Origin: Bacteroidota bacterium
GTDB taxonomy: Bacteria; Bacteroidota; Bacteroidia; JABEUT01
DNA: 64,000 nucleotides
Direction: 5' to 3'
Assembly: GCA_013288345.1 (NCBI GenBank)
Contig: JABDCA010000012.1
Location: forward strand, 1 to 64,000
Position numbers and translations under genes: made by a program
Shown: in pieces, positions 1 through 64,000 of the stretch
Layout of the letters: every line of letters starts with the position of its first letter
How positions within the stretch are numbered: position 1 is the stretch's first letter
Notes under the pieces: model-generated
What the model saw: the letters and a program-made list of their open reading frames with translations, nothing else
What the model was told of the DNA's origin: nothing
Databases searched by the model: none

Positions 1-950
1 CCCAATCCATAGGGCAAGAATAAGCCCTTGTGCGGATCGATTGCAAATGAATCGGAAAGTTCAATACCTTTCAATATTTTCGTTCCATGATCGGTTAATA
101 AAAAATAACCACCATAAGCCCCGTCAACATGATACCACAAATTATGCTTCTTTGCAATTTCTCCAATTGCTTGCAATGGATCAACTGAGCCTGTATCGGT
201 AGTGCCTGCAGATGCCACAACCAAAAATGGAATCAGCCCATTTGCTTTGTCTGCTGCAATTTGTTTTTCAAGTTCTGCAGGTTTTATTCTGTATCCTTCA
301 TCAAGGGGAAGGTGGCGTGTAACGCATTCGGCAAGCCCTGCAATACGGATAGCTTTAAATATGCAATGATGCACTTCTGACGAAAGATAGATAACAGCTT
401 TCTTAACTTTTTCAGATGTAATGCCTTTATGATCGCGGGCTGTTACAATAGCAGAAAGGTTAGCTATACTGCCTCCGCTGGTAAGGTTGCCGACAGCATC
501 TTTGGGATATCCTGCAAGTTCTGCAGTCCATAGAATGAGCATGTTTTCCATACGCACTGCACCAGGCCCGGCAAAAAATATGCCTGCGAAGCGGTTAGTA
601 ATATCTGCCCAGTAATCGCCTAATGCGGAATAATAAATACCACCACCCGGTATATAGCCTAAGTGACCACCCGATGCAGGGTTAAGCGCAGGCTCGTCAA
701 GCCCTGTTTTGAGCATGTTCAATATCTCAGGCAATGCTGTTCCCGTTTCTGTAATAGGCGAGTTCAAAAATACTTCACTCGTTTCCCGGCCAATATTAAA
801 GGCTGGAATAGTTTCAATATCATTTATGAAGTTCTCAGTATAGTTTACAACTTCATCACGCACTGTTTTACGTTGCTTAGCATCAGGCTCAAGCAGTCGC
901 GATATCCTTTCCAGTTCTTGTAATTTATTTAAGTCAACAGAGTTTTCCAT
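1..950 (-). CDS. Group II PLP-dependent amino acid decarboxylase (C-terminus cut off by window edge)
   Basis: About 316 codons are present; the gene runs off the left edge. The reading begins MENSVDLNKLQELERI. Visible family signatures are LTSGGSIANLSA (PLP phosphate contact), the HVDGAYGG block whose Asp contacts the pyridine ring, and DPHKGLFLPYG, whose Lys would form the Schiff base with PLP. This order is that of the aromatic-L-amino-acid / glutamate decarboxylase family, which removes the alpha-carboxyl of an amino acid to give an amine. The substrate cannot be told from what is visible. A TATTTTTG promoter element lies only four bases before the ATG, so the message may be leaderless. 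Confidence 0.88.
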   Translation of the reverse strand, partial: MENSVDLNKLQELERISRLLEPDAKQRKTVRDEVVNYTENFINDIETIPAFNIGRETSEVFLNSPITETGTALPEILNMLKTGLDEPALNPASGGHLGYIPGGGIYYSALGDYWADITNRFAGIFFAGPGAVRMENMLILWTAELAGYPKDAVGNLTSGGSIANLSAIVTARDHKGITSEKVKKAVIYLSSEVHHCIFKAIRIAGLAECVTRHLPLDEGYRIKPAELEKQIAADKANGLIPFLVVASAGTTDTGSVDPLQAIGEIAKKHNLWYHVDGAYGGYFLLTDHGTKILKGIELSDSFAIDPHKGLFLPYGL

Positions 951-954
951 GAGG

Positions 955-962
955 CAAAAATA
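955..962 (-). promoter_or_regulatory. -7 promoter element (TATTTTTG) of the PLP decarboxylase gene
   Basis: On the minus strand TATTTTTG matches the Bacteroidota -7 consensus TAnnTTTG. Only four bases (CCTC) separate it from the ATG at 950, so transcription would begin at or next to the start codon. Confidence 0.5.
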
Positions 963-1046
963 GAATACTTAGTTGGGTTGACAAAGGTTGACACTTTTTA
1001 ACCCGTTTTTTATATCAACTAATTGATAATGAAGTATTTTGCGCTT

Positions 1047-1664
1047 TTAGAACCCTAAAACTATACCTACTTGTACATTGGTAGATGCTGAACCTACCTC
1101 GGCGAATAAACCAAAATGTTCCTTTATCATATAGCGGGCTCCCAGGGTAAACTGGCCGTTAAAATTCAGAGTCTGATTCTTAAAATTTGTAGCGACTGGC
1201 CCCTTAGGATTATTATCTGAACTATTATCTAAAGTTAGTAGATAGCCCAAGCCAACACCTGCGAAAAGATCAAGTTTATCACCTATAGGAAAATGCCCGT
1301 TTAAACGCAGATAAAAGCCGTAGGTTGTACTATTCTCATTTGCTTTATAAGTAGTGTCGGTATTAAATACCCTTGTAACCGTATAGTTATAATTTACATT
1401 AGCGGTAGAGTATTCGAGGTTAATACCTGCACCAAAATATTTTGCAAAGCCGTGTTCATATTTTAAAACTATTGTACCATAGTTTTTATAATCATAGTCC
1501 TGCTGATTTGAGTATTGGGTCAGGGTTTGACTTATTTCAGATGTAGCCGGGAAACCAAACCCTGCAGAAGCAAAATTTTTGCCATCATCAAATGCCTGTG
1601 CCATTAATGCATTTGAAACAAGCACTGCAAAGCAAATCAGAAATAGTCTTTTTAGTTTTTTCAT
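1047..1664 (-). CDS. Outer-membrane beta-barrel protein, porin-like
   Basis: A 205-residue protein with a signal peptide (MKKLKRLFLICFAVLVSNALMAQA, cleavage likely after the second MA-Q). The mature part consists of alternating hydrophobic/polar strands rich in Gly and aromatic residues (YGTIVLKYEHGFAKYFGAGI, LDLFAGVGLGYLLT, GLFAEVG) and ends in a hydrophobic strand closing on Phe (VQVGIVLGF), as expected for a small outer-membrane barrel. I chose the ATG at 1664 because the signal peptide begins there; the frame stays open upstream to 1751 but that part overlaps the promoter. It is divergent from the gene at 1752. Its cargo or role is not visible. Confidence 0.8.
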   Translation of the reverse strand: MKKLKRLFLICFAVLVSNALMAQAFDDGKNFASAGFGFPATSEISQTLTQYSNQQDYDYKNYGTIVLKYEHGFAKYFGAGINLEYSTANVNYNYTVTRVFNTDTTYKANENSTTYGFYLRLNGHFPIGDKLDLFAGVGLGYLLTLDNSSDNNPKGPVATNFKNQTLNFNGQFTLGARYMIKEHFGLFAEVGSASTNVQVGIVLGF

Positions 1665-1685
1665 ATCCAGGGTATAAAGGTTGGG

Positions 1686-1693
1686 CAAATATA
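1686..1693 (-). promoter_or_regulatory. -7 promoter element (TATATTTG) of the beta-barrel gene
   Basis: Minus-strand TATATTTG with a TTG 20 bases upstream fits the Bacteroidota -33/-7 promoter layout. The start codon at 1664 is about 20 bases downstream. Confidence 0.6.
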
Positions 1694-1751
1694 AAAATCT
1701 GGCGTACATTCTGCAATTTGTGCTATATTTATAAATAGAATTCTGCCACAC

Positions 1752-2087
1752 ATGAAAAAGATATTCTTTATAATTCTATGTTCTGTTTTATGTTGCTCAG
1801 CATCTTTTGCAAAAGGTATTTTACATGATACAGCAAAGCACGATAGTGTTTTAATTCGGGATGGTTCTTCTTTTGAAAAAGCAGTTATTATAGTGGATAC
1901 TACCGAAGGGGCAGGGGTACAAGCTGAGTACAAATGGCTCTCAGACCATTATCCGGGGTGCAGGTCCGGTAGCCAGTCACTTTCGTATCACAACAAACAT
2001 CCATTCGATGTTCTTGACATTAAAACGGCCGATGGCCTTCCGAAAAAAGTCTATTTCGATATTTCAAATTACTTCGGGAGGTGGTGA
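1752..2087 (+). CDS. Small secreted hypothetical protein
   Basis: A 111-residue protein that I do not recognise. Residues 1-20 form a signal peptide ending CCSASFA-KG, so it should leave the cytoplasm. The mature part is short and polar with two Asp-Thr rich stretches and ends in an aromatic motif (VYFDISNYFGRW). It starts 87 bases from the start of the divergently transcribed barrel gene, so the two may share a regulatory region. It ends seven bases from the 3' end of kmo, which runs the other way. No enzymatic motif is visible. Confidence 0.65.
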   Translation: MKKIFFIILCSVLCCSASFAKGILHDTAKHDSVLIRDGSSFEKAVIIVDTTEGAGVQAEYKWLSDHYPGCRSGSQSLSYHNKHPFDVLDIKTADGLPKKVYFDISNYFGRW

Positions 2088-2094
2088 AGAAACT

Positions 2095-3459
2095 CTAACT
2101 CTCTTTCACCAATTTCAACATCATTTGTTCCACTTCAGGCGAGTCCCACTTTTCAGTAATGCCTTGTGTGGCCAATACCTTTTTCATAATGGCATCTTGC
2201 TTTTTGCCCTGCTTTAGGGCATGGCTATAAGGCAGGTCAGTAAAGGTTACCATACTGTAGAGAGGCAACCATATATCAGGATGCAATTTGCTAAAGTGTG
2301 CTTCTATTTTCTTTTGTAAAATAAAATCGGGATGGGTTACAAGGTCTCGCATTTCTATAAAATTAGCGACTGCTAAGTCAGCAATGGCATCGGAATTTGG
2401 CTTGCGTAGTTTTTGCGCCTCGTCAAATATTTTTGTCCATGCTTCTTCCTCATTACCTTTTCCTAAGTAGGTATCAAGCAATTGGTCAAATACAGTACAG
2501 TCTTCAAAGCCACAGTTCATGCCCTGTCCGAAGAAAGGAACAATGGCATGCGCTGCATCACCTAATAATAAAAGTTTATCAGAATGGCTCCATGGATAAC
2601 ACTTTACAGTAACTAAGGATGATACAGGATTATTGGCAAAATCATCAAGCAGCGTTGGCATTAAAGGCACTGCATCGGGGAACACTCTTTTGAAAAAAGC
2701 GCTGACCATATCACTGTCTTTTAATGCTGCAAAAGATTCTTTGCCTTCGAATGGAAAGAACAAGGTGCAGGTAAAACTGCCATCTATATTAGGTAGTGCA
2801 ATCATCATAAAAGTACCACGTGCCCATATATGCAGGCAATGTTTTTCCATGGCAAAGCCACCATCTTTTAATGGTGGTATCACTAATTCTTTATAGCCGT
2901 AATCGAGGTAGTGCTGTGAGTATTCAAACCTATCGGTTGAGAGTTGCAATTGTAACCTGCCTGCAGAAAAGGCCCCATCGGTGCTAAATATACGTTGAGC
3001 AGCAACTGTTGTTTCTTTATGTGCTGTATCTTCTACAACTGCAGTTGCATCTTTTATCGAAATACTTTTGCAGCGCTGGTTAAAATGAATTTTACTGCCA
3101 TGCTTTTCGGCAAGGTCCATAAGCAGGCAGTTAAGTCCACCACGCGATACAGAATATATTGCCTGTCCTTCTTTACCATACGGAAAGAAATTGGTTTTAC
3201 CTTCTATATCGTGTACCATACGCCCGTTCATGGCAATGGCAATCTTTTTTATTTCATCGGCAATACCTACACCTTGCAAGCCTTTCCAGCCCCTGTCAGA
3301 TAAAGCAAGGTTGATTGACTTACCAACAGATATTGCAGTTTTGCGCATATCATCGCGGCGTTCATATACTTCTACATTATAACCCCGCTTGGCCAGGTAA
3401 ATAGAAAGCAATGAGCCCACAAGCCCTGCACCCATTACTACATATGGTTTTTCAGTCAT
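2095..3459 (-). CDS. kmo: Kynurenine 3-monooxygenase
   Basis: A 454-residue flavoprotein, close to the usual length for the family. The N-terminal dinucleotide-binding fold has GAGLVGS (residues 10-16); the second FAD motif is LLLGDAAHAIVPFFGQGMN. KSINLALSDRGW near residue 50 is typical of KMO. It hydroxylates L-kynurenine to 3-hydroxykynurenine with NADPH and O2, a step of tryptophan breakdown and of the NAD route through quinolinate. The other pathway genes are not in this window. It lies nine bases after hemJ and probably shares its transcript. KMO proteins often carry a C-terminal membrane anchor; the C-terminus here is polar, so it is probably peripheral. Confidence 0.92.
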   Translation of the reverse strand: MTEKPYVVMGAGLVGSLLSIYLAKRGYNVEVYERRDDMRKTAISVGKSINLALSDRGWKGLQGVGIADEIKKIAIAMNGRMVHDIEGKTNFFPYGKEGQAIYSVSRGGLNCLLMDLAEKHGSKIHFNQRCKSISIKDATAVVEDTAHKETTVAAQRIFSTDGAFSAGRLQLQLSTDRFEYSQHYLDYGYKELVIPPLKDGGFAMEKHCLHIWARGTFMMIALPNIDGSFTCTLFFPFEGKESFAALKDSDMVSAFFKRVFPDAVPLMPTLLDDFANNPVSSLVTVKCYPWSHSDKLLLLGDAAHAIVPFFGQGMNCGFEDCTVFDQLLDTYLGKGNEEEAWTKIFDEAQKLRKPNSDAIADLAVANFIEMRDLVTHPDFILQKKIEAHFSKLHPDIWLPLYSMVTFTDLPYSHALKQGKKQDAIMKKVLATQGITEKWDSPEVEQMMLKLVKES

Positions 3460-3468
3460 AGTATCAAA

Positions 3469-4032
3469 TTAATTACCCTTTGGGGTAGGTGCACTGTTTT
3501 CTTTTTTTACTCTCGCCTTCTTATAAATTGCAATAGCACCCCACATCATAAAGCCAAAAAGCAGAATACCAATTACTCCCCATATCCAACTTAGTTTGTC
3601 TTGCATAGTTACAATAAACACAATGGCTACTAAAAATATAGTTGCCAGTTCGTTCCACATACGTAACTGCCCCGATGACCAGGTGATCTTATTTTTTTTA
3701 AGCCTGCTGAATATTACCTGGTTTTGCAATTGGTAAAGCGTAAGGCCAAAAACAAAACACAATTTAATAAGTAGCCACGCAGGTATAGCAAAGCCATACA
3801 TAGTATAAATAAGCGAGAAACCGAAAATATAAGTAAGTATGGCAGATGGCCACGTAATGCCATACCAAAGGCGGCTTTCCATTATTTTAAATTGGGCCTG
3901 CAGAATACTTTTTTCAGGTTCCGGTTTTTTTTCGGCTTCGGTGTGGTAAATAAATAAACGCACTATATAAAATAAACCTGCGAACCAGGTTACAACAAAT
4001 ATAATGTGAAGCGGTAAAAGATATTGTGCCAT
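3469..4032 (-). CDS. hemJ: HemJ/CopD-like protoporphyrinogen IX oxidase
   Basis: A 187-residue membrane protein with about four hydrophobic segments. LHIIFVVTWFAGLFYIVRLF near the N-terminus carries His9 and Arg25 and is followed by YHTEA (His30); these match the HemJ family, in which conserved His residues bind heme. FKIMESRLWYGITWP and RMWNELATIFLVAIVF are further family-typical stretches. HemJ oxidises protoporphyrinogen IX to protoporphyrin IX in heme synthesis. The related CopD fold is the alternative reading, but the N-terminal pattern favours HemJ. The last residues (KKARVKKENSAPTPK) form a basic cytoplasmic tail. It sits four bases after yraN and nine before kmo, so the three form a likely operon. 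Confidence 0.82.
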   Translation of the reverse strand: MAQYLLPLHIIFVVTWFAGLFYIVRLFIYHTEAEKKPEPEKSILQAQFKIMESRLWYGITWPSAILTYIFGFSLIYTMYGFAIPAWLLIKLCFVFGLTLYQLQNQVIFSRLKKNKITWSSGQLRMWNELATIFLVAIVFIVTMQDKLSWIWGVIGILLFGFMMWGAIAIYKKARVKKENSAPTPKGN

Positions 4033-4035
4033 AGG

Positions 4036-4406
4036 TTACTTATTAACTATTGGGTAAAATGCATTTTCAATATGATGTACTTTAAAGGCATCGGCACTTT
4101 TAAGTACCGATACAATATCAAAGCGTACTTCTAAATTTAATTTGTTCTTATCAATGTATGCGCCGGCAGCTTTAATAAGGTGACGTTGCTTTTGCTTATT
4201 TACAAATGTTTCGGGTTCGCCAAAGTAATTGGTTGACCGTGTCTTTACTTCGGCAACCACTAAAAAAAAACTTTATCGCGGGCAATAATATCAATCTCTT
4301 CCTGGCCGAATCTCCAGTTGGTTTCAAGTATCTCGTAACCCTTTGCCCGTAAGTGTTCTACAGCTTTCGACTCCCCTTCCTGCCCGGTCTTTTGATTCTC
4401 GTTCAT
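4036..4406 (-). pseudogene. yraN: YraN/UPF0102 family nuclease-fold protein, frame broken at a run of nine T
   Basis: The first part from ATG 4406 reads MNENQKTGQEGESKAVEHLR then EIDIIARDKVFF and stops. The second part, in another frame, reads VVAEVKTRSTNYFGEPETFV and runs to 4036. Joined, they give the whole UPF0102 plan, including the EIDIIA and EVKTR catalytic-type motifs of the PD-(D/E)XK-like fold. The break falls in a T9 run (A9 on the plus strand, 4262-4270); seven or ten T would restore the frame, and seven matches the family spacing better. It may be a sequencing indel, a true mutation, or a transcriptional slippage site. I mark it as broken because the sequence as given is. It leads the yraN-hemJ-kmo run. 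Confidence 0.82.
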
Positions 4407-4411
4407 CAGTG

Positions 4412-4419
4412 CGAATATA
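4412..4419 (-). promoter_or_regulatory. Candidate -7 element (TATATTCG) for the yraN-hemJ-kmo run
   Basis: Minus-strand TATATTCG differs by one base from TAnnTTTG; the same variant precedes metK. It ends five bases before the yraN ATG, again a leaderless-like spacing. Confidence 0.4.
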
Positions 4420-4502
4420 GCTAATGGTTTAAGGCTGATTGTATAGGTATTGTAAAAAAAACTAATTTAGTGCACTATAACCGGTAAAAATTAAAAATTA
4501 AC

Positions 4503-5141
4503 ATGAAAAAAATTCTCTCCCTTTCTGCCGCAGTAATGCTTTTTGCAGGTGCAGCATTTGGCCAGAAGTCATTTGAAGGTCAAATTGACTTTATGCAGTA
4601 CAATGGTATTGACACAACTTATTTTGAGTACTACGTGAAAACAACCCACGTAAAGATTGTAAACACCGACATTAAGACCAACAACGATGAAGGTATTTAC
4701 TTAATTGACCTTACAACCAAAACAACTTTGGCGCTTAGCCCGGTTCGTAAAATATATAAGGACCAACCTTCACCGGCTCCTGTAAAACCTTCAGGCACAC
4801 CTAAGGTAACCAAGACCGCTAACGTAAAAACCATCAATGGTTTTAAATGCACCGAGTACGATGTAGCTGATGCTGAAGAAGGTATCAAGGTATCGTATTG
4901 GATCGCTAGTGGCGATTTTGAATTTTTCCTTCCTATGATGAATATTCTTAACCGTAAGGATAAATTCTCTCAATACTACATGGCTATTCCTAACTCAGCT
5001 AATATGTTCCCTATGGAAGCATACGAAACTGACATGTCAGGTGCTTCGAAAGGATTTATTAAGGCTACCAAATGTATTCCTGGCAAAATTGCTGACGGTA
5101 CATTTGCTATTCCTGCCGGATACAACAAGTTCGAGAAATAG
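4503..5141 (+). CDS. Secreted DUF4412-like protein
   Basis: A 212-residue protein with a clear signal peptide (MKKILSLSAAVMLFAGAAFG-Q). The mature region opens KSFEGQIDF, contains KTINGFKCTEYDV followed by VSYWIAS, and ends FAIPAGYNKFEK. This pattern (an import/export-type beta sheet with a late single Cys and the closing IPAGY motif) is what I know from DUF4412 proteins of Bacteroidota, whose function is unsettled. It is a single gene between the divergent yraN promoter and a hairpin terminator. A Pro-rich stretch near residue 90 (SPAPVKPSGTPK) may be a linker. No catalytic residues are evident. Confidence 0.7.
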   Translation: MKKILSLSAAVMLFAGAAFGQKSFEGQIDFMQYNGIDTTYFEYYVKTTHVKIVNTDIKTNNDEGIYLIDLTTKTTLALSPVRKIYKDQPSPAPVKPSGTPKVTKTANVKTINGFKCTEYDVADAEEGIKVSYWIASGDFEFFLPMMNILNRKDKFSQYYMAIPNSANMFPMEAYETDMSGASKGFIKATKCIPGKIADGTFAIPAGYNKFEK

Positions 5142-5160
5142 TATTATTTGAAATTTAGTA

Positions 5161-5200
5161 AAAACCTCTCTCAGAGAAATTTGAGAGAGGTTTTTTCTTT
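5161..5200. terminator. Bidirectional hairpin terminator between the DUF4412-like gene and ldcA
   Basis: Arms CCTCTCTCA (5165-5173) and TGAGAGAGG (5182-5190) pair perfectly, with A4 before and T6 after, so it can stop transcription from both sides. The ldcA stop codon (5171-5173) lies inside the left arm. Confidence 0.85.
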
Positions 5201-6079
5201 TACCGAAAGCGCTGCTGTTCTACCAAAATAAAGTGGATAGTTTTTAATGCCATGACCGGCTGGGAATCCAAAGCAAACCGGATAGCCATATTCCTTTATA
5301 GCATCCAAAATAATTTCTTGAGCTGTTTTACCAAACGGTACGGTGTTATCTTTCATTTCGGAAAAATCGCCTATAACAAGGCCCTTTAGTTTCGATAATT
5401 TACCCGATCGTTTCAACTGCATCATCATCCTGTCGATGTGGTAGAGATATTCGTCCAGGTCTTCCAGAAAAAATATTTTGCCATCGGTATTAATATCTGA
5501 TGGGGTGGAGGCAAGTGCATAAAGTAACGATAAGTTTCCACCAATTAATGGCCCGATGCACTCTCCAGTTCTGTTTAAGCTATGTGCTGGAATAGTGTAA
5601 GAGAGTTCTTCGCCAAACAATGCTTTTTTTAGTAGGCTAAGCGATTCTGCATCTTTAGTAAAACTAACCGGCATTGTTGCATGCAATGTTTCAATAGCGC
5701 AATGCATATGTATCTGGCTATGAAATACAGTTATATCACTATATCCAATTATCCATTTTGGCTGTTTAGTAAAAGAAGAAAAATTCAGTCCGTCAATAAT
5801 CCTAACTGCGCCATAACCACCACGTGCCGAAATAATGGCTTTTACTTCCTTATCATCCAGCATATCTTGCAAATCGGAACGCCTCTGTGAATCGGTTCCT
5901 GAAAACTGGTGGTCACTTTTATAAATGTTCTTTCCAAGTTTCACTCTTAATCCCCAACTTTCTAATACTGCAATGGCAGACGTCAATTCTTCAGGCGATA
6001 TTTTGCGCGCAGGTGCAACAATGCCAATACAATCTCCTGGCTTTAGGTAAGGCGGGCAGCTATTTTTTTGTGATTGCAT
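5171..6079 (-). CDS. ldcA: LD-carboxypeptidase, MEROPS family S66
   Basis: A 302-residue serine peptidase. The family triad is visible: Ser114 in IIGYSDIT, Glu206 in FFLEDLDEYLYHIDRM and His276 in GFPAGHG. The N-terminus KPGDCIGIVAPAR and the SARGGYGAVRIIDGL block are also typical. Such enzymes remove the terminal D-Ala from the tetrapeptide of recycled peptidoglycan in the cytoplasm; consistent with this, I see no signal peptide. It is transcribed alone, convergent with the DUF4412-like gene, and its last codons form part of the shared terminator stem. Gene symbol is by family; closely related MccF-type microcin peptidases share the fold. Confidence 0.88.
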   Translation of the reverse strand: MQSQKNSCPPYLKPGDCIGIVAPARKISPEELTSAIAVLESWGLRVKLGKNIYKSDHQFSGTDSQRRSDLQDMLDDKEVKAIISARGGYGAVRIIDGLNFSSFTKQPKWIIGYSDITVFHSQIHMHCAIETLHATMPVSFTKDAESLSLLKKALFGEELSYTIPAHSLNRTGECIGPLIGGNLSLLYALASTPSDINTDGKIFFLEDLDEYLYHIDRMMMQLKRSGKLSKLKGLVIGDFSEMKDNTVPFGKTAQEIILDAIKEYGYPVCFGFPAGHGIKNYPLYFGRTAALSVKEKTSLKFL

Positions 6080-6151
6080 AATAATCGGTTATTCAAAAGT
6101 AGGAATGTTAACCAAATAGAATCGTTCATTTTTTTAGTACTAAAAGCTTAG

Positions 6152-6159
6152 TATATTTG
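6152..6159 (+). promoter_or_regulatory. -7 promoter element (TATATTTG) before the 47-residue gene
   Basis: TATATTTG at this site is a full match to TAnnTTTG. The small ATG frame starts 47 bases downstream and is followed by its own terminator. Confidence 0.6.
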
Positions 6160-6206
6160 TAACAACCAGTTTATAGCATTTAATAACTAGCAATAAATTT
6201 ACCATC

Positions 6207-6350
6207 ATGGGAAAACCAATTGTAAAAGAATCAGGCACACCGGCAGAGGGCACTATGCAGCCTTCAGATAGCGGGACGCAATCATCTACTACACAGGGCA
6301 CGCAAAGTACCACTGCAGCAGAATCAGCAGAAGAAAGCCCAAGGGAGTAA
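6207..6350 (+). CDS. 47-residue Ser/Thr/Glu-rich small protein
   Basis: The frame opens MGKPIVKESGTPAEG and ends AEESPRE before TAA. About a third of the residues are Ser or Thr and there are no aromatic or Cys residues, so the product should be disordered and acidic. No signal peptide or membrane segment is present. A full -7 promoter lies upstream and a GC hairpin with a T run lies 26 bases downstream, so this looks like a genuine one-gene transcript rather than a chance frame. I do not recognise a family. The next gene on the same strand is a Ser/Thr phosphatase of the SpoIIE type; a link is only a guess. Confidence 0.55.
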   Translation: MGKPIVKESGTPAEGTMQPSDSGTQSSTTQGTQSTTAAESAEESPRE

Positions 6351-6375
6351 CTTGGTGAGAATAAAATAAATACAG

Positions 6376-6400
6376 AAGCGGGTAATCCCCGCTTTTTTTA
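6376..6400 (+). terminator. Hairpin terminator of the small-protein gene
   Basis: Arms AGCGGG (6377-6382) and CCCGCT (6388-6393) with a five-base loop are followed by a run of seven T. Confidence 0.8.
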
Positions 6401-6435
6401 ATGCTTGCCAATTGTTTTTTAGTTTTGTTGCCGGT

Positions 6436-8493
6436 ATGTATAATAAAAAGAGTGCGGTTGTAATTCTGTTGATTTTTTTAGGAGTTCATGTATTTGGCCA
6501 GCAGGTAAGGTACATCGATTCACTCGTTGTAAGAAGTGCTGCTTTAAATGAAGATACCACTAAGGTTAAACTGCTGAATAAAATTGCCACAGCGTTAAAC
6601 TTCGAAGGGTATCCCAGAGATTCAGCTTTGCTTTTTGCCAATGAAGCCCTTGGGCTTTCTGATAAACTTAATTTTACTGAAGGCCAGGCCAGTGCTTACC
6701 TGAATAAAGGCAGGTATTACAAGAACAAAGGCGATAATGAAAAAGCACTCGATAATTTTTTGAAGGCCCTGAATATTGCTGAGAAAGCAAATAATAAAGT
6801 GCGCATGGGCGACCTGTATGATGTGATGGGCAATTTTTACCGTAAACGCATGAAGAATTACGCCAAAGCACTGGAGTACACTAAAAAAGGGTTGGAGATT
6901 CGCAGAAGTATTGGTAACAATAGCTATGTAGCAATATCACTAAGTAATATAGGCAATATATATTTCGATATGGACAGCAACAAAATGGCATTGCAGTATT
7001 TTACGGAAGGCTTGCAGGTTTTGAAAACACTAGAATCATCCGACACCTCTAAAATATCGAAACAAATTAAAGCGGCGCGGAAAAGCACCGAAGCCGACTT
7101 AGAGAATAATATTGGCAGCGTATATGCCAGTTTAAAAGAATATGATAAAGCCATAGAGTATTATAATGAATGCCTTATAGCATACCAATACCTACAATCG
7201 GATGAGGGTGTGGCTACTTCGTATATTAATATGGGTAACATGTATAATATTAAAGGCGATGTAGAAGAAGGAACCAAATACCTTGAACAAAGCCTTGATA
7301 TATCAAGAAAGATAAATGCAAAGGACCTTATTGCATCGGCTTATGGTTTTTTAGCCGAGGGCTATAGCAAGCAAGGTAATTATCAAAAAGCATTTGAATA
7401 CCAATTGGCACTTTCTAATATAAAAGACTCAATATTTAGTGAAGAGAGTGCCAAGCAGGTAAATGATATGCAGGTGAAATACGATACCGAGAAAAAAGAA
7501 AAAGAAAACCAGATACTGGCCCTTACTGTTAATAAGCAACGAATAATTACTTATTCGGTATTAGCAGGGTTATTACTGGTAATTGGCCTGGCCTTTTTTA
7601 TTTACCGTGGCTATCGCGATAAGCATGCGGCTAACCTTGCACTGGAGGAGAAGAATAAAATAATTGAAGAAAAGAATAAAGACATAACAGACAGCATTAA
7701 TTACGCCAAGCGCATACAAAGCGCTATTTTAACTACCGGTGAATATTTGAAGGAAATGCTAGGTGAGTATTTTGTAATGTATAAACCACGTGATGTTGTG
7801 AGCGGTGATTTCTATTGGTGTTATGCCTATGGCGATAAAGTTATTTTTACGGTGGCCGATTGCACAGGCCATGGCGTTCCCGGTGCACTTATGAGCATGA
7901 TAGGTAACAGCTTATTAAATGAAGTTGTTGTTGAAAATAAAGTAGCTGATGCGGCTAAAATACTTACCGCACTTCGTGCAAGCTTATTGAAAACACTACA
8001 GTTAAAAGGACAGCAAACCATTACCTATGACGGTATGGACATTGTATTATGCGTTTGGGATAAAACGACTAAGGAACTGCAGTTTGCCGGAGCAAATAAT
8101 CCTCATTATCTTGTCAGAGCTAAGGGATCACCTGCATTACAAGAGGATAAAAAAATAAAATTGCACGAGGGCAACGTGTATGAAATAATGCCCGATAAAC
8201 AGCCTATTGGTTATATGGAAGAGAGAATGGATAATCCTTTTTCATCTTATACCATTAAGCTTGCACATGGCGATAATATATATTTAACCAGCGATGGTTA
8301 TGCCGACCAATTTGGCGGAACAGCAGATAAAAAATTCACAAAAAAGAAATTCCGTGAAATGCTTGCAACACTTGGCAATGAACAATTGCATGACCAGAAA
8401 GCCCGCTTGGAGCAGGCATTTAGCCAGTGGCAGGGCAACAACTCGCAGACAGACGATATTTGCATAGTAGGTGTAAAATTCAATTTTGTCTGA
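6436..8493 (+). CDS. TPR-repeat membrane protein with C-terminal SpoIIE/PP2C phosphatase domain
   Basis: A 685-residue protein from the ATG at 6436; a TTG eight codons earlier is less likely because the signal peptide (MYNKKSAVVILLIFLGVHVFGQ) starts here. Residues about 45-350 are tetratricopeptide repeats (NNIGSVYASLKEYDKAIEYY, YINMGNMYNIKGDVEEGTKY). A membrane helix follows (IITYSVLAGLLLVIGLAFFI), then a charged coiled coil (LEEKNKIIEEKNKDI). The end is a SpoIIE-type PPM phosphatase: KPRDVVSGDFYW, VADCTGHGVPGALMSMIGN and NIYLTSDGYADQFGG carry the metal-binding Asp residues. The layout suggests periplasmic TPRs sensing something and a cytoplasmic domain that dephosphorylates a Ser/Thr protein, perhaps an anti-anti-sigma factor. 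No partner gene is adjacent. Confidence 0.87.
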   Translation: MYNKKSAVVILLIFLGVHVFGQQVRYIDSLVVRSAALNEDTTKVKLLNKIATALNFEGYPRDSALLFANEALGLSDKLNFTEGQASAYLNKGRYYKNKGDNEKALDNFLKALNIAEKANNKVRMGDLYDVMGNFYRKRMKNYAKALEYTKKGLEIRRSIGNNSYVAISLSNIGNIYFDMDSNKMALQYFTEGLQVLKTLESSDTSKISKQIKAARKSTEADLENNIGSVYASLKEYDKAIEYYNECLIAYQYLQSDEGVATSYINMGNMYNIKGDVEEGTKYLEQSLDISRKINAKDLIASAYGFLAEGYSKQGNYQKAFEYQLALSNIKDSIFSEESAKQVNDMQVKYDTEKKEKENQILALTVNKQRIITYSVLAGLLLVIGLAFFIYRGYRDKHAANLALEEKNKIIEEKNKDITDSINYAKRIQSAILTTGEYLKEMLGEYFVMYKPRDVVSGDFYWCYAYGDKVIFTVADCTGHGVPGALMSMIGNSLLNEVVVENKVADAAKILTALRASLLKTLQLKGQQTITYDGMDIVLCVWDKTTKELQFAGANNPHYLVRAKGSPALQEDKKIKLHEGNVYEIMPDKQPIGYMEERMDNPFSSYTIKLAHGDNIYLTSDGYADQFGGTADKKFTKKKFREMLATLGNEQLHDQKARLEQAFSQWQGNNSQTDDICIVGVKFNFV

Positions 8494-8567
8494 GCTTGTT
8501 TTTGGAATAAAGCCGAAAAAATAACGATGCAGAGTGAAAAAGAAAGTTTACAGAATGAAAACTTTTA

Positions 8568-8575
8568 TAAATTTG
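8568..8575 (+). promoter_or_regulatory. -7 promoter element (TAAATTTG) of the tRNA cluster
   Basis: TAAATTTG followed by CGCCCCTTTT has the same extended form as the tuf, rplL and rRNA promoters; a TTT about 18 bases upstream stands at the -33 place. The first tRNA begins about 100 bases downstream. Confidence 0.6.
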
Positions 8576-8672
8576 CGCCCCTTTTAAGGAAATAAACTGC
8601 CTTTTGCAGCATATTTTCAAGGGTAAAGTTCTTTGTATTCATAGGCATTTAATGCATACTAAAAATTGTATT

Positions 8673-8746
8673 GCCAGTGTAGCTCAGCTGGCTAGAGCAA
8701 CTGATTTGTAATCAGTAGGTCGCGGGTTCGAGTCCCTTCACTGGCT
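8673..8746 (+). tRNA. tRNA-Thr (anticodon TGT)
   Basis: Complete cloverleaf: acceptor GCCAGTG pairs with CACTGGC, anticodon stem ACTGA/TCAGT encloses TTTGTAA, and the T arm has GGTTCGAGTCC. The CCA end is not encoded. Confidence 0.96.
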
Positions 8747-8771
8747 CATTGGAAGCAGGCAAGTATGTAAC

Positions 8772-8855
8772 GGGGGTATTTCCGGAGTGGCCAAACGGAA
8801 CAGACTGTAAATCTGTCGGCTTACGCCTTCGAAGGTTCGAATCCTTCTGCCCCCT
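8772..8855 (+). tRNA. tRNA-Tyr (anticodon GTA)
   Basis: Acceptor GGGGGTA pairs with TGCCCCC (one G-U). Anticodon stem ACAGA/TCTGT encloses CTGTAAA. A long variable arm (CGGCTTACGCCTTCG region) marks a class II tRNA as expected for Tyr. CCA is not encoded. Confidence 0.95.
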
Positions 8856-8904
8856 CTGAGGTCTGGAAAATCTCAGAATTTTAGTATGCATTGTTAAAAA
8901 TTAA

Positions 8905-8977
8905 GCGGAAGTAGCTCATTTGGTAGAGCGTCAGCCTTCCAAGCTGAGGGTAGCGGGTTCGAGCCCCGTCTTCCGCT
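8905..8977 (+). tRNA. tRNA-Gly (anticodon TCC)
   Basis: Acceptor GCGGAAG pairs with CTTCCGC; anticodon stem TCAGC/GCTGA encloses CTTCCAA. CCA is not encoded. Confidence 0.95.
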
Positions 8978-8985
8978 CAAAAAAG

Positions 8986-9010
8986 CTATTAGCTGTCGGC
9001 TAATAGTTTT
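8986..9010 (+). repeat. Hairpin from GCTATTAGC-type repeat between tRNA-Gly and tRNA-Thr
   Basis: CTATTAGC (8986-8993) and GCTAATAG (8999-9006) pair perfectly and are followed by TTTT. The same GCTATTAGC word occurs twice after tuf (10405-10429). It could be a weak terminator, a processing site or a dispersed short repeat. Confidence 0.5.
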
Positions 9011-9020
9011 GGCTTTATTA

Positions 9021-9093
<73 letters not shown>

Positions 9094-9151
9094 CAAAAAC
9101 GATGGTGTAAAAAAAATGTTACTGACAAGTAAAAGTTATTAATTTTTTTCA

Positions 9152-9159
9152 TATCTTTG
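9152..9159 (+). promoter_or_regulatory. -7 promoter element (TATCTTTG) of tuf
   Basis: TATCTTTGCACCCCC lies 47 bases before the tuf ATG and matches the extended promoter form seen at the rRNA and rplL promoters. Confidence 0.7.
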
Positions 9160-9206
9160 CACCCCCAAAATAAAAACTAGTAAACCAACCAGTAAAATCA
9201 AGCAAT

Positions 9207-10394
<1,188 letters not shown>

Positions 10395-10404
10395 TAAGGA
10401 TATT

Positions 10405-10429
10405 GGCTATTAGCCAGTAGCTATTAGCC
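10405..10429 (+). repeat. Two direct copies of GCTATTAGCC between tuf and tRNA-Trp
   Basis: GGCTATTAGCC (10405-10415) and GCTATTAGCC (10420-10429) are separated by AGTA. Each is itself nearly palindromic. The word also forms the hairpin at 8986-9010. Confidence 0.5.
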
Positions 10430-10437
10430 GTTATCAA

Positions 10438-10510
10438 ACGGGTGTAGCTCAATTGGTAGAGTAGCGGTCTCCAAAACCGTTGGCTGGGAGTTCGAGTCTC
10501 TCCACCCGTG
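10438..10510 (+). tRNA. tRNA-Trp (anticodon CCA)
   Basis: Acceptor ACGGGTG pairs with CACCCGT; the anticodon stem GCGGT/ACCGT encloses CTCCAAA. It lies directly before secE, as in many Bacteroidota. The 3' CCA is not encoded. Confidence 0.95.
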
Positions 10511-10527
10511 CGTAAACAGAATGAAAC

Positions 10528-10716
10528 ATGAGTAAAGTAGGAACATACATAGATGAAGTAACTGAGGAGCTTACCAAAAAAGTAAGCTGGCCCACCTGGG
10601 CTGAATTACAGAGTAGCGCAGTAGTAGTACTGGTTGCTTCGTTAATCATGTCAGCTATTATATTTTGTATGGACTTTGCTTTCCGTGAAATAATGACGGC
10701 TTTTTATAAAATATAA
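10528..10716 (+). CDS. secE: Preprotein translocase subunit SecE
   Basis: A 62-residue protein with the family motif KKVSWPTWAEL (residues 17-27) followed by one membrane helix (AVVVLVASLIMSAIIFCMDFA). This is the short, single-helix form of SecE, which clamps SecY in the inner-membrane Sec channel. It lies 17 bases after tRNA-Trp and 12 bases before nusG, the classic secE-nusG pair. Confidence 0.95.
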   Translation: MSKVGTYIDEVTEELTKKVSWPTWAELQSSAVVVLVASLIMSAIIFCMDFAFREIMTAFYKI

Positions 10717-10728
10717 CCTACCGGCACA

Positions 10729-11325
10729 ATGACAACCGAAAACGTACAAGTAACCAAAACTTCAGGAACCGGCAGCGATGCGCAGGTTAAGAAGTGGTAT
10801 GTGCTTAGGGCTATAAGCGGTAAAGAAAAGAAGGTAAAGCAGCATATTGAGTTTGAAGTTAACAGACTTAAACTTCAGCAATATATATCGCAGGTGCTTA
10901 TACCAATGGAAAAGTACATTCAGATAAAGAATGGTAAGAAAATAAACAAGGAAAGAAGTTATTTTCCGGGTTATGTGCTTATTGAGGCTGCTCTGGTTGG
11001 TGAGTTGCCACACGTACTTAAAAGCATTCCGGGTGTAATTGGTTTCTTAGGTAGCAAAAAGGGCGACGATCCGGTTCCATTACGTTTAGCAGAAGCTAAC
11101 CGTATTTTGGGTAAGGTTGACGAACTTTCTGAAACCGATGCTGAAATGAACATCAAGTTCATGGTAGGTGAAACCATTAAGATCATCGATGGTCCTTTCA
11201 ACAGCTTTATTGGTACCATTGAAGAAGTGAATGACGAAAAGAAACGCTTAAAGGTGAGTGTGAAGATATTTGGAAGAAAGACTCCGCTTGAGTTGAGTTA
11301 TATTCAAGTGAAAAAAGAAAGTTAA
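10729..11325 (+). CDS. nusG: Transcription termination/antitermination factor NusG
   Basis: A 198-residue protein. The N-terminal NGN domain starts KKWYVLRAISGKEKKVKQHI; the KOW domain near the C-terminus reads VGETIKIIDGPFNSFIGTIEEVN. NusG binds the RNA polymerase clamp, aids elongation and couples to Rho or ribosomal protein S10. The boxA-like sequences in the rRNA operon of this window are possible sites of NusG-dependent antitermination. It follows secE by 12 bases and precedes rplK by 28 bases, so it is probably on the same transcript. Confidence 0.97.
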   Translation: MTTENVQVTKTSGTGSDAQVKKWYVLRAISGKEKKVKQHIEFEVNRLKLQQYISQVLIPMEKYIQIKNGKKINKERSYFPGYVLIEAALVGELPHVLKSIPGVIGFLGSKKGDDPVPLRLAEANRILGKVDELSETDAEMNIKFMVGETIKIIDGPFNSFIGTIEEVNDEKKRLKVSVKIFGRKTPLELSYIQVKKES

Positions 11326-11353
11326 TAGTATAATTTTATAAATACAGTATATC

Positions 11354-11776
11354 ATGGCTAAGGAAGTATCAGGACTGGTAAAACTACAAGTAAAGGGCGG
11401 CGCGGCTAACCCGGCTCCTCCTATTGGTCCTGCATTAGGTGCAAAGGGTGTGAACATTATGGAATTCTGTAAGCAGTTCAATGCCCGTACACAAGACCAG
11501 GCTGGCAAAACATTGCCTGTAATTATTACAGTTTATTCTGATAAGTCTTTCGATTTTATTATTAAAAAGCCACCTGTTGCAGCGCAAATAAAGGAAGCTT
11601 TGAAAATTGAATCGGGTTCTGCTGAATCGAACAAAAAGAAAATTGGCAAGATAAACAACGATCAAATTAAGAAGATAGCAGAAAATAAAATGTCCGATTT
11701 AAACTGCTTTACTGTAGAATCTGCCATGGAAATGGTTAAGGGTACTGCAAGAAGCATGGGTATTGAAGTAATTTAA
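11354..11776 (+). CDS. rplK: 50S ribosomal protein L11
   Basis: A 140-residue protein with the Pro-rich N-terminal block [21 protein letters not shown] and the C-terminal rRNA-binding domain ending [10 protein letters not shown]11 binds the GTPase-associated region of 23S rRNA and is needed for RelA activation by uncharged tRNA. The gene is followed by rplA after 25 bases. I see no clear L1-binding mimic in the 28-base gap upstream. Confidence 0.98.
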
Positions 11777-11801
11777 GTAACAAAATTAATTGTCCGCAGT
11801 C

Positions 11802-12497
11802 ATGGCAAAACTTACAAAAAAACGCAAACTCGCACTGTCGAAATACGACCAAGCTAAGGCTTATCCTATTGCAGATGCAGCTAAAATATTAAAAGAAATT
11901 TCATCGGCTAAGTTCGACCCATCTATCGAGATGAGTGTTAGGCTTGGTATTGATGTAAAGCAAGCTAACCAAATGGTTAGAGGCACAGTTACCCTTCCGC
12001 ACGGAACCGGTAAAACTGTACGTATCCTTGTTCTTTGCACTCCTGATAAGGAAGCAGAAGCAAAGGCTGCAGGTGCTGACTTTGTTGGGCTTGATGAATA
12101 TATTACCAAAATTAAAGCCGGCTGGACCGATGTGGATGTAGTTATTGCTACACCTGCAACAATGGGTAAAGTTGGTGCATTAGGTAAAATATTAGGCCCA
12201 AGAGGCTTAATGCCAAACCCTAAAATTGGTACCGTTACTATGGAAGTAGGTAAAGCGGTTAGCGATGCTAAGGGTGGTAAAATAGAATACAAGGCAGATA
12301 AGGATGGCATTGTACACGTATCGGTTGGTAAAATTTCTTTTGATGAGCAAAAGATTGCTGAAAACATCAACGAATTTGTACAGACCATTGTAAAAGCCAG
12401 GCCTTCGGCAGCGAAGGGCGCTTACATAAGGAGCATGTTTATGTCGAGCACCATGAGCCCAAGCATAGAAATAGAAACTAAGTCATACGGCTTTTAA
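11802..12497 (+). CDS. rplA: 50S ribosomal protein L1
   Basis: A 231-residue protein. I start it at the ATG 11802 ([16 protein letters not shown]); a TTG four codons earlier is possible but would add only MSAV. Typical blocks are [36 protein letters not shown] and [20 protein letters not shown]1 binds helix 76-78 of 23S rRNA to form the mobile stalk at the E site and often represses its own operon. It stands 25 bases after rplK and 25 before rplJ. Confidence 0.98.
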
Positions 12498-12522
12498 TTA
12501 AACCTGATCAACAATACAGGCC

Positions 12523-13053
12523 ATGAATAAAAAAGAAAAAAACCAGATAATAGATGAATTAGTTACACGTTTGAACGGTAACAAAAACTTCTATTTAGCA
12601 GATACATCTACCTTAACCGGTATAAAGGTGAATAGCCTACGCAGAATTTGCTTTGAAAAGAAAGTAGAAATGACTGTGGTTAAGAACACCCTTTTGCGTA
12701 AAGCATTAGAAAAATCAGTACACGCTTCTCATTTAGAGCCTGTATATGGTACATTAGTAGGTAATACAGCCGTATTGTTTGGCGAACAGCCAAGCGATCC
12801 TGCAAGGATTATGAAAGAATTCCGTATTACCAACAGTAAACCTACTCTTAAAGCTGCATTTGTAGAAGAAAGCGTATATATTGGTGACGACCAGTTAGAA
12901 GTGTTAAGCTCACTGAAGACCAAAAACGAGCTTATTGCCGATATTATCGCCCTTCTCCAGTCGCCTGCTAAAAATGTTATCGGAGCCCTGCAATCGGGTG
13001 GTAACAAGCTTAGCGGCATAGTGAAAACATTAGGAGATAGAGAAGAAAAATAA
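12523..13053 (+). CDS. rplJ: 50S ribosomal protein L10
   Basis: A 176-residue protein. The N-terminal rRNA-binding domain includes NSLRRICFEKKVEMTVVKNT (residues 36-55); the C-terminal helix that holds L7/L12 dimers is QSGGNKLSGIVKTLGDREE. L10 forms the base of the ribosomal stalk. The gap to rplL (98 bases) holds a separate promoter, so stalk protein L7/L12 can be made in excess over L10. Confidence 0.97.
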   Translation: MNKKEKNQIIDELVTRLNGNKNFYLADTSTLTGIKVNSLRRICFEKKVEMTVVKNTLLRKALEKSVHASHLEPVYGTLVGNTAVLFGEQPSDPARIMKEFRITNSKPTLKAAFVEESVYIGDDQLEVLSSLKTKNELIADIIALLQSPAKNVIGALQSGGNKLSGIVKTLGDREEK

Positions 13054-13101
13054 TTTTTGAAAAAATATTAACAAAAATTTATTTTGCTATAAAAATAATC
13101 G

Positions 13102-13109
13102 TATCTTTG
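13102..13109 (+). promoter_or_regulatory. -7 promoter element (TATCTTTG) of rplL
   Basis: TATCTTTGCGCCCC within the rplJ-rplL gap matches the extended promoter form of tuf and rRNA. The ATG is 42 bases downstream. L7/L12 is the only multi-copy ribosomal protein, which gives a reason for an extra promoter. Confidence 0.65.
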
Positions 13110-13151
13110 CGCCCCTTTAAAAATAAATAAATCAAATAAAAACAATAACCA

Positions 13152-13529
13152 ATGGCAGACTTAAAAGCATTCGCAGAACAGTTGGTTGGCTTAACAGTAA
13201 AAGAAGTCAACGAATTAGCAAAAATATTAAAAGATGAGCACGGAATCGAGCCAGCTGCTGCTGCAGTTGCTGTAGCTGCCGGTGGCGGTGCTGCAGGTGG
13301 AGCTGCTGCTGCAGCTAAGACCACTTTTGACGTAATCCTCAAGAGCGGTGGACAAGCTAAGTTACAAGTTGTGAAAGTTGTAAAAGAACTTACCGGCTTA
13401 GGCTTAAAAGAATCTAAAGACCTAGTTGACGGTGCTCCAAAGCCCGTAAAAGAAGGCGTTTCTAAAGAAGAAGCAGAATCTCTTAAAGCAAAATTAACCG
13501 AAGCAGGAGCTGAAGTTGAAGTTAAGTAA
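13152..13529 (+). CDS. rplL: 50S ribosomal protein L7/L12
   Basis: A 125-residue protein. The N-terminal dimerisation helix ([20 protein letters not shown]) is joined by an Ala/Gly-rich hinge ([19 protein letters not shown]) to the C-terminal factor-binding domain ([40 protein letters not shown]). Four copies or more on the stalk recruit EF-Tu and EF-G. A hairpin lies in the 157-base gap before rpoB and may reduce read-through into the polymerase genes. Confidence 0.98.
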
Positions 13530-13556
13530 GCTTTCTACGGTTTTATATTTCTGTAA

Positions 13557-13590
13557 GGACAAAGTTGCCCCTGAAAAGGCGACCTTGTCC
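13557..13590 (+). promoter_or_regulatory. Hairpin in the rplL-rpoB gap, possible attenuator or RNase III site
   Basis: GGACAAAGTTGCC (13557-13569) pairs with GGCGACCTTGTCC (13578-13590) with one mismatch and one G-U; CTTTATTCTTT follows. In E. coli the same gap holds a partial terminator and an RNase III site; equivalence here is inferred from place and shape. Confidence 0.5.
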
Positions 13591-13686
13591 CTTTATTCTT
13601 TAAGCGTTCTTTTTCACAGTTTATCCAGGTAGCTTTTAAAGCTAGTTGGCTTTACAGGCTATCCAACATTTTAATACTTCTGTATT

Positions 13687-16600
13687 ATGTCTGCTACTAC
13701 AAACAAGAAAAAACAGCGTATCAATTTCTCGACCACCCGGTTCAAGTTCGACTATCCGGATTTTCTTGATATACAGCTTCAGTCCTTCAGGGACTTTTTC
13801 CAGTTGGAAACAACTCCTGAAAATCGTAAAAATGAAGGCTTATACAAAGCTTTCATGGAAAACTTCCCGATTAGCGATGCCCGTAACGTATTCGTGCTTG
13901 AGTTCCTCGATTATTTCGTAGATCCTCCACGTTATACCATGGACGAGTGTATCGAAAGGGGGCCTTACTTACAGTGTTCCTCTTAAATCTAAGATGAAAC
14001 TGTATTGTAACGATCCTAACCACGTTGATTTCGAAACTATTATTCAGGATGTGTACCTCGGTACCATTCCATATATGACCCCAAGGGGTTCATTTATCAT
14101 TAACGGCGCTGAGCGCGTTGTGGTATCGCAGTTACACCGTTCACCTGGTGTATTCTTCGGCCAAAGCCGCCACCCGAATGGTACTAAGCTGTATTCAGCA
14201 CGTATTATCCCTTTCAAGGGAGCATGGATGGAGTTTGCTACAGACATCAACAATGTACTGTACGCTTACATCGACCGTAAAAAGAAATTGCCTGTAACCA
14301 CCCTTTTCAGGGCTATAGGTTTTGAAACAGATAAGCAGATACTTGAGCTCTTCGGCCTTGCCGATGAAATAAAAGTAAGCAAAGCTGCGCTTGAAAAAGC
14401 TATTGGCCGTAAGCTTGCTGCAAGGGTATTGCGTACATGGGTAGAAGATTTCGTGGATGAAGATACCGGTGAAGTAGTATCTATCGAACGTAACGAAGTT
14501 GTTGTAGAACGTGAAACTATCCTTGAAGAACAACATATTGAGCGTATCCTGAATTCTAAAACAGAACATATCATTCTGCATAAGGAAGACAAGAAATCGA
14601 TTGATTACGCTATCATTTACAGCACACTTCAAAAAGATACTACCAACTCTACAAAAGAAGCGGTTCACTTTATCTATCACCTGTTAAGGAGCACTGAACC
14701 ACCTGATGAAGAAACCGCACGCGGTATCATCGACAAGTTGTTCTTCTCTGATAAGAGGTATGATCTTGGAGAAGTTGGACGTTTCCGTATCAACAAAAAA
14801 TTAAACCTGCAAACCCCTGAAACAACAAGGGTTTTGACTCGTGAAGATATTATAGCTATTGTTAAGTACCTTATTGCCCTTATCAACTCAAATGCTGATG
14901 TGGATGATATTGACCACTTAAGTAACAGGCGCGTAAGGACAGTTGGCGAGCAGTTATATGCTCAGTTCAGCGTTGGTTTAGCACGTATGTCAAGAACCAT
15001 TCGTGAAAGGATGAACGTAAGGGATAACGAAGTATTTACTCCGCTTGACCTTATCAATGCCAAATCGCTTACATCTGTTATCAACTCATTCTTTGGTACC
15101 AACCAATTATCACAGTTCCTGGATCAGGTTAATCCACTTACTGAACTTACAAACAAACGTAGGTTATCGGCAATTGGTCCTGGCGGTTTATCAAGAGAAC
15201 GTGCTGGTTTTGAGGTACGTGACGTACACTATACCCACTATGGCAGAATGTGCCCGATTGAAACACCGGAAGGTCCGAACATCGGTCTGATTTCTTCATT
15301 GTGCGTATTTGCAAAGATCAACCCACTTGGGTTTATTGAAACCCCTTATCATACAGTTACAAATGGTAAAATAGATCCTTCGGTGGAGCCTACTTACCTT
15401 ACTGCTGAAGAAGAGGACAATCAGATCATTGCTCCTGCTAACACCGCAATCTCGGAGAGTGGTTCATTAGCAGAAGCGAAGGTGAAAGTTCGTCAGAAAG
15501 GCGATTTCCCAATTATAGAAAAGAACAAAGTTCAGTTAATGGACGTTGCCGCAAACCAAATTGCATCAATAGCTGCATCGCTCATTCCGTTCCTTGAGCA
15601 TGATGATGCTAACCGTGCTTTGATGGGATCGAATATGCAACGCCAGGCAGTTCCTCTTATGAGGCCTGAAGCTCCTATTGTGGGCACAGGACTTGAAGAA
15701 AGCGTAGCTAAATTCTCAAGAATATTAGTTTCGGCTGAAGGTACAGGTATTGTGGAAAGGGTAGATGCGAAAGAGATCGTTATCCGTTACAACCGCACCG
15801 AGGAAGAAAAACTGATGAGCTTTGATGATGATATTAAAGCATATTCATTAACCAAGTTCAGAAAAACTAACCAAAGTACCTCTGTAAACCTTCGCCCTAT
15901 TGTTAAGAAGGGTGATAAGGTTACCAAAGGACAAATACTTTGCGATGGTTATGCTACAAAAGACGGAGAGCTTGCACTCGGCCGTAACCTGAAAGTGGCA
16001 TTTATGCCATGGAAAGGCTACAACTTTGAGGATGCTATCGTTATTTCTGAACGTGTAGTACGTGAAGATTTATTCACATCTATACACATTGATGAGTACG
16101 CATTAGAAGTTCGTGATACACGCCGTGGCCCTGAAGAACTTACACCGGATATACCTAACGTAAGTGAGGAAGCTACCAAGAACCTGGATGAGAAAGGTAT
16201 CATTCGCGTTGGTGTAGAAGTTCACGAAGGCGACATACTTATTGGTAAAATTACCCCTAAGGGAGAAAGTGATCCTTCACCGGAAGAAAAACTGTTGCGC
16301 GCTATATTCGGCGACAAAGCTGGTGATGTAAAAGACGCTTCTTTACGTGTTCCATCGGGTGTTGAGGGTATGGTTATTGACCGTAAGCTCTTCGCTAAAT
16401 ACTTAAAAGACAAGAAGACCAAGACCGATGAAAAGGTGTTGATCGATAAGATAGACAAAGAACATGACCATGATGCTGCTGAACTTAAATCTCAGTTGGT
16501 AGATAAGCTGTTCATTGTACTTAACGGAAAAGTATCGAATGGTGTGAACAATAACCTGAAGGAAGAAATTATTCCTAAGGGCACTAAGTACACACAAAAG

Positions 16601-17503
16601 ATTCTTGAAAAGGTAAACTTCCTGGAAGTTAATCCTAAGCGTTGGACACATGATAAGGATAAGAATGCGGTTATTGAACAAATAATCCACAACTATACCC
16701 TTGCATACAACGAACTGCTTGGTATTAACAAGCGCCAGAAGTTCACCATTACTGTAGGTGATGAATTACCATCAGGTGTGAACCAGATATCGAAAGTTTA
16801 CCTTGCTCAAAAGCGTAAGCTGAGAGTAGGTGATAAAATGGCGGGTCGTCACGGTAACAAAGGTGTTGTTGCACGTATTGTAAGAGAAGAAGATATGCCG
16901 TTCCTTGAAGATGGAACCCCGGTTGATATTGTACTTAACCCGTTGGGTGTGCCTTCTCGTATGAACCTTGGACAGATTTATGAAACTGTGTTAGGCTGGG
17001 CCGGAGAGAAATTGGGTGTTAAATTTGCAACCCCTATTTTCGACGGAGCTACCTTAGACCAGATCAGCGAATACACTGAAAAAGCAGGCATACCTCCATT
17101 CGGAAGTACTTACTTATGCGATGGCGGAACAGGAGAACGTTTTGACCAACCTGCTACTGTAGGTATTATATACATGCTGAAACTTGCACACATGGTAGAT
17201 GACAAGATGCACGCACGTTCTATCGGTCCATACTCACTCATTACACAGCAACCATTGGGCGGTAAAGCTCAATTTGGTGGCCAGCGTTTTGGTGAAATGG
17301 AAGTTTGGGCGCTTGAGGCATTCGGTGCATCACACATTCTGCAGGAAATGCTTACCATTAAAGCGGATGACGTTGTGGGCAGAGCCAAGAGTTACGAGGC
17401 AATTGTGAAAGGTGAAGCATTACCTACACCTGGCATACCGGAATCATTCAACGTGTTGTTGCATGAGTTGCATGGTTTGGGCCTCGAAATTAAAATGGAT
17501 TAA
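13687..17503 (+). CDS. rpoB: RNA polymerase beta subunit, frame broken once near codon 92
   Basis: The first 13.7-14.0 kb part reads [14 protein letters not shown] to CIERG and then runs out of frame to a stop at 13984-13986. From there the correct protein continues one frame over (expected [20 protein letters not shown]) to 17503. The break coincides with five G at 13958-13962; four G would restore the frame. With that correction the product is about 1,271 residues and carries the usual blocks: [13 protein letters not shown], the rifampicin-region block [17 protein letters not shown] with [29 protein letters not shown], and the C-terminal [20 protein letters not shown]. RpoB is essential and single here, so an indel in the data is by far the best explanation. 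rpoC follows after 37 bases. Confidence 0.95.
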
Positions 17504-17540
17504 TTAGATTAGTTAAGAACACTCTAAATAAAAACAAAAT

Positions 17541-20500
17541 ATGGCTTCTTCATCAAGAGAACAAAAACAGAGGAGTAACTTTACTAAAGTAACGATCAGC
17601 CTTGCCTCGCCAGAGAGGATGCTGAACCGTTCGCATGGTGAGGTTTTAAAGCCTGAAACTATAAACTACCGTACCTACAAGCCTGAGCGCGATGGTTTGT
17701 TCTGCGAGCGTATTTTTGGTCCTACCAAGGATTGGGAATGTCATTGCGGAAAATACAAACGTATTCGTTATAAAGGCATTATTTGCGACCGTTGCGGTGT
17801 TGAAGTTACAGAGAAAAAAGTACGTCGTGAGCGTATGGGACACATTTCATTAGTGGTTCCTGTAGCACACATTTGGTATGTACGTTCTTTACCAAGTAAA
17901 ATTGGTTACTTACTCGGCCTTTCTACCAAAAAACTTGAAATGGTGGTGTATTATGAAAAATACATTGTTATCCAGGCTGGTATTAAGGAATCTGAAGGCA
18001 TTAAACATCAGGACTTCCTTAGCGAAGACGAGTATTTAAAATTACTCGATACCCTTCCTAAAGAAAATCAACATTTAGATGATAACGACCCAGCCAAGTT
18101 TATTGCTAAAATGGGTGGCGAAGCTTTATTTGAACTGTTAAAGCGTATTGACCTTGAAGCACTCGCTTATGAACTGCGTCATAAAGCAAATACCGAAACT
18201 GCACAACAACGTAAGAATGAAGCCTTGAAGAGGTTACAAGTTGTTGAAGCGTTCCGCAGAGCTAATACACACGTTGAAAACCGTCCTGAATGGATGGTGC
18301 TTAAAGTGTTGCCTGTAATTCCGCCTGAATTGCGCCCATTGGTGCTTTTAGATGGTGGCAGGTTTGCCACATCAGATTTGAATGACTTATACCGTCGTGT
18401 AATTATACGTAACAACCGTTTAAAGAGGCTCATCGAGATCAAAGCTCCTGAGATCATCCTCCGTAACGAAAAACGTATGTTACAGGAATCGGTAGATGCA
18501 TTACTTGATAATTCACGTAAATCGACCGCTACAAAAACCGAATCGAACAGAGCGCTTAAATCACTTGCTGACAGCTTAAAAGGTAAGCAAGGACGTTTCC
18601 GTCAAAACTTACTCGGTAAACGTGTTGACTATTCTGCACGTTCGGTAATTGTTGTAGGCCCTGAATTGAAATTGCACGAGTGTGGTCTTCCAAAGGACGT
18701 AGCTCTTGAGCTTTTCAAGCCATTTGTGGTTTGTAAAATTATTGAAAGAGGAATTGTTAAAACCGTAAAATCTGCACGTAAGCTGGTTGACCGTAAGGTT
18801 GCAGCTGTGTGGGATATACTTGAAAACGTAATTAAAGGCCACCCTGTATTGCTGAACCGTGCTCCAACATTGCACCGTCTCTCCATACAAGCGTTCCAGC
18901 CTAAACTTATAGAAGGTAAAGCAATACAGTTGCACCCGCTTACATGTACAGCGTTCAACGCTGACTTTGACGGTGACCAAATGGCGGTTCACTTACCATT
19001 GGGTAGCTCTGCTGTATTAGAAGCTCAGCTTTTAATGCTTGCCTCACACAACATTTTGAACCCGGCTAATGGTGCGCCTATTACCGTTCCTTCTCAGGAT
19101 ATGGTACTAGGTTTGTATTACATTACCAAATCGAAGAGAAGCACCAAAGAACAAAAAGTACTTGGTGAAGGTTTAGTATTCTACTCTGCTGAAGAAGCTA
19201 TCATTGCTTTCAACGAGAAGAAAGTTGAACTGCATGCTCACGTTAGGGTTAAAACAACTGTAAGAGAAAAAGATCAGTTGGTAGACAAGCTTCTTGAAAC
19301 CAGCCTTGGCAGAATTATATTCAACCAGGTTGTGCCTAAAGAAATGGGCTTTATCAATGAACTTTTAACCAAGAAGAACTTACGTGATATTATTGCGGAA
19401 GTACTTAAAGCAGCGGGAATGGCTAAAACAGCTAAGTTCCTGGATGATATTAAGGACATTGGTTACCATTATGCATTTAAGGGCGGATTATCATTCAACC
19501 TGAACGACGTTATCATTCCTGCCGATAAGGAGAAGATGATTGCGGATGCTAAGGGACAAATTGAAGAAGTATCGAATAACTATAACATGGGTTTTATTAC
19601 CAACAATGAAAGGTATAACCAGGTTATTGATATTTGGACACACACCAACTCTAAAATTACCAAGAAGGTAATGGATCAGTTGAGCAGCGACCGTCAAGGG
19701 TTCAATGCAATTTACATGATGTTGGATTCTGGTGCGAGGGGTTCGAAAGAACAGATCCGTCAGCTTTCTGGTATGCGTGGTCTGATGGCTAAGCCTCAAA
19801 AATCGGGCGCTACCATGCAGGAAATTGTGGAAAATCCGGTTATATCGAACTTTAAAGAAGGACTTTCTATACTTGAGTATTTTATTTCGACCCATGGTGC
19901 ACGTAAAGGATTGGCGGATACAGCGCTGAAGACAGCGGATGCCGGTTACTTAACACGTCGTTTGGTTGACGTATCACAAGACGTTATTATTACCGGTGTT
20001 GACTGTGGTACCCTTCGTGGCCTTACAGCAGCTACCTTACGTAAAAATGACGAAGTAGTAGAAACATTATATGATAAAATTTTAGGCCGCGTTAGCTTGC
20101 ATGATGTACACCATCCTGCAACAGGCGAGCTTATTATAACTGCAGGTGAAGAAGTTACCGAATTCCATGCAGATAAAATTAAGAATTCACCAATTGAAAG
20201 TGTTGAAATACGTTCGGTGCTTACCTGCGAAATGAAAACAGGTGTTTGCGCTAAATGTTATGGACGCAATCTTTCTACCGGTAGAATTGTACAAAAAGGT
20301 GAAACAGTTGGTGTAATTGCAGCTCAGTCAATTGGTGAGCCGGGTACACAGCTTACACTTCGTACATTCCACGTTGGTGGTACAGCATCAAACATCTCTG
20401 CTTCATCGAAAATTGAAGCCAAGTATGATGGTATTGTAGAAATGGAAGAAGTAAGGACAGTAACTCGTAAGGGCGCTGATGGTAATAAGGTAGAAGCGGT

Positions 20501-21845
20501 TATATCGCGTTCTGCTGAGTTAAGGGTTGTAGATAAGAATACAGGTCTTGTGCTTACCACGGCTAACGTTCCTTATGGTTCGCAATTGTATACCAAGAAC
20601 AAAGCTTCGGTTAAAGCCGGTGAACTGCTTTGCGATTGGGATCCGTACAATGCTGTTATTATCTCTGAGTTCTCAGGTAAAACCGAATTCGAATACATTG
20701 AAGAAGGTGTTACTTTCCGCGAAGAATCAGATGAACAAACAGGCTTTAAGGAAAAGGTTATTATTGAAAGCAAGGATAAAACCAAGAGCCCTATCATTAA
20801 AGTTGTTAAAGGAAAAGAAACACTTAAATCATATAACATACCTGTTGGATCGCATATTATTACAGGCGATGGCAGCAGCGTAGAAGCAGGCCAGATATTG
20901 GTAAAAATACCTCGTATCTCCGGTAAATCGGGTGATATTACAGGTGGTTTACCACGTGTAACAGAATTGTTTGAAGCACGTAATCCTTCAAACCCTGCTG
21001 TAGTTAGTGAAATTGACGGTGTAATATCGTTTGGTAAGATTAAGAGAGGTAACCGCGAGGTTATGGTAGAATCGAAGAATGGTAATAAGAAGACCTATTT
21101 GGTTCCGCTTTCTAAACACATACTTGTACAGGAGAACGACTTTGTGAAGACAGGAGAGCCATTATCTGATGGCGCAGTAACCCCTGCTGATATATTGGCG
21201 ATTAAAGGCCCTACATCAGTACAGGAATACTTAGTGAATGAAATTCAGGAAGTATACCGCTTACAAGGTGTGAAGATCAACGACAAGCACTTTGAAGTGA
21301 TTGTTCGTCAGATGATGAGAAAAGTGGAAATAGAAGATCCGGGAGATACCAACTTCTTAGAAAGACAATTGGTTACCAAGATGGAGTTTATGAATGCCAA
21401 TGATGATCTGTACGGTAAAAAGGTTATTATTGACGCAGGAGACACCATTATGTATAAGGTGAGCGAGCTTGTTAATGCACGTAAGTTAAGGGACGAGAAC
21501 ATGCGCCTGAAACGCGAAAGCAAGAAACAAATTCAGTTCAGGGATGCTATTCCTTCTACATCGAACCCAATACTGCAAGGTATAACACGTGCTTCGCTGC
21601 AAACAGAAAGCTTTATTTCGGCTGCATCATTCCAGGAAACTGTAAGGGTGCTGAACGAAGCAGCTATCGGCGGAAAGGTGGATTACTTAGCAGGCTTGAA
21701 AGAAAACGTTATCGTGGGTCACTTAATACCGGCTGGTACAGGTTTACGCGAATACGAGAAGCTTATTGTTGGTTCTCTGGAGGAATATCAACGCCTCATG
21801 GAAAGCAAACAAGAGAAAGAGCTTGTGGAAGAAGACGCAAAGTAA
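17541..21845 (+). CDS. rpoC: RNA polymerase beta' subunit
   Basis: A 1,434-residue protein of normal length for Bacteroidota. Visible parts are the N-terminal zinc finger ([20 protein letters not shown]), the catalytic [12 protein letters not shown] loop with three Asp that hold Mg2+, the bridge/trigger region ([19 protein letters not shown]), and the second zinc site ([18 protein letters not shown]). It forms the active site with RpoB. Transcription ends at a strong hairpin 25 bases after the stop. No frame problem is seen. Confidence 0.99.
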
Positions 21846-21867
21846 GACTATAGTGTACTTATATAAA

Positions 21868-21897
21868 AAAGTCCCGCAGCAATGCGGGACTTTTTTG
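21868..21897 (+). terminator. Rho-independent terminator after rpoC
   Basis: GTCCCGCA (21871-21878) pairs with TGCGGGAC (21883-21890) and six T follow, with a matching A run before the stem, so it may work in both directions. Confidence 0.92.
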
Positions 21898-21941
21898 TTT
21901 ATGCCACTTTCACATAACTTATGTAAAGTGTAGTTTTATTT

Positions 21942-22025
21942 GGGCGTTCCCCTCCTGCGTCGGGGCGGGCTATCCGCTATTACTCCTCGCTACGCTGCGG
22001 GGTAGCCGCTTCTATCCCTAACGCA
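21942..22025 (+). repeat. 84-nt structured, tRNA-like dispersed repeat (GGGCGTT...AACGC type)
   Basis: The ends GCGTT (21944-21948) and AACGC pair. Inside are a CCCC/GGGG hairpin (CCCCTCCTGCGTCGGGG), a GCGG/CCGC hairpin, and CCTCGC/GCGGGG. The end GCTTCTATCCCTAACGC resembles a T arm plus acceptor. From memory, similar intergenic elements recur in many Bacteroidota genomes without annotation. No coding frame of note crosses it. Whether it is transcribed is unknown. Confidence 0.6.
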
Positions 22026-22057
22026 AACAGCCCAGGGGTTAAAAAAATTAAACTTGG

Positions 22058-22076
22058 CATGCTGAGCCTGTCGAAG
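22058..22076. repeat. Short dispersed repeat word (CATGCTGAGCCTGTCGAAG)
   Basis: CTGAGCCTGTCGAAG is a word I know as a widespread intergenic repeat in many bacteria. Only one copy is in this window, so the call rests on recognition, not on repetition here. Confidence 0.35.
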
Positions 22077-22112
22077 TATCCTCCTTTTTTGGGTAAGTAT
22101 TAATGCTTTTTG

Positions 22113-22120
22113 TATTTTTG
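22113..22120 (+). promoter_or_regulatory. -7 promoter element (TATTTTTG) for the gene at 22126
   Basis: TATTTTTG ends five bases before the GTG start at 22126, a spacing that would give a leaderless message. Confidence 0.5.
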
Positions 22121-22125
22121 ATTAC

Positions 22126-22758
22126 GTGAATAAGGAGAAAGAAAATAAAAAGAATAATACGCTTAACTGGCGCGATTACCTGCTGTTGGCGGGCTTTATC
22201 ATTGTATTCTACTTCTACAAAGATTTTCATGAAGGTATTTTAAACTACCCCGATTATTTGCGTTATAGCGCATGGGTAGTGCTGTTTGTTGTAATAGTGG
22301 CACTACGCATCAAAAGGTTTGCAGCAAGCTATGCAGCCATGCCCGCAATGAGCGAGCGCTTGTTTTATGCTGCACTCAGCCTTGCAGGAGTATTTATTGT
22401 AACCGTTATGGCAACAGGCATATTACTTAGCCCTTTTAATTATTACAACCGGCATATAGCAGCCCAAAGCCCTGCAGATACGGTCCGTTGCAACATTGAT
22501 GAGGCGTACATTGGCCATGCTACAGCAGATGGCCGCGAGCCAAATACAATTAAATATCATTTTATGGGCCAACCCGATTCGCTGCTAACGCCTACTGAAA
22601 CGCCGCTTATAGCCAATATGCATGCAATGCATACGTACGCTCATTTTAAGTTGGTATTAGCCACACACAAGGCTTTACTAGGCTCTTATTGGCTTCAGTC
22701 GTGGAGCATAGAAGAACAGCGAGATTCTTTAGCGCCTGAAATAAAGCCTCACAAGTAG
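22126..22758 (+). CDS. Hypothetical inner-membrane protein
   Basis: A 210-residue protein from a GTG start. Charged N-terminus (MNKEKENKKNNTLNWRD), then three hydrophobic helices: YLLLAGFIIVFYFY, YSAWVVLFVVIVALRI and LFYAALSLAGVFIVTVMATG. The remaining 90 residues are soluble with a His-rich stretch (ANMHAMHTYAHFKL). I do not recognise a family. It is a single gene between the rpoC terminator and the rRNA promoters; no obvious terminator follows, so some transcription could enter the rRNA leader. Confidence 0.65.
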   Translation: MNKEKENKKNNTLNWRDYLLLAGFIIVFYFYKDFHEGILNYPDYLRYSAWVVLFVVIVALRIKRFAASYAAMPAMSERLFYAALSLAGVFIVTVMATGILLSPFNYYNRHIAAQSPADTVRCNIDEAYIGHATADGREPNTIKYHFMGQPDSLLTPTETPLIANMHAMHTYAHFKLVLATHKALLGSYWLQSWSIEEQRDSLAPEIKPHK

Positions 22759-22873
22759 GCTTTTCAAGCAAAAATGTAAAAATATCTGAAAATTATATAA
22801 CTGATATTCAGCTGATTGCACAATATGTTAAATAATCATGAACAATAGAGTGTTGGTATATGAAACAGAACAC

Positions 22874-22881
22874 TACATTTG
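22874..22881 (+). promoter_or_regulatory. rRNA promoter P1, -7 element TACATTTG
   Basis: A TTG lies exactly 18 bases upstream. The downstream text GCATCCCTTTTTGAAAA closely repeats that of P2. Confidence 0.6.
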
Positions 22882-22952
22882 CATCCCTTTTTGAAAAACG
22901 TTCTTTGAAACCTTATTAACAGCGGGCTGCAGCAAGCAGAAGCATAGCACAA

Positions 22953-22984
22953 AAGTTTTTTTGAAAAAAGTTTCAAAAAAACTT
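22953..22984. repeat. Perfect 14-bp inverted repeat between rRNA promoters P1 and P2
   Basis: AAGTTTTTTTGAAA (22953-22966) and TTTCAAAAAAACTT (22971-22984) are exact reverse complements with the loop AAAG. The right arm overlaps the -33 TTG of P2 (22983-22985). Confidence 0.9.
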
Positions 22985-23003
22985 GCAGATTAAAAATAAT
23001 GTG

Positions 23004-23011
23004 TATCTTTG
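23004..23011 (+). promoter_or_regulatory. rRNA promoter P2, -7 element TATCTTTG
   Basis: TTG (22983-22985), 18-base spacer, TATCTTTG, then GCAGCCCTTTTGAAAA. It has the same geometry as P1 130 bases earlier. Confidence 0.75.
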
Positions 23012-23090
23012 CAGCCCTTTTGAAAATAAAGGTTCGTTCTTTTAGTATGTTCTTTCCCTCGTAACAGAGGGACATTATATAAAATAAAAA

Positions 23091-23099
23091 GTTCTTTGA
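23091..23099 (+). promoter_or_regulatory. boxA-like antitermination motif before 16S rRNA
   Basis: GTTCTTTGA recurs at 22900-22908, here, and before 23S at 25127-25135; the last two are followed by AGTATTG and CATATTG. Bacterial boxA (TGCTCTTTAACA in E. coli) recruits NusB/NusE; the match is by likeness and place. Confidence 0.5.
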
Positions 23100-23106
23100 A
23101 GTATTG

Positions 23107-23125
23107 GAGAAGATAGAAATAGCGG
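23107..23125 (+). other. 5' half of the 16S rRNA processing stem
   Basis: AGAAATAGCGG here is the exact reverse complement of CCGCTATTTCT at 24785-24795 behind 16S, and the flanking GAAGA pairs with TCTTC after a small bulge. Such a stem is the usual RNase III substrate that loops out the 16S precursor. Confidence 0.65.
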
Positions 23126-23231
23126 GCATCAATCTCTTTTGGGTTTTATTCCAAAAGAGCAATTGAGAAACCTAGTCAAATTATATGTCAATTTTCGATC
23201 TTGCTATATGCAATGACGAAACACGATCAAA

Positions 23232-24758
<1,527 letters not shown>

Positions 24759-24784
24759 TAGAGCGACTTATGGTTTCGTTTGTT

Positions 24785-24803
24785 CCGCTATTTCTTTTTC
24801 TTC
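24785..24803 (+). other. 3' half of the 16S rRNA processing stem
   Basis: CCGCTATTTCT pairs with the leader at 23107-23125, and TCTTC extends the stem after a bulge. The rest of the 16S-tRNA-Ile spacer shows no gene. Confidence 0.65.
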
Positions 24804-24907
24804 AATTTTTCCCAACGCGAGATACCCAGTAACCCTAGGGCAGCGGGGGTATTGTAATGGGGCACCAAATATAAGGCAAGGCCAATATTAAAGTGCCGTA
24901 CCTATAC

Positions 24908-24981
24908 AGTCCCGTAGCTCAGTTGGTTAGAGCACTACACTGATAATGTAGGGGTCGGCAGTTCAACTCTGCCCGGGACTA
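24908..24981 (+). tRNA. tRNA-Ile (anticodon GAT) in the rRNA spacer
   Basis: Acceptor AGTCCCG pairs with CGGGACT; anticodon stem CTACA/TGTAG encloses CTGATAA. CCA is not encoded. Confidence 0.96.
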
Positions 24982-25022
24982 CAACAGATGAAAGTATCTG
25001 TAGCAGTAAGTAAACTCGATTT

Positions 25023-25096
25023 GGGGAATTAGCTCAGCTGGCTAGAGCACCTGCTTTGCAAGCAGGGGGTCATCGGTTCGACTCCGATATTCTCCA
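25023..25096 (+). tRNA. tRNA-Ala (anticodon TGC) in the rRNA spacer
   Basis: Acceptor GGGGAAT pairs with ATTCTCC (one G-U); anticodon stem CCTGC/GCAGG encloses TTTGCAA. The Ile-Ala pair is the usual spacer set. Confidence 0.96.
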
Positions 25097-25126
25097 CATT
25101 CGTTACACAGTTGTTGTGTAGCGCAC

Positions 25127-25135
25127 GTTCTTTGA
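25127..25135 (+). promoter_or_regulatory. boxA-like motif before 23S rRNA
   Basis: GTTCTTTGA followed by CATATTG, the third copy of the word in the operon, between tRNA-Ala and 23S. Confidence 0.5.
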
Positions 25136-25138
25136 CAT

Positions 25139-25192
25139 ATTGATTGAAAAAATACAATTTGATCCGCAACAGATCAATGTAAAACAAATGTT
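25139..25192 (+). other. 5' half of the 23S rRNA processing stem
   Basis: AATGTAAAACAAA here pairs perfectly with TTTGTTTTACATT at 28102-28114; GATCC and AACAG pair with GGATC and CTGTT, and GAAAAAATACA with TGTATTTTTTC. Together they close the 23S precursor loop. Confidence 0.7.
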
Positions 25193-25193
25193 A

Positions 25194-28096
<2,903 letters not shown>

Positions 28097-28098
28097 CG

Positions 28099-28155
28099 AT
28101 ATTTGTTTTACATTTCTGTTTGGATCAGATCTGTATTTTTTCTTTTCAATACGTT
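28099..28155 (+). other. 3' half of the 23S rRNA processing stem
   Basis: Pairs with 25139-25192 in four blocks as listed there; the rest of the 23S-5S spacer holds no gene. Confidence 0.7.
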
Positions 28156-28191
28156 TACCTTACTAAATTATTATGGCGTAAGCCATTTCGA

Positions 28192-28305
<114 letters not shown>

Positions 28306-28308
28306 TTA

Positions 28309-28339
28309 AGCCCCAGTAGAAATACTGGGGCTTTTTTTA
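28309..28339 (+). terminator. Terminator of the rRNA operon
   Basis: AGCCCCAGTA (28309-28318), loop GAAA, TACTGGGGCT (28323-28332) and a run of T. A very stable hairpin with a tetraloop. Confidence 0.95.
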
Positions 28340-28390
28340 TTTATAGCTTTAACAAAAAGGGGTTATTCCTGTAGAGAGATTATTTGCTAC

Positions 28391-28762
28391 TCACAGCATA
28401 ATTATAGTTTCCACCGATGCCACTTTATTTTCCTTGTCAAACTTGATTAATAAGTGTCTGGTTGTACCACTATCGTGCATTATCGGATAATCAAGATCAT
28501 AGTCTCCTCCAACATAATAGTCAGTATTTGGCTTGCCTAAATATTTCAATACCCATTCTTTACTACATCCCAGTAGCGATTGCCCATTTACAAATACAGT
28601 ATCATAGGTGGAACTGGTAAATACATAGTGGTTTCGAATACCTAACTCACCCAATGAATCCATTTTAAACCGGGCAGAAAATACAGCTAATGAATCGCGT
28701 TTCTGGCCAATACCTGAAATGGATAGACTTATAAATAAAAAAGTAATTAGTGGTATTCTCAT
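28391..28762 (-). CDS. Small secreted protein with an SmpA/BamE-like segment
   Basis: A 123-residue protein with a signal peptide (MRIPLITFLFISLSISGIGQ). The segment LLGCSKEWVLKYLGKPNTDY looks like the 'helix then GxP' start of the SmpA/BamE-like fold common in small periplasmic or lipoprotein-like Bacteroidota proteins, and the end HLLIKFDKENKVASVETI fits the closing beta strands. There is no lipobox at the signal peptide end. The role is unknown. It is a lone gene convergent to the rRNA operon. Confidence 0.6.
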   Translation of the reverse strand: MRIPLITFLFISLSISGIGQKRDSLAVFSARFKMDSLGELGIRNHYVFTSSTYDTVFVNGQSLLGCSKEWVLKYLGKPNTDYYVGGDYDLDYPIMHDSGTTRHLLIKFDKENKVASVETIIML

Positions 28763-28838
28763 ATTTCGAATTTACCAATATTTAATTGAATGAACTGAAA
28801 ATTTGTTATTTTAGTAATGGTAATACTTGCTTTTGTTT

Positions 28839-29285
28839 ATGAACCTCCTCAAACAGCTCCTTTCTCCTTTTATTCCCTCTGATGTCTTTTCAAAGCGTTA
28901 TCCTGTTTCTGTAAAGGGTATCGTTATCGTTAATAATAAGATTGTTTTGCTGAAGAACGAACGCCAGGAATGGGAACTGCCCGGTGGAAAGATAGAAGAA
29001 AATGAATCTGCTGAACAATGCGCCATTAGAGAAATCAAAGAAGAGCTGGCAATTGATGTACAGATAGTATCGTTGGTAGATGTGTGGATGTATAATATTC
29101 AAAGCAAAGTAAAAGTACTTATTGTAAGTTATGTATGCAGGCCCATTTCAATGGATGAGAAAAAACTTAAAATAAGCCATGAACACAAAGAACTGGGCTT
29201 ATTTACGCCGGAGGAAGTAGACACGTTGAATATGCCTGATGGCTATAAGAGTTCTATTAAGAAGGCTTTGAAAATTATTGCGTAA
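28839..29285 (+). CDS. NUDIX hydrolase
   Basis: A 148-residue protein from ATG 28839 (MNLLKQLLSPFIPS); a TTG four codons earlier is less likely. The Nudix box is present in full: GGKIEENESAEQCAIREIKE followed by EL, with the REIKEE core that binds Mg2+. Upstream ERQEWELPGG is the usual lead-in. The family hydrolyses nucleoside diphosphates linked to another moiety; the substrate cannot be told. The next gene's ATG lies 10 bases beyond its stop, so the two may be cotranscribed. Confidence 0.9.
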   Translation: MNLLKQLLSPFIPSDVFSKRYPVSVKGIVIVNNKIVLLKNERQEWELPGGKIEENESAEQCAIREIKEELAIDVQIVSLVDVWMYNIQSKVKVLIVSYVCRPISMDEKKLKISHEHKELGLFTPEEVDTLNMPDGYKSSIKKALKIIA

Positions 29286-29295
29286 TTTCGCTGCT

Positions 29296-30219
29296 ATGTC
29301 AGTAATTGTTGAGCATATAACCAAACTTTACGGAGAGCAAAAAGCGCTCGATGATGTTTCATTTAACATTAAGAGTGGCGAAGTAGTGGGTTTCCTTGGC
29401 CCTAATGGAGCCGGGAAAAGCACGATGATGAAAATTATGACCTGCTTTTTACCACAAACTGCCGGCAAGGCTTCTGTTTGTGGTTTTGATGTATCGGAAC
29501 AATCGTTGGAAGTAAGGCAGAATGTTGGCTATTTAGCTGAACACAATCCGCTGTACCTCGATATGTATGTAAAGGAGAACCTCGCTTTTATTGCGGGCCT
29601 GCACCATATTGCAAATCCTGAAAAGCGTATTTCCGAAATGATTGAAATGACCGGCTTACAGGTTGAACAAAAGAAAAAAATAGGTGCACTTTCAAAAGGC
29701 TATCGCCAGCGTGTTGGGCTTGCGCAAGCACTTCTGCATAACCCTAAAGTATTAATACTCGATGAGCCTACTAGTGGCCTCGATCCTAACCAATTGCAAG
29801 AAATACGCAACCTTATTGTGCAAATAGGCAAAGAGAAAACAGTAATACTATCTACCCACATTATGCAGGAGGTAGAAGCCGTATGCGACAGGGTAATGAT
29901 CATTAATAAAGGAAAAATAGTTGCTGATAAAGCCACAAGCGATCTTAAAACGCTTGAAGGTGGCTACGCTGTTATAACTATTGAATTTGATAAAGAACCT
30001 GATATTGCCTTACTTAAAAAGCTCGATGGTATTTTTACGGTATCAGTTATTAATGCAAAGACACTCGAACTGCATGTTACTACTGAGCGCGATGTACGTA
30101 CCGATATTTTTAATTACGCTGTTAAGAATAACCTGGCTGTTTTAACCATTCATAAAGAAGAAAAGAAGTTGGAAGATATATTTAAAGATCTTACCAAACA
30201 GCAGACCATTAAAGCATAG
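29296..30219 (+). CDS. ABC transporter ATP-binding protein, GldA-like
   Basis: A 307-residue ATPase from ATG 29296 (MSVIVEHITKLYGEQKAL). Walker A is GPNGAGKS (residues 35-42), the signature is LSKGYRQRVGLAQALL, Walker B is VLILDEPTSGLD and the switch His is in ILSTHIM. The family includes GldA, which is needed for gliding in Flavobacterium with GldF and GldG; those two are not next to it here, so the name is only by likeness. The C-terminal 80 residues form an extra domain typical of this ABC-2 group. DUF4184 follows after 7 bases. Confidence 0.86.
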   Translation: MSVIVEHITKLYGEQKALDDVSFNIKSGEVVGFLGPNGAGKSTMMKIMTCFLPQTAGKASVCGFDVSEQSLEVRQNVGYLAEHNPLYLDMYVKENLAFIAGLHHIANPEKRISEMIEMTGLQVEQKKKIGALSKGYRQRVGLAQALLHNPKVLILDEPTSGLDPNQLQEIRNLIVQIGKEKTVILSTHIMQEVEAVCDRVMIINKGKIVADKATSDLKTLEGGYAVITIEFDKEPDIALLKKLDGIFTVSVINAKTLELHVTTERDVRTDIFNYAVKNNLAVLTIHKEEKKLEDIFKDLTKQQTIKA

Positions 30220-30226
30220 TACGGCT

Positions 30227-31006
30227 ATGCCTTTTACCTTTTCACATCCTTCAGCAATTCTTCCGGCTAAATGGCTACCCGAAAAATGGGTGTCTATCAC
30301 TGCACTTATTATAGGCAGCATTACTCCCGATTTCGAATATTTTATCCGCATGAAAAACCTGGGCTTGTATGGCCATACATTGGGTGGTTTATTCTGGTTC
30401 GATCTGCCAATAGGCTTTGCACTTACCTTTATTTATCATAGTTTGGTAAGAGATTCGCTGATAGATAATCTGCCACGCTTTTTGCGAAGCAGGTTAAATA
30501 AGTTTAAAGGATTTGACTGGAACACGTATGTTAAGCAACATTTTCCGATTGTAATTATCTGCCTGCTAGTGGGCATTGCAACGCACTTGCTATGGGATAG
30601 CTTTACGCACCGCACCGGTTATTTTGTGCAACGAATTCCCTGGCTCGAGGAGAATACAGAAATATTAGATGTGCAGCATGTGCGCTTTTATATTTTGCAA
30701 AATATAAGTTCATTACTGGGTATGCTGCTTGTAATTATTGCTGTTTTAAGAATACCCAAGACTGAAACTGTCAAAAAGAAAAGCATTTTTAAATACTGGG
30801 CTGTAGCAATTTTTTTAACTGTTGCCATTACTACCCTGCGCACAGTTTTTTGGTATACCTACAAACCTATCGATGAAATAGTGGTACTGAATTTTTCTTC
30901 TGCTATTCCGGCTGTTACAATACCTGAAGATATAATAATGACAGGTATTTCGGCTGCATTGCTATCATTAATTATAACGCCATTTATAATCAGGCCTAAG
31001 GCTTAG
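30227..31006 (+). CDS. DUF4184 family membrane protein
   Basis: A 259-residue protein with about five membrane helices. The start MPFTFSHPSAILPAKWLPEK, then GSITPDFEYFIRM and HLLWDSFTHRTGYFVQR, are the marks of DUF4184; the paired His/Asp motifs recall metal-dependent membrane hydrolases, but no activity is established. Its stop codon overlaps by four bases the end of the convergent osmC gene. It lies seven bases after the ABC ATPase gene, likely on its transcript; a working link is not known. Confidence 0.8.
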   Translation: MPFTFSHPSAILPAKWLPEKWVSITALIIGSITPDFEYFIRMKNLGLYGHTLGGLFWFDLPIGFALTFIYHSLVRDSLIDNLPRFLRSRLNKFKGFDWNTYVKQHFPIVIICLLVGIATHLLWDSFTHRTGYFVQRIPWLEENTEILDVQHVRFYILQNISSLLGMLLVIIAVLRIPKTETVKKKSIFKYWAVAIFLTVAITTLRTVFWYTYKPIDEIVVLNFSSAIPAVTIPEDIIMTGISAALLSLIITPFIIRPKA

Positions 31007-31476
31007 TTCTCTGTTTTTATAATAGCAGTATGCCTTACCGGAAAGTTGCAAGAATTAGCAATAAAGCACTTTTCATGGGCCTTGTGGTGCAGTTCCATTG
31101 CCTTTTGTTCCATAGCGTTTTCTTTAACTGTTATAATGGGGTTTAGCATTACTTCAGTAAATCTGCCGCCACCATTGGGTTCTTCAGTCATAGTGCCGGT
31201 AGCATTATCGCTATAGCCGGTTACAACTACCCCTGCATCGGCACACAGGTGCAAATACCAAAGCATGTGGCACGATGAAAGGGAGGCTATTAAAAGCTCT
31301 TCAGGGTTATATTTAGTGCTATCGCCCCTAAAAGCAGGGTCGGCAGAGCCTAAAATGTCTTGTTTGCCTTTACCTGATATAATGTGGTTGCGGCTATAGG
31401 CGCTATAAGAGGTTGTTCCCACCCCATTGGCCCCATCCCAATTTAAAGTGGTATTAAACGTATGTTTCTTACTCAT
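31003..31476 (-). CDS. OsmC/Ohr family peroxidase
   Basis: A 157-residue protein from ATG 31476 (MSKKHTFNTTLNWDG). The two redox Cys of the family are Cys69 in SLSSCHMLWYLH and Cys143 in IANSCNFPV. OsmC proteins reduce organic hydroperoxides with a Cys-Cys pair. The sequence is of the YhfA/OsmC-like subgroup rather than Ohr proper. It is a single gene that overlaps the end of the DUF4184 gene tail to tail. Confidence 0.88.
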   Translation of the reverse strand: MSKKHTFNTTLNWDGANGVGTTSYSAYSRNHIISGKGKQDILGSADPAFRGDSTKYNPEELLIASLSSCHMLWYLHLCADAGVVVTGYSDNATGTMTEEPNGGGRFTEVMLNPIITVKENAMEQKAMELHHKAHEKCFIANSCNFPVRHTAIIKTEN

Positions 31477-31632
31477 AATCAATGTTATATATAATGTTAG
31501 TATGGATGATTATCCTGGTAAATTTAAGTAATACTATAAACCCATCGTATTGTAAATTTAGTTTGCCTTGAAAACTAGGCGATTAGTGCAATAAAAGGGG
31601 AGATACTTGTTTTTTATCTCGTTTTTTTATAG

Positions 31633-31640
31633 TATCTTTG
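31633..31640 (+). promoter_or_regulatory. -7 promoter element (TATCTTTG) upstream of the GT5-like gene
   Basis: Full match to TAnnTTTG about 115 bases before the ATG at 31757, so the transcript would have a long leader. No riboswitch fold is apparent in the leader. Confidence 0.55.
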
Positions 31641-31756
31641 CAGAAGTTTTCAGTTAGTCAGAAAAAGGTCTTATTAGCTAAGTTATAGAACGTAATGGTA
31701 TTTTCTTCGTCCAATAGTCTATTCTCAATTAATTTCCAAAATAAATTTTTCATACT

Positions 31757-32584
31757 ATGAAAAAAGCTAGGGTGCTTTATGTTTCCCAGGAAATATTTCC
31801 TTATATGGGAGAGAACACAATGTCGAATGTTGCCCGCTTTCTGCCGCAAGGCATTCAGGAAAGGGGTAAAGAAATACGCACCTTTATGCCTCGTTATGGT
31901 TGCATTAACGAAATACGCCATGGCTTACATGAAGTGATACGCCTTTCGGGTATTAATCTTATTATTGACCAGGACGATCACCCACTTATTATAAAGGTTG
32001 CTTCTATTCAACGTGCCCGTATGCAGGTTTACTTTATCGATAATGAAGACTACTTTCAACGTAAGGCTACATTTACCGATGAACAAGGCCGTCTTTTCGA
32101 AGATAATGATGAAAGAGCTGTATTCTTTTGCCGTGGGGTTATTGAAACCGTACGCAAACTAAGCTGGAGCCCTGATATTATTCATTGCCACGGCTGGATG
32201 ACAAGTCTTTTCCCGCTTTATATTAAACAAGCTTGCAAAGACGATCCTCTGTTTGAAAATTCGAAGATTGTTTATTCATTATGTGGTGACAAATTTGAAG
32301 GTGCTTTGAACAAACGCCTTGCTGATAAAGCGATGTGGGATGGTGTGAACGAAGAAGACCTTGCGGTTATTAAATCGCCAACACACAATAACCTTACCAA
32401 GTTAGCCGTTAACTGGGCAGATGCAATTGTAAAAGTTGACCCGAATGCTGATGCCGACGTACTTAAGCACATTAAAAAATCTGGTAAGCCTATGCTTACG
32501 CACTCCGATGAGAATTATATGGATGCGTACTCAGACTTTTATGATGAGGTCCTTGAAATGGAAGAAGCATTGGTGGATGAATAA
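31757..32584 (+). CDS. Short glycogen/starch synthase-like (GT5 N-domain) protein
   Basis: A 275-residue protein matching only the N-terminal half of GlgA-type synthases (about 480 residues): RVLYVSQEIFPY, KEIRTFMPRYG, EDNDERAVFFCRGVIET and SPDIIHCHGWMTSLFPLYI. The ADP-glucose-binding KTGGL motif that normally follows the first strand is absent (MGENTMSN stands there), and the C-terminal GT-B domain is missing. So synthase activity is doubtful. The same short form precedes DUF4270 and glmS in many Bacteroidota. Its stop overlaps the next gene's start (ATGAATAA), so the two are translationally coupled. Confidence 0.78.
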   Translation: MKKARVLYVSQEIFPYMGENTMSNVARFLPQGIQERGKEIRTFMPRYGCINEIRHGLHEVIRLSGINLIIDQDDHPLIIKVASIQRARMQVYFIDNEDYFQRKATFTDEQGRLFEDNDERAVFFCRGVIETVRKLSWSPDIIHCHGWMTSLFPLYIKQACKDDPLFENSKIVYSLCGDKFEGALNKRLADKAMWDGVNEEDLAVIKSPTHNNLTKLAVNWADAIVKVDPNADADVLKHIKKSGKPMLTHSDENYMDAYSDFYDEVLEMEEALVDE

Positions 32585-34106
32585 AGCATATAGTTGGTGT
32601 TTTAAAACAAAACACATAGCAATAGCCTGCATTTTGGCAGGCTATTCCTTTTATACATCCTGCTCACCCGATAGTGGCCTTGGCGCTAATGTATTACCTA
32701 ATAACAATACCTTAAATGCCAATTTTGTAGATACTACTACTGTGCAAACATCATTGTTGCTCGAGGATTCAGTAGCTACGAACAATTTGCCTGCCTATTT
32801 TCTGGGTAGTTACAACGATCCTATATTTGGTGAAACAAAGGCATCTATTTACACTCAAATGGAATTGGCCAGCGACGGGGCTAACCCTTTTACTGCGGTT
32901 GGCAGCCCGGGAAGCTCAACAGTTAAGGTTATATTAGATTCTGTTGTATTTGCAATACCATATGTATTTTCTGTTCCGAATTACTACGGACAAATAAGCC
33001 CGCAAACGGTTGAGGTTTATATGCTCGATAAGCAATTAAAACCTGATACCTCTTATTATTCTAATTCTGTTATTTCGCACAAGGTACTTTTAGGACAAAA
33101 GACGGTTACACCGGAGCTTGGCCAATGGGATTCGGTACGTTATTCTAATACCCGCATTGAACCTTGCCCGATAGTATTCTACCCGCGCTTTACCGTAAAG
33201 CTAAACCAGCAATGGGGTCAAAAATGGCTTGATACAGCTTTAAGTGGAGTTGTTTACCCTGGTGCAGGCGATACTATTTTCCAATCGATAGCTGGTTTTA
33301 TAAGAAATTTCCCCGGTGTTTATGTTACTTCTTCGAGCCCATTGCAATATCCTGGCCAGGGCAGTTTATGGTATATGAATTTGTTTGACCATGGGGCAGG
33401 TATCTTTTTTTATTGTAGAATCATAAATCAGAATAATGATACAACTTATAGCATCCCTCAGCTTGAAATAGGTGCGGACCGCATAAGCTTTAGCCATTTC
33501 GATCATAATTACAATACCACTTCGTTTTATGCTCCACATGTAAAGAATGCCCCAGTAAGCTCACCCGATAATATTTATGTACAAGGCTTTGGCGGTGTAA
33601 CCACCAAAATAAAATTCCCTTACATAAATAACTGGATGAATAAGGGCCCGATAATAATAAACAAAGCTGAAGTTGAAATTCCGGTTGAATCACAAGACAT
33701 AGGCATATATACTCCTCCGGCGCAAATGTACCTGATAGGTATAAATGATACATCTACCGTTGCGGCTACATCTACATTTACGTTGCCTGATGAATATACC
33801 TCGTTTTATGGTGGCACATACGACCCTTTTAACAAGGAATATGTTTTTGATATTGCATTGTATATTCAGAATGTGCTTGATAAGAAAACCATCGATGCCG
33901 GGCTTTACCTTGTTGCAGGTTCATCTGCTATAAGCCCTAACAGGGTGTCAGCATATGGTGGGGCAGTACGCACAGGGGTTGGTTCAAATAAAAGAATGCG
34001 GTTAAAAATATATTATACTCCTCTTTCTTCACATCAAAAAGACAGTAAGCCCCGGGTTGCTACATTTCCTCTGACAAGCATGCCTTTAAAATCAAATAAG
34101 CGTTGA
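32577..34106 (+). CDS. DUF4270 lipoprotein
   Basis: A 509-residue protein. I start it at ATG 32577, which overlaps the stop of the upstream gene; the open frame further up lies inside that gene. A signal segment (IAIACILAGYSFYTSCSPD) ends in a probable lipobox Cys. The mature start GLGANVLPNN and the block NLPAYFLGSYNDPIFGETKA are typical of DUF4270. The family is widespread in Bacteroidota next to the GT5-like protein and glmS; its role is unknown, but the location suggests the outer membrane. Confidence 0.85.
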   Translation: MNKAYSWCFKTKHIAIACILAGYSFYTSCSPDSGLGANVLPNNNTLNANFVDTTTVQTSLLLEDSVATNNLPAYFLGSYNDPIFGETKASIYTQMELASDGANPFTAVGSPGSSTVKVILDSVVFAIPYVFSVPNYYGQISPQTVEVYMLDKQLKPDTSYYSNSVISHKVLLGQKTVTPELGQWDSVRYSNTRIEPCPIVFYPRFTVKLNQQWGQKWLDTALSGVVYPGAGDTIFQSIAGFIRNFPGVYVTSSSPLQYPGQGSLWYMNLFDHGAGIFFYCRIINQNNDTTYSIPQLEIGADRISFSHFDHNYNTTSFYAPHVKNAPVSSPDNIYVQGFGGVTTKIKFPYINNWMNKGPIIINKAEVEIPVESQDIGIYTPPAQMYLIGINDTSTVAATSTFTLPDEYTSFYGGTYDPFNKEYVFDIALYIQNVLDKKTIDAGLYLVAGSSAISPNRVSAYGGAVRTGVGSNKRMRLKIYYTPLSSHQKDSKPRVATFPLTSMPLKSNKR

Positions 34107-34141
34107 TTTAAGATTACATAAATTTGTAATAAATAAAACTT

Positions 34142-35980
34142 ATGTGTGGTATTGTTGGTTATATAGGAGATAGGGAAGCATATCCGATTCTTATTAAGGG
34201 CCTTCACAGGCTCGAATACCGTGGCTACGACAGCGCTGGTGTGGCATTGCTTAACGGAACACTTAATGTATACAAGTGCAAAGGAAAAGTTGCTGATCTT
34301 GAAGCTTTTGCAAAAGAAAAAGATAAAAAAGGGAATATTGGTATTGGTCACACCCGTTGGGCTACCCACGGAGAACCTAACGATGTAAATGCCCACCCTC
34401 ATTATTCCCAATCGAACGATATAGTACTCATACATAACGGTATTATTGAAAACTATGCTCCTTTAAAACAAGAGCTTAAAAAGAGAAATTATAAATTCCG
34501 CAGCGAAACCGATACCGAAGTATTGGTTAACCTGATTGAGGATATTAAGAAGAACGAAAAAGTATCACTTGCCGAAGCTGTTCGTATTGCCCTTAACCAG
34601 GTAGTTGGCGCCTACGCTATAGTTGTATTCTCGAAAGATAATCCGGATGAGCTTATTGCTGCTAAAAAAGGCAGCCCATTGGTAATAGGTGTTGGCGAAA
34701 AAGAATTTTTTATCGGATCAGATGCTACTCCCATTGTAGAATACACAAAGAATGTAATTTACATGGAAGACGAGGAAATAGCTGTACTGAAAAGAAATGG
34801 TGAGGTAAAGATTAAGACCATTAAGAATAAAGCCAAAACACCATATATAGAAGAACTTGAAATGCAATTGGAAACACTTGAAAAAGGTGGATTCCCGCAT
34901 TTTATGCTGAAAGAAATATATGAGCAGCCCCGTTCTATAAAAGATAGTATGCGTGGCCGTTTAGATGTGGTGAAAGGCACGGTTAAGCTGGGTGGCATTG
35001 CCGATTATGAAAAAGCTTTTGTAAACGCCAAAAGGATAATTATTATTGGTTGCGGAACTTCATGGCATGCCGGCCTTGTTGGCGAGTACCTTTTTGAGGA
35101 CCTGGCCAGGGTACCGGTTGAAGTAGAATATGCTTCAGAGTTCAGGTACCGTAACCCTGTTATACGCGAAGACGATGTAGTAATAGCAATATCGCAATCG
35201 GGCGAGACTGCCGATACATTGGCAGCGATTGAACTGGCTAAAAGCAAAGGAGCAACCATAGTTGGTATTTGTAATGTGGTTGGTTCATCTATACCACGTG
35301 CAACACATGCCGGTTCATATACACACGCCGGGCCTGAAATTGGTGTGGCATCAACTAAGGCCTTTACTGCACAAATTACAATACTAACCCTTATGGCTTT
35401 GCAGGTTGCACAGGCTAAAGGTACGTTGAGCCGTACTAAATTCCATGAACTTATTAGCGAATTAAGTGCTATACCTGATAAAGTGCAAAGGGTGCTAGAG
35501 CGTAATAAAGAAATTGAAGCTATTGCCAAGATATATAAAGATGCCCGCAATGCCCTTTACCTTGGCCGTGGCTACACTTTCCCTGTTGCACTGGAAGGTG
35601 CGCTTAAGCTGAAAGAAATATCGTACATACATGCCGAGGGTTACCCTGCTGCCGAAATGAAGCATGGCCCCATTGCGTTAATTGATGAAAATATGCCTGT
35701 ATTTGTTATTGCTACGCAAGGTACATCGTACGAAAAGGTAGTAAGCAACATACAAGAAGTGAAAGCCCGTAAAGGGAAAATTATTGCCGTAGTTACTGAA
35801 GGCGACACCGTTGTAAAAGGCCTTGCTGATTATACTATAGAAGTACCGGAAGTAGATGAGCATTTGGCTCCGCTTGTTTCGGTGATCCCGTTACAACTGT
35901 TATCGTACCATGTAGCGGTAATGCGTGGCTGCAATGTTGATCAGCCCCGAAACCTGGCCAAATCGGTTACAGTAGAATAA
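34142..35980 (+). CDS. glmS: Glutamine-fructose-6-phosphate aminotransferase (isomerizing)
   Basis: A 612-residue enzyme. After the start Met comes Cys2 (CGIVGYIGDREAY), the N-terminal nucleophile of the glutaminase domain, and HTRWATHGEPNDVNAHPH. Two SIS domains follow (IIGCGTSWHAGLVGEY, AISQSGETADTLAA; LYLGRGYTFPVALEGALKLK), and the end DQPRNLAKSVTVE is canonical. It makes glucosamine-6-phosphate, the first step to UDP-GlcNAc for peptidoglycan and lipid A. It starts 35 bases after the DUF4270 gene. No glmS ribozyme is visible in that short gap. Confidence 0.98.
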   Translation: MCGIVGYIGDREAYPILIKGLHRLEYRGYDSAGVALLNGTLNVYKCKGKVADLEAFAKEKDKKGNIGIGHTRWATHGEPNDVNAHPHYSQSNDIVLIHNGIIENYAPLKQELKKRNYKFRSETDTEVLVNLIEDIKKNEKVSLAEAVRIALNQVVGAYAIVVFSKDNPDELIAAKKGSPLVIGVGEKEFFIGSDATPIVEYTKNVIYMEDEEIAVLKRNGEVKIKTIKNKAKTPYIEELEMQLETLEKGGFPHFMLKEIYEQPRSIKDSMRGRLDVVKGTVKLGGIADYEKAFVNAKRIIIIGCGTSWHAGLVGEYLFEDLARVPVEVEYASEFRYRNPVIREDDVVIAISQSGETADTLAAIELAKSKGATIVGICNVVGSSIPRATHAGSYTHAGPEIGVASTKAFTAQITILTLMALQVAQAKGTLSRTKFHELISELSAIPDKVQRVLERNKEIEAIAKIYKDARNALYLGRGYTFPVALEGALKLKEISYIHAEGYPAAEMKHGPIALIDENMPVFVIATQGTSYEKVVSNIQEVKARKGKIIAVVTEGDTVVKGLADYTIEVPEVDEHLAPLVSVIPLQLLSYHVAVMRGCNVDQPRNLAKSVTVE

Positions 35981-36397
35981 TTATTTTTTCTTGACCTTGA
36001 CTTTTTTCTTTGTCCACATAAACAAGCGTGTGTTGTGGGCATAGTCATTCACATCCTTGCTGAGTAGTATTAGCACAAAATCAATAAACGGTAATATAGC
36101 GAAGCCACCACCAATGGTGGCAATATAAACAAGTGGCATAGCTCCGGCCGAACCCAAGTACCACCTATGCAGGCCCAAAATACCGCCAGGAAAAGGGAAT
36201 GCCAATACGGCTGCTATTAATTTATGCTTGCGTGGCTTTAAGGTATCTGCAAATGTGTTGTCGGCTTTTGCAGGTATGTTGTGGTTTTCAAAAAAAATGG
36301 CTTTGCCGGAAGCGTTGTTTTCAATACTATGGGCTTCCGTTTTAAACGAAATACCAAAGCACAATAACAATACTAACCAACAAAGCCATTTATACAT
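35981..36397 (-). CDS. TM2-domain membrane protein
   Basis: A 138-residue protein with a signal-like first helix (MYKWLCWLVLLLCFGISFK), a polar linker, and a TM2-type pair of helices: LAFPFPGGILGLHRWYLGSA and VYIATIGGGFAILPFIDFVL. GLHRWYLG is the TM2 signature. The end is strongly basic (TKKKVKVKKK). Function unknown. It abuts the end of glmS tail to tail and lies eight bases after sodA on the same strand. Confidence 0.72.
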   Translation of the reverse strand: MYKWLCWLVLLLCFGISFKTEAHSIENNASGKAIFFENHNIPAKADNTFADTLKPRKHKLIAAVLAFPFPGGILGLHRWYLGSAGAMPLVYIATIGGGFAILPFIDFVLILLSKDVNDYAHNTRLFMWTKKKVKVKKK

Positions 36398-36405
36398 AGA
36401 TGCAA

Positions 36406-37011
36406 TTACTTGGCGTTATCTAAACGCTTTGCAACTTCGTCCCAGTTAATTACGTTGAAAAAATTGGTGATGTATTCCGGGCGGCGGTTCTGGCATTTCA
36501 GGTAGTATGCGTGTTCCCATACATCCATGCCCAATATTGGGGTGCCTTTACATTCCGATACATCCATTAAAGGGTTGTCCTGGTTAGGGGTAGAGCATAC
36601 TGCCAACTTACCACCACTAACACAAAGCCATGCCCAACCTGAGCCAAAACGTGTAGCGCCTGCATTGCTGAAATTGGTTTTAAAATCGGCAAACGAACCA
36701 AAAGTAGATTTGATTGCATCGCCTAATTTGCCGGTAGGTTCTCCACCGCCATTAGGTTTCATAACATCCCAATACAAATTGTGGTTATAAACACCGCCTG
36801 CATTATTTCTAACCACAGGTGGTTGTTTCGAAATGTTCTTAAAAAGATCTTCCAGGCTCATAGAGTCCTCTGGTTTGCCTGCAATGGCATTGTTAAGGTT
36901 GGTAACATATGCCTGATGATGTTTACTATAGTGTATTTCCATGGTCATAGCATCAATATGAGGCTCAAGGGCCTTGTAATCGTAAGGTAATTTGTTCAGT
37001 GTAAAAGCCAT
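36406..37011 (-). CDS. sodA: Superoxide dismutase, Mn-type signature
   Basis: A 201-residue enzyme from ATG 37011 ([15 protein letters not shown]). Metal ligands are His27, His77 (VYNHNLYW), Asp163 and His167 (DVWEHAYY). Gly73 at the site where Fe enzymes have Gln, together with Gln144 in [10 protein letters not shown], points to the Mn or cambialistic type. It turns superoxide into O2 and H2O2. No signal peptide, so it is cytoplasmic. A TACATTTG promoter lies 45 bases upstream. Confidence 0.94.
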
Positions 37012-37056
37012 AAGTAAAGGGTTTATTTTATTTATAATTCTGTGAATTCTATAGGT

Positions 37057-37064
37057 CAAATGTA
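37057..37064 (-). promoter_or_regulatory. -7 promoter element (TACATTTG) of sodA
   Basis: Minus-strand TACATTTG fits TAnnTTTG and stands 45 bases before the start codon. Confidence 0.55.
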
Positions 37065-37208
37065 CATACTTTTTGGTATAAAATGCTTGCACTGTTTTAT
37101 GTTTTCGTTACATGAAAAAAGAACATAGATAAAACAGGTATTTATTGGTTTAAAATATAATTTATCCCCAGAGATGCCTATGGCATAATTCACAATTACT
37201 TTAAGCTG

Positions 37209-37216
37209 TATCTTTG
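37209..37216 (+). promoter_or_regulatory. -7 promoter element (TATCTTTG) of the acyltransferase gene
   Basis: TATCTTTGCTGCCC has the extended form shared with the translation genes. It lies 20 bases before the TTG start. Confidence 0.55.
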
Positions 37217-37236
37217 CTGCCCTTAATACTATTGAT

Positions 37237-38115
37237 TTGGCTGCACTGGCTTATTATCTGATCCTTCCATTCCTGTACCTTATTTCTTTATTGCCGTTTC
37301 CACTACTTTATTTGGTATCCGATGGGTTTTATGTTCTGCTTTATTACGTAATTGGTTACCGCAAAAAAGTTGTGCTGGAGAACCTTCGCAAATCGTTTCC
37401 TGAAAAAAGTGAAAAGGAAATACAGCGTATCTGCAAAGATTTTTACCATTACCTATGCGACCTTTTCCTGGAGACCTTTAAAACACTTACTATAGGAAAA
37501 GCATCTATGCTAAGGCATTGTACATTTACTCCTGAAGCACAGGTGGTATTTGACCGAATGGCTGCCGAAAAGAAATCGGTGGTGCTGGTAATGGGGCATT
37601 TAGGTAATTGGGAATGGGCGGGTAATACATTCAGCACCTTGTGCAAGCAGCAACTGTATGTAATATACCATCCGCTTAGCAATAAACAGTTCGACAGGCT
37701 TATATACAATATGCGTAGCCGTTTTGGCACTAAGCTTATTGCTATGCGCGAAACCTATAGAGAAATGGCTGCAAACAAAGACATTGTAAGTGCTACTGCT
37801 TTTATTGCCGACCAAACACCTTCGCCTGAAGGAGCATATTGGACAACTTTTTTAAACCAGGACACCCCCGTGTTTCAGGGAACAGAACGGATTGCCCGTA
37901 AACTGAACTACCCTGTTGTATATGCTTGCATAAAAAGAATCAAACGGGGCTATTATGAAATTAATGCGGAAGTGCTGTGCGAAAACCCGAAGAGCACGAG
38001 CGACGGAGAAATATCGGAACTGCACACCAAAAGACTTGAGAAGGATATTATAGCCCAGCCCGAAGTGTGGCTATGGTCGCACCGCAGGTGGAAACATAAA
38101 AAGCCTGTTGCCTGA
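37237..38115 (+). CDS. Lipid A biosynthesis-type lauroyl acyltransferase (LpxL/HtrB family)
   Basis: A 292-residue protein. No ATG fits; a TTG at 37237 gives MAALAYYLILPFLYLISLLP, an N-terminal membrane anchor. The acyltransferase motif HxxxxD/E appears as GHLGNWEWAG (His-Leu-Gly-Asn-Trp-Glu), followed by IYHPLSNKQFDRLI and ADQTPSPEGAYW. The end QPEVWLWSHRRWKH is typical. The enzyme would add a secondary acyl chain to a Kdo-lipid A precursor at the inner membrane; kdsB in the same window makes the activated Kdo. Other lysophospholipid acyltransferases of the same clan are the alternative. Confidence 0.86.
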   Translation: MAALAYYLILPFLYLISLLPFPLLYLVSDGFYVLLYYVIGYRKKVVLENLRKSFPEKSEKEIQRICKDFYHYLCDLFLETFKTLTIGKASMLRHCTFTPEAQVVFDRMAAEKKSVVLVMGHLGNWEWAGNTFSTLCKQQLYVIYHPLSNKQFDRLIYNMRSRFGTKLIAMRETYREMAANKDIVSATAFIADQTPSPEGAYWTTFLNQDTPVFQGTERIARKLNYPVVYACIKRIKRGYYEINAEVLCENPKSTSDGEISELHTKRLEKDIIAQPEVWLWSHRRWKHKKPVA

Positions 38116-38123
38116 TTTTGTCA

Positions 38124-38131
38124 TATCTTTG
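38124..38131 (+). promoter_or_regulatory. -7 promoter element (TATCTTTG) of the desaturase gene
   Basis: Full match, 20 bases before the ATG at 38152. It lacks the CnnCCC extension. Confidence 0.5.
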
Positions 38132-38151
38132 TAATGCAGAAAATGTAAACA

Positions 38152-39117
38152 ATGCTGAGCGGTAAAGAACTTATTCTTGCAACAAAACAATATGCAACCG
38201 AAGACCGGGCCAAAAGCTGGTATTATTTGCTTAGCACCCTTGTTTTGGTTACTGCAGCATATACCGGCGCCGTATTTGCCCCATATATAATAGTTAAGCT
38301 TATTTGCGGAGTATTGGCCGGTTTAATAACAGTCCGTATGTTTGTTATGTACCACGATTTTGAACACCATGCCATATTAAATAAGTCTTTTGCTGCCAAT
38401 GTAATATTTACAGCTTTTGGTATGCTTTCACTGGCTCCTGTAACAATCTGGAAGCGCTCGCACGATTATCACCACAAGCATAATTCTAAGCTATTTTCTT
38501 CCAGTATTGGATCGTATTTAATTATCACTAAAGAGAAATTTGACAGCCTTTCTAAGAAAGAACAGAGGCAGTATTTATTATCACGTCACCCGCTGGTCAT
38601 CATTTTTGGGTACTTCACCATGTTCATATATGGTATATCAGTTCAGTCTTTTTTGAGTAACCCAAAGAAGCATTTGGATTCGTTAATTGCGCTTGTTATA
38701 CATTTTGCTATTACTGCCTTGGTATTAATATATGCCGGCTGGCAGGTTTGGCTGTTTGGCATGTTCATTCCGTTTTTTATTTCAGGTGCTTTTGGCGATT
38801 ATCTTTTTTATGCCCAGCATAATTTCCCTAGTGTAGTTTTTAGGGAAAATGAGGATTGGGCTTACGAGAAAGCTGCACTGGAATCATCGAGCTTTATGCG
38901 ACTTAACCCTGTAATGAACTGGTTCACAGCTAATATTGGTTACCATCACATTCACCATCTTAACTCACGCATACCCTTTTACCGCCTGCCGGAAGTAATG
39001 CACGATATACCTGAATTGCAGCACCCCAAAACAACATCCTTATCGTTGAAAGATGTTATTGCCTGCCTCAAGCTAAAGGTTTGGGATAAGGAACAGGGCA
39101 AGATGGTTGGGGTGTAA
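38152..39117 (+). CDS. Membrane fatty acid desaturase
   Basis: A 321-residue integral membrane protein with about four to six hydrophobic segments. The three His boxes of the family are present: HDFEHH (His68, 72, 73), HDYHHKH (His104, 107, 108, 110) and YHHIHH near residue 267. These bind a di-iron centre that inserts a cis double bond in an acyl chain. The block IPFYRLPEVMHDIPEL after the third box is of the type found in omega-desaturase-like enzymes. The preceding lipid acyltransferase gene on the same strand suggests a shared membrane-lipid theme, but it has its own promoter. Confidence 0.9.
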   Translation: MLSGKELILATKQYATEDRAKSWYYLLSTLVLVTAAYTGAVFAPYIIVKLICGVLAGLITVRMFVMYHDFEHHAILNKSFAANVIFTAFGMLSLAPVTIWKRSHDYHHKHNSKLFSSSIGSYLIITKEKFDSLSKKEQRQYLLSRHPLVIIFGYFTMFIYGISVQSFLSNPKKHLDSLIALVIHFAITALVLIYAGWQVWLFGMFIPFFISGAFGDYLFYAQHNFPSVVFRENEDWAYEKAALESSSFMRLNPVMNWFTANIGYHHIHHLNSRIPFYRLPEVMHDIPELQHPKTTSLSLKDVIACLKLKVWDKEQGKMVGV

Positions 39118-39134
39118 TTGAACCAATATTTTCA

Positions 39135-39216
39135 GCCCCAAACCCCTAAAGGGGCCTTGAAAATGCATTGAGCCTTTTATACGAGCCCACTCAAAGCCCC
39201 TTTAGGGGTTTGGGGT
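39135..39216. repeat. Inverted repeat with 21-bp arms (GCCCCAAACCCCTAAAGGGGC)
   Basis: Left arm 39135-39155 and right arm 39196-39216 match at 20 of 21 bases as reverse complements around a 40-bp loop. Each arm contains CCCCTnnAGGGG. It lies between two convergent genes; a related element lies at 58940-59008. It may act as a bidirectional terminator. Confidence 0.8.
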
Positions 39217-39234
39217 AAAAACGAAAGTGATTTT

Positions 39235-39813
39235 TTATTTTCTTGGATAGCTCTTCACCACCTTTTCATGCTTCAAATTCTCATACTGTATCTTCACTTC
39301 AGCATCAGTAAGTCCAACCATTTTCCAGCAGAAGCAACAAAAGCAAGGTGTATCAATAGGAGCAGGAAAGTACTCGGCTTTGTTGGTTTTAAAATTATAT
39401 AACACAATTTTACCGCGGCCTTTGCCATACATGCCATCGAACATCATGAGTTGTTTAACTGTATCTCGGTAAAATGGCGATTGTCCGTAAATTATGGTTT
39501 GGCCCTGTGCTTTGTCAATCAATTCAAATTTCATGGGCTCAGCATCTACATGGGTCATCATAATATAAGTGCTATCGAAATCGGCATACACATAACCCAA
39601 TACCTCTGTCCCTAATTTGGTTTCTGCAGCAGTTAATACGTTGCTAGTTGTACCTTTTATTAAAACTGTACCAACAGAATCATTGCCAACCGATTTTATT
39701 TCAAGCGTATAGCCACCTTTAAGATTATAGGTTTTGTAAATGCTGTCCTTAGGGTTTTTAGCAAAGCATAAAGTACATATAAAGACAAAACAAAAACAAA
39801 ATATGTTTTTCAT
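39235..39813 (-). CDS. Secreted hypothetical protein with a Cys cluster
   Basis: A 192-residue protein from ATG 39813 ([20 protein letters not shown]), a signal peptide rich in Cys and Phe. The mature part is beta-rich and ends with [20 protein letters not shown], where four Cys fall within six residues near residue 165. That cluster could bind a metal or form disulfides in the periplasm. I do not recognise a family. It is convergent with the desaturase gene and divergent from aspS. Confidence 0.6.
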
Positions 39814-39828
39814 GTATAAATACATTTT

Positions 39829-39866
39829 ACCGCAAAGTACGCAAAGATAAATACACGCAAAGTATG
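39829..39866. repeat. Short tandem CGCAAAG repeats in front of aspS
   Basis: CGCAAAGTA, CGCAAAGAT and CGCAAAGTA occur at 39831, 39840 and 39856. From memory, similar CGCAAAG tracts are frequent between genes of Bacteroidota. Confidence 0.5.
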
Positions 39867-39880
39867 TCAAGAAATAAAGT

Positions 39881-39909
39881 CCTCCCTAACGGGGAGGATT
39901 TAGGAGGGG
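39881..39909. repeat. CCTCC/GGAGG repeat element upstream of aspS
   Basis: CCTCCCTAACGGGGAGG followed by ATTTAGGAGGGG forms a hairpin (CCTCC/GGAGG). It is similar in plan to the CCCCTAAAGGGG elements at 39135 and 58940. Confidence 0.5.
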
Positions 39910-39950
39910 CTTTTATTTTATTATTAATTTCGCATCCTTACAAAAAAACA

Positions 39951-41702
39951 ATGTTAAGAACACATACTTGCGGAGAGCTAACGATTAAAAACATAGGCCA
40001 GGAGGTAACTCTTAGTGGCTGGGTATACAGGAACAGAGAAATGGGCGGATTGACCTTTGTCGATTTGCGCGACAGGTATGGTGTTACCCAATTAGTATTC
40101 GATGCGAATAAAGACAAAGCATTGGGTGAAAAAGCAAGTACGCTTGGCCGTGAATTTGTTATTCGTGCTACCGGTAAAGTGGTGGAGAGGAGTAACAAGA
40201 ATACAAAAATTGCAACCGGAGAAATTGAGATAATTGTATCTGCTCTTGAAATATTAAATGTGTCAAAAACTCCACCGTTTACATTGGAAGAAGAAACCGA
40301 TGGGGGAGAAGAATTGCGGATGAAATACCGTTACCTTGACCTGCGCAGGGATGCGTTAAAGAATAATTTATTGAACCGCCACAAAGTAGCTAAAGCTGTG
40401 CGCGAGTATTTAGATGCACAAAACTTTGCAGATATTGAAACACCTTTCCTTATAAAGACCACACCTGAAGGTGCGCGCGATTTTGTGGTTCCATCTCGTG
40501 TTAACCAAGGGGAGTTTTATGCTTTGCCGCAATCACCTCAAACATTTAAACAAATATTGATGGTGGCCGGCTTCGACCGCTATTACCAGATTGTACGTTG
40601 CTTCCGCGATGAAGATTTACGTGCCGACCGACAGCCTGAATTTACGCAGGTAGACTGCGAAATGGCATTTGTTGAACAGGAAGATATTTTGCAGATGTTC
40701 GAGGGAATGGTGAAGTATGTTTTTAACAAAGTACGGAACATAGATCTTCCTGTTTTCCCGAGAATGACCTATGCCGATGCCATGAAATTTTATGGTAACG
40801 ATAAGCCCGATACGCGCTTTGGTATGCTTATACACGATATTACTACTACTGTAAAAGGCAAAGGATTCAAAGTACTTGACGATGCTGAGTATATAGGCGC
40901 TATTGCAGTTACAGGTGCATCGGAATACAGCCGTAGCCAAACTGATGAACTTGTTGAATTTGTAAAACGCCCGCAAATAGGGGCAAAGGGGCTTATATAT
41001 GTAAAATACGGAGCAGATGGTTCACTGAAATCATCAGTAGATAAATTTTATACCCCTGAAGACCTTAAGAAATGGGCTGATGCTGCAGAAGCCAAGCCCG
41101 GAGATTTAATTTTAGTAGTTAGTGGGCCACTTGCCATAACCCGTCGTGCACTTTGCGAACTGCGCTTAGAGATGGGCACCCGCCTGGGCTTGCGCAGCAA
41201 GAAAGTATACAGCCCATTATGGGTTCTCGATTTTCCTTTAGTGGAACAAGATGCTGAATCGGGCCGCTGGATGGCATGTCATCACCCATTTACATCATGG
41301 AAAAAAGAAGATGAGCATTACTTCGATACCGATTTAAGTAAGATACGTGCTAACGCTTATGACCTTGTAATAAACGGTGTAGAAATTGGCGGTGGTTCAA
41401 TTCGTATACATGATAGAAAGAACCAGGAAAAAATGTTCAAAACCATTGGCCTTACACAGGAAGATGTCGAGAAGAAATTTGCATTCATCCTTAATGCTTT
41501 TGAGTATGGTGCACCTCCGCACGGCGGACTTGCATTTGGGCTCGATAGGTTTGCGTCAATGACCATTGCTAATGAAGAATCTATACGCGAGTTTATAGCA
41601 TTCCCTAAAAATAATGCAGGGCGCGATATGATGATGGATAGCCCTTCTACCATTGATGATAGCCAGTTAAAAGAGCTGGGTATTAAGCTGGATCCGAAAT
41701 AA
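39951..41702 (+). CDS. aspS: Aspartyl-tRNA synthetase
   Basis: A 583-residue class II synthetase of normal bacterial length. I start it at ATG 39951 ([14 protein letters not shown]); the frame stays open to 39864 but would translate a non-coding repeat. N-terminal OB fold: [18 protein letters not shown]. Motif 2 is [20 protein letters not shown], the bacterial GAD insert is in the middle, and motif 3 is [12 protein letters not shown]. It loads Asp on tRNA-Asp. Repeats crowd its upstream region and leave about 40 bases of plain leader. Confidence 0.97.
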
Positions 41703-41757
41703 TCTTCGTTTTTTTTCATTTATTTGCCCAAAAAGGGGATAAATGTTCAAAAAAGTC

Positions 41758-41765
41758 TATATTCG
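41758..41765 (+). promoter_or_regulatory. Candidate -7 element (TATATTCG) of metK
   Basis: TATATTCGCCCC is one base off TAnnTTTG and carries the C-rich extension. The metK ATG lies 30 bases further. No SAM riboswitch fits in that leader. Confidence 0.45.
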
Positions 41766-41795
41766 CCCCTCATAAACGCAGTAAAACTTAACAAT

Positions 41796-43067
41796 ATGTC
41801 ATATTTCTTCACATCTGAATCTGTTTCCGAAGGTCACCCGGATAAAGTAGCTGACCAAATTTCTGATGCAGTAGTAGATGCACTTTTAGCGCAGGACCCT
41901 TCATCTAAAATAGCTTGCGAAACCTTTGTAACTACTGGCCTTACAGTTATTGGAGGAGAAATTAAGACCAAAGGATACATTGATGTGCAGAAGATTGCAC
42001 GCCAGGTAATTCGTCGTATTGGTTATACCAAGTCAGAATATATGTTCGACGCAGATTCATGTGGTGTTATTTCTGCAATACACGAACAATCACCCGATAT
42101 TAACCAGGGCGTAGAGCGTACCAAAGAAGAAGATCAGGGCGCCGGCGACCAGGGAATGATGTTTGGTTATGCATGTACCGAGACTGATAACTATATGCCT
42201 CTTACCATTGAAATAGCTCACTTGCTTATGCATGAATTAGCAGCTATACGTAAAGAAGGTAAGAAGATGAAATATTTAAGGCCTGATTCAAAATCGCAGG
42301 TTACGTTGCAGTACAGCGATAAGGGTAAGCCTGAACGTATTGATACCATTGTGGTTTCAACCCAACACGATGATTTTGATACAGAAGCGATCATGTTAAA
42401 CAAGATAAAGGAAGACGTAAAAAGCATCCTTATCCCACGTGTAAAAAAGCATCTTCCGGCTAAGGTTAGGAAGTTGTTCAAAGACGATATTAAATACTTT
42501 GTAAACCCTACCGGTAAGTTTGTAATTGGTGGCCCGCATGGCGACACAGGCCTTACAGGTAGAAAAATTATTGTTGATACTTACGGCGGAAAATGTGCTC
42601 ACGGTGGTGGCGCTTTCTCGGGTAAAGATTCTTCGAAGGTTGACCGTTCAGCAGCATATGCTGTAAGGCATATTGCCAAGAATTTGGTTGCTGCAGGTGT
42701 AGCAAGCGAAGCAGAAGTACAAGTTGCTTATGCTATTGGTGTAGCACAACCGGTTTCTATTTATGTAGATACTTATGGCACAACAAAGTTACGCGACAAA
42801 GAAGGCAAAAAACTTACCGATGGTGAAATATCACAACGCATTGCCAAGATATTCGACATGCGTCCGGCAGCTATTGTAAAACGCTTCGGATTACGTAACC
42901 CAATATTCTCAGAAACAGCAGCTTATGGCCACATTGGCAGAATACCGGGTACCAAGGAAGTGAATGGTAAAAAGTACGAAACCTTTACCTGGGAAAAGCT
43001 TGATTATGTTGCTGCAATTAAAAAGGAATTTGCAATAACTGAAACCAAGGAAGCAACCCTTGCATAA
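41796..43067 (+). CDS. metK: S-adenosylmethionine synthase
   Basis: A 423-residue enzyme from ATG 41796 ([20 protein letters not shown]). The ATP site motif [16 protein letters not shown] and the P-loop-like [19 protein letters not shown] are complete, and catalytic His14 is in GHPDK. The protein is somewhat longer than the usual 385-400 because of an insert around residue 165-200 ([30 protein letters not shown]). It makes SAM from Met and ATP. It is transcribed alone and ends at a strong hairpin. Confidence 0.97.
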
Positions 43068-43085
43068 ATAATTCATCTGTTAAAA

Positions 43086-43118
43086 TAAAAAAGCCCCGCA
43101 GCTATGCGGGGCTTTTTT
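43086..43118 (+). terminator. Terminator after metK
   Basis: AGCCCCGCA (43092-43100) pairs with TGCGGGGCT (43105-43113) and T6 follows, with an A run on the other side. Confidence 0.92.
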
Positions 43119-43202
43119 GTTTTAAGGCCATAATGTCTGATTTTGCCGTTTCGGTTTTTTTGATTAACTTTATGAGTTCACGTTCAACGGATTTTGTATG
43201 AA

Positions 43203-46200
43203 ATGATAAAAAAGTACAAAATACTCTTTCTTTTACCGGCACTATGGGCAGGGAATTATTTTGCTCTCGGGCAAAAACTATTACCCAGTAATGTAACCGT
43301 AAAAAATTCTATAGCTCAAACCGTAGTCAACACTTTTTCTTATATAAACTATATTGAAAATAAAGGGCAATGGTATAATGGCCTGCTATATAAAGCTGAC
43401 TTTAATGGCGGACAGATATTTCTGGAAAAAAATGCCTTTACATATCTGTTCTTTCCACCGGGTGGAATTGAACGTTTGCATCCACACCCTAATGCCAACC
43501 CGCAGGATTTTGTTAGTTGCAGCATGACCTTTCAGGCTATACGCATGGATTTTGTAAATAGTATGCCTGCGGCAATTGAGGGTGGAGATAAAAAAGAGTT
43601 TTATAATAATTATTATTTAGGCAACGATAAAAAGCGGTGGGTATCGGGCGCTAAGGCCTTTGGCGCTGTAAATTACAATAATATTTACCCGGGAGTTTCA
43701 GTAAAGGTATTCAGTGATTTTAGTAATGTGCGTTACGATTTTATACTGGAGCCCCATGCAAAACTATCGCAGATAAAAATGCATTTTACAGGGCAAAATA
43801 GATTATCGCTTAGCAACGGACAACTCATCATTCATACTGAAATTGGCGATATTGGGCAGGCGCAGCCTAGTGCTTACCAGGAAGTAAATGGTGCACGAGT
43901 AAAGGTAGATTGCCAATTTGTATTGCACGATGATGAGATTAGCTTTGAAATAAAAGGCGATTACAATGCTTCATTGCCTTTGGTAATTGATCCTACACTT
44001 GTATTTGCAACGTTTAGTGGCTCTACAACCGATAACTGGGGGATGAGTGCTACTTACGATGCCATGAGCAATGCCTACACTTCAGGTATAGGTTTCGGCA
44101 GTGCCACTGGCGGTTCTTATCCCGTTACACCCGGCGCTTTTCAGGCAACCTTTCAGGGTGGTGGTACAGGTGGCGGCAATAATTGGCCATCACCGGATGA
44201 TCTTGGTTTTGATATTGTCATTTCTAAATTTAATCCTACCGGAACAACTTTACTGTTCGCTACTTACCTGGGAGGAAATGATAATGAGGAACCTCAAAGT
44301 TTAGTGGTAGATAACACAAATAATCTGCTGGTGTTGGGGCGTACTTACTCCACAAATTTCCCTACAACCCCCGGAGCATACAGCAATGTATCGGGTGGCG
44401 GAGCCGATCTGAGTATAACCAAATTTGATTCAAGTGGAGTCCTGCTGGCATCAACCTATGTGGGTGGCTCGGGAGATGATGGTGTAAATATTTCAGCTAT
44501 CGAAACTTTTTTGGGCTCGCTTAAATACAATTATGCCGATGATGGCCGGGGTGATATTGTAGTAGATAATAACAATAACGTTTACGTGGCCTCATGTACA
44601 TCTTCCCCTAATTTTCCAACTACCGCAGGCGCTTTTCAAGCAAGCTCAAAAGGTATGCAGGATGGTTGCGCATTTAAAATGAATTCAAACTTATCGGCTT
44701 TAACCTGGAGCACTTACCTTGCCGGAAGTTCGGATGATGCAGCATATAATATTGCACTGAATAGCAAGAACGAAGCATACATTGCAGGTGGTACATCATC
44801 TCCCGACTTTCCTACTACCCCAGGTACTATAAAGCCAAGCTATGGTGGCTCAATAGATGGTTTTGTAGTGCACCTTTCAACAACAGGCTCTCTTTTACAA
44901 TCGACTTATTTAGGCACAGCAGGTTACGATCAGGCATACTTTGTGCAGACCGATAAATTTGATAACGTTTATGTATACGGTCAAACCAGTGGCAATTACC
45001 CGATAAAGGGCAGTGTGTATTCAAATGCAAACAGCGGGCAGTTTATACACGAAATGGATCCTACACTTTCTACTACCGTATTTTCCACCGAGTTTGGTTC
45101 AGGTCGTGGCGTGCCTGATATTGCTCCATCGGCTTTCCTTGTCGACCAATGCCTGAACATATATATATCGGGTTGGGGTGGCGACCTTTATGAATATAAT
45201 GGCTTAAACAGCAGTACCATAGGATTGCCCGTAACTGCCAATGCATACAGGGGTACGCCTAATATTGTAACTGCTTCCTACACCAATAATCAGCCGAACG
45301 GACAAGATTTTTATTTCATGGTATTGCAAAAGCAGGCATCGACACTTTGGTACGCTACTTATTTTGGCAGTACTGGTGGTGTAAATGGTAGTCTTGCACA
45401 CGTTGATGGTGGCACAAGCCGTTTCGATAAAAAAGGCGTAATGTATCAGGCCATATGTGGTGGTTGTGGCGGATATTCTGATATTCCATCTACACCCGGT
45501 GCATGGTCGAGCATCAATAAAGGTCCTAATTGTAATAACGACCTTGTTAAATTTAAAATGGATCTGTTGGAAACAGTGGCTTCATTTATAGTCAGCCCCA
45601 GTGTGGCTGCGGGTTGCGCACCTTTTGCCGTTACCTTTAAAAATACTACCAATTACGGTCAAACCTATAAATGGTTCTTTGGCGATGGAAGTACTTCAGT
45701 AGCTGTTACTCCTAACCATATATATGCCAACCCCGGTGTTTATAATGTTATGCTTATAGCTACCGATTCAACAACCTGCAACATAACCGATTCAGGCTTT
45801 GCAGTAATACGTGTGGTTGCTCCATTAAAGTTTACAGTGCCATCGGCTTTTGTTTGTATGGGCGATAGTGTTACGTTAACAACCAATGTCAGCGACTCTT
45901 CTTCTTTTTCATGGTCTCCGGCTGCCGGCTTAAGCAGTACAACCTCTGCCGATCCTAAGGCTGCTCCATTATCTACTATGACTTATTACGTTACCGCTCA
46001 TGACAGTTTCTGTACAACAACAGATACTATGACAGTTACTGTTTACAAGAACACAACCAAAATTATTCCACCAACTGCTCAGATGTGTATGGGCGATTCG
46101 GTTAAACTGACTACCGATAGCAGTTTCGTAAAATATGTATGGTCCACTGGCTCTACAGCATCGTCCATAGAAGCTCGTAATGGCGGCCCTTATTCTGTAA

Positions 46201-46985
46201 TTACAACCGATAAACATGGCTGTAAAGGGCAGGATAGTGCGGTTGTAATACCGTTTACAAAAGTGGCGCTTACAAAAAGCGATACTACCATTTGTTTATA
46301 TAAAACAGTTCAGTTGCATGCTGATAGTGGTAATTACAAATACTTGTGGGAACCGGCATCGGGCCTGAGCAGTAACACTATATATAACCCAACTGCCAAG
46401 CCATTGGTTACTACAACCTATACCGTTACTGTTACTAATGGCCCATGTGTAAGTATCGATTCTTCTATTATTGGATTACGGCCGGTGCCCATTGTTCAGG
46501 CTGTACCTGATAGTTTTATGGTGATTTACGGGCAAACAATTACGCTTAATGCAGTGGGCACACCTCCGTTTACCTGGTCTCCCGGCTTTGGCTTAAGTTG
46601 TACCGATTGTACTTCTCCATCTGTTACAGTTGACAGCAATACAATGTACTATGTGAATGTGGCCGATAGTGATGGTTGTGTTGCAATAGATTCTGTTATT
46701 ATAGATGTAATACCAACCTTTTATGTGCCAGATGCCTTTACGCCAAATAATGATGGGCTTAATGATGTGTTCCGACCGAAATTCAGAGGCTACATAAGTT
46801 TAGAAGCTTATATTTTTGACCGTTGGGGTCAGCTTATTTACAAATGGAATACTCTTGATGGTGGCTGGGATGGCAGGGTTAATGGCAACAAAGTACAGGA
46901 AGATACTTATGTGTACCTGATAAAGGCCACCAGCTATCTGAAGAAACCTTACCAGATAATAGGAACCGTAACGGTTATACGTTAG
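43203..46985 (+). CDS. Giant secreted protein: DUF7948/SBBP-type repeats, PKD domain and T9SS type B sorting domain
   Basis: A 1,260-residue protein from ATG 43203 (MIKKYKILFLLPALWAGNYF), a signal peptide. Residues about 45-260 hold the block YIENKGQWYNGLLYKADFNG that precedes SBBP repeats. Then come repeats of the pattern TYLGG...D....VD..NN.YV.G.T.S..FPTT.GA (for example at 44260, 44440, 44560, 44760), a likely beta-propeller. A PKD domain follows (FKNTTNYGQTYKWFFGDGST), then further Ig-like repeats. The end FYVPDAFTPNNDGLNDVFRP ... VYLIKATSY is the gliding-associated C-terminal type B sorting domain that directs export by the type IX system and surface attachment. No catalytic domain is seen, so adhesion is likely. 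Confidence 0.88.
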   Translation: MIKKYKILFLLPALWAGNYFALGQKLLPSNVTVKNSIAQTVVNTFSYINYIENKGQWYNGLLYKADFNGGQIFLEKNAFTYLFFPPGGIERLHPHPNANPQDFVSCSMTFQAIRMDFVNSMPAAIEGGDKKEFYNNYYLGNDKKRWVSGAKAFGAVNYNNIYPGVSVKVFSDFSNVRYDFILEPHAKLSQIKMHFTGQNRLSLSNGQLIIHTEIGDIGQAQPSAYQEVNGARVKVDCQFVLHDDEISFEIKGDYNASLPLVIDPTLVFATFSGSTTDNWGMSATYDAMSNAYTSGIGFGSATGGSYPVTPGAFQATFQGGGTGGGNNWPSPDDLGFDIVISKFNPTGTTLLFATYLGGNDNEEPQSLVVDNTNNLLVLGRTYSTNFPTTPGAYSNVSGGGADLSITKFDSSGVLLASTYVGGSGDDGVNISAIETFLGSLKYNYADDGRGDIVVDNNNNVYVASCTSSPNFPTTAGAFQASSKGMQDGCAFKMNSNLSALTWSTYLAGSSDDAAYNIALNSKNEAYIAGGTSSPDFPTTPGTIKPSYGGSIDGFVVHLSTTGSLLQSTYLGTAGYDQAYFVQTDKFDNVYVYGQTSGNYPIKGSVYSNANSGQFIHEMDPTLSTTVFSTEFGSGRGVPDIAPSAFLVDQCLNIYISGWGGDLYEYNGLNSSTIGLPVTANAYRGTPNIVTASYTNNQPNGQDFYFMVLQKQASTLWYATYFGSTGGVNGSLAHVDGGTSRFDKKGVMYQAICGGCGGYSDIPSTPGAWSSINKGPNCNNDLVKFKMDLLETVASFIVSPSVAAGCAPFAVTFKNTTNYGQTYKWFFGDGSTSVAVTPNHIYANPGVYNVMLIATDSTTCNITDSGFAVIRVVAPLKFTVPSAFVCMGDSVTLTTNVSDSSSFSWSPAAGLSSTTSADPKAAPLSTMTYYVTAHDSFCTTTDTMTVTVYKNTTKIIPPTAQMCMGDSVKLTTDSSFVKYVWSTGSTASSIEARNGGPYSVITTDKHGCKGQDSAVVIPFTKVALTKSDTTICLYKTVQLHADSGNYKYLWEPASGLSSNTIYNPTAKPLVTTTYTVTVTNGPCVSIDSSIIGLRPVPIVQAVPDSFMVIYGQTITLNAVGTPPFTWSPGFGLSCTDCTSPSVTVDSNTMYYVNVADSDGCVAIDSVIIDVIPTFYVPDAFTPNNDGLNDVFRPKFRGYISLEAYIFDRWGQLIYKWNTLDGGWDGRVNGNKVQEDTYVYLIKATSYLKKPYQIIGTVTVIR

Positions 46986-47024
46986 TAATTCCATCTTTTC
47001 CCTTTGATTATTGCTTGTATTGAG

Positions 47025-47032
47025 TATTTTTG
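47025..47032 (+). promoter_or_regulatory. Promoter of the PSP1 gene (TTTG-18-TATTTTTG)
   Basis: TTTG at 47003-47006, an 18-base spacer and TATTTTTG give one of the best -33/-7 pairs in the window. The ATG is 25 bases downstream. Confidence 0.65.
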
Positions 47033-47057
47033 CTCTTCACCTAAGGTGTAATGTAGT

Positions 47058-48206
47058 ATGGGATGTAGTGGATGTTCAACAGGCAGAGGATGTGGTAGCG
47101 GTGGCGGATGCTCAACCGGTGGTGGTGGCTGCAATAAACTAAATGTTTTTGACTGGCTTGCCAATATGGAACTACCTTCGGGGCAAAAGCCATTTGATAT
47201 AGTAGAGGTCCGTTTTAAGAACAGCCGTAAAGAGTTTTTTCGTAACCGTAATGGCCTACAGCTATTAGTAGGCAATATTGTAGTAATTGAGGCTGCACAG
47301 GGCTATGATGTAGGTGTTATTTCTATTTCTGGCGAACTGGTAAGGTTGCAAATGCGCAAAAAGAAGGTTGCCGATGATGGGAATATAAAAGCTGTATTGC
47401 GTAAAGCTTCTCCTTCTGATGTAGATAAATGGCGCGATGCACAGGAATTAGAGGTGAAGACACTTGTACGTGCGCGTATCCTTGCTTCAACTATGAAGCT
47501 GGATATGAAGATAAACGATATTGAAATTCAGGGAGATAAATCACATATATCATTTTACTATACTGCCCCGGGCAGAGTAGATTTCAGAGAACTTATAAAA
47601 GCATATGCATCTGAATTCAGGTCGCGTATACAAATGTGGCAGATTGGTGAAAGGCAGGAAGCAGGCCGCCTTGGTGGTATAGGTTCTTGTGGCAGAGAAT
47701 TATGTTGTTCAACCTGGCTTACAGATTTTCGTTCGGTAAGTACTACTGCAGCACGTTACCAGCAATTGGCCCTTAACCCGGTTAAACTGGCAGGGCAATG
47801 CGGTAAGCTTAAATGCTGCCTCAACTTTGAATTAGATAGTTATTTAGATGCCCTGAAAGATTTCCCTCAACCGGGAGAACTGGAAACCGAAAAAGGCAGA
47901 GCATACCATCAAAAGACCGATATTTTTAAACGTATCATTTGGTACACCTATGCCGATGCACCCGATAATTTCATTGCCCTGAGTACTGACAGAGTGAAGC
48001 AGATAATGGAAATGAATAAGGGTGGCAAGCGCCCTGCTGAGTTAGATGATGCGAAACCTGTAGAGAAGAAAGAAGTTGGTTACGTAGTAGGCAGACAATC
48101 GCCTCCTCCAAGCATGAACCCAGGCAAGCAACAACGCCTTCAACAGCGCCCACCGCGCCGTAAGCCGCAGCCACCACGCAGGCCACCAAACAGGGAGCAG
48201 AACTAA
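47058..48206 (+). CDS. PSP1/RicT (YaaT) family protein with Cys-rich N-terminus
   Basis: A 382-residue protein. The first 25 residues are almost only Gly, Ser, Thr and five Cys (Cys3, 6, 12, 18, 25). The PSP1 core spans about 45-260 with SRIQMWQIGERQEAGRLGG, and two clusters GSCGRELCC (Cys211, 216, 217) and GQCGKLKCC (Cys248, 253, 254). In Bacillus, RicT works with RicA and RicF, binds Fe-S clusters and steers RNase Y-dependent mRNA processing; I infer a related RNA or Fe-S role here. The tail (QRPPRRKPQPPRRPPN) is Pro/Arg-rich and could bind RNA. It abuts a convergent SRPBCC gene. Confidence 0.88.
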   Translation: MGCSGCSTGRGCGSGGGCSTGGGGCNKLNVFDWLANMELPSGQKPFDIVEVRFKNSRKEFFRNRNGLQLLVGNIVVIEAAQGYDVGVISISGELVRLQMRKKKVADDGNIKAVLRKASPSDVDKWRDAQELEVKTLVRARILASTMKLDMKINDIEIQGDKSHISFYYTAPGRVDFRELIKAYASEFRSRIQMWQIGERQEAGRLGGIGSCGRELCCSTWLTDFRSVSTTAARYQQLALNPVKLAGQCGKLKCCLNFELDSYLDALKDFPQPGELETEKGRAYHQKTDIFKRIIWYTYADAPDNFIALSTDRVKQIMEMNKGGKRPAELDDAKPVEKKEVGYVVGRQSPPPSMNPGKQQRLQQRPPRRKPQPPRRPPNREQN

Positions 48207-48632
48207 TTATTTCTCCAGGTATTCTTTCAACGACTTGCCTATAATAGCGGTCCAACCTTGTATAAAGTTTTCTTTTGCAAAATCAGGCCCGTTCACTGCA
48301 ATGCTTTCAATGCCATCGTGAGCTAGCTTTAACCTTGTTTTCTTTCCCTCTTCAAATAATTCGAAACTTACAAACGATATGCCTGCATAGCCTTTATACT
48401 TCCAGCTATAGGCTATTTTTTTGCCTTCCACTACATCTACCACCTTGCATAAATGCACATATACTCTGTCTTCATTATTCCCTTCAAATGAAAATTCAAA
48501 ACCTAATTCAGGTTTAAAATCGCTTACATCAAAATACCATTTCTTCATTTGCTTTTTGTCGGTAATGGCTTTCCAGACAGTAGCTATGGGCGCATTGAAT
48601 ATGCGCTCAATAGTAAAAGGTATATATGTCAT
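48207..48632 (-). CDS. SRPBCC (AHSA1-like) domain protein
   Basis: A 141-residue single-domain protein. The start IERIFNAPIATVWKAITDKK and KKWYFDVSDFKPELGFEFSF followed by VVEGKKIAYSWKYKGY are typical of the AHSA1/START-like fold, which forms a deep hydrophobic pocket. The end FIQGWTAIIGKSLKEYLEK is the usual long C-terminal helix. The ligand is unknown. It is the last gene of the leftward run that begins with the ArsR regulator and starts 21 bases after the doxX-like gene. Confidence 0.85.
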   Translation of the reverse strand: MTYIPFTIERIFNAPIATVWKAITDKKQMKKWYFDVSDFKPELGFEFSFEGNNEDRVYVHLCKVVDVVEGKKIAYSWKYKGYAGISFVSFELFEEGKKTRLKLAHDGIESIAVNGPDFAKENFIQGWTAIIGKSLKEYLEK

Positions 48633-48653
48633 CTTTTGTTTTTCTTTCAGGTG

Positions 48654-49025
48654 TTAAACGCCTTTTAGTTTTTTGTGGTAGAAATAGTAAGAACCGAATA
48701 AGAAAGCAAAGAATATGGCCATGAAGCCCCAATGGCTGGCCGGCTCGCCAATAGCAATGGTGGAATAGGTGGCACCAATTAAATCGAATGCTAAACCTGC
48801 ATAGGCCCACTCTTTTATCTTTGGGAACCCTGGTATGAGTATAGCTATACCACCCAATATTTTAGCCACTCCAATAAAAGGCATTAAGTAAGCAGGATAG
48901 CCCAATTGAGTTACCATTATTTTAGCTGCATCGGGGCTGCTAATTACATCAGGTATAGATGTACCAATAATAAAGAGTCCGTAGAGCCCCGTTAAGATCC
49001 AGTAGATGATGTTTGTCTTTTTCAT
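48654..49025 (-). CDS. DoxX-like membrane protein
   Basis: A 123-residue protein with four predicted helices (IIYWILTGLYGLFIIG, YLMPFIGVAKILGGIAILIP, YAGLAFDLIGATYSTIAIG, FMAIFFAFLFGSYYFY). The arrangement and LGYPAYLMPFIG match the DoxX-like family, whose members are tied to thiol or oxidant homeostasis and to quinone-type redox in a few studied cases. Its start overlaps the stop of the DUF4287 gene by four bases, so the two are coupled. Confidence 0.85.
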   Translation of the reverse strand: MKKTNIIYWILTGLYGLFIIGTSIPDVISSPDAAKIMVTQLGYPAYLMPFIGVAKILGGIAILIPGFPKIKEWAYAGLAFDLIGATYSTIAIGEPASHWGFMAIFFAFLFGSYYFYHKKLKGV

Positions 49026-49258
49026 TTTTTTGGTTTGGTTTTTGTTGTTGGTTTATATTCTTTGTGGCCGGTAAATGTCGTATATATAGCCATTGCATGC
49101 CCATGGCCAAGATCGAAATCTTCTTTCAGCCAGTTTACAATCTCCATAGCTTTTACACCGGGGTTTAATAGCCCTTTCTTTTCGGCAAGTTTTTTAAAAT
49201 CTTCCGGTGCCTTGCCTGTCTTTGCTTTTATGTTATCTATATATGCCTGAAATGACAT
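49022..49258 (-). CDS. DUF4287 domain protein
   Basis: A 78-residue protein from ATG 49258 (MSFQAYIDNIKAKTGKAPED), a helical fold with the marks KKGLLNPGVKAMEIVNWLKE and LGHGHAMAIYTTF. This is DUF4287, a small helical domain of unknown function common next to SRPBCC and VOC genes in Bacteroidota. The end KPTTKTKPKK is basic. Upstream codons stay open to 49327 but lack a good start. It overlaps doxX by four bases. Confidence 0.82.
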   Translation of the reverse strand: MSFQAYIDNIKAKTGKAPEDFKKLAEKKGLLNPGVKAMEIVNWLKEDFDLGHGHAMAIYTTFTGHKEYKPTTKTKPKK

Positions 49259-49333
49259 AAGCGGTAATTGTTTTAACGATTGAGAAATTAATTCCGGTTC
49301 TGTAAGAAGAATGACTTGAACCCGCAATAATAT

Positions 49334-49765
49334 TTACTTCTTCATGCAGTTGAACATCCAACGGATACCAAAGCGGTCGAGGCAAACACCCCAATAGCCC
49401 CAGAACATATCCATAGGAGCATTCATTTCGGAACCACCTTCTGAGAGGGCCTTGTACAAGCGGTCAACCTCTTCTTTCGTATCAGCCTCAAGACTGATTG
49501 TAGTATTATTGCCGATCTTTAATTTATGCCCCATAGATTCAAGCATATCGGTACCCATAATGATAGTGCCGCCCAATATAGGAAGTGCTATATTCATAAT
49601 TGAATTTGCTTCTTTATCTGAAAGCTTAGGTGCGTTGGGCATAGGTGGTGTATCCTTCATGCGAAAAACTTGACCCACAAAATCGGTTTTAAATACCTTT
49701 TTGTAGTAGTTGAAAGCTTCTTCGCAATTGCCTTGAAAATTGAGATAAATTGATGTTTTAGCCAT
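49334..49765 (-). CDS. VOC family protein, PhnB-like
   Basis: A 143-residue protein. SIYLNFQGNCEEAFNYYKKV and GTDMLESMGHKLKIGNNT, then FWGYWGVCLDRFGIRWMFNC, are the PhnB-like (glyoxalase/3-demethylubiquinone methyltransferase-like) signature. VOC folds bind a metal with a few His/Glu residues; few are conserved in this group, so enzyme activity is uncertain. It stands between the hydrolase gene and the DUF4287 gene in the ArsR-headed run. Confidence 0.87.
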   Translation of the reverse strand: MAKTSIYLNFQGNCEEAFNYYKKVFKTDFVGQVFRMKDTPPMPNAPKLSDKEANSIMNIALPILGGTIIMGTDMLESMGHKLKIGNNTTISLEADTKEEVDRLYKALSEGGSEMNAPMDMFWGYWGVCLDRFGIRWMFNCMKK

Positions 49766-49821
49766 GATGGTTGATTTTTATAAGTGTATAAATTGGTATT
49801 AATTAAGAATTTGAATTTGCG

Positions 49822-50607
49822 TTATTTTTTGAAATAGTCTATCAAAACCGGAACTATGGCCTTTGCAGATACATTGTGGGTCTGCCCTTTCAGCATTATA
49901 CGTTGTGAACCCGGAATTGCATCTGCAAGTTTTTGAACTGCATTACGTAATGATACGGGGCTCTTTTCTCCGCCTGCAACTAAAGTAGGTGTTGTAACTG
50001 TGGCCGCCATTTTAGTTGGTATAGTAAAGCCTTGCAGAATTGCTGCATCATAAGGCAGCGTATGAGCCACAGCTTTAAGCTTTGGCCATATAGGCAAAAG
50101 ACTCATGATAAAAGGTACAAATGCAGGAATGCCTACCATATCTTTCATGAAAAATTTAACGGCATCACCTCTTTTACCTGCAGCTACCAGTTGATTCAAC
50201 TGTGTTTCGGTATCAATAGGAGGGTTATGCCCTCCCTGGTTCATTACATAAGGAGCCTCATATAGCACAAGTTTCCTGATGTTTACCCCTTTTGCTGCCG
50301 CATTAAGCGCCAATGCTGCTCCTGAAGAAAAACCAACCACATAGGCTGAACCGCCCGCTTCAGTAACCAAGGCTTCTATATCTTCAATTTCTTTATCAAC
50401 AGAATAAGGTAAAGTATTGCCGCTTTCATTTCGCCCTCTGCGGTCGTAATGAAAAACTGTAAATTGTTCTGAAAGAATTTTCGCCATTTTAGGTGTCGGC
50501 CCAAATGCACGGCTGCACATGGCTCCATCGACCATTATAAGCGGTTCGCCTTTGCCTATCTTATCGAAACCTATGGTGGTTCCGTCTTTCGATTTAACTG
50601 TAGCCAT
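49822..50607 (-). CDS. Alpha/beta hydrolase
   Basis: A 261-residue protein. The nucleophile elbow is GFSSGAAL (Ser around residue 96), the oxyanion region is DGAMCSRAFG, and the catalytic His is in GQTHNVSAKA. YDRRGRNESG is the usual strand-4 loop. No signal peptide, so it is cytoplasmic. The substrate is unknown; its place among SRPBCC and VOC genes suggests a small hydrophobic molecule, as inference only. It starts two bases after the SRPBCC gene. Confidence 0.87.
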   Translation of the reverse strand: MATVKSKDGTTIGFDKIGKGEPLIMVDGAMCSRAFGPTPKMAKILSEQFTVFHYDRRGRNESGNTLPYSVDKEIEDIEALVTEAGGSAYVVGFSSGAALALNAAAKGVNIRKLVLYEAPYVMNQGGHNPPIDTETQLNQLVAAGKRGDAVKFFMKDMVGIPAFVPFIMSLLPIWPKLKAVAHTLPYDAAILQGFTIPTKMAATVTTPTLVAGGEKSPVSLRNAVQKLADAIPGSQRIMLKGQTHNVSAKAIVPVLIDYFKK

Positions 50608-50609
50608 TA

Positions 50610-51086
50610 TTAAGCTTTTAATGTTTTTAATAATTCTACCAACTTATCAAGGCTCATGTTCCAACCCATATCTGCACCGGCAATATTCTTCTCAGCTTCA
50701 GGAATAATATTTGAAAAGATGAAGTGAAGTGTAAGTTTGGTTTTGTCACCTTCTTCAGTAAAGATGATTGTGTTAAGCACATCAAATAAATGCTTCCCGT
50801 TTTCACCCAAAGCTACACTGGTAAACACAATTTTACCGGGTTTTGTTATTTCAGTAAATTCTCCATTCATAGGATAAATGTTACCATCAGGCCCTTTCAT
50901 ATGGATATTGAGTTTACCACCCCTCTTTGCCTCCCATTCGCATACCGGGTTGGTGAAGCCCTTAGGCCCCCACCATTCTACAATATGTTTTTGTTCTGTC
51001 CAGGCTTTCCACACCAGTTCACGCGGTGCATTAAAAGTGCGGGTAATAGTAAGCTCTTTCTCTTTTGTTTTATTCATGATTTCCAT
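50610..51086 (-). CDS. SRPBCC (AHSA1) domain protein
   Basis: A 158-residue protein. ITRTFNAPRELVWKAWTEQK, IVEWWGPKGFTNPVCEWEAK and PGKIVFTSVA are hallmark AHSA1 blocks. Two starts are possible, ATG 51086 (MEIMNKTKEK) or ATG 51077 (MNKTKEK); the first overlaps the end of the upstream gene as given. It is the third SRPBCC unit in a row, counting the double-domain protein upstream. Confidence 0.88.
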   Translation of the reverse strand: MEIMNKTKEKELTITRTFNAPRELVWKAWTEQKHIVEWWGPKGFTNPVCEWEAKRGGKLNIHMKGPDGNIYPMNGEFTEITKPGKIVFTSVALGENGKHLFDVLNTIIFTEEGDKTKLTLHFIFSNIIPEAEKNIAGADMGWNMSLDKLVELLKTLKA

Positions 51087-52087
51087 GATATGTTTTTTTA
51101 GAATTATGTATATATTTAATTTCTAAAAGATAAGTTACACAAGCTGAAGTTTTTTTCAGATATTCGTCGAGTTGGCTGAATGTTCCGGCAAAACCTTGTT
51201 GCATACTGCCGCTCATGCTCTTAAATACTTGCAATTGTTCTTCAGTAGAGTTTATCGGGCCGCCTCTCAATGCCATTGTTGTTTTACCATCATGCTCGGT
51301 GAGTGTAGCAATGTTCAGCACTTCTAATGGCCAGTTGGGCATAAATGGGTTAGGGGTAATTCCACCATCTTTATCGGAGAATGAATTGATAAATACAACA
51401 CGTTCCGGTTCGGTCATTTCGCAATAAACAAACCTGCCCCACATTTCGCCCATTGGTCCCTTTGCTGAATAAAGGAACATACCGCCGGGTGAAAAATCGA
51501 AACGGCTTACAGTGATACCAGCCCCCGGAGGGCCCCACCATTTTTCAAGATGTTCTGCCTCAGTAAATACTTTATATACCAATTTGCGCGGAGCATTAAA
51601 TTCTTTGCTGATAGTAAACTCCTGGCCTTCCTGCATTTTTGCTAAGTGCTCTTCCAGGCGTGTAATAGTTTGTACCTGGCCCTCAATTGCTCCATGTTCT
51701 TTAACAACAAAATTGTACACGTCTGCTGATTCAAACACCATTGACATGGTAAGCTTTGTTTTCCCTGCAAACTTTTCGAAAGTTACTGTACAGTCAAACT
51801 TGGGCTCTGTATGCGTGTATACTATACGTTCAGGTTTTAGTACCTCTGTATAGATGATCTCATTGGGGAAATCCATGCCCTTTGGGCCATGCATGGTGCA
51901 AAGCCATTTACTTCCTACCTGCACTTTCATTTCGTGCGTTTCAGTGGTGAATCCAATAGGCCCCCCACCATTTATCAATATGATCCGGTTCGGTCCAGAC
52001 CTTCCATACCAGCTCACGCGGTGCATTTAAAATGCGCGAGATCTTAATCTCACGATCGGCTGTTGTTTTTGCGGTTTTAGTTGTCAT
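51070..52087 (-). CDS. Double SRPBCC (AHSA1) protein, frame broken at a run of six G
   Basis: From ATG 52087 the frame reads MTTKTAKTTADREIKISRI then NAPRELVWKVWTEPDHIDKW and fails at six C (51961-51966; six G on the coding strand). Five G would continue WWGPIGFTTETHEMKVQVG to the end. Two AHSA1 domains lie in tandem: about residues 1-165 and 166-310, the second with ISKEFNAPRKLVYKVFTEAE and GPPGAGITVSRFDFS. The tail after EYLKK (TSACVTYLLEIKYIH...) looks unnatural; one A fewer in the run at 51150-51156 would end the protein at KKLQLV and a TAA, so this may be a further indel. The double form is the odd one among the neighbours. Confidence 0.8.
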
Positions 52088-52109
52088 GATTCTATTGTTT
52101 AGTATTAAA

Positions 52110-52600
52110 TTATTTTTGGTTATATGCTTTCTGCAGATCTTTTATAATGATCTTATTCATTTTAAGCATGGCCTGCATTACCCTTTGCGATTTTACAGGG
52201 TCTTTATCGTACATCAGTTCGCCCAATGCCCTGGGGATAATTTGCCAGGTTACACCATATTTATCATCAACCCAGCCACACCTGTTTGGCGCTCCGTCTT
52301 TCGATAATTTATTCCATAAGGTATCCACTTCTTTCTGCGTATCGCAATCGACAAAAAAGGAAACGGCAGGGGAGAATTTAAAGTTTGGCCCGCCATCTAA
52401 AGCCATAAATTTTTGGCCATTGAGTATGAAAGTAGCAGTCATTACTTTTCCCTTGCCTCCTCCAAGGCGGTTAATGCTCAATATTTTGGAGTTCTTAAAA
52501 GTCGAGGTATAGAATTTTACAGCTTCCTCTACTTTGCCATCGAACCATAAAAATGGAGTAATGTTCGATCCGGTTTTTTTTTAACGATTCTTTTTGCCAT
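52110..52600 (-). CDS. VOC family protein (PhnB-like), frame broken at a run of nine A
   Basis: The main part, KTGSNITPFLWFDGKVEEAV then KFYTSTFKNSKILSINRLGG to the stop at 52110, is PhnB-like VOC (GWVDDKYGVTWQIIPRALGE). Directly before it the same frame has the ArsR stop codon. The ATG at 52600 (MAKRIV) would give the N-terminus if the A9 run (52574-52582 as T on the plus strand) had ten or seven A. So the true start is uncertain; without correction only a TTG at 52481 opens the frame, which would cut off the first VOC strand. It overlaps the ArsR gene by 20 bases. Confidence 0.75.
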
Positions 52601-52940
52601 TGCTCTTCTTTTTAGGTTTAGATTTATTTTGACTTTGTATTGCTTCCAGGTATTGTTCTAGTGCATCGAGTTTGGTTTCCCAGAACTTTTTGTACTGTTC
52701 TATCCAGTCAGATACCTCATGGAGTTTCTCCAATTTGGCTTCGCAATACCTTTCTCTTCCTTCCTGATGGATAGTTATAAGCCCACACTCGGTAAGTATT
52801 TTTATATGTTTTGATATGGCGGGCCTGCTAACATTAAAATGTTCAGCTACTCCGTTAAGAGTCAGGCTCTCATTTGCCAGCATCCCTAGTATGGCCCTGC
52901 GGTTGGGATCTGCTATGGCTTGAAATACGTCTCTTCTCAT
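52581..52940 (-). CDS. ArsR-type HTH regulator
   Basis: A 119-residue winged-helix repressor. MRRDVFQAIADPNRRAILGM, NGVAEHFNVSRPAISKHIKI and ECGLITIHQEGRERYCEAKL are the ArsR type found before SRPBCC genes. The metal-binding CxC of ArsR/SmtB is absent, so it probably senses an organic ligand or another signal. The tail (KSKPKKKSNGKKNR) is basic. It heads the leftward run; direct repeats overlap its own promoter, which suggests autoregulation. Confidence 0.9.
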   Translation of the reverse strand: MRRDVFQAIADPNRRAILGMLANESLTLNGVAEHFNVSRPAISKHIKILTECGLITIHQEGRERYCEAKLEKLHEVSDWIEQYKKFWETKLDALEQYLEAIQSQNKSKPKKKSNGKKNR

Positions 52941-52954
52941 TTGATGTATATTGT

Positions 52955-52997
52955 GTAACTATTCGGTTACAAATATAAAGAGAAACCATTTGGTTAC
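52955..52997 (-). promoter_or_regulatory. Two candidate ArsR operators (direct repeat AC[TC]ATT[CT]GGTTAC)
   Basis: ACTATTCGGTTAC (52958-52970) and ACCATTTGGTTAC (52985-52997) match at 11 of 13 bases and are 27 bases apart. The first lies in a GTAAC/GTTAC inverted repeat (52955-52970) next to the start of transcription, the second at the -33 region with AACCA/TGGTT arms. Confidence 0.6.
52970..52977 (-). promoter_or_regulatory. -7 promoter element (TATATTTG) of the ArsR-headed operon
   Basis: Minus-strand TATATTTG is a full consensus match, 29 bases before the ArsR ATG and between the two direct repeats. Confidence 0.7.
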
Positions 52998-53067
52998 GCA
53001 AATAAATTTGCAATTATTTTAAATTGGCATGCGTAAGTAATTGATAATGAGAATAAAAAAATGAAAC

Positions 53068-54021
53068 CTATTTACGGTTTGTATAAACCCAGGCTTCTTC
53101 CTGAACGTTTTTTCTGAATGAATCGAGTTGGGTTTCAGCTTCGGTATATGAATTGAATTTACCACACCCTACAATATATAAGCCCTCAGGAGTTTTACCT
53201 ACAATGGTGGCTTCCACATTCTTTTTCTTCAGTATGCCTATCATGTTCTGGGCATTATCGTAAATACGGAAACAGCCTGCAACAATATGGTAAGCAGATG
53301 AAGAAATGATAGTTGTTTTAAGTGCAACAGGTTCTTTAACATAGATGGTTAAAGAGTCCTTTGGTATAGGCCTGTTAAGATTATCTATGCTATTATCGGC
53401 AGTAAACACATATTGAGCAGCTTCTTTTTTTGAAAAAAGGTTGAAGCTTGAATAGTTATCGGCAATTTTAGTTTCGTTGAGCGTAAACCAGAATGTAGAT
53501 GCTACCAATGCACCAATGGCTGCTGCAACGGCATAGGGGCGCAAGCGCGATCTTTCCTTGTGCATTTGTACTACAACGCTTTCTTTCTCTATCGGTTTTT
53601 CATTTTCAACAGGCAAGTGGTAAAAAGCAGAAAGGCCAAATGCCTCAGGCAAGTAATTTACTTTTTCGTCAGGTTGGAAAACCAAGTTGTTGCTTTCGTC
53701 GGTATATAAAACGCCAATGTTTTCAAATACAATACGCTTGGTATCTTTTAAAGCAGAACGGTAACGATTTACTTCATTGGCAATATGCTTAAGCGCTTCG
53801 GCATAAGTAACCTGTTCGCGTATGGAAAGGTGATTGGCCAAAAGCCCGTCGTTCTGTATAAGTCCTTTATTGAAGAGTATCTTTTTACGGGGTGGTTCAA
53901 ACAAATGCTTTACCTCATCAACGCGCGCAGGGGTATAATTGCCTATAAATCCTCCAAATTCGGGGACTATAACGCAATCGTGTTCGTATAATAGCTCACT
54001 TATATGTTCCTCTATCTGCAT
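53068..54021 (-). CDS. HU-CCDC81 and SPOR domain membrane protein
   Basis: A 317-residue protein from ATG 54021 (MQIEEHISELLYEHDCVIVP). Residues 1-125 are a pair of bacterial HU-CCDC81 domains (EFGGFIGNYTPARVDEV, then YRSALKDTKRIVFENIG), which are related to HU DNA-binding folds. A basic stretch and one membrane helix follow (RPYAVAAAIGALVASTFWFT). The C-terminus is a SPOR domain (YHIVAGCFRIYDNAQNMIGI), which binds denuded peptidoglycan at the division site. So a cytoplasmic HU-like head is linked to a periplasmic cell-wall domain. It has a TAATTTTG promoter 15 bases upstream. Confidence 0.85.
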   Translation of the reverse strand: MQIEEHISELLYEHDCVIVPEFGGFIGNYTPARVDEVKHLFEPPRKKILFNKGLIQNDGLLANHLSIREQVTYAEALKHIANEVNRYRSALKDTKRIVFENIGVLYTDESNNLVFQPDEKVNYLPEAFGLSAFYHLPVENEKPIEKESVVVQMHKERSRLRPYAVAAAIGALVASTFWFTLNETKIADNYSSFNLFSKKEAAQYVFTADNSIDNLNRPIPKDSLTIYVKEPVALKTTIISSSAYHIVAGCFRIYDNAQNMIGILKKKNVEATIVGKTPEGLYIVGCGKFNSYTEAETQLDSFRKNVQEEAWVYTNRK

Positions 54022-54036
54022 GTGCCTGGTATGGTC

Positions 54037-54044
54037 CAAAATTA
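54037..54044 (-). promoter_or_regulatory. -7 promoter element (TAATTTTG) of the HU/SPOR gene
   Basis: Minus-strand TAATTTTG matches TAnnTTTG; the ATG is 15 bases downstream. Confidence 0.5.
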
Positions 54045-54092
54045 ACTAATCTTTTGTAAATACTGAGTAAAAGGTTGCCTATTATGGCTTGG

Positions 54093-54485
54093 CTAAAAAT
54101 GAATAAAAAAAGAATCCGTTTCTGCTCCATTATTAACCATTTTTATAGAAATGTTACATAAATCGTTAATAGACTTAGTTGCTTTTTGTGAATCCCATCC
54201 CGTAAGGTTTAGTTTTTGGATAAGATTTTTCTCTGAAATGGTAATTTTATCACCCTCCATCAATTTATTTGTTAGTATATAATCAATTAATTCAATGAGA
54301 TCATTGAACTCTATGTTTTCATGAGGAATAGGCCACGAAATTTCTTGTGTATCTTCTTCGTTTCCCCACAATAGCGTACCTTCAATAGTCTCACTATCAA
54401 TATTGATGTTTTTGATAGTGGCATCGAACAATTTAAAGAAGGATACTAAAAAAGCTATTCTAAGCTTACTGGAATCTTCTTTCAT
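54093..54485 (-). CDS. Hypothetical cytoplasmic protein
   Basis: A 130-residue protein that I do not recognise. There is no signal peptide or membrane segment. The first half is beta-rich (FDATIKNINIDSETIEGTLL), the second helical (NDLIELIDYILTNKLMEGDK). It is rich in Asn, Ile and Lys and looks lower in GC than kdsB beside it, as for an accessory gene. It begins 49 bases after kdsB on the same strand. Confidence 0.55.
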   Translation of the reverse strand: MKEDSSKLRIAFLVSFFKLFDATIKNINIDSETIEGTLLWGNEEDTQEISWPIPHENIEFNDLIELIDYILTNKLMEGDKITISEKNLIQKLNLTGWDSQKATKSINDLCNISIKMVNNGAETDSFFIHF

Positions 54486-54534
54486 GGCAATAATTCCTGA
54501 TTAATAATCTGTGGCGACTGTATTTTTGAAATCT

Positions 54535-55263
54535 TTAAATCCTTTCTAAATCCTCAGGAGTATCTATCGATAATGACTCCTGTTGGGTTAAATCGACATA
54601 AATAGGGTAGCCATTCTCCAGCCAGCGTAATTGTTCCAGCGATTCCGCTATTTCCAGCGAAGAAGGAGGAAGGGATACTAATTTTTCAATTACAGCCGTG
54701 CGGAAAGCATAAAGGCCTATATGTTTAAGGTAGGTATGCCTGCTTACCGAGTCTACACCCTGAGCATCTCTGCAAAAGGGAATAGGGGAGCGACTGAAAT
54801 ACAAAGCCTCGCCGTTCATTTTCCTTACCACTTTTATAATAGATGGGTTGTGTAGATCCTTTTCATTATCTAAAATGCGGGCAAGTGTAGCTATTTGCAC
54901 TGCCTTATTCATAAAGCAGCCTACAACCTTGTCAATCTGTTCAGGGTGAATAAAAGGTTCATCGCCTTGTATGTTTACCACCACATCCCAATTGTCTTTT
55001 CCTTGTTTTTCCAAGGCTTCTACACAGCGTTCGGTACCATTTTTATGATGGGCCGAGGTCATTACAACTTTGCCTCCAAAGCTTTCTACTTCTTTATAAA
55101 TGCGCTCATCGTCGGTGGCAACTACCACTGCCCCTAATGACGTAGATTTTGAAGCCTGCTCATAAACCCTGCGTATCATTGTTTTGCCTTGTATAACAAC
55201 AAGCGGCTTACCCGGAAACCGGGTAGAAGCGTAGCGTGCGGGTATTATACCAATTGCCTTCAC
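54535..55263 (-). CDS. kdsB: 3-deoxy-manno-octulosonate cytidylyltransferase
   Basis: A 242-residue enzyme from a GTG start at 55263. The nucleotide-binding start is IGIIPARYASTRFPGKPLVV, then VVVATDDERIYKEVESFGG, VVNIQGDEPFIHPEQID and the end SIDTPEDLERI. It activates Kdo as CMP-Kdo for the lipid A inner core. The other Kdo genes are not in the window; the acyltransferase at 37237 acts later in the same pathway. A TATTTTTG element (55281-55288) lies 17 bases upstream. Confidence 0.96.
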   Translation of the reverse strand: MKAIGIIPARYASTRFPGKPLVVIQGKTMIRRVYEQASKSTSLGAVVVATDDERIYKEVESFGGKVVMTSAHHKNGTERCVEALEKQGKDNWDVVVNIQGDEPFIHPEQIDKVVGCFMNKAVQIATLARILDNEKDLHNPSIIKVVRKMNGEALYFSRSPIPFCRDAQGVDSVSRHTYLKHIGLYAFRTAVIEKLVSLPPSSLEIAESLEQLRWLENGYPIYVDLTQQESLSIDTPEDLERI

Positions 55264-55280
55264 AGGAGGTGTATTTTATG

Positions 55281-55288
55281 CAAAAATA
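55281..55288 (-). promoter_or_regulatory. -7 promoter element (TATTTTTG) of kdsB
   Basis: Minus-strand TATTTTTG, 17 bases before the GTG start; it lies in the gap after cinA. Confidence 0.5.
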
Positions 55289-55296
55289 AGGTTTGT

Positions 55297-56544
55297 TTAA
55301 CGTGAAGCAAGAATTTCCTTCCTCAGCATATTTAATGCCGTAAGCCCCGTAGCTACAATATTTCGTTCCCTGTCGCCACCGAACTGAAAACGCTTACTAA
55401 TTACCTGGGTAGGAGTTGCTACGGCAATCCAAACCGTCCCTACAGGCTTCTCTTCTGTTCCGCCATCCGGGCCTGCAATGCCCGATACTGCTATAGAATA
55501 GTTAGTGTTTAATTTTTTACGGACACTCACAGCCATTTGCTCCACTACCTCCTGAGATACTGCTCCATGCTTTTTAAGTGTCTCATTGCTTACACCCAAT
55601 TCATTGGTCTTTATTTCATAGTCGTAAGCTACAATGGCGCCTTTAAAATAAGTGGAGCTACCGGGTACCGATACAATACGGTGTGCTATATAGCCACCGG
55701 TGCAGCTTTCGGCAGTGGAAAGGCTTTGTTTGTTTGCTTTTAGCAGATTGCCTACGATCCCTTCAAGGGTTTCGTTATCGTAACCGTAAATATGCTGCCC
55801 TGCTATCTTTTGTAACTCACTTACCTTTCTGTCAATTCTTTCCTGCAACACTTTTGCATCCTTACCACTGATGCTAAGCCTTAGGCGCACCATAGATATA
55901 GAAGGAAGATAGGCCAGTTTAATTTCTTCTTGTGCCAACGATGTTTCCCAGTCCGCTATTTTTTCTGCCAGCATTGATTCACCAATGCCTTGGGTCAGCA
56001 CATTTTTATGAATGATAACCGGCAGCGTAAATTTCTTTTTCAATCGGGGTAATACCTCATCTTTCATAAGCCCTTTCATTTCGAAAGGTACACCCGGCAT
56101 AGATACGTATATCTTTTCTTTTTCTTCGAACCACATACCCGGTGCAGTGCCATTTTTGTTGTGTAGAGGTGTACAGTTTTCAGGTATTTCTGCTTGCTTG
56201 CGGTTTATATCGGTTACGCCCCTGCCGAATCTTTTAAAAAGAGCAGTTACATCCTCTAATACTTTTTCATCGAGGCGCAGGCTTACCTTAAAATATTCGC
56301 AGAGTGTATGCTTGGTAATATCATCGCGTGTAGGGCCAAGGCCACCTGTAATTAATATAATGTCTGCCCGATGGCTGGCTTCTTTTAGCGCAGTAAGTAT
56401 ATGTTCCCTGTTATCAGATACTGAGGTTATTTGATGAACCTTTATACCTGTTTCGTTCAGTATAGTACCCATCCAGGCAGAGTTGGTATCAACTATTTGC
56501 CCAATGAGTATTTCGTCGCCAATTGTTATTATTTCTGCCAGCAT
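55297..56544 (-). CDS. cinA: CinA-family nicotinamide-nucleotide amidase / competence-damage protein
   Basis: A 415-residue two-domain protein of the usual length. The N-terminal MoaB/Mog-like domain has AEIITIGDEILIGQIVDTNS and LITGGLGPTRDDITKHTL. The C-terminal amidase domain has STAESCTGGYIAHRIVSVPG and AVSGIAGPDGGTEEKPVGTV. The domain pair deamidates NMN to NaMN in the pyridine nucleotide cycle and the N-domain can act as an ADP-ribose pyrophosphatase. It starts three bases after the hypothetical gene upstream and ends 33 bases before kdsB. Confidence 0.95.
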   Translation of the reverse strand: MLAEIITIGDEILIGQIVDTNSAWMGTILNETGIKVHQITSVSDNREHILTALKEASHRADIILITGGLGPTRDDITKHTLCEYFKVSLRLDEKVLEDVTALFKRFGRGVTDINRKQAEIPENCTPLHNKNGTAPGMWFEEKEKIYVSMPGVPFEMKGLMKDEVLPRLKKKFTLPVIIHKNVLTQGIGESMLAEKIADWETSLAQEEIKLAYLPSISMVRLRLSISGKDAKVLQERIDRKVSELQKIAGQHIYGYDNETLEGIVGNLLKANKQSLSTAESCTGGYIAHRIVSVPGSSTYFKGAIVAYDYEIKTNELGVSNETLKKHGAVSQEVVEQMAVSVRKKLNTNYSIAVSGIAGPDGGTEEKPVGTVWIAVATPTQVISKRFQFGGDRERNIVATGLTALNMLRKEILASR

Positions 56545-56547
56545 AGT

Positions 56548-57384
56548 TTAGTCTTCAATTACATTAATTACTGAAAAGAGACCCGATTTCGAATATAAAT
56601 ATAATTGATCATCTTCATCGTCACCATGATTATCGCAATGTATTTCAATATACCTGATTGTATTATTAACATAAATGATATTCTCAACTTCAAACCGGCT
56701 TATAGTATCTTTTCCACCTGGCTTTGAAGTTACAATGCCTTTTTTGAAATTAAAATAAACACCGTTTGTATGGCTGAGGGGTATATAATTATTGACCTTT
56801 TTAATAGAGTCAACTATTTTACTGACATGGTATTCATTTGTGATGCTTTTGTAGTGTTCACCTTTTTTAAATTTAAATACATATATTTCCTCATTCTTGC
56901 TGTAGCCTTTTTCTTTTTCAAAATCTATATTTACGAGGTTGAGGGCTTTTATGCCGCAATTAAAGAACATGCTTGCATAAAAATATTCTTCATCGCCATT
57001 ACTTTTTTTTATAAAATATTTTTTACTAAGAGCTTCACAACTGTCTATCTGATCAACAACACATAATTTCTGAACATCCGGAGAAATAAAGATCAAACTA
57101 TCGCCCAGAAGCGGCCAATAGCTATGATAAATGGATCTGTCAAATTGCTTGTCTAGTTGCTTTTGAATATAGGTGTTCTTCTTGCCTGTACTTGCTACCC
57201 CGGCAAATGTGTTTGTATCTACGCGAGGATGTTTTTTTCTGATCGCTAAGTATTTTTGGTAAAAAGTTGAATCCTTTTTCCTGGTGCTAGTTGAGTGAGT
57301 AATTGCGCTTGGTTGAGCTGATAGTTGAAAAAATATACCGGAAATTATTGGTATAAGAATTGATAAAGATTTGCAAGAACGCAT
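56548..57384 (-). CDS. Secreted hypothetical protein
   Basis: A 278-residue protein with a signal peptide (MRSCKSLSILIPIISGIFFQ). The rest is rich in Lys, Ile, Tyr and Asn and lower in GC than cinA. It carries four Cys (VQKLCVVDQIDSCEALSK, FFNCGIKAL, IEIHCDNHG), possibly forming two disulfides, and an acidic HCDNHGDDEDD stretch near the end. I do not recognise a family. It is upstream of cinA by three bases, so they may be cotranscribed although the functions seem unrelated. Confidence 0.6.
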   Translation of the reverse strand: MRSCKSLSILIPIISGIFFQLSAQPSAITHSTSTRKKDSTFYQKYLAIRKKHPRVDTNTFAGVASTGKKNTYIQKQLDKQFDRSIYHSYWPLLGDSLIFISPDVQKLCVVDQIDSCEALSKKYFIKKSNGDEEYFYASMFFNCGIKALNLVNIDFEKEKGYSKNEEIYVFKFKKGEHYKSITNEYHVSKIVDSIKKVNNYIPLSHTNGVYFNFKKGIVTSKPGGKDTISRFEVENIIYVNNTIRYIEIHCDNHGDDEDDQLYLYSKSGLFSVINVIED

Positions 57385-57468
57385 AGGTGGTTTTAAATGG
57401 CGATGTATAATTTACTTACAAGTTTAGAAAAAAAGTAACTTGCAGGGGCATTTCTTTATCAACTGTAT

Positions 57469-58929
57469 ATGAATATGGGCCGGATTTTAATTTTTACAGC
57501 TTTAATGCTTTGGGGTTGCCATGGTAACTCTACTACAGACAATACCACTCAGAATAATACCAATGCTCCTGTATTGGATACAGTAAAGCATGCTCATGTT
57601 GATGCCAAACCACTTGATAAAGGAGTTATTATTGATACGGTTCATTGTATTGACATTCCAGCGCAAGTATATTCTATTTACCTGCCAACTAATTATTCTT
57701 CAACAAAAAAATGGCCGGTGGTTTATTTCTTCGACCCGCATGGTGTAGGTAACCTGCCTTTAAAATTGTATAAGGCGCTGGCTCAAAAATACGGCTTCAT
57801 AATTGCAGGAACGTATGGCTCTAAAAACGGAATGCAAATAGAAGCGTCTGGCAGGGCAGCACAGGCTTTTATGGAAGATGTATCGGAAAGGCTTTCTGTT
57901 GACAATGCACGCATTTATACATTTGGTTTTTCGGGCGGAGCGAGAGTAGCTTGCGCACTTGCACTCAATGGTGGCATAGCCGGAGTGATAGCTTGTGGCG
58001 GTGGCTTCCCACAAAATCATCCTCAAATCAACCAACCTTTTGCTTTACTCTCTTTTGTGGGAGAAAAAGATTTTAATTATATAGAACTTAAAAATCTCGA
58101 CAAAGAACTGGATAACACCCCCCTTTTGCATCAGCTTATTGTGTTTCATGGCAAGCATCAGTGGCCGCCCGTAACAGATGTTGAGCAGGCTTTTCAGTGG
58201 ATGGATGCAACCGCTATGCAAGCCAAAACCATGCCGGTGAATGATTCGATTGTAAAAGCTATACAGCAGCAGCTTTTAAAAGAGCTTGATAAAAACGGCT
58301 TGCGCGATAAAACCATACATGAATATTTTACTTACAAAAAGATGCTGAATTTTTTACGCGGGCTTACCAATGTAGATGTCTACGTAGCTAAGGTGCAGGA
58401 AATACAGAGCTCAGAAAAATATACCAAGTATGTTAGAGATGAGCAGCAGAGTGAGGTAGATGAGGCCAATATGCAGCACCAATACCTGCAATATCTTTCG
58501 GAGAAAGACGGCCCCTGGTGGCAGGATAAAATTAAAGATATGCGCGCTATCATAGCTCGGGATACCACGACGCCTGTATCGCTACAATGCCAGCGTTTGC
58601 TTAGCTTTTTAAGCCTTGCTGTGTATATGGGCGCTTCACGTTCATTCAATTCACCTGATGATGGTTCTACCGCACATTTCCTCGACCTGTACGGATTAGT
58701 TGACCCGACAAACCCTGAACACGATTATTTATTTGCAGGCTTATATGCACGTGAGAACAACCCTGAAAAAGCCATAAGTAGTTTGCATGATGCAGTAAAA
58801 CTAGGTTTTACAGACTCTAAGAGAATGCAATCAGATTCTAACTTCGTATCTATTAAAGATAAACCGGAATTTAAGGAGTTACTGAAGAAGATACAGAGCA
58901 TGCCGCCAAAGCTTGATGTAACCCAGTAA
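57469..58929 (+). CDS. Lipoprotein with an alpha/beta hydrolase (PHB depolymerase/esterase-like) domain
   Basis: A 486-residue protein. The signal peptide ends in a lipobox (ALMLWGC, Cys17), followed by a Thr/Asn-rich tether. Residues about 50-240 are an esterase-like fold: WPVVYFFDPHGVGNLPLKLY, and the nucleophile elbow FGFSGGARVAC (Ser around 157); FHGKHQWPP carries the likely catalytic His. The C-terminal 200 residues are helical with a TPR-like end (FAGLYARENNPEKAISSLHD). It should sit at the outer membrane or periplasm. Substrate unknown. Two ATG starts two codons apart are possible. Confidence 0.75.
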   Translation: MNMGRILIFTALMLWGCHGNSTTDNTTQNNTNAPVLDTVKHAHVDAKPLDKGVIIDTVHCIDIPAQVYSIYLPTNYSSTKKWPVVYFFDPHGVGNLPLKLYKALAQKYGFIIAGTYGSKNGMQIEASGRAAQAFMEDVSERLSVDNARIYTFGFSGGARVACALALNGGIAGVIACGGGFPQNHPQINQPFALLSFVGEKDFNYIELKNLDKELDNTPLLHQLIVFHGKHQWPPVTDVEQAFQWMDATAMQAKTMPVNDSIVKAIQQQLLKELDKNGLRDKTIHEYFTYKKMLNFLRGLTNVDVYVAKVQEIQSSEKYTKYVRDEQQSEVDEANMQHQYLQYLSEKDGPWWQDKIKDMRAIIARDTTTPVSLQCQRLLSFLSLAVYMGASRSFNSPDDGSTAHFLDLYGLVDPTNPEHDYLFAGLYARENNPEKAISSLHDAVKLGFTDSKRMQSDSNFVSIKDKPEFKELLKKIQSMPPKLDVTQ

Positions 58930-58939
58930 GTTTATTTTT

Positions 58940-59008
58940 GCCCCCTTCCCCCTAGAGGGGGTATAGAACCTTTCGTGTATTTTAAAGCCCTATTAGGGGT
59001 TTGGGGCC
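58940..59008. repeat. Second GCCCC...GGGG inverted repeat between convergent genes
   Basis: GCCCCCTTCCCCCTAGAGGGG and GCCCTATTAGGGGTTTGGGG form an imperfect inverted repeat of the same plan as 39135-39216; both lie between gene ends that face each other. Confidence 0.6.
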
Positions 59009-59023
59009 GACGCAAATAGAGAT

Positions 59024-59773
59024 TTATTTAGTTAGGCTATATTCTCCTTTGCTATCAATAGTAATATCGGGTATAAGTTTCTTTGTTTCAAAATAAGTGT
59101 AGCCTTCCTTCAAGCTGTTCCAGAAGTTTAAAGTTGTTTCATCTTTTGTTGTGCTTTTCAAAAAAGCCATTCCTTTATCATCAAGTTTGGTAGGAAAAAT
59201 ATGAATGGGTATAGTTTGTTCACCATTGTTATGCGCTTCAAGTGCCAGTAAGTATATCTCTTTTATTTTATCGTCGGTCATGGGCATGCAACCAATGGTG
59301 ACACAGTTGCCATGTATCATAATATCTCCGCCGGGCGCCGATGTATTGCCTTTTATCAGATCGGCTTTGTTGGGGTAACTTACTTGCAATGCCAGATAAA
59401 ATTCGCTGTTGGGCTGAAAAACACTTATGTGATAAAAACCTTCAGGCACTTGTCCATCGCCTTCCTTGCGTTTTGGCCCCAAGCCACCCGATGCTTTGCA
59501 AATAGAGTAGATATCAACCAAACTAAATTGCCCGGAGTGTTTTGACCTCGCCCAAATTTCAAAATCGCCTTCGTGTTTAAATACACGTATAAATATTTCA
59601 AAATGCGAAGTATCTATACCTGCTTTGGTGAGCTTTGCTTTAACAACATCCCACTTTTCCGAATAAGCAGTACGTACGTGTGGATATTTTAATTGCTCTG
59701 CCTTAAAATCGGGCTTGTGACTAAAGCTCAGACTGGCAAGAGAAAAAAGGAATATTAAAAATAATTGTTTCAT
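59024..59773 (-). CDS. YafK-type L,D-transpeptidase (YkuD fold)
   Basis: A 249-residue protein with a signal peptide (MKQLFLIFLFSLASLSFSHK). The active-site block is IMIHGNCVTIGCMPMTDDKI with His154 and Cys162, the HxxxxxxxGC pattern of L,D-transpeptidases. GPKRKEGDGQVPEGFYHIS is the typical YafK lead-in. YafK/DpaA of E. coli is an amidase that frees Lpp from peptidoglycan, so a wall-editing role rather than crosslinking is possible here. It acts in the periplasm. Confidence 0.9.
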   Translation of the reverse strand: MKQLFLIFLFSLASLSFSHKPDFKAEQLKYPHVRTAYSEKWDVVKAKLTKAGIDTSHFEIFIRVFKHEGDFEIWARSKHSGQFSLVDIYSICKASGGLGPKRKEGDGQVPEGFYHISVFQPNSEFYLALQVSYPNKADLIKGNTSAPGGDIMIHGNCVTIGCMPMTDDKIKEIYLLALEAHNNGEQTIPIHIFPTKLDDKGMAFLKSTTKDETTLNFWNSLKEGYTYFETKKLIPDITIDSKGEYSLTK

Positions 59774-59793
59774 TTATATGTGACAATAAGTCC

Positions 59794-60519
59794 TTAACTT
59801 TTATAGTAAAAACACCAGTATAAATTAATCCCAACCCTCATGTCGTAAGTTTTAAATTGTCCGTGGGTTGATGTTAATTGCAACTGATTTGAATATACAC
59901 TTGAAACGTATTTATCATTATAGAGAAATTGAAAATTAATATCTAAATATAAATTATTGCACTTTTTAAACTTATAAATGAATCCTGTAAAAGGCCCTCC
60001 TGAGTAGTATGTTCTTCCTTCATAAATAATACTGTCAGAAGATAAGCCTCTATCCCAGGTATCATCACTACGTCCATAACGAGTCAAAATACCTATGTAA
60101 AGGGAAGTACCTAGGTTTTCCCGTATTTTTTTTAAATTAAAGTAATGCCTGTAATTTAAGAATACCGCCCTGTCAATTCCATCATAGTGTAATGAAGGTA
60201 TATTTGGATTTTGTACAGTATTACGATCTAAGGCATCCTCATCTGCATAAAAATAACCATCTATTCCTATGGAGTTATTTTTTAAAAAGCCTATTTCAAA
60301 TCCTAAAAGCCCATTCAAGCCTCCAGCATTACCAAAAGTCCAGGGTAGGAGTTTTCCTTTAATTCCCCATGTTTGATAATCTCCTTGAGGATTGTATGGA
60401 GTGACTATATCATCTGCGGAGGCTTTTAAGTTTTCAACACTTCCCTGGGCAAAGGAGTGAGTTGAAATCATCAAGCCAATTAGAAATGACAAATTTCTAT
60501 TTAATGGGACTTTGAACAT
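59794..60519 (-). CDS. Hypothetical outer-membrane barrel protein
   Basis: A 241-residue protein from ATG 60519 (MFKVPLNRNLSFLIGLMIST), with a signal peptide ending HSFAQ. The mature part has many alternating strands (GGLNGLLGFEIGFLKNNSIG, LGTSLYIGILTRYG, YLDINFQFLYNDKY) and ends MRVGINLYWCFYYKS, an aromatic terminal strand, as in outer-membrane barrels. It has high Asn/Tyr and is AT-richer than its neighbours. It is 20 bases upstream of the YafK gene on the same strand. Confidence 0.65.
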   Translation of the reverse strand: MFKVPLNRNLSFLIGLMISTHSFAQGSVENLKASADDIVTPYNPQGDYQTWGIKGKLLPWTFGNAGGLNGLLGFEIGFLKNNSIGIDGYFYADEDALDRNTVQNPNIPSLHYDGIDRAVFLNYRHYFNLKKIRENLGTSLYIGILTRYGRSDDTWDRGLSSDSIIYEGRTYYSGGPFTGFIYKFKKCNNLYLDINFQFLYNDKYVSSVYSNQLQLTSTHGQFKTYDMRVGINLYWCFYYKS

Positions 60520-60606
60520 AAGTGGTTTTATATTGTCCTTGCTATACAAATCTTTTCTAATTCCTGTTTTAAAAGGAATTTAAAAGAACAGTTTTTTATG
60601 TCAAAC

Positions 60607-63600
60607 CTAGTAGAGCAATATCTTTTTAACTGCCTTTGAGTTATTGCCTTCTACCGAAAGGAAATAGACTCCCTTGCTAAAGCCCGCCAGGTTAATGTTC
60701 TTGGTGGTATGTCCGGCAAGTTGCAACTTATCGGCATAAATGCTTTGGCCAAGCACATTGGTAATATTCATAGTATATTCTCCATTGGTAGGCACATCAA
60801 ATGCAAGTTGCAGGTTACCTGTTGTAGGGTTAGGGTAAGCGGTAATATAATCGTTTATCGATATTTCGTTTATTCCGCTAACTACTGTGGTTACCACTAA
60901 CTGCCCCTGAGCACTACATCCATTGGTATCAGCAATTGTAACTTTATACACACCTTTTTTCGCTATAACTAAAGTATTAGAAGTAGCTCCAGATACTACT
61001 ACACTATTTAAAAACCATTGGTATGATGCATAACCTGCAGGGGTTGCAGTAAGTGTATCTGCATTTTGCTTAATAACCGGGGTAGGCGGCATTGGGGTTA
61101 CAGTAATAAAGCTTGTTTTGGTAACCGAATTACTGCCAACGCTGTTTCCCGAAGTAAGTGATACGGCATATGTTCCTGCTGTATTATAAGTAATTGTAGG
61201 GCTTTGTGCGGTTGACGATGCAGGGGAACCACCTGTAAATGTCCAGCTCCAGCTTGTAGGTTCGTTAGCTGATGTATCGGTAAACTGTACAGTGTTGGTT
61301 GCGCATAATTTGGTTGGGAAAGCAGTAAAGTTTGCCACAGGTGCAAGAGCTGAAGGTTGGTATAAACCAACTTGCCATGTACCGCGGCCATAAGTAGCTG
61401 CATCAAGCAAATTGCCCGGAGCATATATTTGCAGATCGGCAATAATTACATTAGGCAAGCCTGTGTTGTAAGATACCCATTCGCCACCTGTATTTACAGT
61501 GTCTCTGTAATAAACACCCATATCAGTACCTGCATACATAGCATCAATTCCGCCGCCTGCATATACTATACAATTTGCAGGTAAGTTAGGTAAGCCCGTA
61601 GAAATATTGGTCCAGCTTGTACCGCCCAGGTTGCTCATAAAAACTTTATCACTCGCATTGTATCCTGACATAGTTACAAATACCCGTAACGGATTATTTG
61701 GATCTACTATAATTCGGGTAACAGCTACGTTCGGAAGATTGCCACTAACGTTATTCCAGTTTGTGCCGCCATTCACGGTACTATAAATGGTTCCACCCTG
61801 GGCAGTATAAATATACTGATCGTTTGATGGAGCAACAGCAATAGAAGTAACTGTACCTGTTGTAGCGTATGTACTTATCTTGGTCCAGCTGGTACCGCGA
61901 TTGGTCGATTTCCAAACGTTATTTAATCCTGCAAATATGGTTGAAGAGTTCTGAGGATCTAACATCCATGGAGTAACCCATGCGCCGGTTTCGGTAATAC
62001 CACTGGTAATACCTTTAAAGGAAGCGCCGGCGTTACTCGACATTTCAAAACTACCCTGGTAGGTTTCACCATACATATAGTTGTTGTTGGTTTGGTCAAT
62101 AAAACACATCATACCATCACCGCCAATAACTTCTGACCAACCTGCATTAGCTAAATTGGTGCCGTTATCCTGCCAGCCGGTTATCCATTCACTGGCATTG
62201 CTGCCCGATAAGCCTATACTGTATTGTTCTGAAATTTGAAGACCATTACTAACATCAGACCATGAGCTTGTCACACTGGTCGATTTATGAACGCCTCCGT
62301 CATCACCGGCATATACTGATGTTCCGCTGCCGGGCACAAAAGCTATGCAATGTATATCGGCATGCACATAAGGATGTCCAAATCCGTTCCAATCGGTTAT
62401 TCTTGTCCAACTGGTACCACTGTTAGTCGATTCCCAAATATTTACTCCGCCTACCAATACTGTAGTAGCGCTGGTTGGTGATACTGCTATAGATAATGTG
62501 TACCATCCCTGGCCTGCGGTAGCATCACTTCCGGTACCGTTAGAGAAGCCTAAAACGTTAGGGGTGGTAGATTGAAGTTTGAATGTTTTACCGGTGTCAG
62601 TTGAGAGCCATATACCAAAGAAAGAATAGTTAGTTGCATTGTCGGCAAATACATAAACATAGTTAGGTGCAGCAGGTGTAACACCTAACTGCATCCTTCC
62701 TGCACCTGAAACAGATGGCAGGGTTATAGATGTGAATGACTGGCCACCATTTATAGAACGATAATAAGATCCGGCGCCTCCAAGAGGTCCGGTAGTTCCG
62801 TATACAATTGAAGGGTTACCCGGTTCAAATTCAACACTCCTAAACTCACCACCTTGCACGTTATACCATGTAAGTCCGGCATTGTTGGTATAATACATAC
62901 CAAAGGAAGTAGCCGCTAAAATGATAGAAGTATTTTTCGGGTTGATTTTAAGTTCGTTGATAGTATATTCTGATGGGCCGCTTGTTTGTAATGTATAGTG
63001 CAGGCCTGTTTGTTTCCATGTGGCACCGCCATCGGTCGATTTCATTACACCAATGGTTGAAGGTGTTGTAAATGATCCGTTAATACCATCACCGTCGCCG
63101 GTAGCAAGGTACATAATGCTCGAATTGGTTGGGTCAATGGCTATATCGCTGGTGCCTAAACCTAAAAGTCCGTCTGTATTGGTCGACCATGAAGTGCCTC
63201 CGTTGGTCGATTTCCACAAACCGCCTGAAGGGGCGCATGCATAAACAATACTTGTATTTTTTGGGTCAAAACGCACACGGTTTATCCTTCCTGCATCGCC
63301 ACCCGATGGTACGTTAGTATTACCAACATATGTCCATGTACCTGTTGCACCTAAAGCTTTGTGTGAGCTTTGTTTATTTTTTTGTGTAGCTAAAAAATTC
63401 TGATAATCCTTTTCAATAACAGCAGGGTCAGGCAATTTGCCACTTGGGTACGAACGCGGAATCATTTGTGCTTCCCAACGTTTAAAAAGAAGGTAGTTGC
63501 CATCTTCCTCGTTATCACCACCGGGCTTCACCGCATCCTTATCATTATCTGCCTCAGGTTTATGTATAGCATACCATTGGTTAAAGGCCGCCTGCACATC

Positions 63601-63711
63601 TTTCAGGTTGGCATTTCGGTCTCTCATCATTTCGGTCCAGTCTTGCTGAGCAAAAAGGCCACAACTTAAAAACAGAGAAAATATAGACAAAGAAAGGGTA
63701 AGCTTTTTCAT
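60607..63711 (-). CDS. Secreted BNR/sortilin-like repeat protein with PKD domain and T9SS type A sorting domain
   Basis: A 1,034-residue protein with a signal peptide (MKKLTLSLSIFSLFLSCGLF). Residues about 150-780 hold BNR/Asp-box repeats: KSTNGGTSWSTN, KSTDGGATWKQT, ESTNSGTSWTR, KSTNRGTSWTK, STVNGGTNWNN, of the type in VPS10/sortilin and sialidase propellers. A PKD domain follows (FTDTSANEPTSWSWTFTGGS) and then an Ig-like part. The end YPNPTTGNLQLAFDVP through KGVYFLSVEG is the type A sorting signal (Por secretion C-terminal domain) for export by the type IX system. No sialidase catalytic residues are evident; a binding or adhesin role is likelier. Confidence 0.9.
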   Translation of the reverse strand: MKKLTLSLSIFSLFLSCGLFAQQDWTEMMRDRNANLKDVQAAFNQWYAIHKPEADNDKDAVKPGGDNEEDGNYLLFKRWEAQMIPRSYPSGKLPDPAVIEKDYQNFLATQKNKQSSHKALGATGTWTYVGNTNVPSGGDAGRINRVRFDPKNTSIVYACAPSGGLWKSTNGGTSWSTNTDGLLGLGTSDIAIDPTNSSIMYLATGDGDGINGSFTTPSTIGVMKSTDGGATWKQTGLHYTLQTSGPSEYTINELKINPKNTSIILAATSFGMYYTNNAGLTWYNVQGGEFRSVEFEPGNPSIVYGTTGPLGGAGSYYRSINGGQSFTSITLPSVSGAGRMQLGVTPAAPNYVYVFADNATNYSFFGIWLSTDTGKTFKLQSTTPNVLGFSNGTGSDATAGQGWYTLSIAVSPTSATTVLVGGVNIWESTNSGTSWTRITDWNGFGHPYVHADIHCIAFVPGSGTSVYAGDDGGVHKSTSVTSSWSDVSNGLQISEQYSIGLSGSNASEWITGWQDNGTNLANAGWSEVIGGDGMMCFIDQTNNNYMYGETYQGSFEMSSNAGASFKGITSGITETGAWVTPWMLDPQNSSTIFAGLNNVWKSTNRGTSWTKISTYATTGTVTSIAVAPSNDQYIYTAQGGTIYSTVNGGTNWNNVSGNLPNVAVTRIIVDPNNPLRVFVTMSGYNASDKVFMSNLGGTSWTNISTGLPNLPANCIVYAGGGIDAMYAGTDMGVYYRDTVNTGGEWVSYNTGLPNVIIADLQIYAPGNLLDAATYGRGTWQVGLYQPSALAPVANFTAFPTKLCATNTVQFTDTSANEPTSWSWTFTGGSPASSTAQSPTITYNTAGTYAVSLTSGNSVGSNSVTKTSFITVTPMPPTPVIKQNADTLTATPAGYASYQWFLNSVVVSGATSNTLVIAKKGVYKVTIADTNGCSAQGQLVVTTVVSGINEISINDYITAYPNPTTGNLQLAFDVPTNGEYTMNITNVLGQSIYADKLQLAGHTTKNINLAGFSKGVYFLSVEGNNSKAVKKILLY

Positions 63712-63731
63712 AAAGATATCGGTTTAGAAGG

Positions 63732-63739
63732 CAAACTTA
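63732..63739 (-). promoter_or_regulatory. -7 promoter element (TAAGTTTG) of the BNR protein gene
   Basis: Minus-strand TAAGTTTG matches TAnnTTTG and is 20 bases before the start codon. Confidence 0.5.
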
Positions 63740-63822
63740 TGAAATTGTTGTGTTTAAAGCAAATAAATAAGGCTGGCAAATCTGCCAGTATGGGTTTAGT
63801 GATAGCGAACACGAATTTAGCG

Positions 63823-63830
63823 TAGCTTTG
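63823..63830 (+). promoter_or_regulatory. -7 promoter element (TAGCTTTG) of rimO
   Basis: TAGCTTTGCCCC has the extended C-rich form and lies 20 bases before the GTG at 63851. Confidence 0.5.
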
Positions 63831-63850
63831 CCCCTTCTTTAAAGGAAATA

Positions 63851-64000
63851 GTGAAGACAAAGACGTTAAAAAAGAACAGGGTAAATGTAGTTACACTGGG
63901 TTGTTCAAAAAACCTGGTTGATTCTGAGGTGCTTATGGCACAACTCAAGGCTAATAACTACGATGTAAAGCATGAAGTTGATGGCGCCCCTATAGTGGTT
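63851..64000 (+). CDS. rimO: Ribosomal protein S12 methylthiotransferase (N-terminal part; gene leaves the window)
   Basis: Fifty codons are present from a GTG start (MKTKTLKKNRVNVV). VVTLGCSKNLVDSEVLMAQL is the signature of RimO and carries the first Cys of the N-terminal Fe-S cluster of the UPF0004 domain. RimO adds a methylthio group to Asp89 of S12 by radical SAM chemistry. The LGCSKNLVDSE wording fits RimO better than MiaB. It is divergent from the BNR protein gene. Confidence 0.9.
   Translation, partial: MKTKTLKKNRVNVVTLGCSKNLVDSEVLMAQLKANNYDVKHEVDGAPIVV

Follow-up and report, generated by a model that had tools for sequence, protein, structure and literature searches.

We propose that the 83-nt element behind rpoC in the window (the whole stretch of 64,000 nt of Bacteroidota DNA that was analysed) belongs to a large family of small non-coding DNA elements which includes Flavo-1, spreads horizontally and acts as a signal in single-stranded DNA (ssDNA), its chromosomal copies being insertions. 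As a whole, this statement has in our judgement an even chance of being right. The part of it which says that these are dispersed DNA elements is well supported and, taken by itself, quite probable; that the signal starts a complementary strand is put forward tentatively.

The element is located between rpoC and a 210-aa ORF (22126-22758), beyond which an rRNA operon starts at 23235. The first-pass annotation had placed it correctly but had assigned it 84 nt (21942-22025); the conserved core ends at 22024, and the flank begins with base 22025. Read on the + strand, the core runs from GGGCGTT to CCCTAACGC, and on the - strand from GCGTTAGGGAT to AACGCCC. The strong terminator reported ahead of it was found between the rpoC stop and the element. 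The annotated features are as follows.

21942..22024, - strand (Flavo-1-like form): 83-nt element core, ~38 copies in the genome; 102.4 bits with covariance model R1 on the - strand
21944..21948, unstranded: closing stem P1, 5′ side on + (GCGTT), partner of 22020-22024 in 24/24 aligned copies
22020..22024, unstranded: closing stem P1, 3′ side on + (AACGC); a compensated version, GCGTC/GGACGC, occurs in microvirus MG945641
21950..21964, unstranded: arm P2, a short CCC/GGG hairpin; loop length and sequence vary among copies, and 3/3 pairs covary phylum-wide
21967..22018, unstranded: long arm P3 with a GGG/CCC base, two symmetric 3x3 internal loops (GNA/GNA on -) and a variable tip
21939..21941, + strand: conserved 5′ flank TTT (ATTT phylum-wide), a possible insertion target or P1 extension
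22025..22027, + strand: conserved 3′ flank RAA, from the flank comparison of copies
21870..21896, + strand: rpoC intrinsic terminator, separate from the element, read from the sequence as AGTCCCGCAgcaaTGCGGGACTTTTTT
17541..21845, + strand: rpoC, the upstream neighbour, a 1434-aa ORF with its stop at 21845; identity read from the sequence

Further dispersed repeats of this genome, short ones of the TGCTGAGCCTGTCGAAGTATC type and of the GTCATTGCGAGGAACGAAGCAATC type, occur near many copies, including positions 22056-22081 of the window.

The genome to which the window belongs (2.99 Mb searched, 90 contigs, 86.7% complete) contains about 38 copies of the element (46 BLAST pieces; 38 covariance-model matches), while the chance expectation for the pattern GGGCGTT..CCCTAACGC in the window is 0.00 occurrences. 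Nine of ten relatives contain 2-45 copies each, which brings the total for the family to 10 of 11 genomes with the element. A genome-wide pattern scan returned at least 118 stretches and, among the matches listed, almost all are from Bacteroidota by record title. These numbers bear out the suggestion of a mobile non-coding repeat that occurs between genes in many Bacteroidota and mostly goes without annotation.

Both ends (GGGCGTT and CCCTAACGC) are common to the copies of this genome, while the interior differs by swapped or inserted hairpins. The first arm reads CCCCTCxTxCCTCGGG, CCCCCGATGCACGTGGGG, or CCCCTGAAGT..ACTTCAGGG. Some copies contain an optional inner palindrome, CCTGTCTGCCGACAGGCAGG, and some an optional module of ~50 nt, ACGGCGAAGCCCTCATGAGTTC..ACGAATAAT, ahead of the 3′ end; the smallest copy (locus L037) has only 54 nt. 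In six loci (L013, L014, L015, L029, L031, L036) the palindrome is found at one and the same spot, after GTCGGG. It is perhaps a small repeat nested inside the element.

A second dispersed repeat of ~65 nt, GGCACGTGAGGTGAARAG..GATGATAGG..TGACACATAGATGCAAAGGATTGTGCC, was encountered at L003:1594 (-), L009:1594, L031:5933 and L116:596 (-), and at about 50 places in relatives G002 and G007. It often follows the element on its 3′ side, at a distance of 10-40 nt and in a fixed orientation, and it also occurs alone. Rfam does not match it in those loci that were scanned. Its reverse reading is similar to a sigma-54 promoter whose spacing is 11 rather than 10 bases.

The conserved fold of the element is a three-way junction. 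In an alignment of 24 copies (A1), stem P1 (GCGTT/AACGC), stem P2 (CCC/GGG) and the long arm form a consistent fold in which 98% of the cells are paired. There are 29 double-changed cells, compared to 9.3 in shuffles, and the covariation score is 0.178 versus 0.077, with none of 500 shuffles as high and far lower values for slid partners. The paired ends, which had been recognized at first pass, persist in all 24 copies, one of which carries a UA-to-GC double change. In a phylum-wide alignment of 67 copies from many Bacteroidota (A3), double changes affect 15 of 22 pairs, and 99 double-changed cells were counted where 25 are expected (0 of 500 shuffles); the copies had been fitted to the model, so that this alignment leans towards it. 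The double changes mostly convert one Watson-Crick pair into another. By single-sequence folding energy, the window copy does not stand out from its shuffles (z 0.22), and the other copies, on both strands, are on average no better. The alignment of the opposite strand (A2) gives the same structure, with a consensus energy of -20.4 on the - strand and -17.9 on the + strand; the internal loops are GNA/GNA on the - strand (GNAGCGGA twice) and pyrimidine-rich on the + strand.

Three internal hairpins had been described, but the copies show two arms, a variable short hairpin and one long arm with symmetric loops. A tRNA-like outline with a T-arm-like part, or a tRNA-derived element, can be dismissed together with tmRNA, as all seven tRNAs that ARAGORN predicts in the window are elsewhere, the Rfam tRNA model gives no match at the element and the covariation-based fold has no cloverleaf. 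The first-pass annotation had named a single occurrence devoid of covariation as the outcome that would speak against its proposal; what we see is the opposite, ~38 copies and covariation above 500 shuffles.

At curated thresholds, Rfam has no match at the element. In a permissive search, Flavo-1 (RF01705) matches the - strand (22044-21959, model positions 1-76) with 29.8 bits (E 1.1e-4), which does not reach its gathering threshold of 42 bits. Other copies of this genome score 35-38 bits (the best of 13 own loci scanned has 38.3), a Flavo-1 search of the genome gave 10 matches (best E 7.2e-7), and the copy on a filamentous phage contig (L290) exceeds the threshold with 44.9 bits. Since its score stayed below the curated threshold, we describe the element as a sub-threshold variant from the same superfamily as Flavo-1. 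The two are alike in aligning over the whole model, in having the same long hairpin with GNA/GNA internal loops, in occurring in Bacteroidota and in their high copy number. They differ in that the copies described here reach only ~30-38 bits and have two features that the Rfam model lacks, an outer stem (GCGTT/AACGC) and a second arm.

Copies of the element clearly come and go between related genomes. The L028 site is occupied in two genomes and empty in another whose flanks can be aligned, G003 has no copy at the L004 site, and at the L005 site a relative bears a copy in opposite orientation, although none of these comparisons yields a base-exact empty site. Downstream of rpoC, the DNA of the five relatives in which it was readable is different and does not contain the element. 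When sorted by their orientation to the genes on either side, the copies fall into four classes of 11, 9, 8 and 6 in this genome and 19, 13, 11 and 8 in the phylum-wide set, based on ORFs from a simple longest-ORF rule; a long ORF is overlapped in 1 of 62 cases. Outside the core, clear conservation is restricted to TT/ATTT on the left and RAA on the right (RAA in the own genus). Target-site duplications of 2 to 11 nt were not found around the copies of this genome, and neither a conserved promoter-like block upstream nor a conserved terminator or T-run downstream was seen across copies.

The element is also carried by plasmids and ssDNA phages and with these reaches a second bacterial phylum. 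It was found in 59 plasmid records, mainly from Bacteroides and Phocaeicola; 48 of these plasmids are conjugative, and the listed copies are 75-84% identical. An example is p5482, with a copy at 18644-18725. The DNA shared by p5482-like plasmids (query 687-884) stops where the element ends (883), and other plasmids resume at 889/890; therefore, the end of the element is a junction. A 53-nt core query has weak single-piece matches to plasmids from Moraxella, Acinetobacter, Shewanella and Vibrio. Among these gammaproteobacterial matches, only those in Moraxella pMOV1 (two copies, the full one with 52 bits) and Shewanella pS19501 (three copies, 30.6 bits) could be verified both in the sequence itself and with the model; both have antirestriction genes in the region. 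In pMOV1 of the gammaproteobacterium Moraxella ovis (L270:1507-1663, L275:6735), the long arm is a hairpin of ~110 nt (TGAC...GTCA) close to the antirestriction gene.

Phages with the element include the inoviruses Dulem 60, 62 and 63 and the microvirus MG945641 (a record marked UNVERIFIED), where a copy with compensated P1 occupies the gap behind VP2. Within IMG/VR, it is found on a filamentous phage with secretin and a GPA-type Rep (L290), an inovirus with Zot, Rep_trans and TspB (L291), a microvirus with Phage_F (L301) and a contig with ArdA (L280). Nearly all share the order GGGCGTT, short hairpin, GTCGGGCTWT, variable arm and AATCCCTAACGC. Bacteriophage sp. MT837462 (7.2 kb), considered as an ssDNA phage, looked like a host fragment and was left out of the count.

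At least 11 viral contigs have the start of the core 0-17 nt past the stop of a gene for 490-565 aa, in sense orientation. The genes in question are homologous to one another (~20-41% identity), and several have weak terminase matches (PHROG 2 or Terminase_6N). Contigs with the core behind a terminase-like gene are L255, L278, L279, L285, L286, L289, L293, L297, L300 and L304. This fixed spot is not fully explained by any model that we considered.

The Flavo-1-like form is on the coding strand in L290, L291, L301 and Dulem 60/62, and hence on the virion strand; in microvirus MG945641 it is on the opposite strand. For L280, pMOV1 and pS19501, genes from the antirestriction region, which are of leading-region type, have it on their template strand. 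By the leading-region rule for the transferred strand (PMC11541004), this template strand should be the transferred strand, as deduced from the orientation of neighbouring genes rather than from a mapped oriT. The strand sample is small, with Dulem genomes and repeated plasmid copies that are not independent of each other.

We suggest that the conserved strand, which is the - strand here, works as folded ssDNA. On replicons with a single-stranded stage (conjugating plasmids, inoviruses, microviruses) it would be a signal for replication or priming proteins of the host and would most likely start the complementary strand, similar to an ssi or primosome assembly site. Chromosomal copies such as that after rpoC would then be insertions left by the spread, with no promoter of their own and probably no gene-specific role. 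We infer that such a mechanism fits the ssDNA phages, the plasmid regions and the strand pattern best. Several observations speak against it. No enzyme that moves or binds the element was identified, and the Y1/RAYT genes are unlinked. The orientation in MG945641 is reversed. From a role in starting a strand on ssDNA, one would not predict that the core follows terminase-like genes at 0-17 nt, as it does in diverged dsDNA phages. In three closed genomes, with the origin placed at dnaA and the terminus assumed opposite, Flavo-1 copies show no preference with respect to the replication fork (leading/lagging 49:41, p 0.46), while insertion into lagging-strand ssDNA would usually give one.

This lack of fork-strand bias also weakens the foremost alternative, a selfish non-autonomous transposable element (MITE/REP-like) which an HuH or other recombinase would move in trans in the form of a single-strand intermediate and for which ssDNA replicons are good targets. 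We consider it rather unlikely, even though it would account for the dispersal, presence and absence between genomes, the missing target duplication, the (A)TTT left flank, the plasmid boundary at the element end and the modular loops. RAYTs of subclass 2.6 from Bacteroidetes, which are reported to be accompanied by atypical structured repeats (PMC6006769), also argue for it; however, those genes resembling subclass 2.6 that we read are not flanked by the element. Of 53 genomes tested, 38 contain Y1_Tnp (RAYT/IS200) genes, yet R1 matches are near only 2 of 51 Y1 loci, and Y1_Tnp gave no match in the Flavo-1-rich genomes G094 and G148. Neither of the two Y1 genes of the own genome, which are of the YIxKQEEHH type, has an element nearby. 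Mobilisation by a REP/RAYT system was rejected on the basis of these linkage data and as there is no GTAG/GTGG foot at a single hairpin. While dispersed, structured, intergenic and of high copy number like the repeats of such systems (PMC6006769), the element differs by its larger three-way junction, by having no GTAG-type foot and by not lying beside the tested Y1 genes. With respect to an IS200/IS605-type parent, Y1_Tnp is the sole enzyme type tested; it is not linked, and there is no target duplication. The transposable-element reading also leaves unexplained the position next to terminase-like genes and the core that is kept across phyla. Integron attC sites were dismissed by polarity: the element ends in GTT...AAC and attC in AAC...GTT.

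One Y1 gene of this genome (L039:1290-2000, reverse complement) is flanked by several CACGACCTTTAGGTCGTG palindromes (CACGACC..GGTCGTG), which are candidates for its REP set.

That the element is a genuine small RNA or a cis-acting RNA element, as Rfam classes Flavo-1, appears improbable to us, and our evidence points to a DNA element more than to an RNA gene. Flavo-1 was proposed in Bacteroidetes as a probable RNA that is not cis-regulatory (Weinberg et al. 2010, PMC2864571) and has been ranked among the most abundant bacterial small-RNA families (PMC9029176). The GNA/GNA internal loops of the - strand are of a kind that is stable in RNA, the consensus energy of this strand is slightly better, some 5′ transcribed regions of F. 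psychrophilum overlap Flavo-1 (PMC9723704), and in dsDNA phages the + form is sense behind terminase-like genes. Against this, Flavo-1 matches in the F. psychrophilum transcriptome are sense, antisense and, for many, outside transcribed regions (PMC9723704), orientation to genes is random, and a conserved promoter or terminator was not seen; the window copy is behind a strong terminator at a position that is not conserved. For the structured RNA considered at first pass, the structure is real by covariation, while the Rfam family on the other strand, the mixed orientation and the missing conserved promoter make an RNA less probable.

The idea to which we give the least weight is a phage packaging or terminase-associated site that was scattered by prophages. 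The core close behind terminase-like genes would suit it, and inoviruses also require a structured packaging signal, but several copies are on conjugative plasmids, the chromosomal copies are far from phage genes and the orientation differs among phage classes, so that we regard it as very improbable.

Returning to the ssDNA signal, its most far-reaching form would state that Flavo-1 is no RNA family. It would instead be a signal by which host proteins start the complementary strand, or transcription, on ssDNA, common to Bacteroidota chromosomes, inoviruses, microviruses and conjugative plasmids from two phyla; it would have spread between replicons as a portable minimal origin, and the chromosomal copies would be its footprints. 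We regard this as possible rather than likely. The role of Flavo-1 has so far been unexplained, and if the fold is a portable ssDNA signal, the long-standing annotation is wrong in kind.

Known signals of this type provide a comparison. The primosome assembly site of phiX174 is located in the F-G gap, and the primosome sites of phiX174 and ColE1 share an AAGCGG motif. The virion strand of phiX174 reads GAAGCGGTAAAA in the F-G gap where this element family has GNAGCGGA, which is a resemblance only. The motif is just partly kept in the family (GNAGCGG), the phiX174 F-G region and ColE1 have no scoring R1 match, and none of 20,395 E. coli records contains the core; the partial motif and the E. 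coli result count against our proposal. Dozens of chromosomal copies are atypical for such sites, and the Frpo ssDNA promoter has -35/-10 boxes in a folded ssDNA stem, which were not noticed in the element consensus. The ssi/primosome assembly sites (phiX174 F-G, ColE1, ICEBs1 sso, PMC4595007) and Frpo (PMC11541004) are, like this element, structured ssDNA signals associated with ssDNA phages or plasmid leading regions. If the proposal is true, the element would be a compact candidate for the second-strand start of ssDNA replicons outside E. coli-type systems.
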